Made by a program: the position numbers and the translations under genes. 34,580 bases of DNA from assembly GCF_024346135.1 (NCBI RefSeq), contig NZ_JAGQCJ010000020.1:1-34580 (forward strand). Reading direction: 5' to 3'. Under the pieces are notes generated by a model. The model was not told where the DNA came from, did not search any database, and saw only the letters and a program-made list of their open reading frames with translations. Below, one piece after another: positions 1 to 34,580 of this stretch; the first letter of the stretch is position 1, and every line of letters starts with the position of its first letter. The DNA comes from Cyanobium sp. CH-040. Lineage in GTDB: Bacteria > Cyanobacteriota > Cyanobacteriia > PCC-6307 > Cyanobiaceae.

Positions 1-206
1 TCGCTCTTGCTCCCGGTCCCGCAGGCCCCGCGCTTCACGGCACACTCAGCTCCGCCTCCAACCACCCTCTCAGGTGACCCTCGGCTCGCTTCGCTCCCGC
101 TTGCGCAGTCCAATACTGTAGCACCTCGCACTGGCCGAGGAGTCACCCCTTCGTAAGCGTCCGGCCGGGCCAGGCTCCTGGGCGCTTGATGCCTGGCGGG
201 AGGAGG
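1..206. other. intergenic, no gene seen
   Basis: I see no convincing reading frame, tRNA or known RNA here. The only structure is an imperfect hairpin at 155-187, listed separately, lying just beyond the 3' end of the leftmost minus-strand operon. The stretch may hold the end or the promoter of a gene outside the window. Confidence 0.5.
155..187 (-). terminator. possible 3' hairpin of the minus-strand operon
   Basis: AAGCGTCC (155-162) pairs with GGGCGCTT (180-187) over 8 bp with one G-T wobble. The hairpin starts about 20 nt past the stop of the inositol-monophosphatase-family gene. There is no T tract after it on the minus strand, so it is at best a weak terminator or an RNA 3'-end stabiliser. 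Confidence 0.3.
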
Positions 207-1019
207 TCAGGCAGGTTCGTCCATCAGCAGCGCTTCACCCCAGGGAAGGAAACGCTCGAGGGTTTCAGGCCGATCGGCCACCAGCACCGGAAAGTCGGCT
301 GTGGACAGGTCGGCGCCTGGAACGAGCCGCTCGGGCGAGGTCTGCAACCAGCGCACCGGACACCCCAGCTCGGTGAGCACCAGCCAGGCCGCGGCCAGGT
401 CCCAGATCTTGGGGGTGGCCTCCAGGGCAGCCACCGTCTGCCCCATGGCGACGCTCACGAGGTTGAGACTGGCCACGCCGAGCAGGCGGATCTTACCGGG
501 AAAGCGCCGATCCGGGAGCTTCTGCAGTACACCGATGGAACGGCTGCAGAGCGACGCACAACTGGATGTGGGGTCCTGCCGGGAGGGGGGGAGGAGAGGC
601 TTGCCATTGCGCCAGGCGCCCTGGCCGCGCACCGCCACGATGCGCTGACGCAGCGGCGGCACATCAAGCACCGCCAGCACGGGCCGGCCGTCTTCGAAGC
701 GCGCCAGGGAAATGGCCCAGTAGGGGATGCCGGAGGCGAAATTGGTGGTGCCGTCGAGCGGATCCACCACCCAGTAGCCGCGGGTGGTGGGCACGCGGCG
801 CTCCCCCTCCTCGCTGAGCACGCCATCGCCGGGATAGAGCTCGGCCAGACCTCGCACCAGGGCCTCGTCACTCCACCGGTCGCATGCCGTGATCAGGCTG
901 CCGTCCGCCTTCACGTCGGACACGACATGGCCGAAGTCCTGGCGCTGGCGATCGCCGACACGGTCCAGGAGCGAGGCGAGGCCCGGATGGAGAGAGGGCG
1001 ATGGCGGCGCCGCTGTCAT
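207..1019 (-). CDS. inositol monophosphatase family protein
   Basis: A 270-residue member of the Mg2+-dependent, Li+-sensitive phosphatase superfamily (inositol monophosphatase, 3'(2'),5'-bisphosphate nucleotidase and related sugar phosphatases). Visible motifs are the metal-binding Glu pair in LSEEGE (about residues 70-71), the hallmark DPLDGTTNF (86-94, metal ligands Asp86 and Asp89) and the C-terminal WDLAAAWLVL motif (206-215, metal ligand Asp207). No signal peptide is seen, so it should be cytoplasmic. Its start overlaps the stop of the upstream MFS gene by 4 nt (ATGA), so the two are probably translationally coupled as the last genes of a five-gene minus-strand operon. The sequence does not fix the substrate: myo-inositol phosphate, PAP/PAPS, histidinol phosphate and fructose bisphosphate are all handled in this superfamily. 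Confidence 0.93.
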   Translation of the reverse strand: MTAAPPSPSLHPGLASLLDRVGDRQRQDFGHVVSDVKADGSLITACDRWSDEALVRGLAELYPGDGVLSEEGERRVPTTRGYWVVDPLDGTTNFASGIPYWAISLARFEDGRPVLAVLDVPPLRQRIVAVRGQGAWRNGKPLLPPSRQDPTSSCASLCSRSIGVLQKLPDRRFPGKIRLLGVASLNLVSVAMGQTVAALEATPKIWDLAAAWLVLTELGCPVRWLQTSPERLVPGADLSTADFPVLVADRPETLERFLPWGEALLMDEPA

Positions 1020-2473
1020 CCGAGCTCGAGGGCCAGCACCCTGCTGAGACTGCGACCCGTATCCTCCCGGAACTGGCGCAGGTTGACGCGAGCCAGCAGG
1101 GCCAGAGCGGTGGCGGCGACCAGCAGCTCAACCCCGAGCACCAGGGCGTAGGCGGGGAAGGGATCGGTCCCCCCGGTGAGCTGGAGCTGAAGCCAGCGGC
1201 CGAGGTCCAGCAGACCGCCCCCCACCACCTTGCCGAGGGCCCTGGACAGGGCCTGGGCCAGTCCCCAGACCCCCACGAAGGTGCCGGCGGCTTCGGGAAG
1301 GGTGAGATCGAGCATCAGCACCAGGGCACTGTTGGTGCCGACACCGGCGGCCAGACCGAAGAGCACCATCACGACCCGCAGCAGCGGGACCTGGGCGGTG
1401 AAGCCCGTGAGCAGGAGCGCGGCCAGGGTGGCGATGATCAGCTGGCAACCCAGGCGGGCGGTGCCGAACTTGCCGAGACGGGGCACGATCCACAGGCCTG
1501 CAATCAACAGCCCCCCAAGGGTGCCCACACCCCAGAGGGCGTTGAGGGAGGCCGTGGCGGCAATCGACATGCCGAAGACTTCGGCGCCGTAGCTCTCCAG
1601 CACCGGATCCTGGAGAAACAGGCCGAGGGTGAAGAACACCAGGAAGAGGAAGAACACCAGCACCTGGCGGCTGGAGGTGACCAGGGCCCAGCACTGGCGG
1701 AGGGTGATCGCGTCGTCCCGGGATGCGGTCCTGGCACCGGCTGAGGACGTTGGGGCCTGGGGGGAGAGGGGTGCCGATCGCAGCGGGCGCCGGGGACGCT
1801 CGATGCCGAGGGTGGCAATCACCGTGATGGCCAGGATCACGCCGGCCACGCGCAGCATGAACTGGAGCAGGGCCGGCTGCAGCAGCTCGGGATCGGTGAC
1901 GCCGTCCAGTCCGCGCAGGGCGATCGAGGTGGCGATCGCGCCCACCACGATGCCGACGGTGAGCAGGCACCAGATGATCCCCACTGCCCTGGGCCGCTCC
2001 TGCTCGTCGGTGCTGTCGATCAGCAGGGCCAGGTAGGGGGTGGAGGCCATGGAGATGGCCAGCCCATAGGCCGCGAACAGGCCGCAGAGGGCGGCGATGG
2101 CCCCTGCCAGGGCTCCGGGTTCACCGGCACCGAGCAATGCGGCGACCCGGAAGATGAGCGGCACCGACAGCACGGCGAGGGTGCAGAAGAGGGCCGCGCC
2201 CAGCCAGATGTACGGGACGCGGTGTCGGCCGGCGACGGGATGGGTGTCGGAGAGCTGCCCGAACAGCACGCGGGCAGGCGCCACGAACTGCTCACAGGCC
2301 AGGGCGGCGCCGACCAGCAGTCCTGGGAAACCCAGCTCGCTGATCATCACCCGGTTCATCAGGCCCGCGAAGATCACCGCCAGACAGCCCAGGCAGCCCT
2401 GGAACAGCCCCATCCTCAGGGTGCTGGGGAGGCCGAGCCGGTGGGCTGCGGCGCTGGAGGACAGGGCGGTCAT
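1016..2473 (-). CDS. PucC-like (BCD family) MFS transporter
   Basis: A 485-residue, strongly hydrophobic protein with about 12 predicted membrane segments. It fits the BCD/PucC branch of the major facilitator superfamily: the N-terminus runs LRMGLFQGCLGCLAVIFAG and is followed by NRVMISELG and then GQLSDTHPVAGRHRVPYIW, a pattern I associate with the chlorophyll/bacteriochlorophyll delivery family. Purple-bacterial PucC and LhaA help assemble antenna complexes. Cyanobacteria carry several paralogues whose role is thought to be chlorophyll or light-harvesting protein handling, but the substrate of this one cannot be read from sequence. It lies 27 nt after the TolC-like gene and overlaps the next gene by 4 nt. 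A hydrophilic, Ser/Pro/Arg-rich cytoplasmic loop sits mid-protein, as is usual for an MFS protein. Confidence 0.88.
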   Translation of the reverse strand: MTALSSSAAAHRLGLPSTLRMGLFQGCLGCLAVIFAGLMNRVMISELGFPGLLVGAALACEQFVAPARVLFGQLSDTHPVAGRHRVPYIWLGAALFCTLAVLSVPLIFRVAALLGAGEPGALAGAIAALCGLFAAYGLAISMASTPYLALLIDSTDEQERPRAVGIIWCLLTVGIVVGAIATSIALRGLDGVTDPELLQPALLQFMLRVAGVILAITVIATLGIERPRRPLRSAPLSPQAPTSSAGARTASRDDAITLRQCWALVTSSRQVLVFFLFLVFFTLGLFLQDPVLESYGAEVFGMSIAATASLNALWGVGTLGGLLIAGLWIVPRLGKFGTARLGCQLIIATLAALLLTGFTAQVPLLRVVMVLFGLAAGVGTNSALVLMLDLTLPEAAGTFVGVWGLAQALSRALGKVVGGGLLDLGRWLQLQLTGGTDPFPAYALVLGVELLVAATALALLARVNLRQFREDTGRSLSRVLALELG

Positions 2474-2500
2474 CAGCTCGGAAGCTCAGGGCATCGGGAC

Positions 2501-4237
2501 TTAGAGCAGCCCTGGGTTGGAGGCCTGGCAGGCGGGCAGCAGGGGGGCGGGCTCCACCGGGATGTCGGTGTCGAGAGGGGGCTTCTCGGCCGGGAGGCTG
2601 CGGGCCGGGCAGGTGGCGATCTCATCGAGACCCGTGCGGCGGCGCAGTTCGGCCAGACGGATGTTGTAGTCGGTGATCGCGTTGGAATAGGCCACTTCCG
2701 CCTGGGTGAGGTCGCGCTGCTGGTCCACCACTTCGCGCTGGGTGGTCACACCGGCCTGCAGACGCAGCCGTGCCAGCCGCAGCGCTTCGCGGGACTGGAT
2801 CACCTGGCGCGCCGTGGTGGCGATGTTGCGGTTGTTTCTCTCCAGCTGATAGAAGCTTTCCTCCACCTGCTGCCGGATCGCGTCTCGCTGTTCGGCGAAA
2901 CGGAACGTGCTCTCCTCGGCCCGCTGACGGCTCTGGCGTGCCTGGGCGGCTGCGGCACCCCCATCGAACAGCCGCCAGCGCAGGTTCAGGCCCACCGAGG
3001 CGTCGTAGCTGCCGCTGGCGTCGACCACGGGCGTGTCGGACCTGCGGCTGGTGGAAATGTCACTCCAGGCGGCATCGAAGCCCGCAAACACATTCAGAAA
3101 CGGCTGCACCTGGCCGAGCGCCGCATTCGCCTGGCTGTTGGCGATCGAGATGTCGAGCAGGATCTGGTCCAGCTCCTCGCGGAAGGCGTAGGCGGCCACG
3201 ATGCTCTCCTGCAGCGACGGCTGCCACATGCCGAGCACCTGCGGCGGATCCGCCGCCGTCGGGGTCACGTCCTGGGGCAGATCCAGCAACTGGGCCAGAA
3301 CCCGGCGGCTGATCGCCTGGGCCGCGAGAGCATTGGTGAGCAGTTGCTGATCCCGCGCCAGCTGGGTTTCGGCTTCCAGCACATCCAGCCGGGTGGCCAC
3401 ACCGGCCTGAAAGCGGGCCCGGGTGTCGCGCAGGCTCACCAGGGAGGCGCGCACCGACTCCTGACCGATGCGGACCTGGTTGTCCGCCGCCTGCAGCTCG
3501 AAATAGGCCTGGCTCACCTGTAGGCGGAGGTTGCGCAGGGCGATGACGTACTGAAACTTGCTCTTCTCGAAGTCATCCCGGGCGGCGGCGATGCTGGGGG
3601 TGCGCACCGGGTCGATCAGCGACCACTGGGTGAGCAGAGAGGCTGCGGCGGTCCAGCGCTGCTCGCTGGTGGTGGTGCTGCCGGGGCTGCGGGTGCCGTC
3701 GGGATTGGTGAGTCTGTTGGCGAAGTTGGTGCGGGTCTCCGAGGCGCTGAAGCCCGGGAAGGAGCCGGCATTGAGCTCGATGGTGGGGTACCAGCGGGCC
3801 ACTTCGGCGCGCAGGCGGCTCTGGGCCTGGTCCACCTGGGAGGCGATCGCCTTGAGGCTGGGGTTGTTCACCTCCACCAGGTTCTCCACCTGGGCCAGCG
3901 TCAGCGGACGCAGCTCGCGGATCCGCACCTGCTCCGGGCGCCTGGGCAGGCTGAGGGAATCGGGGGCGGGCAGATCGCCCAGGCCAGGGCCGAGCTCATG
4001 GTCCGCCGGCGCCACCAGCCGGGGGTTGAGCCGCGGCCGCTCGCCCTTGGACTCGACCGCGTCGGGCAGCGGGGTGGGGCTGTACTGGGGCACCTGGGCA
4101 GACCCTGCCGGAGTGGGGGCGCTGTCGACGGCGGGCTGCGCGCGCTCCTCCGCCCGAACGCCTCCAACACCACAGCCCAGGCCGAGCGCACCCAGAAGAA
4201 CCAGTCGAAGTGCGGGGTGGGTCACGCCGGGGTGCAC
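2501..4237 (-). CDS. TolC-like outer membrane efflux protein
   Basis: About 578 residues with two outer-membrane-efflux repeats. The first begins near LTLAQVENLVEVNNPSLKA and the second near ALRLARLRLQAGVTTQREV; both are rich in Gln/Ala/Arg helical repeats typical of the TolC periplasmic tunnel. The N-terminus (ALRLVLLGALGLGCGVGGVRA) is a signal peptide, followed by a Pro-rich linker common in cyanobacterial TolC proteins. I chose the GTG at 4237, 14 nt after the stop of the upstream gene; GTG at 4225 is possible. The open frame runs further upstream to 4762, but that part lies inside the DUF512 gene on the same strand and is a frame shadow. The protein is the outer-membrane exit duct for type I secretion or RND/ABC efflux. 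No inner-membrane partner is in the window. Confidence 0.9.
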   Translation of the reverse strand: MHPGVTHPALRLVLLGALGLGCGVGGVRAEERAQPAVDSAPTPAGSAQVPQYSPTPLPDAVESKGERPRLNPRLVAPADHELGPGLGDLPAPDSLSLPRRPEQVRIRELRPLTLAQVENLVEVNNPSLKAIASQVDQAQSRLRAEVARWYPTIELNAGSFPGFSASETRTNFANRLTNPDGTRSPGSTTTSEQRWTAAASLLTQWSLIDPVRTPSIAAARDDFEKSKFQYVIALRNLRLQVSQAYFELQAADNQVRIGQESVRASLVSLRDTRARFQAGVATRLDVLEAETQLARDQQLLTNALAAQAISRRVLAQLLDLPQDVTPTAADPPQVLGMWQPSLQESIVAAYAFREELDQILLDISIANSQANAALGQVQPFLNVFAGFDAAWSDISTSRRSDTPVVDASGSYDASVGLNLRWRLFDGGAAAAQARQSRQRAEESTFRFAEQRDAIRQQVEESFYQLERNNRNIATTARQVIQSREALRLARLRLQAGVTTQREVVDQQRDLTQAEVAYSNAITDYNIRLAELRRRTGLDEIATCPARSLPAEKPPLDTDIPVEPAPLLPACQASNPGLL

Positions 4238-4251
4238 GCTGCAGCGGGAGT

Positions 4252-5655
4252 TTAAAGATCCTGGCGGGTTCTCCCGGTACAGGCGGCCACCAGATCCGCC
4301 GCACCGTGCACGAGTTGCACCGGCACCGGCAACCGCTCCTCCAGGTCCTCCAGCCGCAGATCGTCGAGAAACACCGGCTCGCCCTGCCTGAGCATCACCG
4401 AGGGCAGCAGCAGCCGCTCGCCCAGATCGCGGCCCCCCAGGCCGGCGAGCAGATCGGACCCCGTGAGCAGACCGGTGACCACCTGCTCCTGGCCCCAGTA
4501 GGGGCTGGGCAGGCCATGCAGGATCAGCTCCAGGCCCTCGACGCTGTTGAGGCGGTGGACCACGGGCTGGAGGGCCTCGGCCACCAGGGCCCCCACCACC
4601 CAGCTCAGGCGCCGGGGCCTCTCCAGACGCTCCGGCAGGGCGCGGGTGGCCTGGTCGAGGGACTCCAGGAAGGCGCGGATGCTGCCCACCCCGTTCTCCT
4701 GCTGGGGCAGGTCCTCGTACCGGTCGCGGGGCGGCAGCGGCAGACCGGCCAGCAGGTACCACTCATCGGACAACCAGGCGAAACGACTGCCCAGGCGCCG
4801 GCGGAAGCGGTCCTGCAGCGGTTCGACCTGGGCGATCACCCGGCGGGCGCAGGCCCGGTCCACCGGCACCAGCGCATCGCCGGCGGGCCGGAAGCGGGTG
4901 AGGCCCACCGGCACCACTGCGGCCGAGAGCACCGCCGGCCAGTCTCCACCGGCGAACTCCGCCAGGTCCGCGAGGGTGCGCTCCAGAGCAGGACCGTCGT
5001 TGAGACCGGGACACACCACCACCTGGGCATGCACCTGCAGGTTGCGCTCGGCGAACCAGGCCAGCTGCTGCAGCAGCAGACCCGCCCGCGGATTCACCAG
5101 CAGCCGGCTGCGCAGCTCGGGATCGGTGGCGTGCACCGACACGTACAGGGGTGAGAGGCGCTGCTCCTCGATCCGGCGCCAGTCGGCCTCGGTGAGGTTG
5201 GTGAGGGTGAGATAGGAGCCGTAGAGAAAGCTGAGGCGGTAGTCGTCGTCCTTGAGGTAAAGGCTGCGGCGCCGACCGGGGGGCTGCTGGTCGATGAAAC
5301 AGAAGGGGCAGGCGTTGTTGCACTGCCGCAGGCCGTCGAAGAGTGCCTCGGTGAAGCCCAGCCCGAGCCCTTCGTCGGGATCCTTCTCGAGTTCAACGGT
5401 GTGCAGGGTGCCGTCCGGGTCCTCGACCACCAGCACCAGGTCCTCCTCCCCCACCAGCACCTGGAGATCGATCAGATCCCTGGGCCGCTGACCGTTGATG
5501 CTGATCAGCCGGTCACCGGGCTGGAAGCCGAGTTCCTCGCCGATCGAACCGGGCTCCACGGTGGCCACCACCGCCGGCTGGGGAAGGCGCGCCGGACTGC
5601 GGGCGGAGCCCTCCTCGGCAGCCACCGCAATCCCGGCGGAGGGTTCGTTCCACAT
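4252..5655 (-). CDS. PDZ plus DUF512 radical-SAM-like protein
   Basis: A 467-residue protein of the family annotated in cyanobacteria as a putative FeS-containing oxidoreductase (TIGR03279, DUF512). Residues about 29-90 form a PDZ-like domain (PGSIGEELGFQPGDRLISIN). It is followed at 112-119 by CNNACPFC, a CxxxCxxC cluster as used by radical SAM enzymes to bind a [4Fe-4S] cluster, and then by a TIM-barrel-like stretch ending in the DUF512 region. No signal peptide is seen. The biochemical role is unknown; family knowledge supports only an Fe-S, probably SAM-dependent, enzyme. It is the second gene of the operon, 27 nt after uppP and 14 nt before the TolC-like gene. The ATG at 5655 places the PDZ domain close to the N-terminus. 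Confidence 0.9.
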   Translation of the reverse strand: MWNEPSAGIAVAAEEGSARSPARLPQPAVVATVEPGSIGEELGFQPGDRLISINGQRPRDLIDLQVLVGEEDLVLVVEDPDGTLHTVELEKDPDEGLGLGFTEALFDGLRQCNNACPFCFIDQQPPGRRRSLYLKDDDYRLSFLYGSYLTLTNLTEADWRRIEEQRLSPLYVSVHATDPELRSRLLVNPRAGLLLQQLAWFAERNLQVHAQVVVCPGLNDGPALERTLADLAEFAGGDWPAVLSAAVVPVGLTRFRPAGDALVPVDRACARRVIAQVEPLQDRFRRRLGSRFAWLSDEWYLLAGLPLPPRDRYEDLPQQENGVGSIRAFLESLDQATRALPERLERPRRLSWVVGALVAEALQPVVHRLNSVEGLELILHGLPSPYWGQEQVVTGLLTGSDLLAGLGGRDLGERLLLPSVMLRQGEPVFLDDLRLEDLEERLPVPVQLVHGAADLVAACTGRTRQDL

Positions 5656-5682
5656 GGCAGGGGCCGGGCCGGCGCGCTGGCA

Positions 5683-6615
5683 CTACCCCGCCACTGTGGC
5701 GCGGAGCCAGAGCAGGATGGCGACCCCGAAGCCGAGGCGGTAGATCACAAACACCCAGGTGCTGTGGTGTTGCAGGAAGCGCAGCAGCCAGGCGATGGCC
5801 AGCCAGGAGACCACCGCCGAGGAGACGATGCCCACCAGGACCGGCAGCGCACCGCCACCCATCACACCGCCGCCGGCTGGCCCGGTGGCGAGCTCCCTGA
5901 GTTCCACCACGCCGGCGAGCGTGATGGCGGGGATCCCCATCAGGAAGGAGAAGCGCGCCGCCGCTGTGCGCTCCCAGCCGTCGAACAGCGCTGCGGTGAG
6001 GGTGCTCCCGGAGCGGGAGACACCGGGAATCAGCGCCAGGGTCTGAGCGAGGCCGACGATCAGGCCATCGCGGGGCTGGACGTCGTCGAGGCGGCGGCGG
6101 CGGCGGCCCACCAGCTCAGCGAGCCCCAGCAGCAGGGCCATCACGATCGAGACGATCGCCACCGACGTCAGGCTGCGCAGGGGGGACCTGTCGAAGTCGC
6201 TCACCATCAGCTTGATCCCCATTCCCGTCAGCACGATCGGGATGGTGCCGAGGGCGATGGCGATGCCCATCCGCGCTTCGCTGGAGCTCCAGCGCCCCTC
6301 GCGCAGGGCCCGGCCGACGCCCTGCAGCACCTGCCTGAGGTCGTGCCAGAAGTAGGTGACGATCGCCGCGATGCTGCCCAGCTGGATCACGGCGATCGCG
6401 GACACCCCCGGATCCCCCCAGCCCAGCAGCATCGGCACCACCTGCACATGGGCCGTGCTGCTGATCGGCAGAAATTCCGTGAGGCCCTGCACCACCCCCA
6501 GCACCAGGGCCCGCCAGCAGGCCTGGGCGAGACCAAGCCCCACACCAGGTTCGACGGTTGCCGCGGCGGCCAGCACCGGCTCGGCGAGCCCGGAGAGATG
6601 CGGCAGCAGGTCCAT
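5683..6615 (-). CDS. uppP: undecaprenyl-diphosphatase UppP (BacA)
   Basis: A 310-residue polytopic membrane protein that dephosphorylates undecaprenyl pyrophosphate to recycle the lipid carrier for peptidoglycan and other envelope polymers. Both signature regions are present: GVVQGLTEFLPISSTAH (about residues 40-56, with the catalytic Glu47 and the SSTAH segment) and PGVSRSGSTLTAALFDGWER further on, holding the second catalytic Ser-Arg region. The length is slightly above the usual 270-280 because of an N-terminal extension. It is the first gene of the minus-strand operon. A -10-like TAGGGT lies at 6637-6642, about 20 nt upstream of the ATG. Confidence 0.96.
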   Translation of the reverse strand: MDLLPHLSGLAEPVLAAAATVEPGVGLGLAQACWRALVLGVVQGLTEFLPISSTAHVQVVPMLLGWGDPGVSAIAVIQLGSIAAIVTYFWHDLRQVLQGVGRALREGRWSSSEARMGIAIALGTIPIVLTGMGIKLMVSDFDRSPLRSLTSVAIVSIVMALLLGLAELVGRRRRRLDDVQPRDGLIVGLAQTLALIPGVSRSGSTLTAALFDGWERTAAARFSFLMGIPAITLAGVVELRELATGPAGGGVMGGGALPVLVGIVSSAVVSWLAIAWLLRFLQHHSTWVFVIYRLGFGVAILLWLRATVAG

Positions 6616-6636
6616 GCAGCGTGGAAAGCAACCCAG

Positions 6637-6642
6637 ACCCTA
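6637..6642 (-). promoter_or_regulatory. candidate -10 box of the uppP operon
   Basis: TAGGGT on the minus strand fits TANNNT. It is 21 nt upstream of the uppP start, which would give a leader of roughly 15 nt. No clear -35 box is seen. Confidence 0.4.
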
Positions 6643-6694
6643 TGGCGGGGCCAGGTGGGCCGGCCCCCGGGGCGGCGGGTCCACCCACACGGAT

Positions 6695-6700
6695 TAAGGT
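6695..6700 (+). promoter_or_regulatory. candidate -10 box of the DUF3120 gene
   Basis: TAAGGT on the plus strand, 24 nt upstream of the GTG at 6725 and divergent from the uppP promoter candidate. Confidence 0.35.
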
Positions 6701-6724
6701 TGCACAAGTTTCTTCACAGACCGG

Positions 6725-7447
6725 GTGATCGCGGGCACTCCCAGCACCCCGACCAGCGCGCTCCAGCGATCCCCGTCCGTGGCCCTGCCTGCGTTCGGCC
6801 GCCCCGGCCTGGTGGCGCTCAGCAGTGTGCTGGTGACGCTGCCGGTGTTCATCCAGGCCCCCTGGGTGCGCCAGGCCCCCTTCAGTGCGGCAGCCTTCAC
6901 CGCCTGCCTGCTCACAGCGGCCCTGCTCCTGGCCCACAGCGATGATGGCCGCCGCCGCCGGGCCGGGGAGCTGCTGGTGGGCTTCTGCGGCAGCTGGCTG
7001 GCGGGCTCGATGTTCTGGGGCTGGGCACGGCTGCACCCCGTGTGCCACCTGCCCCTGGAGGCCTTCGCCCTGCCCCTGGCCGTGGCCGGGCTGGGCAGCC
7101 GCTGGCGGCTGGCCTGCGGCTTCTACCTGGGATCCCTGGCCGGCACGGCCGCCACCGATGCCGGCATCGCCCTGACCGGTCTGATGCCGTTGTGGCCCGA
7201 GGTCCTGGCCGCCTCCCCCGAGCGCGCCTGGGAGCTGCTGCGCCTGGCCGCCACCTCCGTGCTCGAACCCCGGTCACTGCTGGTGGTGGGCTGTCTCGCT
7301 GGCGGACTGCTGCGCCTCAGCCAGTGGTGCTGGGAGCGGGGCGAGACAGGACGGGTGGCCGCGGCCGCCCTGGCCACCACCCTGGCCGTGGATGCCCTGT
7401 TCCTGCTGCTGGCCCTGGTGGCGCCCTGGCTGAGCGGCCTGGTCTGA
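6725..7447 (+). CDS. DUF3120 family membrane protein
   Basis: About 240 residues with five or more hydrophobic segments, including VALSSVLVTLPVFIQAPWVR near the N-terminus and VDALFLLLALVAPWLSGLV at the end. It matches my recollection of DUF3120, a membrane protein family restricted to cyanobacteria and of unknown function. The start taken is the GTG at 6725; an in-frame GTG at 6779 would also give a sensible protein. It is divergent from uppP and followed 112 nt later by psbU on the same strand. No catalytic motif is recognisable. Confidence 0.8.
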   Translation: MIAGTPSTPTSALQRSPSVALPAFGRPGLVALSSVLVTLPVFIQAPWVRQAPFSAAAFTACLLTAALLLAHSDDGRRRRAGELLVGFCGSWLAGSMFWGWARLHPVCHLPLEAFALPLAVAGLGSRWRLACGFYLGSLAGTAATDAGIALTGLMPLWPEVLAASPERAWELLRLAATSVLEPRSLLVVGCLAGGLLRLSQWCWERGETGRVAAAALATTLAVDALFLLLALVAPWLSGLV

Positions 7448-7498
7448 AGAATCGCAAAGCCCCACCAAGCCCTCGGGAGGGCCCATCGCCCGCTTCTG

Positions 7499-7504
7499 TA
7501 ACGT
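7499..7504 (+). promoter_or_regulatory. candidate -10 box of psbU
   Basis: TAACGT fits TANNNT and would give a leader of about 50 nt to the psbU ATG at 7560. The ribosome-binding site is probably the AAGG about 10 nt before the start. Confidence 0.3.
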
Positions 7505-7559
7505 TGATCCCAGCTGGTCTTGCGCCCAGCTGTCCCACTTCCAATCAAGGTGAGTCGCG

Positions 7560-7937
7560 ATGAAAAGGGTGGTTGCCTGGCTGATGAGTGGCGTGCTTCT
7601 GGCCGGCCTTCTGGTCACGCTTGTTCTGGCTCCGGCTGCCCAGGCCGCCGACCTGCGCAACCGTGCCGACGACAAGATCGCCGAGCGGGGTGACAAGGTC
7701 GACCTCAACAACAGCTCCGTGCGGCGCTTCCAGTCCTTCCCCGGCATGTATCCCACCCTCGCCGGCAAGATCGTCCTCGGGGGCCCCTACGAGACCGTGG
7801 ACGACGTGCTGGACCTCGACCTGACCGAGCGTCAGCGGGAGCTCTTCAACAAGTACAAGGCCAATTTCACGGTGACCCCTCCGGAGATCGCCCTCAATGA
7901 GGGCTTCGACCGGATCAACGACGGTCAGTACCGCTGA
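7560..7937 (+). CDS. psbU: photosystem II 12 kDa extrinsic protein PsbU
   Basis: A 125-residue precursor of the lumenal PsbU subunit, which with PsbO and PsbV shields and stabilises the Mn4CaO5 oxygen-evolving cluster of cyanobacterial photosystem II. Residues 1-33 are a Sec-type signal peptide (positively charged start, hydrophobic core, cleavage after AQA). The mature part has the helix-hairpin-helix-like sequence conserved in PsbU: KVDLNNSSVRRFQSFPGMYP, then KIVLGGPYETVDDVLDL and a C-terminal end rich in charged residues. Length and motifs are normal for the family. The gene is monocistronic by appearance, with its own leader and a strong intrinsic terminator 33 nt after the stop. Confidence 0.97.
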   Translation: MKRVVAWLMSGVLLAGLLVTLVLAPAAQAADLRNRADDKIAERGDKVDLNNSSVRRFQSFPGMYPTLAGKIVLGGPYETVDDVLDLDLTERQRELFNKYKANFTVTPPEIALNEGFDRINDGQYR

Positions 7938-7948
7938 GAGACACTGCG

Positions 7949-7954
7949 TAATCT
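7949..7954 (+). promoter_or_regulatory. possible -10 box of nadB inside the psbU 3' region
   Basis: TAATCT fits TANNNT and lies between the psbU stop and the psbU terminator. No other TANNNT exists between the terminator and the nadB start, so if nadB has its own promoter this is the best candidate. The hairpin at 7970-7992 would then fall in the nadB leader. Confidence 0.25.
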
Positions 7955-7969
7955 CGACAAGCCGTTGTC

Positions 7970-7997
7970 AGCCGTCGGGGCCACCGGCGGCTTTTTT
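7970..7997 (+). terminator. intrinsic terminator of psbU
   Basis: AGCCGTCGG (7970-7978) pairs with CCGGCGGCT (7984-7992), a 9-bp stem with one G-T wobble and a 5-nt loop, immediately followed by six T. This is a textbook Rho-independent terminator. Confidence 0.85.
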
Positions 7998-8001
7998 GAT
8001 G

Positions 8002-8015
8002 CCGGCAGCTGCCGG
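8002..8015. promoter_or_regulatory. 14-bp perfect palindrome upstream of nadB
   Basis: CCGGCAGCTGCCGG reads the same on both strands and ends 16 nt before the nadB ATG. It could be an operator for a dimeric repressor or a small RNA hairpin masking the start region. No known NAD-metabolism regulator motif is recognised. Confidence 0.3.
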
Positions 8016-8031
8016 GATTCCCCCTGCAGCC

Positions 8032-9723
8032 ATGGCGGATCACCCACCGGAACAGACCTCCCCTGAGCGCCGCAGGGATGATCTCGCGGAGCCCTGGGAC
8101 GTGGTGGTGGTGGGGGGTGGGGCAGCAGGGCTCATGGCCTGCCTGGAACTGCCGCCTGAACTCCGGGTGCTGCTGCTGAGCAAGGAGCGCAAACCACGCT
8201 CGGCCAGTCGCTGGGCCCAGGGCGGCATCGCTGCCGTGACGGCGCCGGACGACAGCTTCGCCAGCCATCGCGCCGACACCCTCAGGGCTGGCGCGGGCCT
8301 GTGCGACAGCGATGCCGTGGATCTGCTGGTGCGTGAGGCGCCGGCCTGCGTGCAGCGGCTGCTGGAGCTGGGGATGGCCTTCGATCGCGATGGGGCTGGC
8401 CTCAGCACCACCCTGGAAGCCGCCCACAGCCACCGGCGGGTGCTGCATGCCCAGGACCGCACCGGCGGCGCGCTGGTGGATGCGCTGGAGCGGCACGTGC
8501 GCCAGCGGCCGGGGCTGCGGCACCTGGATGACACGGTGGCCCTGCGGCTCTGGACCGAGGCGGGACGCTGCCGGGGGCTGCAGGTGCTCTGCGCCGACCG
8601 GGTGGGCTGGGTGCGGGCCCGGGCGGTGGTTCTGGCCACCGGCGGCGGCGGGCACCTCTTTGCGCACACCACCAACCCCGCCCAGTCCAGCGGCGATGGC
8701 GTGTCGATGGCCTGGCAGGCCGGGGCCGAGGTGCGCGACCTGGAATTCGTTCAGTTCCACCCCACGGCACTGATGCTTCCGGGGGCCCCTCACTTCCTGA
8801 TCTCAGAGGCGGTGCGTGGCGAAGGGGCACGGCTGCGCGACAGCCAGGGAGCCAGCCCCGTGAGCCGCCTTGAGGGCGGTGATCTCGCCCCCCGCGACCA
8901 GGTGAGCCGGGCCCTGGCGCAGGCGATGCAGGAGCAGGGCGTGGAGCACCTCTGGCTGGACCTGCGGCCGGTGGGGGAAGCCAGGCTGGAACGTCAGTTC
9001 CCCACGATCCTGGGGCGTTGCCGGGAGCTCGGGCTGGAGCCCCTGCGCGATCCGTTGCCGGTGGCGCCGGCCGCCCACTACTGGATGGGCGGGGTGGCGA
9101 CCGATCTGCATGCGGCCACCAGCCTGCCGGGCCTCTATGCCGTGGGTGAAGTGGCCTGCACAGGCGTGCATGGGGCCAACCGCCTGGCCAGCAACTCGCT
9201 GATGGAGTGCCTGGTGTTCGCACGCCAGCTGCGCCACCTGCGGCTGGAACCTCCCAGCGAGGCGAGGCCGGGGTGGAGCGAGCCGGCGGGGCCTGCCTTG
9301 CCGGGCTCCCTGCCGGGGCGGGAGCACCTGAACCAGCGGATCGCCGCGCTGCGCCAGCTCTGCTGGCAGGTGGCCGGAGTGGAACGCTGCGGCCACGCGC
9401 TGGCCGAGGCCCTGCCGCGGGTGCGCCGCGAACGGCAGGGGGTGGAGGCCCTGGAGGCCTGGCGCTGCCTGACGACCCTCCCGGTGACGGCTTGCGTGCG
9501 GCTGGCGGAGGACCGGAGCCGGCGGCTGGCGGCGCTGCAGGAATGGCATGAGCGCCTCGTTCTGGCCGAGCTGCTGATCGAGGCGGCCCTGTTCAGGCAG
9601 GAAAGCCGCGGTGGCCATTTCCGCACCGATGCCCCCAGGCCACTGCCCTACTGGCAGCGACACTCAGCGCAGCAGCGGCAGCGAGGCATCCACACAGCGC
9701 CGGTGAGCTTTGTGCGACGGTGA
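8032..9723 (+). CDS. nadB: L-aspartate oxidase NadB
   Basis: A 563-residue flavoprotein that oxidises L-aspartate to iminoaspartate, the first step of de novo NAD synthesis (NadA then condenses it with dihydroxyacetone phosphate). The FAD-binding motif VVVVGGGAAGLMACLEL is at residues 24-40. It is followed by the succinate-dehydrogenase/fumarate-reductase-family segments SRWAQGGIAAVTAPDDSFAS, the QFHPTAL region and GEVACTGVHGANRLASNSLM near the C-terminal third. A C-terminal helical domain as in fumarate reductase flavoproteins closes it. I chose the ATG at 8032 because it sits about 20 residues before the FAD motif; the frame is open upstream to 7897 but that runs through the psbU terminator. 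ATG at 7999 is a less likely alternative. Confidence 0.95.
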   Translation: MADHPPEQTSPERRRDDLAEPWDVVVVGGGAAGLMACLELPPELRVLLLSKERKPRSASRWAQGGIAAVTAPDDSFASHRADTLRAGAGLCDSDAVDLLVREAPACVQRLLELGMAFDRDGAGLSTTLEAAHSHRRVLHAQDRTGGALVDALERHVRQRPGLRHLDDTVALRLWTEAGRCRGLQVLCADRVGWVRARAVVLATGGGGHLFAHTTNPAQSSGDGVSMAWQAGAEVRDLEFVQFHPTALMLPGAPHFLISEAVRGEGARLRDSQGASPVSRLEGGDLAPRDQVSRALAQAMQEQGVEHLWLDLRPVGEARLERQFPTILGRCRELGLEPLRDPLPVAPAAHYWMGGVATDLHAATSLPGLYAVGEVACTGVHGANRLASNSLMECLVFARQLRHLRLEPPSEARPGWSEPAGPALPGSLPGREHLNQRIAALRQLCWQVAGVERCGHALAEALPRVRRERQGVEALEAWRCLTTLPVTACVRLAEDRSRRLAALQEWHERLVLAELLIEAALFRQESRGGHFRTDAPRPLPYWQRHSAQQRQRGIHTAPVSFVRR

Positions 9724-9743
9724 GCAGCGTGCGGTGAGCAGCG
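9719..9743 (+). repeat. 11-bp direct repeat at the nadB stop
   Basis: GGTGAGCAGCG occurs at 9719-9729 and again at 9733-9743, separated by 3 nt. The first copy contains the nadB stop codon. It is a small local duplication in the 26-nt gap between the convergent nadB and VKOR genes. Confidence 0.6.
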
Positions 9744-9749
9744 CGGGGC

Positions 9750-10673
9750 TCAGGACGGCTTGAATCCGCTCAGCTCGGCCAGGCGTTCCAGGGGCTTGGC
9801 GCCAGCTTCCAGCCGGCCGTCAATCTCCCAGCTGGGGAAGCCCTCGATGTTCTTGCTCCTGCAGAGTTCGGCCTGGTTGTCGCGGCCATCGGCGGCGCAC
9901 TCGATCACGGTCAGGCGCTCGGTGGCCTCCCTGCCGAACAACCGCTTCTGGTCGGCGCAGTGGGGGCACCAGTAGGCGGAATACATAACGGCGCCGGTGG
10001 CGGTGAGGTGGTCGGCCAGGGCGATCGCCTCCGGAGTGCTGGTGGTGGTGACCGGTGGGGCGGCGCGGCCGTCGGCGATGGAGGTGCCCGACGGGTCGGC
10101 GGCTGCGGCCCAGCCCAGGCCGCCAAGGGACACCACCAGCGCCACCACCACCAGCCGGAACAGCAGCTGACCGCGGTCGGGCCAGTCGCCACCGATCAGG
10201 CTGAGCACGAACAGGGCCAGGCTCAGGAGCGCCGAGAGGACGCAGAAGAAACAGAAGGCCTGGATCTTGAACACCATCACGCCCATCAGCACCAGGCTGA
10301 ACACCGCCATGGCGGCGCTGAGCAGCAGCAGCCCCCACCAGCTCAGGGAGGCCAGGCGGGCCCTGGACTCGCCCCGCAGCACCAGCGGCAGCAGGGCCAG
10401 CACGAGCACCGCGGTGTAGGCCAGAAACCCGAACAGCGAGAGGGGCTGACCCAGCAGCGTGCCCCAGGCGCTGGCCAGCACCTGGTCGCAGCCGTCAGCC
10501 CCGCCGGGGCAGCTGAGGTTGCCGAACAGGCCCCAGCGCTCCAGGGTGATCGAGCCGGTGTCGACCATGCCCACGGTGGCCAGCACCGCCATGACCACCC
10601 GCACCCAGCGGCTGCCGGCATCACCGCGGCGGCGGCTGGTGCTGAGGCGCTCGCTGAGGCGACTGGAGGTCAT
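9750..10673 (-). CDS. VKOR-thioredoxin fusion (oxidative folding)
   Basis: A 307-residue natural fusion of a vitamin K epoxide reductase homologue with a thioredoxin-like domain, of the type known from cyanobacteria. Residues 1-190 hold the membrane VKOR bundle with its loop cysteines Cys55 and Cys62 and the quinone-proximal CxxC in AFCFFCVLS (Cys141, Cys144). Residues about 210-307 hold the thioredoxin-like domain with the CPHC active site (Cys236, Cys239) and further cysteines at 259 and 271. The enzyme makes disulfide bonds in exported or lumenal proteins and passes electrons to quinone. The start used is the ATG at 10673; the open frame continues to 10778, but that would cross the rimO start. 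It is divergent from rimO. Confidence 0.93.
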   Translation of the reverse strand: MTSSRLSERLSTSRRRGDAGSRWVRVVMAVLATVGMVDTGSITLERWGLFGNLSCPGGADGCDQVLASAWGTLLGQPLSLFGFLAYTAVLVLALLPLVLRGESRARLASLSWWGLLLLSAAMAVFSLVLMGVMVFKIQAFCFFCVLSALLSLALFVLSLIGGDWPDRGQLLFRLVVVALVVSLGGLGWAAAADPSGTSIADGRAAPPVTTTSTPEAIALADHLTATGAVMYSAYWCPHCADQKRLFGREATERLTVIECAADGRDNQAELCRSKNIEGFPSWEIDGRLEAGAKPLERLAELSGFKPS

Positions 10674-10719
10674 GGGCTTCGGGCGATGGCGGCATTCTCG
10701 CAGCCGCGGCCTTGCCCCA

Positions 10720-10725
10720 TAGGGT
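10720..10725 (+). promoter_or_regulatory. candidate -10 box of rimO
   Basis: TAGGGT on the plus strand, 39 nt upstream of the annotated rimO ATG and 22 nt upstream of the mini-ORF ATG at 10748. Confidence 0.4.
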
Positions 10726-10745
10726 GGTGGATCGGCCGGTTCGAT

Positions 10746-10779
10746 CGATGACCACCTCCAACCGATGACCACCTCCAAC
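10746..10779 (+). repeat. 17-bp tandem duplication covering the rimO start
   Basis: CGATGACCACCTCCAAC occurs twice without a gap (10746-10762 and 10763-10779). Each copy carries an ATG. The first ATG (10748) opens a 6-codon frame, MTTSNR, whose TGA (10766-10768) overlaps the rimO ATG (10765) as ATGA. Confidence 0.9.
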
Positions 10780-12204
10780 GCGGCTCAGCCCAACGCAGCT
10801 CAACCCAAGACGGCTGCCCGCACGAGCGACGCACCCCGCAAGACCGTGGCCTTCGCCCACCTGGGCTGCGAGAAGAACCGGGTGGACACCGAGCACATGC
10901 TCGGCCTGCTGGCCGAGGCCGGCTATGGCGTGAGCGCCGATGAGAGCGAGGCCAGCGTGGTGGTGGTGAACACCTGCAGCTTCATCCAGGACGCACGAGA
11001 GGAGTCGGTGCGCACCCTGGTGGAGCTGGCGGAGCAGGGCAAGGAGCTGATCATCGCCGGCTGCCTGGCCCAGCACTTCCAGGAGGAGCTGCTGGAAAGC
11101 CTGCCCGAGGCGAAGGCGATCGTCGGCACCGGCGACTACCAGCACATCGTGAGCGTGCTGGAGCGGGTGGAGGCCGGCGAGCGGGTGAACCAGGTGAGCG
11201 CCGTGCCCACCTTCGTGGGCGATGAGCACCTGCCCCGCTACCGCACCACCAGTGAAGCGATCGCTTACCTGAAGGTGGCCGAGGGCTGCGACTACCGCTG
11301 CGCCTTCTGCATCATTCCCCACCTGCGCGGCGATCAGCGCTCACGCCCGATCGAGAGCATCGTGGCCGAGGCCAACAGCCTTGCCGTTCAGGGGGTGCAG
11401 GAGCTGGTGCTGATCAGCCAGATCACCACCAACTACGGTCTCGATCTCTACGGCAGACCGCAGCTGGCCCAGCTGCTGCGGGCCCTGGGGGAGGTGGAGA
11501 TCCCCTGGATCCGGGTGCACTACGCCTATCCCACCGGCCTGACACCCGAGGTGCTGGCGGCCTACCGGGAGGTGCCCAACGTGCTGCCCTATCTGGATCT
11601 GCCGCTGCAGCACAGCCACCCCGAGGTGCTGCGGGCGATGAACCGCCCCTGGCAGGCCGACGTGACCGGCGGCCTGCTGCGCCGCATTCGCGAACAGCTG
11701 CCCGAGGCGGTGCTGCGCACCACCTTCATCGTGGGCTTTCCCGGTGAAACCGAGGAGCACTTCCAGCACCTGCTCGATTTCGTGGCCGAGCAGCAGTTCG
11801 ACCACGTGGGCGTGTTCACCTTCTCGCCGGAGGAAGGCACCCCGGCCGCCGCGCTGGCGGATCAGGTGCCCGCCGAGGTGGCCCGGGAGCGCAAGGACCG
11901 GCTGATGGCGCTGCAGCAACCGATCGCCGCGGCACGCAACTCCGCCTGGGTGGGGCGGATCGTGGACGTGCTGATCGAACAGGAAAACCCCAGCACCGGC
12001 GAAATGCTGGGGCGCTGCGCCCGCTTCGCCCCCGAGGTGGATGGCGACGTGCGCGTGCTGCCCGGGGAAGGCGGCCTCTGCGCTGCACCGGGCACGATGG
12101 TGCCGGTGCGGATCACCGCCGCCGACACCTACGACCTCATCGGCGAGGTGGTGGGGGCCAGGGCGATGGTGGGCGATGCCCTCAGCGCGATCAGATCAGC
12201 TTGA
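10765..12204 (+). CDS. rimO: ribosomal protein S12 methylthiotransferase RimO
   Basis: A 479-residue radical SAM methylthiotransferase that adds a methylthio group to the conserved Asp of ribosomal protein uS12. The N-terminal domain has the three cluster cysteines Cys35 ([10 protein letters not shown]), Cys71 (NTCSF) and Cys100 (AGCLAQ). The radical SAM CxxxCxxC is CDYRCAFC (175-182), and a C-terminal TRAM-type domain follows (about 405-470). LGCEKN and the overall pattern fit RimO rather than MiaB. Residues 1-25 form an unusual low-complexity tail with repeated AAQP units, built from imperfect 15-bp tandem repeats at 10777-10821. The start region is itself a tandem duplication. The 3' end overlaps a tiny minus-strand gene by 14 nt. 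Confidence 0.95.
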
Positions 12205-12283
12205 CGCCGCGCAGCACCAGAGAGGCAGCAAGAGCAGCCACCAGGCCGCCGCCCACCAGACCGAGATAGATCGCTGCGCCCAT
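12191..12283 (-). CDS. petL: probable cytochrome b6f subunit PetL (30 aa)
   Basis: A 30-codon frame on the minus strand encodes a short charged-free N-terminus, one hydrophobic segment of about 20 residues rich in Gly, Ala, Leu and Val ([19 protein letters not shown]), and the end RGVKLI. A single membrane helix followed by a short basic tail ending in K-L-I fits the small cytochrome b6f subunit PetL, which is about 30 residues long in cyanobacteria and stabilises the dimeric complex in the thylakoid membrane. I rely on size and general pattern, so another one-helix thylakoid protein is possible. Its last 14 nt overlap the end of rimO in antisense. The start is the ATG at 12283; no clear Shine-Dalgarno is seen. 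Confidence 0.62.
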
Positions 12284-12300
12284 GGCCGCTGCCGTTGATG

Positions 12301-12310
12301 ATGGGCCCAT
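12301..12310. promoter_or_regulatory. 10-bp palindrome upstream of probable petL
   Basis: ATGGGCCCAT is a perfect palindrome, 17 nt upstream of the petL start in the 144-nt gap between petL and the divergent radical SAM gene. Its function is unknown and it could be chance. Confidence 0.2.
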
Positions 12311-12357
12311 TACAGCAGACCCAGCCCCCGGCCGGCCCAGCACCAGCGTGCCCCGCC

Positions 12358-12363
12358 TAGGTT
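12358..12363 (+). promoter_or_regulatory. candidate -10 box of the radical SAM gene
   Basis: TAGGTT on the plus strand, 64 nt upstream of the chosen GTG at 12428. Confidence 0.4.
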
Positions 12364-12427
12364 GGTGCTCTCAAGTCGCCCCGGAAGCCGCGCAAGCGTT
12401 CTGGTCGCCTTCCCACCGAGGCAATAC

Positions 12428-14080
12428 GTGCGCACCCTTTTCATCTATCCGGAATTCCCGAAAACCTTCTGGAGCTACGAGAAGATCCTCGAGCTGATCG
12501 ACCGCAAGGTGCTCCTGCCGCCCCTGGGGCTGGTGACGGTGGCGGCCCTGCTGCCCCAGCACTGGGAGATGAAGCTGGTCGACCGCAACGTGCGCGAGGT
12601 GCGCGAGGACGAGTGGGCCTGGGCGGAACTGGTGGTGATCTCCGGGATGATCGTGCAGAAGGCCGACATGGCCGAGCAGATCGCCCGGGCCAAGGCCCGC
12701 GGGCTTCCGGTGGCGGTGGGGGGCCCCTTCGCCAGCTCCACCCCCGATGCCCCGGAACTGGACGGGGCCGACTTCAAGGTGCTTGACGAGGGGGAGATCA
12801 CCCTGCCGCTGTTCGTGGAGGCGCTGGAGCGGGGCGAGACCAGCGGCCGCTTCACCGCCGGCGGCGAAAAGCCCGATGTGACCTCCACCCCGGTGCCGCG
12901 CTACGACCTGCTCGAGCTGGACGCCTACTCGGAGATGTCGGTGCAGTTCTCGCGGGGCTGCCCGTTCAACTGCGAGTTCTGCGACATCATCGTGCTCTAC
13001 GGGCGCAAGCCCCGCACCAAGACCCCCGAGCAGCTGGTCGCTGAACTGCAGCGCCTCTACGACCTGGGCTGGCGCCGCTCGGTGTTTCTGGTGGACGACA
13101 ACTTCATCGGCAACAAGCGCAACGTGAAGCTGCTGCTGCCGGCCCTGCGCCAGTGGCAGATCGACCACGGCTATCCCTTCAGCTTCGCCACCGAGGCCTC
13201 GGTGGATCTGGCCGCCGATCAGGAGCTGATGGACCTGATGACGGAGTGCCGCTTCGAGAGCGTGTTCCTCGGCATTGAAACGCCCGACGCCGCCAGCCTG
13301 GAAACGGCCCGCAAACTGCAGAACACCCGCACCTCCCTGGAGGAATCGGTGGAAAAGATCACCGCCAGCGGCCTGCGGGTGATGGCGGGCTTCATCATCG
13401 GCTTCGACGGCGAGCAGCGCGGCGCCGGCAACCGGATCGTGGAGTTCGTGACCCGCACCGGCATCCCCCACGCGATGATGGGCATGCTGCAGGCCCTGCC
13501 CAACACCGCGATGTGGACGCGGCTGGAGCAGGAGGGGCGCCTGATCCAGGACAGCGCCGCCGCCAAGGGGGTGAACCAGACCAACCTGCTCAACTTCGTG
13601 CCCACCCGGCCGATCCAGGACATCGCCACCGAATACATGGAGGCGTTCTCGGCGCTGTATGAACCCCACGCCTACATCGACCGGGTGTACAGCTATTTCC
13701 TCAAGCTGCCGCCCCAGCGCTACAAGCAGCTCCTGAAGGAGCACCGAGCGACGACACCCGACACAGCCCCCGGCGATGCCGCCCACCAGACTGGCGAGAA
13801 GGGCGGGATCTCCTGGGTTGATCTGCGCGCCCTGGCGATCGTGGTGTGGCGACAGGGCATCAGGCGGAACACCCGCCTGCGCTTCTGGCGGGCCTTGGCG
13901 GGTATGGCACGCCACAACCCTGCCCGTTTCAAGGGATTCATCTCGATCCTGGCCCACAGCGAGCACTTCCTCGAGTACCGCCAGATCGTGCGCCGCGAGA
14001 TCCAGGAGCAGATCGCCGGTCTGCCGGCGGATCCCTCCCATTCGCTGATGGTGGCCCCGCCCCAGATGGTGGCGGGCTAG
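12428..14080 (+). CDS. B12-binding-domain radical SAM protein (DUF4070 type)
   Basis: About 550 residues. Residues 1-140 form a Rossmann-like cobalamin-binding-type domain (VLLPPLGLVTVAALLP, later VAVGGPFASS). The radical SAM core has CPFNCEFC at 178-185 (CxxxCxxC) and GIETPDAASLE further on, and the C-terminal part resembles DUF4070. This architecture includes the hopanoid C-2 methylase HpnP and several uncharacterised cyanobacterial methyltransferase-like enzymes; no squalene-hopene gene is nearby, so the substrate stays open. I chose the GTG at 12428 because the protein then begins MRTLFIYPEFPKTFW, the form I recall for close relatives; the frame is open to 12362. The stop codon shares a CTAG palindrome with the stop of the convergent DUF4346 gene. 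Confidence 0.88.
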   Translation: MRTLFIYPEFPKTFWSYEKILELIDRKVLLPPLGLVTVAALLPQHWEMKLVDRNVREVREDEWAWAELVVISGMIVQKADMAEQIARAKARGLPVAVGGPFASSTPDAPELDGADFKVLDEGEITLPLFVEALERGETSGRFTAGGEKPDVTSTPVPRYDLLELDAYSEMSVQFSRGCPFNCEFCDIIVLYGRKPRTKTPEQLVAELQRLYDLGWRRSVFLVDDNFIGNKRNVKLLLPALRQWQIDHGYPFSFATEASVDLAADQELMDLMTECRFESVFLGIETPDAASLETARKLQNTRTSLEESVEKITASGLRVMAGFIIGFDGEQRGAGNRIVEFVTRTGIPHAMMGMLQALPNTAMWTRLEQEGRLIQDSAAAKGVNQTNLLNFVPTRPIQDIATEYMEAFSALYEPHAYIDRVYSYFLKLPPQRYKQLLKEHRATTPDTAPGDAAHQTGEKGGISWVDLRALAIVVWRQGIRRNTRLRFWRALAGMARHNPARFKGFISILAHSEHFLEYRQIVRREIQEQIAGLPADPSHSLMVAPPQMVAG

Positions 14081-14466
14081 TCCTGCACGTAATCGGCGCC
14101 GGATTCCAACGCCGCCTCGGCCTTCTGCAGCTCCCTGCCCAGGTAGAGGGCATGGTCGAGGCAGCTCACGGGATGGGGGCCTTCCCCTTCGGTGAGAGCC
14201 ATGCCCAGTTCCTTGGCGCTGCGGCCCCGGTAGGTGGCCAGCGGCTCCCGGGGACCGGCGCCGCGGCAGCTGATCACCTCGCCGGTGTCGGGGTCGGTGG
14301 CCAGGCCCCGCTCGTCGATGCCGTTGCCGTAGTGCTCGGCGATCAGCTCGCCGGCCTCGCGGTCCAGCTTGATCAGGAAGTAGCCCGCCGGATCGAGGGC
14401 GATGAAGCGCTGGGAGAGCTGCTCGTCGAGCTCACGCCGCTGACTCGGGTCGAAAGGCTGGGGCAT
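14077..14466 (-). CDS. DUF4346 family protein
   Basis: A 129-residue soluble protein of a conserved cyanobacterial family that I recognise as DUF4346. Characteristic stretches are DPAGYFLIKLDREAGELIAE, then GEVISCRGAGP and a C-terminal HALYLGRELQKAE. The function is not established; related domains elsewhere are fused to dihydropteroate-synthase-like proteins, which is only a hint of pterin chemistry. The start is the ATG at 14466, which overlaps the end of the upstream FemAB-like gene by 35 nt, so the two are likely co-transcribed. The stop (TAG) lies in a CTAG shared with the stop of the facing radical SAM gene. Confidence 0.8.
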   Translation of the reverse strand: MPQPFDPSQRRELDEQLSQRFIALDPAGYFLIKLDREAGELIAEHYGNGIDERGLATDPDTGEVISCRGAGPREPLATYRGRSAKELGMALTEGEGPHPVSCLDHALYLGRELQKAEAALESGADYVQD

Positions 14467-15649
14467 GGGGTGGATCGTAGGCAGCGGTGAACGGCAGCTC
14501 GGCGTTGATCGCCTCGATCTCGCGCGCCATCTCGGCGTTGGCACCCGGCAGCCAGCCCTGCAGGATGGCGCCGAAACGGCGGTCGCTCCAGCGGTGGAGG
14601 CTGACGCGCGGCTGGGCGACGAAGCCGCGGCGGCGCTTGTGGCTGCCGCCGGCGCCGGGATCGAAGTGGCGGATGCCGTTGGCGATCGCCCAGTCGATCG
14701 GCGCGTAGTAACACACCTCGAAGTGCAGGCAGTCGATCTCCACGTCGCTGCCCCAGTAGCGGCCCCAGAGGTGGTCGCCGCCGCGCACGCACAGGGACAT
14801 CGCCACCGGCTCGGCGGGATCCCCCCGATGGGCGCTGAACAGCACCAGATGGCGACGCAGTTCGGGGTCGGTGGCCAGAGCCTCGAAGAACGCCTCGCTC
14901 AGATACTTGCTGCCCCACGGGCCCCAGCGGGCGCAGTGCTGCTCGTAGAAGTCGTGCATGCGCCCCACCAGCTCCGGCGCGATCGCCTCGCCCACCAGCG
15001 GTTCCACCGCCAGGCCGGCGGCGGCCACCGCCTTGCGCTCGCGCTTGATGTTGCGGCGCTGGTTGGCGTTGAAGCTGGCCAGATAGCCCTGGAAATCGCT
15101 GTGGCCGGGGTTGCTCCACTGGCTCTGCTGGTTCACCCAGGCGGCGCAGCCGGCCGTCTCGGCCAGGGGCTGCCAGGCCGGATCCACGTAGAGAAAGTTG
15201 CAGCTGAGGATGCCCTGCTCAGCGCAGAAGCGGTCGATCAGCTCCAGCAGCAGGGCGGTGATCGCGGCGGGGTCTTCGCCGGGGGCGATCAGGAAGCGGT
15301 AGCCCTGCACCGGGCTCACCGGGCTCATGCCCACCAGCTTGGGGTAGTAGCGCAGCCCCAGCTGACCGGCGAGCTGGGCGAAGCTCTGGTCGAAGACGAA
15401 CTCGCCGTAGCTGTGCCCCTTGAGATAGAGGGGGGCCACGGCGATCAGCTCACCGCCGCGCCAGAGGCCCAGGTGCAGGGGCTGCCAGCCCTGGCGGGGG
15501 GCGATGCTGCCGCTGGCCTCCAGCTGCCGCAGCCAGCGCCAGCGGTAGAAGGGCAGCGCCTGGGGGCCGGCGGCCTCCAGCAGTCCATCCCACGCCGTCT
15601 CGGGGATCTCGGCGATGCCCTGGTGCCAGCGGGCTTGGAGCTCAGCCAT
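14432..15649 (-). CDS. FemAB-like / GNAT-fold protein (COG3146)
   Basis: A 405-residue cytoplasmic protein of the family annotated as peptidogalycan biosynthesis or FemAB-like (DUF482, GNAT fold). Recognisable segments are FYRWRWLRQLEASGS near the N-terminus, the substrate-loop stretch FVFDQSFAQLAGQLGLRYYP, then FNANQRRNIKRERK and the C-terminal FDPGAGGSHKRRRGF, a signature of this family. FemAB proteins transfer aminoacyl groups to peptidoglycan precursors, but this branch is uncharacterised and also occurs where no such branching is known. The start is the ATG at 15649; a -10-like TAGTTT lies 22 nt upstream. The gene overlaps the downstream DUF4346 gene. Confidence 0.87.
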   Translation of the reverse strand: MAELQARWHQGIAEIPETAWDGLLEAAGPQALPFYRWRWLRQLEASGSIAPRQGWQPLHLGLWRGGELIAVAPLYLKGHSYGEFVFDQSFAQLAGQLGLRYYPKLVGMSPVSPVQGYRFLIAPGEDPAAITALLLELIDRFCAEQGILSCNFLYVDPAWQPLAETAGCAAWVNQQSQWSNPGHSDFQGYLASFNANQRRNIKRERKAVAAAGLAVEPLVGEAIAPELVGRMHDFYEQHCARWGPWGSKYLSEAFFEALATDPELRRHLVLFSAHRGDPAEPVAMSLCVRGGDHLWGRYWGSDVEIDCLHFEVCYYAPIDWAIANGIRHFDPGAGGSHKRRRGFVAQPRVSLHRWSDRRFGAILQGWLPGANAEMAREIEAINAELPFTAAYDPPHAPAFRPESAA

Positions 15650-15670
15650 GGCCGCGGCCAGGGAGGCGCA

Positions 15671-15676
15671 AAACTA
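15671..15676 (-). promoter_or_regulatory. candidate -10 box of the FemAB-like gene
   Basis: TAGTTT on the minus strand, leaving about 21 nt to the ATG at 15649. Confidence 0.35.
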
Positions 15677-15688
15677 GCGACACCTCCT

Positions 15689-16150
15689 GTGGGCTTGCCG
15701 CCTGTGCCCCTGTCCCGCGCGGTTGCGCTGCTCGCCCTGGTCCTGAGCGGTCCCCTGCTGGCCGCCCCGGCCCGGGCCGGTCTGCTGCGGCCGGTGCTGG
15801 AGCTGATGCGTCCCCAGCTGGAGACGCGCATCAGCCGGGCCTGCGTTGATGGCCTGGCGGGGGACGATCCCCAGCTGGCCTCCCAGCTGCAACGGCCCTG
15901 CCGCCAGCTCGCCGCCCCCGCCAGCCGCTGCCTGGTGCGGGAGACCGATGCCAGCGGCAAGGGCCTGGCGGTGCTGGGGGAACTGATGCAACAGGAGCTA
16001 GGGCCCGAAGGGGAGCGGATCGTCAAGCGCTGCCTCGCCCAGCTTGTGGGTCTGCCGGCGAACAGCCTGGAAGGCGTGTCGCTGCCGCAGCTGGTTCAGC
16101 GCTTCGGCGGCTCCAGGCGCGGGCGGCCGGCGGCCGAGGCACGGCGGTAG
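15689..16150 (+). CDS. small exported protein of unknown function
   Basis: About 153 residues. It begins with a signal peptide (LSRAVALLALVLSGPLLAAP, then ARA), so the protein is probably periplasmic or lumenal. The mature part is largely helical, with three spaced cysteines (in RACVDG, RPCRQL and SRCLVRE) and a fourth in KRCLAQLVG. I do not recognise a family. The start is uncertain: GTG at 15689, TTG at 15695 and GTG at 15704 are all possible, and no Shine-Dalgarno is obvious. The frame stays open far upstream, but that part is the antisense shadow of the FemAB-like gene. The last 55 nt overlap the convergent RibD_C gene. Confidence 0.55.
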   Translation: MGLPPVPLSRAVALLALVLSGPLLAAPARAGLLRPVLELMRPQLETRISRACVDGLAGDDPQLASQLQRPCRQLAAPASRCLVRETDASGKGLAVLGELMQQELGPEGERIVKRCLAQLVGLPANSLEGVSLPQLVQRFGGSRRGRPAAEARR

Positions 16151-16752
16151 CGGAGCAGCAGCTCATCGCCGCCCAGAGGGCGATGCTCCAGCAGCTGCCA
16201 GTGGCCGGGGCGGAGTGCCGGCGCGGGGGGCAGCCAGCTGTGGGAGCCGCCCAGCAGCAGGGGGCAGAAGGTGAGCTGGAGTTCATCCACCTGATTGGCT
16301 GCCAGCAGCTGGCCGGCCAGGTCGGCGCCGCCCAGCAGCACCAGCCGCGTCAGGCCTTCCGCGGCCAGCTCAGCCCGCAGCCGGGACCAGGAGGAAAAGC
16401 CCAGCACCCGCTGAAACCCATCGGGCACCGTGGCTGGAGAGGTGGGCGGACGCAGCCACCAGCGCTGGACGGGTTGGCGCCAGAAGGGGAGATCCGCGGG
16501 CAGATGGCCGCTGCGGCTGGCCACCAGTGCCAGCGGCTGGGGACTGCGGCCCTGCCGCTGGCGTTCCTCCAGGAGCTCGGGGGCATGGATCAGACAGGTG
16601 GTGCCGTGACGGCGCAGCGTCTCCGCTCCGAGCAGGGCGGCATCGGCCCAGGCCAGAGCCTCCTCCAGCACGGCTCGGTCGCCTGTCCCGCCCAGCTGGG
16701 CGGGGCCACCGGCGGGCGGCGCCAGGCGCCCGTCCACACTCACGGCGAGCAC
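16096..16752 (-). CDS. RibD C-terminal (DHFR-fold) reductase-like protein
   Basis: About 218 residues of the RibD_C / dihydrofolate-reductase-like fold. It has LAVSVDGRLA at the N-terminus, then DAALLGAETLRRHG and LVLLGGADLAGQLLAANQVDELQLTFCP split across the NADPH-binding core. The deaminase half of bifunctional RibD is absent, so this is a stand-alone reductase domain. The family reduces flavin or pterin pathway intermediates with NADPH; the substrate here is not known. It begins 31 nt after the stop of the PTPS-like gene if GTG 16752 is the start. The frame is open across that gap (CTGTCTGAG overlaps the upstream stop), so a few more N-terminal residues from a non-ATG start are possible. 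The gene pair suggests a pterin-related job (inference). Confidence 0.82.
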   Translation of the reverse strand: MLAVSVDGRLAPPAGGPAQLGGTGDRAVLEEALAWADAALLGAETLRRHGTTCLIHAPELLEERQRQGRSPQPLALVASRSGHLPADLPFWRQPVQRWWLRPPTSPATVPDGFQRVLGFSSWSRLRAELAAEGLTRLVLLGGADLAGQLLAANQVDELQLTFCPLLLGGSHSWLPPAPALRPGHWQLLEHRPLGGDELLLRYRRASAAGRPRLEPPKR

Positions 16753-16783
16753 CAGTCGCAGCCAGCTGCCGCCGGGGGAGGCC

Positions 16784-17851
16784 TCAGACAGCGGCGAGGG
16801 CCTCCAGGGCAGCGGGCCGCATCTCCAGCTGCGGCACCTCGGCGAAGACTTCGGCGGCGTTGTTGGGGCTCTCCTGCAGGCGCACCTTGTGCAGGCGGGC
16901 GCCGCTGGCGGCGATCGGGCCGGTGAGCAGGTCGGCGATGTGCAGGGCGATGTTCTCGGCCGTGGGCACGGTGGTGGCGAAGTGCTCCACGTCCTTGTTC
17001 AGGAAGGTGTGGTCGAAGGGTTCCACCACGAGGTCGTCGACCAGGCGCTGCAGGACCGCCAGGTCGCAGACCATGCCGGTGCGGGGATCGATGGGCCCGC
17101 GCACGGTGACATCGAGCAGATAGTTGTGGCCGTGGCCGTGGGGCCGGGCGCACTTGCCGTAGATGGCCTCGTTCTCGCTCTGGCTGAGCTCGGGGCGGGC
17201 CAGGCGGTGCGCTGCGGCGAAATGGGTGCGGATCGACAGGAAGGCTTCCATCGGAGCTGGGCTGGAGAGTGCGGCGTGGGGGCTGGAGGCTGGGGCGCTG
17301 GCGAGGGCTGTGGGGGGAGGCAGCAGGTCGACCCAGAGTGTGGGCTGCTCGTAGAGCCGCAGGCCCACGAGGGGAAGCAGCGGCGCCAGGCGGGTCCAGA
17401 TGGCCTGGCCCAGGGCCTCGGTGGTGGGCAGCCGCCCTTCGGGACGGGAGACGTCGAACTCCGGCCAGACCTCGTTGAGGCAGCGGTAGTCGAGCTGGGC
17501 GGTGACCTGGGAGCGGATGGCGTGCTTCACCTCCGAGAGATTGAGCACCATGCCGTCAGGGTCGAGGCCACCGCCCATGGCCACGATCAGCTCGTAGTTG
17601 TGGCCATGGCCGGGAGCGAGGCTACAGGCCCCGAAGCAGGCCTGGTTCTCCTCGGCACTGAGCTCGGGCAGCCAGTAGCGGTGGCTGGCGCTGAAGGTGG
17701 CGCGACGGGTGATCACGCAGGGGCGCCCCTGGCCGTGGGCACGGCGGTGTTCCCCGGACGGGCTGACGGGAAGGTCGCCGGCGGGCGCGCCTGGGGAGGC
17801 GGCCGGAGTTGAGACTGAGGCGGGGTCGGGGGCCGTGACGCTGGCCGGCAT
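16784..17851 (-). CDS. tandem 6-pyruvoyl-tetrahydropterin-synthase-like protein
   Basis: A 355-residue protein with two PTPS/QueD-fold domains in one chain. Domain 1 (about 46-176) has Zn ligands His57, His82 and His84, a Cys76 in FGACSLAPGHGHNY, and Glu168, but Asp121-Tyr122 where PTPS enzymes have the catalytic Asp-His. Domain 2 (about 201-335) keeps the full set: His215, His240, His242, Cys234 in YGKC, Asp280-His281 and Glu327. It also resembles animal-type PTPS (GMVCDLAVLQRLV, FDHTFLNKDV). The enzyme family converts 7,8-dihydroneopterin triphosphate to 6-pyruvoyl- or 6-carboxy-tetrahydropterin, on the way to cyanobacterial pterin glycosides or queuosine. The first 45 residues are a Pro/Ala-rich tail; a GTG just before ITRRATF is an alternative start. 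A TAGGAT -10 lies 22 nt upstream of the ATG. Confidence 0.88.
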   Translation of the reverse strand: MPASVTAPDPASVSTPAASPGAPAGDLPVSPSGEHRRAHGQGRPCVITRRATFSASHRYWLPELSAEENQACFGACSLAPGHGHNYELIVAMGGGLDPDGMVLNLSEVKHAIRSQVTAQLDYRCLNEVWPEFDVSRPEGRLPTTEALGQAIWTRLAPLLPLVGLRLYEQPTLWVDLLPPPTALASAPASSPHAALSSPAPMEAFLSIRTHFAAAHRLARPELSQSENEAIYGKCARPHGHGHNYLLDVTVRGPIDPRTGMVCDLAVLQRLVDDLVVEPFDHTFLNKDVEHFATTVPTAENIALHIADLLTGPIAASGARLHKVRLQESPNNAAEVFAEVPQLEMRPAALEALAAV

Positions 17852-17873
17852 GACCTGGACTCCGTGGCCCTAC

Positions 17874-17879
17874 ATCCTA
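17874..17879 (-). promoter_or_regulatory. candidate -10 box of the PTPS-like gene
   Basis: TAGGAT on the minus strand, 22 nt upstream of the ATG at 17851. It supports this start over the internal GTG, but not decisively. Confidence 0.4.
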
Positions 17880-17885
17880 GAAACG

Positions 17886-17896
17886 GGAACCGTTCC
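17886..17896. promoter_or_regulatory. 11-bp inverted repeat between PTPS-like and aroK
   Basis: GGAAC-C-GTTCC sits in the 60-nt divergent intergenic region, 15 nt before the aroK ATG. It could be an operator; no regulator is recognised. Confidence 0.25.
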
Positions 17897-17911
17897 GCCG
17901 CCGCACCGGCC

Positions 17912-18538
17912 ATGGCCGTGCCCACCCACCACGACCTGGCCCGGCGCCTGCAGGGCCTCAACGTGTACCTGGTGGGGATGATGGGAGCCGGCAAGAGTTC
18001 GGTGGGACGCCCCCTGGCCGATGCCCTCGGCTATCGCTTCGTGGATGCCGACGCCGTGCTGGAGAGCGCGGCGGGTCGCCCGATCCCGGACATCTTCGCC
18101 AGCGATGGGGAAGCCGGGTTCCGGCAGCTGGAGACAGCGGTGCTGGCCCAGATCAGCGCCTGGCACTCCCTGGTGGTGGCCACCGGCGGCGGTGTCGTGA
18201 CACGGCCGGAGAACTGGGGCCATCTGCGCCAGGGGGTGGTGGTGTGGCTCGATGCCAAGCCGGAGCTGTTGCTGGCACGGCTGCGCCAGGATCCAACCGA
18301 GCGGCCGCTGCTGCACAGCGCCGACCCGGAAGCACGCCTGCAGGCCCTGCTGAACGACCGGCTGCCGCTCTACGCGCTGGCCGACCTGCGCATCGCCCAG
18401 GAGCGGGATCGCCCCCAACAGGTGGCTGAGCGCGTGCTGGAGGGCCTGCCGGGCATCCTGCGCCAGCGCCCACAGCAGCCCGACGCACCCGTGCAACTGG
18501 AGGATGCCGATGGTCGCATCACCCGGTCACTGAACTGA
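17912..18538 (+). CDS. aroK: shikimate kinase AroK
   Basis: A 208-residue P-loop kinase that phosphorylates shikimate at the 3-hydroxyl in the chorismate pathway for aromatic amino acids. The Walker A motif GMMGAGKSS is at residues 22-30. Next come the substrate-binding DADAVLE region, FRQLETAVLA, the glycine triplet VVATGGGVVTRPEN, and the lid RPLLHSADPE with its catalytic Arg. Length is slightly above the 170-190 usual for AroK because of a C-terminal tail. The start is the ATG at 17912; the frame opens earlier at 17864 but would cross the promoter region. A 7-bp stem-loop (18523-18542) includes the stop codon. Confidence 0.95.
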   Translation: MAVPTHHDLARRLQGLNVYLVGMMGAGKSSVGRPLADALGYRFVDADAVLESAAGRPIPDIFASDGEAGFRQLETAVLAQISAWHSLVVATGGGVVTRPENWGHLRQGVVVWLDAKPELLLARLRQDPTERPLLHSADPEARLQALLNDRLPLYALADLRIAQERDRPQQVAERVLEGLPGILRQRPQQPDAPVQLEDADGRITRSLN

Positions 18539-18542
18539 CCGG
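18523..18542. terminator. stem-loop overlapping the aroK stop
   Basis: CCGGTCA (18523-18529) and TGACCGG (18536-18542) form a perfect 7-bp stem with a 6-nt loop; the TGA stop is in the descending arm. Another TGACCGG follows a few nt later. There is no T tract, so termination is uncertain; it may only stabilise the 3' end or separate aroK from the convergent CRR7 gene. Confidence 0.4.
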
Positions 18543-18571
18543 TCCTCCTGACCGGGCTACCTGAACGGCCC

Positions 18572-18838
18572 TCAGGCCTGTCCCGGTGGCTCCAGGCGCA
18601 CCGCGAACCACTGGACACTGCGGCCGGGCTCCAGTTCGAGCTGGCAGGCGGTTTCCAGCAACCTTGCGGCCTGGTCAGCCCGGGACGGCAGCCCGCTCAG
18701 ATCGGCGGGCACCTCCGCCATCACGGAGAGGTGGTGCTCCAGCCAGCCCAGGGTTTCGGCGGCGGTGAGGATGCGCTCGCCACCGGCGGGCTCCAGCACC
18801 ACGTAGTGGTCGAGTTCCCGGATCAGGGGGTCGGACAT
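18572..18838 (-). CDS. chlororespiratory reduction 7 (CRR7) family protein
   Basis: An 88-residue soluble protein with LDHYVVLEPAGGERILTAAE near the start and a WFAVRLEPPG end. I recognise this as the CRR7 family (PF12095). In plants CRR7 is needed for assembly of the chloroplast NDH complex; the cyanobacterial homologues are small, conserved and little studied. Residues 45-75 (RADQAARLLETACQLELEPG) are the other conserved block. It is 42 nt downstream of the GST gene on the same strand. Its possible link to NDH-1 fits the presence of ndhO elsewhere in the window, but the two are not adjacent. Confidence 0.75.
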   Translation of the reverse strand: MSDPLIRELDHYVVLEPAGGERILTAAETLGWLEHHLSVMAEVPADLSGLPSRADQAARLLETACQLELEPGRSVQWFAVRLEPPGQA

Positions 18839-18880
18839 GACAAGCGCACAGCCGCCCCCATCGTGGCGGGTCGCGGCGGC

Positions 18881-19600
18881 TCAGCCGCGACCCAGCTGAT
18901 CCAGCACCCGGTCGCGCCAGCCGAACAGGGGCTCAAGCAGGGGATTGTCGGCGATGCCGCTCACGCCCCGGCCCGCCAGCGGGGCGCCGCTGCTGGCCGG
19001 GAACCGGAGCAGGGAGAGCTGGGCCACCACCGCCAGATCGGCGAGGCTGAGCTGATCAGCCACCAGATAGGAGCGGGCGGCGGTGAGCACCGCCAGCTGC
19101 TCGAGGCTGCTCTGCAGCTGGCGTCGCTGCTGCTGCCCCACCACGCCGCCGATCACCTCACCCATGCCGCCCACCATGCCGCCGGGCAGCCCCGACACCA
19201 GCTGCCGCAGCGGCGTGGGGGTGGCCTCCGGCAGCAGGCCGGCACGCAGCACCGGATCGGTGACGGCGGCCTGCAGCAGGGCCAGGCGGCAGCCCTGGGC
19301 CAGCGCCGTGTCAGCCCAGTCCTCCAGCAGCAGCACCCTCGCCTTCTCGGCCGGATCCGAGGGCAGCAGGGGGGGCAGCGGATGACGGGATTCCAGATGC
19401 AGGGCGATGGCGGTGGAATCGGGGATCACATCCGCGCCGTCCACCAGCACCGGCACCTGGCGCTGGCCGGAGAGCCGGAACAGCTCGAGCTGGCCCAGAC
19501 CCGGGGTGACTTCCACCACCGTGTAGTCGAGACCCTTGGCCGCCAGAACCAGTCGCACCTTCTCGCAGAAGGCCGAATGGCGGAACTGGTGCAGCTGCAT
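18881..19600 (-). CDS. glutathione S-transferase family protein
   Basis: A 239-residue GST-like protein. The N-terminal thioredoxin-fold domain begins MQLHQFRHSAFCEKVRLVL, with a Ser/Cys pair at the position of the active-site residue. It continues through GQRQVPVLVDGADVIPDSTA, the cis-Pro plus glutathione-binding Ser motif. The C-terminal half is the all-helical GST domain with SYLVADQLSLADLAV. Between the domains is a Gly/Met/Val-rich stretch (SGLPGGMVGGMGEVIGGVVG) unusual for a soluble GST, which may be a loop or a membrane-touching segment. The substrate is unknown. It is divergent from DUF751. Confidence 0.87.
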   Translation of the reverse strand: MQLHQFRHSAFCEKVRLVLAAKGLDYTVVEVTPGLGQLELFRLSGQRQVPVLVDGADVIPDSTAIALHLESRHPLPPLLPSDPAEKARVLLLEDWADTALAQGCRLALLQAAVTDPVLRAGLLPEATPTPLRQLVSGLPGGMVGGMGEVIGGVVGQQQRRQLQSSLEQLAVLTAARSYLVADQLSLADLAVVAQLSLLRFPASSGAPLAGRGVSGIADNPLLEPLFGWRDRVLDQLGRG

Positions 19601-19607
19601 GCCTCAG

Positions 19608-19622
19608 GCCTGGGTGCCAGGC
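19608..19622. promoter_or_regulatory. inverted repeat between GST and DUF751
   Basis: GCCTGG-GTG-CCAGGC is a perfect 6-bp inverted repeat just upstream of the GST start in the short divergent gap. It may be an operator. A TACTCT on the minus strand at 19626-19631 is a possible -10 of the GST gene, which would put the repeat over its transcription start. Confidence 0.3.
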
Positions 19623-19650
19623 GGCAGAGTAGCCAGCGCGAGGAGATGCC

Positions 19651-19857
19651 ATGAGGGAGTTCTTCCTGAACGTGACGCGGTACCCGCGCTACCTGGTCGC
19701 CCTGGGACTCGGTGTGGCCAATTCGGTGCTGGAGCCCCTGACCGCCCGGGCCCGCAATCCGGTCACGGCCGTGGCCCTGATCGGTGCGGCCGTGAGCGGA
19801 CTGCTGAGTGTGGGACTGATCCTGCGTGCGATGGTGAGCACTGAACCACTGGCGTAG
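19651..19857 (+). CDS. DUF751 (Ycf33-like) small membrane protein
   Basis: A 68-residue protein with two hydrophobic segments ([17 protein letters not shown] and [20 protein letters not shown]) and an N-terminus [16 protein letters not shown] typical of DUF751. The family includes the algal plastid protein Ycf33; its function is unknown. An AGGAG about 5 nt before the ATG is a good Shine-Dalgarno. It is the first gene of a plus-strand run and ends 2 nt before rbfA. Confidence 0.85.
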
Positions 19858-19859
19858 CC

Positions 19860-20264
19860 ATGGCACAGGGCCGCAGGGTGGAGCGGGTGGCCTCGCTGAT
19901 CCGTCGCGAGGTGAGCGAACTGCTCCGGGAAGGCATCCGCGACGAGCGGGTGGGTCAGGGGCTGGTGAGCGTGACCACGGTGGAGGTGGCGGGGGATCTG
20001 CAGCACTGCCGCATCTTCGTGAGCGTGTTCGGCTCTGAGAGCGACCGCCAGCAGGCCATGGCCGGACTGAAGGCGGCCACACCCTTCGTGAAGGGGGAAC
20101 TGGGACGGCGCCTGCAGCTGCGCCGCACCCCGGAGGTCGTGTTCGTGCTCGACCGCGGCATCGAGCGGGGCAGCTCGGTACTGAGCCTGCTCAACCAGCT
20201 GGAGCAGGAGCGCGGCCTCAGGGCTGAACCGCCCGAGGCCGGCGAACCGGACGCCGGGCCATGA
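19860..20264 (+). CDS. rbfA: ribosome-binding factor A
   Basis: A 134-residue KH-type ribosome maturation factor acting on the small subunit, needed for 16S rRNA 5' processing and cold adaptation. It begins [18 protein letters not shown], the typical RbfA start, continues with the [20 protein letters not shown] strand and the [20 protein letters not shown] segment, and ends with a short acidic tail. It starts 2 nt after DUF751, and its end overlaps the GH3 start by 4 nt (ATGA), which suggests translational coupling. Confidence 0.95.
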
Positions 20265-21895
20265 CGAGCGGGGCTGCCGCGCGGGCCGACGCGGCTCTCA
20301 GCGACGGTTCTCTGCGGCGGCTGATCGCCGAGCTGATCGTGGTGCGGGCCAGCGGCCACCTCAGCGACGGGCAGCGCCGCTATCCCCGCTGGGAACTCAC
20401 CAACCGCGACCTGCAGCATCTGCTTCAGGAAGGCGTGGGCGGCGTGATCCTGCTGGGCGGCAGCGCCCCCGAACTGGCCCTGCGCACCCGCCAGCTGCAG
20501 ACCTGGGCCGGCCGGACGCTGCTGCTCTGCGCCGATGTGGAAGAGGGGGTGGGTCAGCGCTTCGAGGGCGCCAGCTGGCTGGTGCCGCCCCTGGCCCTGG
20601 GCCGCCTGCACGGGCGGGCGCCCCAGCGGGCTCTGGCCCTGGCGGAGGCCTACGGCCGCTGCACCGCCCGCGACGCCCGCGCCGTGGGACTGAACTGGGT
20701 GCTGGGGCCGGTGTGCGACGTCAACAACAATCCCGCCAATCCGGTGATCAACGTGCGGGCCTGGGGAGAGGATCCGGCCACAGCCGGTGCCCTGGCAGCC
20801 GCCTTCATCCGCGGGCTGCAGGCGAAGGGGGTGCTGGGCTGCGCCAAGCATTTCCCCGGCCACGGCGACACCAGCGGCGACTCGCACCTGGAGCTGCCGC
20901 TGCTCGGCCACGACAGGGCGCGGCTGGAGGCGGTGGAACTGCCGCCGTTCCGCAGCGCCATCGCCGCCGGCGTGGCGGCGGTGATGACCGCCCACCTGAG
21001 CCTGCCGGCCCTCGACCCGCAGCGGCCCGCCACCCTCTCGCCGCTGGTGCTCACCGGCCTGCTGCGGGGTGAGCTGGGTTTCGACGGCCTGGTGGTGACC
21101 GATGCCCTGGTGATGGAGGCCATCGCCGCCCACCACGGGGCCGGGGAAGCGACGGTGCTGGCGCTGGAGGCCGGAGCCGACCTGGTGCTCATGCCCGCCG
21201 ACGCCCACGCGGCGATCACGGCCATCGCCGCCGCCGTGGCCAGCGGCCGGCTCAGCCGGGAGCGTCTGGAGGCCAGCGCTCGCCGGCGCCGCACCGCCCT
21301 GGCCAGCCTGCCCGAACAGGGGCGGACGGAAGCGGACCCCTGGCAGGCGACCTCGCCGGATTTGGAGCTGGGCCGGGAACTGGTGGTGGCGACGCTGGAG
21401 GCCCGGGGTCGTGTGCGGCCTCTGCCGGCGGGCGACGCGGGGGTGAACCTGATCCGCGTCGATCAGGCCCTGCATGCCCCATTTCTGCCCGCCACGGCGC
21501 CTGCCCTGAGCGCGGCTGCCGCCGCCGGATTCAGGCCCTGTCTGCTGGCGGGGGACACCGCCTCGCTGTGGAGCGGGGATACCGAAGCTCCCCTGCACCT
21601 GGAGCGACTGGCCGAGGGGCCGGTGCTGGTGCAGCTGTTCGTGCGCGGCAACCCGTTCCGGGGGCACGCGGCCGACCAGGAACCCTGGCCGGCCGCGCTG
21701 CGGCAGCTGCTGCGCGCGGGCCGGCTGGCGGGGCTGGCGGTGTACGGCAGCCCCTACCTCTGGCAGCAGCTGCTGCCTGTGCTGCCGCCGGAGGTGCCGG
21801 CCGCCTACAGCCCGGGCCAGATGCCCCTGGCCCAGCACGCGGTGCTGACGGCTCTGGGGGTGGAGCGGAGCGATCGCGGCGGATTCACCGACTGA
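20261..21895 (+). CDS. glycoside hydrolase family 3 (NagZ-like)
   Basis: A 544-residue protein whose first 330 residues are a GH3 catalytic domain of the beta-N-acetylhexosaminidase (NagZ) type. It has [16 protein letters not shown] (148-163), [18 protein letters not shown] (196-213, with the His/Asp acid-base dyad of the bacterial NagZ group) and the nucleophile Asp281 in [10 protein letters not shown]. The C-terminal 200 residues form a second domain as in longer GH3 enzymes. No signal peptide is seen, which fits cytoplasmic muropeptide recycling, where NagZ removes N-acetylglucosamine from anhydro-muropeptides. It overlaps rbfA by 4 nt. Confidence 0.9.
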
Positions 21896-21921
21896 GCCGC
21901 TCCTGCCGTGACCCCAGCCCG

Positions 21922-21979
21922 ATGAGCCGAGCCCGATGAGCCGAGCCCGATGACGCTGAGCCCGATGACGCTGAGTCTG
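21922..21979 (+). repeat. four tandem start-codon repeats before the GT2 gene
   Basis: Two identical 14-bp units ATGAGCCGAGCCCG (21922-21935, 21936-21949) are followed by two near-identical 15-bp units starting ATGACGCTGAG (21950-21964, 21965-21979). The first two ATGs open MSRAR mini-frames whose TGA stops overlap the next ATG as ATGA. The third and fourth ATGs are in the frame of the GT2 gene. Confidence 0.9.
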
Positions 21980-23194
21980 TCAATGATCGTGCGCGACGAG
22001 GCGCAGCGGCTGGAGCGCTGCCTGGCCTCGGTGGCGGGCTTCGTCGATGAGATGGTGCTGGTGGACACCGGCTCCAGCGACGACACGGTGGCGATCGCGG
22101 AGCGCTGCGGCGCCGTGGTGCACCACCTCCCCTGGCCCGGGGACTTCGCTCCGGCCCGCAACGCGGCCCTGCGCCACCTGCGCGGCGACTGGGTGCTGGT
22201 GCTGGACGCCGACGAGCAGCTGCGGGCCGAGGCCCGAGAGCCGCTGCGCCGGCTGATGGCCGAACCCGATCTTCTGCTGGTGAACCTGCTGCGCTTCGAG
22301 CGGGGTGCCCGCCAGTCGCCCTACTCGAGCGTCAGCCGGCTGTTCCGCCGCCATCCAGCCATCCGCTGGAGCCGGCCGTACCACGCGATGGTGGACGACA
22401 GCGTGCTGGAGCTGCTGGGGCGGGAACCGCAGTGGCGCATCGCCGACTGCGGCGAGCCGGCCCTGGTGCACGACGGCTACCGCCCGGAGCTGCTGGCTGC
22501 CGGCGACAAGGCGCGCCGGCTGCGCCAGGCGATGGAGGCCGAACTGGAGCGGTGTCCGGGCGATCCCTACGCCTGCGCCAAGCTGGGCAGCCTGGAGGTG
22601 AGCGAGGGGCGGCGCGACCGCGGCATCCGCCTGCTCGAGCAGGGGCTGGCGCACTGCCCGGCGTCCGCGTCAGCCGAACGCTACGAGCTGCTGCTGCATC
22701 TGGCCATCGCCATGGCCCCCCACGAGCCCCGGCGGGCCATGGCGCTCTACCGCGAGGCGCTGGCCCTGCCGCTGGCTGCACGGGTGAGCCTGGGAGCGCG
22801 GCTCAACCTCGCAGGCCTGCTGGTGGAGGCGTCGACGGCAGGCGCCGATGCCATCAGCAGCCGGGCTTCGCTGGCGGATGCGGCCCGGCTCTGCCGTGAG
22901 GCCACCGCCGCAGCTCCGGAGCTGGGCCTGGCCTGGGCACGCCTGGGCCAGGTGGAACGGCAGCGGGGGAACCTGCCGGCCGCGGTGATGGCCTACCGGC
23001 AGGCCATCGGCCTCGACCCGGCCCAGGCCGACTGGCACCAGAACCTCGCCGCCGCCCAGTTGCTGAGCGGCGACATCGCCGCTGCCCGCAGCGGCTTCCG
23101 GCAGACCCTCCTCCTGCTGGAGCAGCAGGGGCAGCAGGCGGCGGCCGAGGATCTGCGCCGGCGGCTGCGGCCGCTGGTGACTCTCGACGACTGA
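21950..23194 (+). CDS. family 2 glycosyltransferase with C-terminal TPRs
   Basis: A 414-residue protein. Residues about 8-220 are a GT-A domain: SLSMIVRDEAQRLERCLASV at the N-terminus, VDTGSSDDTVAIAERCGA, the metal-binding LDADEQL, and a HAMVDDSVLE acceptor-side segment. The C-terminal half is built of helical repeats compatible with TPRs (for example RLGQVERQRGNLPAAVMAY). The domain order resembles SunS-like or other TPR-glycosyltransferases, and donor and acceptor are unknown. The start is ambiguous because of tandem duplication: ATG 21950, 21965 and 21983 (MIVRDE) are all in frame. I give the first. It lies between the GH3 gene and hemD. Confidence 0.88.
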   Translation: MTLSPMTLSLSMIVRDEAQRLERCLASVAGFVDEMVLVDTGSSDDTVAIAERCGAVVHHLPWPGDFAPARNAALRHLRGDWVLVLDADEQLRAEAREPLRRLMAEPDLLLVNLLRFERGARQSPYSSVSRLFRRHPAIRWSRPYHAMVDDSVLELLGREPQWRIADCGEPALVHDGYRPELLAAGDKARRLRQAMEAELERCPGDPYACAKLGSLEVSEGRRDRGIRLLEQGLAHCPASASAERYELLLHLAIAMAPHEPRRAMALYREALALPLAARVSLGARLNLAGLLVEASTAGADAISSRASLADAARLCREATAAAPELGLAWARLGQVERQRGNLPAAVMAYRQAIGLDPAQADWHQNLAAAQLLSGDIAAARSGFRQTLLLLEQQGQQAAAEDLRRRLRPLVTLDD

Positions 23195-23217
23195 GGCGCC
23201 CCCTCCACTCCGACGGC

Positions 23218-24081
23218 ATGGATCCGAACCCCGATCTCCCCCTGACACCGCCCGAGACACCTGAGCCCAGCCGCCCACCGCTGGCGGGCCGCCGGGTGGC
23301 CGTGACCCGTGCCGAGACCCAGCTGGGGGCGGCCCGGCAGCTGTTCGAAGCGGCCGGGGCCAGCGTGGTGGACCTGCCGGCCCTGGTGGTCACGCCACCG
23401 GATTCCTGGGGGCCCCTCGATGACGCCCTGGCCGAACTGGAGGACTTCCACTGGCTGGTGTTCTCCAGCAGCAACGGCGTGGAGGCCCTGGACGAGAGGT
23501 TGCGCCGCCAGGGGCGCAGCCTCTCGCACCTGCCGGCCGGCCTGAGGATCGCCGCGGTGGGCCGCAAGACCGCGGCACGCCTCGAGGAGCTGGGGGCACC
23601 GGCGGACTTCGTGCCCCCCGCCTTCGTGGCCGACAGCCTGCTGGAGCATTTCCCGGTTTCGGGCTGGGGACTGCGGCTGCTGATCCCGCGGGTGCAGAGC
23701 GGCGGGCGTTCCGTGCTGGCCGAGGCCTTCGCGGCGGCCGGTGCCCGGGTGGTGGAGGTGCCGGCCTACGAGACCCGCTGCCCGGCGGGGCTGCCCAGCG
23801 CGGCGCTGGCGGCCCTGCACCAGGAGCGGCTGGATGCGATCACCTTCAGCAGCGGCAAGACCGTGAGCCACACGGCGCGGCTGCTGGAGGAGGCCTTCGG
23901 CGACAGCTGGCAGGATCGACTGAACGCGGTGGCGATCGTGTCGATCGGGCCGCAGACGAGCGAACGCTGCCGCACCACCCTGGGCCGTGTGGATGCCGAA
24001 GCGGAGCCCCACGACCTGGAGGGGCTCGTCCAGGCCTGCGTTCAGGCTCTGGACGGGCGTCCGCTCAGAGCTCGGCCGTGA
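23218..24081 (+). CDS. hemD: uroporphyrinogen-III synthase HemD
   Basis: A 287-residue cytosolic enzyme that closes and inverts ring D of hydroxymethylbilane to give uroporphyrinogen III, the branch point to heme, chlorophyll, siroheme and B12. HemD is poorly conserved, but the overall pattern is clear: GRRVAVTRAETQLGAARQLF, the LVFSSSNGVEAL block, RIAAVGRKTAARLEELG, then DAITFSSGKTVSHTARLL and VAIVSIGPQTSERCRTTLGR in the second domain. A Pro-rich 25-residue N-terminal tail precedes the first domain. It starts 23 nt after the GT2 gene, and its last 17 nt overlap the convergent lipoprotein gene. Confidence 0.92.
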   Translation: MDPNPDLPLTPPETPEPSRPPLAGRRVAVTRAETQLGAARQLFEAAGASVVDLPALVVTPPDSWGPLDDALAELEDFHWLVFSSSNGVEALDERLRRQGRSLSHLPAGLRIAAVGRKTAARLEELGAPADFVPPAFVADSLLEHFPVSGWGLRLLIPRVQSGGRSVLAEAFAAAGARVVEVPAYETRCPAGLPSAALAALHQERLDAITFSSGKTVSHTARLLEEAFGDSWQDRLNAVAIVSIGPQTSERCRTTLGRVDAEAEPHDLEGLVQACVQALDGRPLRARP

Positions 24082-24622
24082 CCGTCTGACTGCCCTGGCG
24101 GAGGACCAGGCGGCCCCGGTCGACATCGATCGACGACACCACCCAGCCCGCGGGCAGCAGATCGGTGCTGCTGCCACCGCGTTCGCCGATGCCCACTGCA
24201 CCGCTGCTGGGGCCGAACTGCACCATGGCCTGGGGCGACGAACCGACGCGGATCACCCCGCTGAACTGGAAGCCGGGAGGCAGCTGAAGGGGCGCCGGAC
24301 GGGCAGGGGCAGGGGCGGCGGTTCCACCAGGCCCGGTCGCGCCGGCGGGTCGGGCGGCCACGACCGGACGGTCGGAGGCGAAGGGGTCGCTGCGACCGAT
24401 CGGATTGGCTGCCAGCACCTGGTTGGTGGAGGGCAGCGGGGTGAAGCCGGCCACCTCGGCGCGCACCGGCGGGGCGGCCTGATCAGGCTTGGCCGCCGCC
24501 GGAGCCGGCGGCTCGGGGAGCTCCGCCTCCGGGGGTTTGCCGCCGGAGCAGGCGGCCAGCAGCAGGCTGCTGCCGGACAGGGCGGCGAGCAGGGCGGAGG
24601 TGATGGGGTGGATCGGCGACAT
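24065..24622 (-). CDS. PilP/GspC-like lipoprotein
   Basis: A 185-residue protein with a lipoprotein signal peptide; the lipobox LAAC puts the lipidated Cys at residue 25. A Pro/Ala-rich linker follows, then IGRSDPFASD, a GRxDPF-type motif seen in pilus assembly PilP. A C-terminal small beta domain (FQFSGVIRVGSSPQAMVQFG, then LLPAGWVVSSIDVDRGRLVL) has the layout of PilP/GspC homology regions. The similarity is by pattern only, so the role in type IV pili or secretion is an inference. It starts 7 nt after the SRPBCC gene, probably in the crtQ operon, and its end overlaps hemD by 17 nt. Confidence 0.7.
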   Translation of the reverse strand: MSPIHPITSALLAALSGSSLLLAACSGGKPPEAELPEPPAPAAAKPDQAAPPVRAEVAGFTPLPSTNQVLAANPIGRSDPFASDRPVVAARPAGATGPGGTAAPAPARPAPLQLPPGFQFSGVIRVGSSPQAMVQFGPSSGAVGIGERGGSSTDLLPAGWVVSSIDVDRGRLVLRQGSQTVTAEL

Positions 24623-24629
24623 CGGAGCG

Positions 24630-25073
24630 TCAGCGGTTGCGGTGTTCGACCAGATCCCGGAAGCGGTCGAGATTGGCCTGCAGTTCCCTGGTGACCATGC
24701 CCCCCAGGATGCTGGGTTCCATCAGCGGTGCCAAGACCCCGGGCAATTCGTAGCTCACCGAGAGCCGCACGGCGGTGCTGCCGTCGGGCTGGGGATAGAA
24801 GCGCACAGCCCCCCGGGTGGGCAGGCCGCCCACCGATTCCCAGTGCAGCTGCTGGGCCTCGACCCGCTGGGTGATGCGGGCCTTCCAGTGGAAGCGGAAC
24901 CCCTGAGCCGCCAGGGTCCAGTCGGTGAGATCGGGGTCACCGGACACGGTCTCGACCGACTCGATCCAACGCATCCAGCGCGGCATCGCCTCCAGATCGC
25001 TCCACACGGCCCAGACCTGATCCACGGGGGCCTGGACCATGGTGGTGACGCTGTGCTCGAGCCATCGGCCCAT
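24630..25073 (-). CDS. SRPBCC (START-like) family protein
   Basis: A 147-residue START/Bet v1-fold protein of the polyketide cyclase/dehydrase and lipid-transport type. It has VTTMVQAPVDQVWAVWSDLE at the N-terminus, RWMRWIESVETV, FHWKARITQRVEAQQLHWES in the middle and a long C-terminal helix (LQANLDRFRDLVEHR). Such proteins bind hydrophobic ligands in a cavity. Its place directly after crtQ, separated by 53 nt, suggests a role with carotenoids or membrane lipids (inference). The start is the ATG at 25073; the frame extends upstream into crtQ, which is a shadow. Confidence 0.85.
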   Translation of the reverse strand: MGRWLEHSVTTMVQAPVDQVWAVWSDLEAMPRWMRWIESVETVSGDPDLTDWTLAAQGFRFHWKARITQRVEAQQLHWESVGGLPTRGAVRFYPQPDGSTAVRLSVSYELPGVLAPLMEPSILGGMVTRELQANLDRFRDLVEHRNR

Positions 25074-25126
25074 GCGGTTCTCCTCGGGGGGCGGATCTGG
25101 GGGCCTGGAAACGGGGTGGGCGGAAA

Positions 25127-26635
25127 TCAGGCCGCAGCGGCGGCCTCGACGGCGGTGTTGCTGGCCAGGGTCACCGGCCGGTCCAGGATCGCAGCGGCGG
25201 CAAGCCTGCCACTCATGGTGGCCCCCTCCATCGAGTCGATGTAGTCCTGACGGGTATAGCTGCCGGCCAGGAAGAAGTTGGCCACCGGTGTGCGCTGCTC
25301 GGGCCGGTAGGGCTCCATGCCGGGCGCCTCGCGGTAGAGGGACTGGGCCAGCTTCACCACGTTGCTCCACACCAGGGTCAGGCCCGCGGCCGAGGGGAAC
25401 AGGGACCGCACCTGGGCATCGGTGTGGGCGACGATCTCCTCGGTTTTTTTGGGGATCCAGGGGTCACCGGGGGTGAGCACGCACTGCAGCAGCGAGCCCA
25501 GCCCCTGCCTGCGGTAGTCGGCGGGGCTGGCCAGGGCCAGATCGGCGAAGCAGCTGAAGTCGGCGTCGGCGGTGTAGAGCAGGTTGTCGAGGCCGGCGGG
25601 CCGATCCAGATCGGCGCGGGCCGCAGCGGCAGCGGGGCTGTCGCCCAGCTCGGTGACCCAGCCGTCGTAGCGCAACTGCACCGTGGCCACCGGCACGGCC
25701 TCGAGCCTGTAGATGTTCTCGAACAGGGGCCAGCGGCGCCAGGCCGCCGGGATCATCCGCTGGATGCCCGGCACATCACAGGCGGCCAGATAGGTGTCGG
25801 CCTGCACGCTGATCTCCCCCTCGGGGGTGCCGAGATTCAGGCCGCTCACCCGGGTGGCGGGCTGACCATCGGCACCGGGGGCGCCCTCCTCGAACAGCAC
25901 TTCGCTGACGCGGTGGCGCAGGTGCAGCCTGCCGCCGCGTTGGGTGATGTAGTTGAGGATCGGGCCGGTGAGCCAGCGGTGCGGCGAACCCTTGAGCAGG
26001 TTGAGCTTGGAGGCCTCGGTTTTGGCCGCGAACATCATGAAGATGGTCAGCATGCAGCGGGCGGAGATCGCCTCGCAGTCGATGAAGCCGAGGGCGTAGG
26101 CGATCGGGTTCCACATCCGCTCGATGCTGCGGGGGCTGCCGCCGTGGCCCAGGAACCACTGCTGGAAGCTGATGCGGTCGAGGTCGCGGATCACCTTCAT
26201 GGCGCCCTCGTAGTCCACCAGGCCACGCACGATCGGACTGGTGCCCAGGGCCAGGGCGTTGCGCAGCTTGTCGATCCAGTCGAGCTGGGGCGTGGTGAAG
26301 AAGGCCTTGAGACCGTTGAAGGGTGCGCCGACGGGGAAACGGAAGTCGAGATCGCGCAGATCGCCGCCCCGGTTCACGAACAGGTGCGTGTGCTCCTTGG
26401 GCAGCAGGTTCTCGATCGCCCCCACCTTGCGCATCAGGGCGAAGAGGTTGGCGTAGTTGAAGAAGAACACGTGCAACCCCATCTCGATGTGGTTGCCGTC
26501 CGGGTCCTCCCAGCTGCCCACCTTGCCGCCCATGAACGGCCGGGCCTCGTAGAGGTCCACCTCATGGCCGGCGTCCACCAGATCCACGGCGGCCGACAGA
26601 CCGGCCAGTCCAGCCCCGATGATGGCGACGCGCAC
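25127..26635 (-). CDS. crtQ: zeta-carotene desaturase (CrtQ/Zds)
   Basis: A 502-residue FAD-dependent desaturase that converts zeta-carotene to lycopene in the plant/cyanobacterial carotenoid pathway. The N-terminal dinucleotide-binding motif is [20 protein letters not shown], followed by [14 protein letters not shown] and [19 protein letters not shown], the pattern that separates Zds from phytoene desaturase and from bacterial CrtI. The C-terminal [18 protein letters not shown] is the second flavin-binding region. I chose the GTG at 26635 because it gives [13 protein letters not shown]; the frame opens at 26752 but would overlap the divergent IscA-like start. A -10-like TAGAGT lies 26 nt upstream. 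The next genes, SRPBCC and lipoprotein, follow on the same strand. Confidence 0.96.
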
Positions 26636-26661
26636 CCGCTCGATCCACGAACAATGGGCCG

Positions 26662-26667
26662 ACTCTA
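26662..26667 (-). promoter_or_regulatory. candidate -10 box of the crtQ operon
   Basis: TAGAGT on the minus strand, 26 nt upstream of the crtQ GTG at 26635. Confidence 0.4.
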
Positions 26668-26700
26668 TGGAGCGGGACCCTGACGGAGTGGCCGCCTGCC

Positions 26701-26706
26701 TAGCAT
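26701..26706 (+). promoter_or_regulatory. candidate -10 box of the IscA-like gene
   Basis: TAGCAT on the plus strand, 38 nt upstream of the ATG at 26745, divergent from the crtQ promoter candidate. Confidence 0.4.
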
Positions 26707-26744
26707 CGGCACCACCACGACCCCACGCCGCAGGCGCGACCGCC

Positions 26745-27170
26745 ATGAGCACCGACCTGGCGACCCAACCGCCCTCCGCTCAGCCCTCCGCTCAGCCCGC
26801 TGCCACCCACACCGCCAGGGACGGCAGGGGCATCCTGATCACCGAGCCGGCGATGAGGCAGCTCGCCGCCCTGGTGCAGCAGCAGGGTGCCGGCAAGGTG
26901 CTGCGGGTGGGCGTGCGCTCTGGCGGGTGCAGCGGCATGAGCTACACCATGGACTTCGTGGACGCCGGCGAGATCCGCGACGACGACGAGCGCTACACCT
27001 ACGAGCCCGCCGACTGCCCCAGCTTCGAGGTGGTGTGCGACCCCAAGAGCCTCCTCTACATCTACGGGATGCAGCTGGACTTCTCCAGTGCCCTGATCGG
27101 CGGCGGCTTCAACTTCTCCAACCCCAACGCCACCCAGACCTGCGGCTGCGGCAGCTCGTTCGCGGTCTGA
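26745..27170 (+). CDS. IscA/SufA-like iron-sulfur assembly protein
   Basis: A 141-residue A-type carrier with the three conserved cysteines Cys62 (SGGCSGMSY) and Cys133/Cys135 (TCGCGSSF). A-type carriers deliver Fe-S clusters to client proteins; cyanobacteria have IscA and SufA paralogues tied to photosystem and redox functions. The core (residues 29-141) is normal, preceded by a low-complexity tail with [11 protein letters not shown] encoded by a perfect 12-bp tandem repeat (26772-26795). The start is the ATG at 26745; the frame opens earlier at 26619 but would cover the promoter. Confidence 0.92.
26772..26795 (+). repeat. 12-bp tandem repeat in the IscA-like N-terminal tail
   Basis: CCCTCCGCTCAG is repeated exactly twice in frame, encoding PSAQPSAQ. 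Confidence 0.85.
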
Positions 27171-27230
27171 GCCAGGCGGCCTGCGGCAGCCGGCATGGGA
27201 ATCTGAAGCCTGCGATCGCGCATCCCCGTC

Positions 27231-27653
27231 ATGACGGCCAGCTCCGCGGACTCCCCGTTCGACCAGGCCATCGCCCGCTACAACGCCGGGGAGGATCCCG
27301 CGACCCTGATTCCCGAGTTCGTGGCGATCACCCAGCAGGCACCGCGCCAGTCCGCCGGCTGGACCTGCCTGGCCTGGCTGCAGTTGCTGGCCGACCATCC
27401 CCTGGACGCCCTGCGCTCGGCGCGCACCGCCGTGAAGCTCAACCCCCAGGATCCCCAGGCGCGCATCAACCTCAGCCTGGCGATGCTGGAGACGGGCGCC
27501 AAGGGGGTGCGGGAACACATCGAGATCGTGCAGCGGGTGATGGCGATCGCACCCGAGCTGGCCAGCGAACTGCAGGAGTCGATCAGCGACGGCCTGCAGC
27601 GCAAGCCGGGCTGGACCGCCATGGAGAAGGTGCGCACCTGGCTGACCAGCTGA
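27231..27653 (+). CDS. TPR-containing protein
   Basis: A 140-residue soluble protein with two recognisable tetratricopeptide-like units: SAGWTCLAWLQLLADHPLDA and then ALRSARTAVKLNPQDPQARI, where NPQDPQA is the classical TPR turn. It fits a family of small TPR proteins common in cyanobacteria, with an unknown partner. A HIP1 octamer lies 12 nt upstream. The LpxB-like gene follows after 29 nt, so the two may be co-transcribed. Confidence 0.8.
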   Translation: MTASSADSPFDQAIARYNAGEDPATLIPEFVAITQQAPRQSAGWTCLAWLQLLADHPLDALRSARTAVKLNPQDPQARINLSLAMLETGAKGVREHIEIVQRVMAIAPELASELQESISDGLQRKPGWTAMEKVRTWLTS

Positions 27654-27682
27654 GCCCACCTGCCCGGCGGATCCCCGCCCGT

Positions 27683-28915
27683 GTGCTGCTGCTGAGCAAT
27701 GGCCACGGAGAGGACCTCAGCGGTGCCCTGATCGGCTCCTGCCTGCAGCGACAGGGGGTGCTGGTGACGGCCCTGCCCCTGGTGGGCCATGGCGAGCCCT
27801 ACCGGCGCCGGGGCATCCCGGTGCTGGGCCGCACCCGCTCCTTCAGCACCGGCGGCCTGGGTTTCACCAGCCTGGCCGGCCAGATGCGTGAACTGCTGGA
27901 GGGCCAGACGCTGCACGTGATCCTGCAGCTGGCGCGGCTGCGGCCCCGCAGCCGTGCCTACGACCTGGTGGTGGCGGTGGGCGATCTGGTGGCCGTGCTG
28001 GGCTGCTGGCTGTCGGGCCGGCCGGCGGCGGTGTACCTGGTGGCCTATTCCAGCCACTACGAAGGGCGCCTGCGGCTGCCCTGGCCCTGCGGCTGGCTGC
28101 TGCGGCGCCGGCGGATCCGGGCGATCTGGAGCCGCGACCGCCTCACCGCCGCCGATCTCAGCGCCCAGCTGGACCGGAGCGTGACGTTCCTCGGCAACCC
28201 CTTCCTGGACGCGGCGCTGGATCTCTCGCCGGGCCGCCAGGCCGGCGCCGATGCCGCCCCGCAGCACCTGCTGCTGCTGCCCGGCAGCCGGCTGCCGGAG
28301 GCAGCGCACAACCTGGCGCTGATGCTGCAGCTGCTGCCGCGGCTGGCCGTCCGGCTCGCCCAGCCGCAGCAGTTGCGCGTCAGCGCCGCCCTGGTGGGCG
28401 GTCTGCAAGCGGAGGCCATTCAGAGGCTGGCGCAGCCCCTGGGCTGGCAGGCAGGCTCGGCGGGAGCCAGAGCGGGAGCCACGGTGCTGGAGCATCGCTG
28501 CGGCCTCACGGTGGAGCTGGTGTGGTCAGGCTTCCCGCAGGAGCTGGCGGCGGCGGATCTGGTGCTGGCCATGGCGGGCACGGCCACCGAGCAGGCCGTG
28601 GGGCTGGGCAAACCGGTGCTGCAGCTGGCGGGCCGCGGCCCCCAGTTCACCGCCGGCTTCGCCGAAGCCCAGCGGCGCCTGCTGGGGCCCGGGGTGGTGT
28701 GCGCCGCCGGCGAGCCGGGCAGCCCGGCCTGTCTGGAGGCCACGGCGGAGCGGGCGGCGGAGCTGCTGCAGGATCTGGCCGACCCCGTGCGGAGCGCGGC
28801 GCTGCGCCGCGAGCTCAACGGCGCGGCCGCCGAACGGATCGGTGCCGTGGGCGGCAGCGCACGCCTGGCGGCGGCGATCATGGAGCTGCTCGGCCGCGGC
28901 AGCGCGGCCGCCTGA
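27683..28915 (+). CDS. lipid-A-disaccharide-synthase-related protein (TIGR03492)
   Basis: About 410 residues with a GT-B glycosyltransferase fold. It opens VLLLSNGHGEDLSGALIGS and continues with DLVVAVGDLVAVLGCWLSGR and VYLVAYSSHYEGRL, then the acceptor-side LLLPGSRLPEAAHNLALML. The C-terminal half has VLAMAGTATEQAVGLGKPVLQL, the nucleotide-sugar-binding end seen in LpxB and MurG relatives. It matches the cyanobacterial TIGR03492 family rather than true LpxB; substrate unknown. The start used is GTG 27683; the frame is open far upstream, but that part is the shadow of the TPR and IscA-like genes. A few extra residues from a start nearer 27650 are possible. Confidence 0.88.
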   Translation: MLLLSNGHGEDLSGALIGSCLQRQGVLVTALPLVGHGEPYRRRGIPVLGRTRSFSTGGLGFTSLAGQMRELLEGQTLHVILQLARLRPRSRAYDLVVAVGDLVAVLGCWLSGRPAAVYLVAYSSHYEGRLRLPWPCGWLLRRRRIRAIWSRDRLTAADLSAQLDRSVTFLGNPFLDAALDLSPGRQAGADAAPQHLLLLPGSRLPEAAHNLALMLQLLPRLAVRLAQPQQLRVSAALVGGLQAEAIQRLAQPLGWQAGSAGARAGATVLEHRCGLTVELVWSGFPQELAAADLVLAMAGTATEQAVGLGKPVLQLAGRGPQFTAGFAEAQRRLLGPGVVCAAGEPGSPACLEATAERAAELLQDLADPVRSAALRRELNGAAAERIGAVGGSARLAAAIMELLGRGSAAA

Positions 28916-28933
28916 AGCGAACCCGCAAGTGCC

Positions 28934-29197
28934 ATGGCCGACACGCCGCCGATGCCGATGCTGCAGCGCCTCAGGGCCTGGCTGGACCTCCTGCTGGTGG
29001 CCGACGTGTTCCTGGTGATCGCCGGCGCCGTGTGGTTCGGCGTGGCGGTGGTCTGCCACAGCCGCCACGTGGAGGCGCCGCTGGAGCTGTTCGAGCGGCT
29101 GTGGGAACCCCTGTTCACCCCCGCCATCAGCGTGCTGATGGCGGCGGCGGTGATCAGTGGCCTGCTGGGCTGGTGGCAGCGGCGAGGGCAGCGCTGA
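28934..29197 (+). CDS. small two-helix membrane protein, unknown
   Basis: An 87-residue protein with two hydrophobic segments (VLVADVFLVIAGAVWFGVAV-like and PAISVLMAAAVISGLLGWW), a short charged linker and a basic C-terminus. I recognise it only as a conserved-looking cyanobacterial small membrane protein. It starts 19 nt after the LpxB-like gene, and its last 44 nt overlap the convergent epimerase gene. Confidence 0.7.
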   Translation: MADTPPMPMLQRLRAWLDLLLVADVFLVIAGAVWFGVAVVCHSRHVEAPLELFERLWEPLFTPAISVLMAAAVISGLLGWWQRRGQR

Positions 29198-30089
29198 GGT
29201 TCCCGTAGTGAAACGGGAAGCCCTGGTGCTGCAGGCGCTCGGGCAGCACCCGCTGGCCCTCCAGCACCACCTGGGCGCCATCGCCGAGCAGCAGCTGGAG
29301 CACGGGCCCCGGCACCGGCAGCAGGCTGGGGCGGCCGACCGCCCGGCCGAGGGCGGCGGCGAAGTCGGCCATCGTCACAGGCTCCGGGGCGACGGCGTTG
29401 TAGGTGCCGCGGAAGTGTTCGTCCTCCAGGGCGGCCGCGATCAGCCGGCACAGGTCGTGGCGATGGATCCAGCTCATCCACTGGCGCCCGCTGCCCACCG
29501 GCCCCCCGAAGCCCAGCCGGAACACCGGCAGCATCCGACCCAGCGCGCCCCCGTCCGGACCCAGCACGATGCCGATGCGCAGGATCGCCAGGCGTGTGCC
29601 GGAGGGGCAGCCCGCGGCTGCGGCCTCCCAGCGGGTGCAGATCTCGGCGAGATAGTCGTCGCCCGCCGGGCTGGCCTCGGTGAAGCGGCCCTCGGCGCTG
29701 GTGCCGTAGTAGCCCACCGCCGATCCGTTCACCAGCACCGCCGGTGGGCTCTCCAGACGCTGCATGGCCCGCACCAGGTGCTCGGTGGTGGCCACCCGGC
29801 TGGTCATCAGCAGCGCACGGTGGGCGGGGGTCCAGCGCTTCTCGGCGATCGGCTCGCCGGCCAGGTTCACCACCCCCTCGGCGCTGGCGATGGCCTGCTG
29901 CAGGCCATCCTGATCCCAGCTGGCCTCCTGGCTGGGATCGAGCTGGAGGCAGGCCAGCCGGTTGCCCACCAGCTGAGGGAAGGGTTGGGACTGCCGGCTC
30001 ACCAGGGTGAGGCTGTGGCCAAGCTCGAGCAGGAAGGGCACCAGCTCCCGGCCCACGAACCCCGAACAGCCCAGCAGCAGCAGTCGCAC
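29154..30089 (-). CDS. TIGR01777 family epimerase-like protein
   Basis: A 311-residue short-chain dehydrogenase/reductase relative of the SulA/YfcH (TIGR01777) type. The NAD(P)-binding motif LLLGCSGFVGRELVPFLLE is at the N-terminus. It is followed by VVNLAGEPIAEKRWTPAHRA, the family signature, then LVNGSAVGYYG with the catalytic Tyr region. The C-terminal PLLPERLQHQGFPFHY-like segment is the conserved DUF1731 tail. Function is unproven; some homologues affect cell division or photosystem assembly. A -10-like TAGCCT lies 26 nt upstream. Its 3' end overlaps a small membrane-protein gene by 44 nt. Confidence 0.92.
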   Translation of the reverse strand: MRLLLLGCSGFVGRELVPFLLELGHSLTLVSRQSQPFPQLVGNRLACLQLDPSQEASWDQDGLQQAIASAEGVVNLAGEPIAEKRWTPAHRALLMTSRVATTEHLVRAMQRLESPPAVLVNGSAVGYYGTSAEGRFTEASPAGDDYLAEICTRWEAAAAGCPSGTRLAILRIGIVLGPDGGALGRMLPVFRLGFGGPVGSGRQWMSWIHRHDLCRLIAAALEDEHFRGTYNAVAPEPVTMADFAAALGRAVGRPSLLPVPGPVLQLLLGDGAQVVLEGQRVLPERLQHQGFPFHYGNLSAALAAATSPAGH

Positions 30090-30114
30090 GCCTCGATCTC
30101 CCCTTGCTGGGGGG

Positions 30115-30120
30115 AGGCTA
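30115..30120 (-). promoter_or_regulatory. candidate -10 box of the TIGR01777 gene
   Basis: TAGCCT on the minus strand, 26 nt from the ATG at 30089, divergent from the ndhO promoter candidate. Confidence 0.4.
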
Positions 30121-30170
30121 GGCCGGCTGGGTGAGCCTCATGCGGGGGCTGGACGGCTCCGGGCGGGCCC

Positions 30171-30176
30171 TAGCCT
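30171..30176 (+). promoter_or_regulatory. candidate -10 box of ndhO
   Basis: TAGCCT on the plus strand, 37 nt upstream of the ATG at 30214. Confidence 0.4.
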
Positions 30177-30213
30177 GGTCGCACGCCGCCGCGCCGCCAG
30201 CGTCCCGCCACCC

Positions 30214-30498
30214 ATGGCCGACCTCCCCGCCGACCTGCCCAAGACTGCCGAGCCCGCTGAGCCTGCGGCGACCCCGGTCAGAGCGGCCCTCAAGAAAGGC
30301 GCGCTGGTGCGGGTGAACCGGCAGGCCTACACGAGCAGCCTCGAGGCCGCCGCCAGCGACAGTGAGGCGCCCGATTACATCTTCGACGGGCCCGGTGAAA
30401 TCCTGGCCTTGAAGGGGGACTACGCCCAGCTGCGCTGGCGTCGACCGGTGCCGGACGTGTGGCTGCGGCTGGACCAGCTGGAAGCCTTCGCAGGCTGA
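30214..30498 (+). CDS. ndhO: NAD(P)H-quinone oxidoreductase subunit O
   Basis: A 94-residue protein. The conserved part begins KKGALVRVNRQAYTSSLEA and continues DYIFDGPGEILALKGDYAQL to RWRRPVPDVWLRLDQLEAF, the NdhO signature. NdhO is a small cytoplasmic subunit specific to the oxygenic NDH-1 complex, which handles cyclic electron flow and respiration at the thylakoid membrane. The first 25 residues are a Pro/Ala-rich extension, making the protein longer than the usual 70-80. A TAGCCT -10 lies 37 nt before the start. The gene faces a J-domain gene, with a strong stem-loop between them. Confidence 0.95.
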   Translation: MADLPADLPKTAEPAEPAATPVRAALKKGALVRVNRQAYTSSLEAAASDSEAPDYIFDGPGEILALKGDYAQLRWRRPVPDVWLRLDQLEAFAG

Positions 30499-30536
30499 AG
30501 CGCTGCCTGCCGCCATCCCCTGCGGCCTTCAGCGCT
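30499..30536. terminator. bidirectional stem-loop between ndhO and the J-domain gene
   Basis: AGCGCTG (30499-30505) pairs with CAGCGCT (30530-30536), and inside it GCCGC (30509-30513) pairs with GCGGC (30522-30526), leaving a 3/3 internal bulge and an 8-nt loop. It starts directly after the ndhO stop and reaches into the end of the J-domain gene, serving either strand. There is no T tract, so termination needs testing. Confidence 0.5.
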
Positions 30537-31239
30537 GCAGCTGCCGCCGGTTCTCCTGCAGCTCCCGGCGGCGCTGGCGGGCCTGCCGCAGCAGTTCGCG
30601 GCCGTCCCGGAGGTAGGAGTCCACATAGCCCATGGTGTAGCGCTCGAGATCCAGCAGAGCGTCCTTCACCAGGCTCAGGCAGTGGTAGAGGTCGAGGCTG
30701 AAGCCCTGCAGGCCCGCGGGACAAGGCTGCGAGCGGTACAGCGTCTCCACGCGGCCGAGACGGGCCTGGCTCTGCTGCAGAAAGGTGCAGAAGGTGTCCA
30801 TCACCGCATCGTCGTAGGGATCGGCGGCCAGAGCCCGCAGCTGGGCCGGGAAGGCATTCACCACCTCGCCGAGCAGGCGGTCGATGGGGGCGTGGACCTG
30901 GCGCAGCCAGGTGGCTCTCTCCTCCTCCTGGGCCGTCGCCGCGGCCGGGGCAGCCGCCGCGGCTGTTGCGGATGCCGCGGGTGATGGGGGGGCAGCCGCC
31001 CGGCGTTGACCCCGGCCTGCCTGATGGTGGTCGTAGCGCCGCCGGCGGTCTTGATCACCCAGCACTTCCCAGGCTGCGTTCAGGGCCAGGATCGTGGTGT
31101 CGTCGCCGCCGGCGTCGGGGTGGTGCTGCTTCACCAGGCTGCGGTAGGCGGCCTTGATCTCCTCACCGCTGGCCTGCGGCGACACGCCCAGCACCCGATA
31201 GGGGTCGACGGCAGCGGCAGGGGAGGTGAAGCGGCTCAA
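30529..31239 (-). CDS. J-domain (DnaJ-like) protein
   Basis: A 236-residue protein with an N-terminal J-domain (about residues 12-69: DPYRVLGVSPQASGEEIKAA, the HPD motif at 40-42, and NAAWEVLGDQDRRRRYDHH). It lacks the Gly/Phe and zinc-finger domains of true DnaJ. After an Ala/Pro-rich linker comes a C-terminal helical domain with no recognised family (SLDLYHCLSLVKDALLDLER). It should stimulate an Hsp70 partner on a specific client. A TAGCGT -10 lies 29 nt upstream. Confidence 0.9.
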   Translation of the reverse strand: MSRFTSPAAAVDPYRVLGVSPQASGEEIKAAYRSLVKQHHPDAGGDDTTILALNAAWEVLGDQDRRRRYDHHQAGRGQRRAAAPPSPAASATAAAAAPAAATAQEEERATWLRQVHAPIDRLLGEVVNAFPAQLRALAADPYDDAVMDTFCTFLQQSQARLGRVETLYRSQPCPAGLQGFSLDLYHCLSLVKDALLDLERYTMGYVDSYLRDGRELLRQARQRRRELQENRRQLQR

Positions 31240-31268
31240 GGCGTGGCGGCAGTGGCGGCCTGCCGCTC

Positions 31269-31274
31269 ACGCTA
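31269..31274 (-). promoter_or_regulatory. candidate -10 box of the J-domain gene
   Basis: TAGCGT on the minus strand, 29 nt upstream of the ATG at 31239. Confidence 0.35.
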
Positions 31275-31347
31275 GGGGACAAGGGAGGGGCGACCGGCAG
31301 GGGACCTGGCCGGGACTGCGCGGCAGTGAAGAGAAGCGGCAGCCATG

Positions 31348-31373
31348 AAAAAACCCCGGCCGGTGGCCGGGGG
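31348..31373 (-). terminator. intrinsic terminator of the porin gene
   Basis: On the minus strand CCCCGGCC-ACC-GGCCGGGG (31372-31354) forms a perfect 8-bp stem followed by six T (31353-31348). It lies about 110 nt past the porin stop and is a classic Rho-independent terminator. Confidence 0.88.
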
Positions 31374-31481
31374 CGGAGGGAGGACGACAACGAGGAAGTG
31401 TGTGCCGAAAGGTGTGAGAAGAGGAAAGCCGGAAAGGACCCGGAGGTGTGTGTGAGGAATCCGGACCCGATCCCGCGTGGA

Positions 31482-32951
31482 TCAGAACTTGAAGGTGGTC
31501 TTGAGGAGACCGCCGAAGGTGTCGTCGACACCGGAGTTCTCGAGCCAGAAGAAGGCGGGGGTCACGCTGATGTTGTCGGTGACCTGCCACTTGTACCAGA
31601 GCTCAACGCCCAGGTTCTCCTGGCCGCTGCCACCGCTGTTGCTGTCAACCCAGAGGCTGGCGGTGCAGATGGCTCGGGCACAGTTGCCACGGCCGACCTG
31701 GCCCACACTGCCGATGGCGGCGCCGAGGGCGTTGCCCTGCATGAAGGCGTCAGCCCACTGCAGGCCCACCATCCAGCTCCAGGCTTCATCCACGGGCCCG
31801 CTGCTGACATCGGAGTAACCGAAGCCAGCGCTGATCGAGGGAGCCCAGGCAGCGGTGAAGGGCGACCAGTAGGCGCTCAGACCGATGTTGTTGCTCTCAC
31901 TCAGGCCGAGGAAGTCGAAGTCGGCGTAGGTGTAGGCGAAGGCCGCACCCCAGTTCTCGCCGGCATAGCCCACCTGAGCGGTGACGGTGAAGTCTTCACC
32001 AGCGCCGATCGAGGAGTTCGAGGCGGCACCGCCGCCCTGGCCGTCGAAGGAGACGTAGTTGAGGCTGGCATTGAAGCCACCCTCAGGGGCCTTGTACATG
32101 ATGCCGACACCGGCACCCAGGTTCAGGTTGTAGGCGGCCTGCGCACCGGCGTAGGTGAACAGGTCGAGGATGGTGTCAGCCGGATAGGCGGTGGGCCACA
32201 TGGCGAGCATGTCGTCCTGCCGCACCTTGGCACCCACGGTGGCGGTCCAGGCCTCGCCGATGGGGAACTGGTAGAAGAGACGGTTGATCTCGACGGAATC
32301 AGCACCGGAAGCGCCCTCGAAGGCGACTTCCATCAGGGTGTTGCCGTTGCCGAACACCGAATCACCGAAGTTGCCGGCCCGCAGGGTGGTGCGCAGCAGG
32401 TCCTTGCCGGTGAAGCTGGTGTCGAAGTTCAGGCGAACGTCGTAGTTCACCGTGACTTCCTGGCCGAAGCCGGTGTTGCCGGCGCCGCCCACCACCATGG
32501 TGGCGATACCGTTCAGCTTGGTGGTGGTGGAGAACTGGTTGGCCTCCAGCTCACCCACCTTGGCCTCGAGGCCGTCGACGCGGCCCTTGAGCACGGCCAG
32601 TTCCTTCTCGAACTCGGCCATCAGGCGCTTGAGCTCGTCGGTCACCTCGGTGACGCGGTCGAGACAGGCATTCAGGAGAGCGGCCGCCTCGAAGCGGGTC
32701 ATGGCCCGCTGGCCCTTGTAGGTGCCGTCGGGGTAGCCGGCCACGCAGCCGTAGCGCTCGATCAGGTTGGAGAGCGCCTGGTAGGCCCAGTCGGTGGGCC
32801 GCACGTCGGAGAACTGGGAGATGCTGGTGACTTGCTCCTCGGAGGCGTACTGGTTGACGCCGTCCAGGTTGACCTCAGCAGCGGTAGCGGCCATGGGGGC
32901 CAGCAGACCGAGCGCCGCGGGAGCAACCAGCAGTTGCTGGAAGAGTTTCAT
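31482..32951 (-). CDS. SLH-domain porin (Som / iron uptake porin type)
   Basis: A 489-residue outer membrane protein. A signal peptide (LLVAPAALGLLAPMAATAAE) is followed by an SLH domain (about 45-100: DWAYQALSNLIERYGCVAGY and FEAAALLNACLDR). Next comes a coiled-coil spacer (EVTDELKRLMAEFEKELAVL) and then an OprB-like beta-barrel ending in Phe (KTTFKF), as expected for BAM-assembled porins. The SLH domain anchors the barrel to cell-wall polymers. This family is the major porin of picocyanobacteria (SomA/SomB) and overlaps the proteins annotated as iron uptake porins; whether this one passes iron is open. The start is the ATG at 32951 with GAGGA 7 nt before it. The RBS carries a 9-nt match to the complement of Yfr1 sRNA. 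An intrinsic terminator is at 31348-31373. Confidence 0.95.
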   Translation of the reverse strand: MKLFQQLLVAPAALGLLAPMAATAAEVNLDGVNQYASEEQVTSISQFSDVRPTDWAYQALSNLIERYGCVAGYPDGTYKGQRAMTRFEAAALLNACLDRVTEVTDELKRLMAEFEKELAVLKGRVDGLEAKVGELEANQFSTTTKLNGIATMVVGGAGNTGFGQEVTVNYDVRLNFDTSFTGKDLLRTTLRAGNFGDSVFGNGNTLMEVAFEGASGADSVEINRLFYQFPIGEAWTATVGAKVRQDDMLAMWPTAYPADTILDLFTYAGAQAAYNLNLGAGVGIMYKAPEGGFNASLNYVSFDGQGGGAASNSSIGAGEDFTVTAQVGYAGENWGAAFAYTYADFDFLGLSESNNIGLSAYWSPFTAAWAPSISAGFGYSDVSSGPVDEAWSWMVGLQWADAFMQGNALGAAIGSVGQVGRGNCARAICTASLWVDSNSGGSGQENLGVELWYKWQVTDNISVTPAFFWLENSGVDDTFGGLLKTTFKF

Positions 32952-32958
32952 GGAGTGT

Positions 32959-32967
32959 TCCTCACAC
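32959..32967 (-). promoter_or_regulatory. porin RBS with complement to the Yfr1 sRNA motif
   Basis: The mRNA reads GUGUGAGGA here, the exact complement of UCCUCACAC, the core of the unpaired conserved motif of the cyanobacterial sRNA Yfr1. The site includes the Shine-Dalgarno (GAGGA) and lies 7 nt before the porin ATG, so pairing would block translation. Yfr1 is known from work in Prochlorococcus to repress porin mRNAs; its gene is not in this window. Confidence 0.65.
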
Positions 32968-32971
32968 AGAA

Positions 32972-32984
32972 GGCGCAATGCGCC
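32972..32984. promoter_or_regulatory. inverted repeat in the porin leader
   Basis: GGCGCA-A-TGCGCC is a 6-bp perfect inverted repeat just upstream of the RBS. It could be an operator or an RNA structure; CACA-G-TGTG at 32988-32996 is a second, smaller palindrome next to it. Confidence 0.3.
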
Positions 32985-33099
32985 GACCACAGTGTGCGGC
33001 CTTGCCCCGCTGGTCACCACCCCCCCTGTGACAGAGAGCACAATGACCCCTGGCGGGTGCCCCCTGATTGGGGTTGGAAGGGTGTGGTTGGAAAACGAT

Positions 33100-33132
33100 G
33101 CCCCCGGCGTCCCTGAACGGGGCACCGGGGGC
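33100..33132 (-). terminator. strong hairpin upstream of the porin (terminator or attenuator)
   Basis: GCCCCCGG and CCGGGGGC form a perfect 8-bp GC stem; inside it, CCC and GGG can add three more pairs. On the minus strand it is followed by ATCGTTTTCC, a weak T tract. It lies between the 17-codon frame at 33189-33242 and the porin. The only minus-strand TANNNT box seen upstream of it is at 33349-33354. Confidence 0.5.
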
Positions 33133-33188
33133 TCTCGCCGGGTCCGCATGGGCCGCGGAACCGTTTGATCAGGGTTCAGGCGCCGTAA

Positions 33189-33242
33189 TCAGCCGGCGTT
33201 CTCCGCGATCAGCAGACCCTTGGTGAAACAACTGGAACTCAC
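33189..33242 (-). CDS. candidate 17-codon small ORF with strong RBS
   Basis: On the minus strand GTG starts MSSSCFTKGLLIAENAG and stops with TGA. The start is preceded by GGAGGAGGTGCCC, a tandem Shine-Dalgarno with 8-nt (first GGAGG) or 4-nt (GGAGGT) spacing, far better than most starts in the window, which lack a clear SD. The peptide has no membrane segment, and I recognise no family. A TAGGAT -10 candidate lies about 110 nt upstream and a strong hairpin about 57 nt downstream. It could be a leader peptide of the porin, a small protein gene, or a chance frame in a regulatory RNA. Confidence 0.42.
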   Translation of the reverse strand: MSSSCFTKGLLIAENAG

Positions 33243-33348
33243 GGGCACCTCCTCCGTTGGGGATAGGGTCAGCCGGCGACGCGTTCGGCGGCGGCCCGGA
33301 ACGGGGTTCCTGAGGCCCCAGCCACGCCACTGCTGACAGGACCCCGGG

Positions 33349-33354
33349 ATCCTA
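33349..33354 (-). promoter_or_regulatory. candidate -10 box for the sORF and perhaps the porin
   Basis: TAGGAT on the minus strand. No TA dinucleotide occurs between 32952 and 33184, so no TANNNT box lies close to the porin. Either the porin uses a non-canonical promoter or its transcript starts near here with a leader of almost 400 nt. Confidence 0.4.
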
Positions 33355-33428
33355 GGGCTGTCGAAATCCCGCGCGCGAGCTGCAGCCCGGGCACCGGCGA
33401 CGCCGCCGGAGGGCAGAAGGGCGATGCC

Positions 33429-33434
33429 TAGGGT
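33429..33434 (+). promoter_or_regulatory. candidate -10 box of the hydroxylase-like gene
   Basis: TAGGGT on the plus strand, 35 nt upstream of the ATG at 33470. Confidence 0.4.
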
Positions 33435-33469
33435 CGGGCCTGCGCTGAGCGGGTCGTCCGCAGCATCCG

Positions 33470-34279
33470 ATGGCCGACCCCCACCGGCTCCAGCACCTGA
33501 GCTCATCCCATCCGCGCCGGCGGCACTGGACCTTTCCGGCGCGATCAGTCAAGGCCCGGCTGCGCCGGGCGATCCATGGCGGCCTGGAGCAGCTGCTCTG
33601 CTGGTTTTCGGTGCATCCCGACCGTCCGGTGTACGCCGTGGACCGGTTCCCCTGGATCGAGCGGGTCGAGGCCGACTGGCGGCGGGTGCGCGGGGAGCTC
33701 GACGCCCTGATGGAGCACCGCGCGGCCATGCCCAACTTTCAGGACATCCTGCGGGAGGTGAGCAGCATCCAGAAGGACGACGACTGGAAGACGTTCTTTC
33801 TCAAGGGGGTGGGCATGGACTGCAGCGAGAACGCCCGCCGCTGCCCGGAGACCATGGGGGTGCTGGCCGCCATCCCCGGCTGCACCACCGCCTTCTTCTC
33901 GATCCTCTCCCCCCACAAGCACATCCCGCCCCACCGGGGAGCCTGGGCGGGGGTGCTGCGCCTGCACCTGGCCCTGGTGGTGCCGGAACCGGCCGAGCAT
34001 TGCCGGATCCGGATCGCCGATGAAGTCCACACCTGGCGGGAGGGGCGTTGTCTGGTGTTCGACGACACCTACAACCACCAGGTGTGGAACGACACGGACG
34101 GCTACCGGGTGGTGCTGTTCGTGGATTTCGAGCGGCCGCTGCACTGGCCGCTCTCGACCCTGAACCACTGGCTGCTCAACCTCGCCGGGCTGGCACCCTT
34201 TCTGCGCGAAGCCAACGCCCGTCAGCAGGCCGCCGAGCGCTCGTTCTGGGGCCGGGTCGCCGGCATCAGCCCGTCCTGA
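33470..34279 (+). CDS. aspartyl/asparaginyl beta-hydroxylase-like protein
   Basis: A 269-residue protein of the Fe(II)/2-oxoglutarate oxygenase family AspH/LpxO. The core has SPHKHIPPHRGAW (first iron His at 155), RLHLALVVP, and FDDTYNHQVWN (second iron His at 203) followed by the 2-oxoglutarate-binding Arg213 in GYRVVLFVDFERP. AspH-type enzymes use two His ligands without the acidic residue, which fits. Bacterial relatives hydroxylate lipid A acyl chains or other targets; cyanobacteria often lack typical lipid A, so the substrate is open. The first 45 residues are basic, and the C-terminus has a hydrophobic patch (NHWLLNLAGLAPFL). Confidence 0.9.
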   Translation: MADPHRLQHLSSSHPRRRHWTFPARSVKARLRRAIHGGLEQLLCWFSVHPDRPVYAVDRFPWIERVEADWRRVRGELDALMEHRAAMPNFQDILREVSSIQKDDDWKTFFLKGVGMDCSENARRCPETMGVLAAIPGCTTAFFSILSPHKHIPPHRGAWAGVLRLHLALVVPEPAEHCRIRIADEVHTWREGRCLVFDDTYNHQVWNDTDGYRVVLFVDFERPLHWPLSTLNHWLLNLAGLAPFLREANARQQAAERSFWGRVAGISPS

Positions 34280-34367
34280 TCGCGCCTGCCGGTGCCGGCA
34301 GGCGGACGGCTGCGCCGGAAGGCGGAGCGAGGGGAGGAAGAAAGATGTTCTTCGCGTGGAAGCTGTG

Positions 34368-34392
34368 AAAAAAGCGCCCCATGAGGGGCGCT
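34368..34392 (-). terminator. intrinsic terminator of psbD
   Basis: On the minus strand AGCGCCCC-TCAT-GGGGCGCT (34392-34373) forms an 8-bp stem with a 4-nt loop, followed by a run of T (34373-34368). It lies 37 nt past the psbD stop. Confidence 0.88.
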
Positions 34393-34428
34393 GGAAAGGA
34401 CGGAAACACCGTCGGATGTTGCCTCGTA

Positions 34429-34580
<152 letters not shown>

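Follow-up and report, generated by a model that had tools for sequence, protein, structure and literature searches.

The closest described counterpart of the locus analysed here is the control of som porins by the small RNA Yfr1 in Prochlorococcus MED4, where PMM1119 and PMM1121 are Yfr1 targets according to a reporter in Escherichia coli (PMC6778093, PMC6974561; here and below, published accounts are represented by excerpts of the papers cited). Nearly all cyanobacteria are described as having Yfr1, which mostly sits between guaB and trxA (PMC6778093). Porins are also predicted Yfr1 targets in Nostoc, in a study in which 11 targets were tested (PMC6974561). A second RNA of MED4, Yfr2, is reported to bind Yfr1 and Yfr10 and to keep them from pairing with the ppa mRNA (PMC6778093).

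The window, a stretch of 34,580 nucleotides from Cyanobium sp. CH-040, contains a som-type porin that shares with the MED4 system the sRNA core, the kind of porin and the pairing with the mRNA, which is predicted here, and that additionally has a Yfr1-like core in its own 3' untranslated region (3'UTR). Like Yfr10 and Yfr18, this 3' element displays the Yfr1 core in a hairpin loop with little else conserved (PMC6778093). Whereas MED4 Yfr10 adjoins Yfr2 (PMC2518516), the porin element is part of an mRNA, between stop codon and terminator, and is not known as a separate transcript. With icaR of Staphylococcus aureus it has in common a pyrimidine motif in the 3'UTR (UCCCCUG in icaR) complementary to the Shine-Dalgarno sequence of the same message (PMC3868564), but sequence and organism are unrelated, and the porin motif lies in the loop of a covarying hairpin and matches a trans-acting sRNA. 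With OppZ and CarZ of Vibrio cholerae it may share negative feedback from the 3' end of an mRNA; in that case processing by RNase E was shown (PMC7398697).

The reading favoured here, to which we give a probability of roughly 0.6, is that Yfr1 represses the porin at its ribosome-binding site (RBS), that a Yfr2-type RNA serves as a decoy, and that the 3' element of the porin message adds negative feedback.

The porin leader and its partner RNAs

The features at the 5' side of the porin gene are as follows.

31482-32951, minus strand: som-type porin coding sequence of 489 amino acids (MKLFQQLLVAPAALGL...KTTFKF), from the translation
32959-32967, minus strand: GUGUGAGGA (DNA GTGTGAGGA) over the Shine-Dalgarno sequence, a perfect complement of the Yfr1 core UCCUCACAC, from the sequence
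32972-32984, minus strand: leader stem-loop GGCGC-AUU-GCGCC directly 5' of the RBS motif, from the sequence
33027-33042, minus strand: TGTGN8CACA palindrome upstream of the leader, from motif counts at porin loci

The protein contains SLH and OprB domains (Pfam PF00395 and PF04966), which place it among the som-type SLH/OprB porins. Its nearest named relative by porin, among the best 80 of 115 relatives, is that of Cyanobium sp. Prado107 (L011), with 91% identity. The leader reads GGCGCAUUGCGCC-UUCU-GUGUGAGGA-ACACUCC-AUG, where the spacer ACACTCC sets 7 nt between the 9-mer and the ATG (first base 32951). The preliminary description had reported the 9-mer at the porin RBS as an exact complement of the Yfr1 core with the ATG 7 nt further on, and both this and its span (32951-32967) are correct. 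The 9-mer occurs twice in the window, against 0.22 expected from dinucleotide shuffles; the second copy (31450-31458, plus strand) went unremarked in that description. The palindrome upstream of the leader, presumably a CRP-family-like operator to judge by resemblance, is found at 22 of 51 leader-positive loci and at none of 27 others, with shuffles predicting 0.03 in 51.

A search with the Rfam model of Yfr1 (RF01116) gives a single match in the genome of this strain (62.4 bits, E 6.4e-12), carrying ACUCCUCACACC. It has the full ACUCCUCACAC core and adjoins trxA, as expected of a true Yfr1, and the upstream open reading frame was named guaB by eye. The fold leaves CACACUCCUCACACC single-stranded between the two hairpins of the RNA. 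The predicted duplex of the porin leader with this linker comprises 9 bp at −16.0 kcal/mol; opening the Yfr1 core would cost 0.2 kcal/mol and opening the leader site 6.2, a cost that speaks against the pairing. Single-stranded UCCUCACAC of Yfr1 would pair with GUGUGAGGA over the Shine-Dalgarno sequence and block the entry of the ribosome.

The same genome contains one match to Cyano-1 (RF01701; 48.3 bits), which we take to be Yfr2. This RNA reads GUGUGAGGAGU near its 5' end, which includes the 9-mer of the porin leader and gives 11 letters complementary to the Yfr1 core. The 9-mer is thus common to both, but in Yfr2 it belongs to a free RNA and in the porin to an mRNA leader. With this 5' end the Yfr2-type RNA could act as a decoy for Yfr1. 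The preliminary description mentions neither this RNA nor the Yfr1-like stem-loop in the porin 3'UTR.

The leader motif can be read more simply. GAGGA is an ordinary Shine-Dalgarno core, found as GAGGAN{3,12}ATG at 658 places in the genome against 198 in the reversed control, and the 9-mer might be merely a strong RBS inherited within the porin family, its complementarity to Yfr1 incidental. The predicted pairing of the leader with the 3' end of 16S rRNA amounts to 4 bp at −5.6 kcal/mol, which argues against this. The GTGT prefix accompanies only 2 of the 658 places. The corresponding pattern GTGTGAGGAN{3,12}ATG has the same 2 matches in 2.9 Mb, with none in the reversed control, and both precede som porins, namely the porin of the window and a second one on contig C19. 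By our estimate a raw count of 2 is about what base composition predicts, and YCCTCACAC shows no enrichment, with 15 places in the genome and 20 in the reversed control, so motif counts alone were rejected as evidence. The part beyond chance is that both prefixed sites belong to porins and that the motif is conserved across genomes; the evidence is the location of the sites rather than their number. In the same vein, 6 of the 9 sites of TCCTCACAC in the genome are Yfr1, the Yfr2-type RNA (as complement), two porin leaders (as complements) and two porin 3'UTRs.

Several porin genes of this genome are cut at contig ends. The leader of the porin on contig C10 has UUGUGAGGA, predicted to form 8 bp with Yfr1, and the motif is absent from a porin 5' fragment on contig C15 whose start is uncertain.

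Leader conservation and lineages without yfr1

Conservation of the leader was read at 79 porin loci of named genomes, collected by protein similarity from the best 80 of 115 relatives, with the start assigned by script where the match did not include residue 1. No more than 30 nt from the start, 45 of these loci have GTGTGAGGA, 7 have GTGTGAGGT, 1 has GTGAGGA and 26 have none of the three. The 26 loci without the motif mostly encode other N-termini; the exceptions are L052, which has MKLFQQLQVAP and a decayed motif, L086 and L087, with partly similar N-termini, and L027, whose 5' end is cut. Across the family the 9-mer is kept before porins of the MKLFQ type, while its spacing and the upstream stem-loop vary. 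The N-terminus separates porins with and without the motif better than overall identity does: L016 is 73% identical to the window porin, starts with MFLRLRR and has no motif, whereas L084 (47%) and L089 (44%) have it.

In a wider search of the family, which covered 151 genomes of 59 genera, the leader pattern with a gap of 1 to 12 nt matches 395 times and its reversed control 73 times; 136 of the genomes contain the pattern. A sample of 30 pattern loci, one per genome, contains 18 som porins (32 to 51% identity) and 12 non-porin loci, at least 2 of which (L125 and L130) are yfr1 itself read on the reverse strand. Among 119 distinct leaders the 9-mer stands 1 to 8 nt before the ATG. A perfect stem of 5 bp or more lies upstream in 108 of them, where mononucleotide shuffles give 49. 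These stems are written in 78 different strings, some of which are overlapping alternatives of one hairpin, and the leader stem of the window porin is often replaced in relatives by stems of different sequence. Because the 119 leaders were collected through the motif, they are no measure of its conservation; the variation of gap and stem around it means that the motif is kept despite changes in its position and surroundings. The GUGU half of the motif lies outside the Shine-Dalgarno core and is still kept under these changes, which speaks against the 9-mer being a plain RBS.

The preliminary description proposed that the Yfr1-porin circuit of Prochlorococcus works in this organism directly on the RBS, and named three observations that would count against it. 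Two were looked for, namely a genome without a Yfr1 gene and a 9-mer not conserved in orthologous leaders, and neither was encountered: the gene is present with its full core, and the 9-mer is exact at 45 of the 79 loci, with exceptions that include the lineages g9 and g11 and the genome G025 described below. The circuit is accordingly supported as a prediction from sequence.

Among the 151 family genomes, 119 have a Yfr1 match, as do 82 of the 95 of good quality. The resulting list of 13 good genomes without a match is too long, and three of its entries were obtained by deduction. In G025, for instance, ACTCCTCACACACC lies between guaB and trxA and was missed by the Yfr1 model; in G013 no true trxA match was found. 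Three lineages lack the core at the expected place. In g9 the gap between guaB and trxA is shrunken and without the Yfr1 core in 6 of 6 genomes, and the 4 porin leaders read have GUGUGAGGUU (3) or GUGUGAGUUU (1), never the exact 9-mer, with GUGUGAG kept in all 4. In g11 the gap holds no Yfr1 core in 3 of 3 genomes, and of 7 leaders 2 have the exact 9-mer and 5 differ from it. In g39 the core is likewise absent from the gap (2 of 2 genomes), and 5 of 6 leaders have the exact 9-mer. G025 presents the reverse combination, with a Yfr1-type core in the gap and no 9-mer in the 3 porin leaders read.

These states fit relaxed selection on the leader after the loss of Yfr1 in two lineages (g9 and g11) and contradict it in g39, while G025 goes against the pattern from the opposite side. 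Since g39 keeps the 9-mer without yfr1 and G025 does the reverse, the tie between leader and Yfr1 is not strict. A contingency test on this relation (5/7 versus 8/88) used the uncorrected list of genomes without yfr1 and treated related genomes as independent, and is given no weight. A placing of named loci of the L028 type, with a leader ending in GGT, within g9 was tried and is unsupported by the similarity of their porin DNA.

The retention of the exact 9-mer by g39 (5 of 6 leaders), the GUGUGAG kept throughout g9 and the leaders of G025 are what a plain inherited RBS would predict. The departure of 10 of the 17 leaders in the three lineages together is not, and with the position of GUGU and the short 16S pairing it makes such an RBS an improbable account of the motif. 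Yfr1 as the partner of the leader can be reconciled with some of the retained sites if another RNA took its place. Prochlorococcus SS120, which is considered to be without Yfr1, is reported to have Yfr10 (excerpt of PMC6778093), so a Yfr10-type RNA may stand in for Yfr1 in lineages that lack it, and such RNAs might explain the retention of the 9-mer in g39 and g11. A search of g9 for a compensatory sRNA with AACCTCACAC found 7 places in 6 genomes, of which 3 are porin leaders themselves; the other 4, compared by position alone, give no sign of a shared site.

A Yfr1-like stem-loop in porin 3'UTRs

Behind the porin gene of the window the following features are found.

31436-31468, minus strand: 3'UTR stem-loop with a 9-bp stem GGGUCCGGA/UCCGGGUCC and a loop UUCCUCACACACACC containing a Yfr1-type core, from the fold and a covariance model
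31450-31458, minus strand: UCCUCACAC in the 3' loop, a copy of the Yfr1 core 23 nt past the stop codon, from the sequence
31459-31449, minus strand: UUCCUCACACA, the core with one flanking base on each side, 11 bp complementary to the porin's own leader
31412-31418, minus strand: a second CUCACAC in the 3'UTR, outside the stem-loop, from the sequence and the fold
31348-31372, minus strand: CCCCGGCC-ACC-GGCCGGGG-U6, resembling an intrinsic terminator, from the sequence and the fold

The stem-loop starts 13 nt past the stop codon and has the order GGGUCCGGA-UUCCUCACACACACC-UCCGGGUCC; a CU-rich stretch separates it from the terminator-like hairpin and its six U. RF01116 is the best Rfam match in 31300-31500 (31425-31470, minus strand), with a score of 19.7 bits that lies far below the gathering score of 38 and does not place the element in the Yfr1 family. 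In predicted folds the element does display the Yfr1 core in a hairpin loop, the mark of Yfr10-like RNAs, and through its complementarity to the porin's own Shine-Dalgarno sequence it has the sequence relation known from icaR. Elsewhere in the genome, the porins on C15 and C25 have the core after the stop codon, where it is predicted to be unpaired yet outside any hairpin loop, and the core is absent from the 3' side of the porin on C18.

Among the named loci with a readable 3' side, 21 of 50 leader-positive porins and none of 25 leader-negative ones have CTCACAC in the 3'UTR. L027, which has the 3' motif, was left out of the latter group because its 5' end is cut; counted there it would give 1 of 26. 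Dinucleotide shuffles yield a mean of 2.5 and a maximum of 7, and the antisense strand yields 0. The motif has a density of 5.3 per kb in the 3'UTRs and 0.07 per kb in the mostly coding DNA that flanks them. At the seven loci with a leader ending in GGT, CTCACAC was found in none of the 6 with a readable 3' side. In a count within 180 nt, 11 of 47 leader-positive porins have CTCACAC, none of these 11 from a genome that by eye is AT-rich and Prochlorococcus-like. The 3' element is thus not general, and the Yfr1 circuit does not need it.

In minimum-energy folds the core lies in the loop of an extended stem at 19 of 22 named CTCACAC loci (the 21 and L027); at L038, L062 and L068 CTCACAC is present and the extended stem around it absent. 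Under a stricter criterion, a continuous helix of 7 bp or more, 17 of 27 sites in 3'UTRs qualify, compared with 16 of 118 control sites from these loci. A first test of the stem found 97 of 104 possible pairs formed, which 0 of 100000 shuffles reached; L037 scored 3 of 8 in it, one base out of register.

The 3' stem covaries, its sequence differing among porins. In 10 ungapped hairpins, chosen as a training set for their common 8-13-8 layout, paired cells make up 97.5%, and the covariation score reaches 0.783 where shuffles give 0.235. For 36 matches of the resulting covariance model (30 distinct) the values are 97.1% and 0.926, against 0.253 in shuffles and at most 0.189 in slid controls, in an alignment that was fitted to the model and is biased towards it. 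Two of the five measures in the 36-match test are weak. Pairs with both sides changed number 8 against 6.7 in shuffles, and 106 of 500 shuffles attain this value; further pair types number 23 against 19.1, which 17 of 500 shuffles attain. The model omits L053, L054, L039 and L037, because their arms were misregistered by the aligner, and the hairpins of the window, L011 and L027, because their loops are longer. It matches the hairpin of the window with 25.2 bits and does not match L012, L014, L037, L038, L053, L054, L062, L063 and L068.

Over the 151 family genomes this model (R1) gives 34 matches in 33 genomes and 9 genera at an E value of 0.1; 4 are without a fetched locus. Of the 30 inspected, 24 begin 15 to 58 nt from the first base of the stop codon of a som porin on the same strand, distances that hold to within one base for loci on the minus strand; at an E value of 0.01, 20 of 21 lie behind a som porin. 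Among the 24, five (L239, L240, L241, L243 and L244) duplicate hairpins of the training set and one (L263) is the hairpin of the window. The matches not behind a porin (L251, L261, L262, L265, L267 and L268) were scored as misses; two of them, L261 and L262, may be RNAs of the Yfr10 type.

At most loci inspected the 3' hairpin stands just before a terminator-like hairpin with a T run, a position that would suit a mere stabiliser or helper of termination, with the loop sequence a by-product. Such a hairpin would need its stem more than its loop, the opposite of what is found, since the loop CCUCACAC is conserved and the stem is free in sequence; moreover, CTCACAC is missing behind the stop codon of all 25 porins that lack the leader motif. 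A purely structural role is thus very unlikely.

A feedback model for the porin message

The likeliest role of the 3' element is negative feedback. Once porin mRNA is plentiful, its 3' end would pair with its own leader and with those of sister porins and lower their translation, either as a fragment protected by the terminator or as part of the intact mRNA. Feedback could thus run in trans, by a released Yfr10-like RNA, or in cis, in the manner of icaR. The predicted duplex between the 3' loop and the porin's own leader has 11 bp at −18.0 kcal/mol and is stronger than that of the leader with Yfr1 (−16.0), and the loop would cost 0.02 kcal/mol to open. Because the leaders of the paralogs share the motif, the sequence does not separate trans from cis.

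The stronger duplex and the published precedent of icaR (excerpt of PMC3868564) would both suit an element that works solely within its own mRNA, folding the 3'UTR onto the Shine-Dalgarno sequence. Such confinement is unlikely, as 13 of the 24 porin matches of the 3' model have another porin downstream in the locus, and with neighbours of this kind pairing in trans would be equally easy. Alternatively, the stem-loop might act on the sRNA network instead of on porins, by binding the Yfr2-type RNA and freeing Yfr1 or by adding to the Yfr1 pool. The 5' end of Cyano-1 is predicted to pair with the 3' loop slightly better than the leader does (−19.2 against −18.0 kcal/mol), and Yfr2 of MED4 is reported to bind both Yfr1 and Yfr10, as noted above (PMC6778093, in excerpt). 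Yet the Yfr2 site would cost as much to open as the leader (6.2 kcal/mol), and within the named set the element occurs only behind porins with a GTGTGAGG leader (the 21 of 50 against 0 of 25 given above, without L027), a restriction that points to the porin leader as its partner. We regard an action on the network alone as having little probability.

Negative feedback on porin leaders, the reading retained here, may form part of a wider arrangement, which we put forward tentatively and at somewhat less than even odds: som mRNAs of the Cyanobium/Synechococcus clade would encode in their 3'UTR a mimic of Yfr1 that represses their own and sister leaders and competes for the Yfr2 decoy, so that the abundance of porin mRNA would act back on the translation of porins and on the Yfr1 network as a whole. 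The analysis shows the sequences and their complementarity, the conserved leader, and the covarying 3' stem with its position behind porins; that the RNAs pair in the cell, in which direction this acts and whether the 3' element works as a separate RNA are matters of inference.

The literature searched, with supplements and most subscription papers outside its scope, yielded no description of porin 3'UTRs with a Yfr1-like element. Synechococcus WH8102 has a verified Yfr10 (PMC6778093, in excerpt), which might be this 3' element. What is new here is that the 3'UTR of the porin carries the Yfr1 core, which suggests that the message may help to shut itself off.

For the family, the conservation of the leader makes the Yfr1-porin circuit predictable from genome to genome. 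The 3'UTR stem-loop would be a conserved instance of one mRNA bearing a target site together with a mimic of the sRNA that binds there. If the element acts in this way, it would offer a simple model for how total porin content is set and how the balance among paralogs is kept.

Elements in and around the som porin leader

Two further elements precede the start of the window's porin gene:
32972-32984, minus strand: stem-loop adjoining the porin's RBS motif on the 5′ side
33027-33042, minus strand: TGTGN8CACA palindrome (TGTGCTCTCTGTCACA) upstream of the porin leader

Comparison of som leaders shows that the structure of the stem-loop is conserved, while its stem sequences are many and varied, and it possibly acts as a 5′ mRNA stabilizer. 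One report places the som mRNA of Prochlorococcus among the longest-lived (PMC2897979).

The palindrome recurs approximately 90 nt 5′ of som starts at 22 of the 51 loci with the leader motif before the porin start (0.03 expected), versus none of the 27 others. At one locus (L021), four copies lie in tandem. The palindrome of the window resembles a CRP-family operator.

At five loci (L153, in genome G090, L154, L155, L150, and L164), som porins are arranged in tandem, two to four per array, and a separate GUGUGAGGA leader precedes each one.

Additional RNAs and candidate sRNAs

Two sites of the own genome were recorded outside the window:
C3:24631-24703, plus strand: Cyano-1/Yfr2-type RNA (locus L174)
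C1:128378, plus strand: TCCUCACACCC (locus L090), in no open reading frame of at least 150 codons

The first contains, in its 5′ part, GUGUGAGGAGU, a 9-mer identical to that of the porin leader; the second is a possible additional sRNA. GGGCCGC-ACUCCUCACACC-GCGGCCC stem-loops occur in genus g10 at two loci without a porin (L261 and L262) and at a second place in G064 (C1:330810-330835), giving this single genome two copies. These porin-free stem-loops are candidate Yfr10-like RNAs.

Yfr1 and leader state across lineages

Genome G025 (loci L202, L175, L187, and L195) holds between guaB and trxA a Yfr1-type core that the Rfam model failed to detect, and the 9-mer is absent from three of its porin leaders. 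Genus g9 is a natural Yfr1 deletion lineage, as read from the guaB-trxA gap: this gap is shortened and lacks the Yfr1 core in six of six genomes (L208 to L213).
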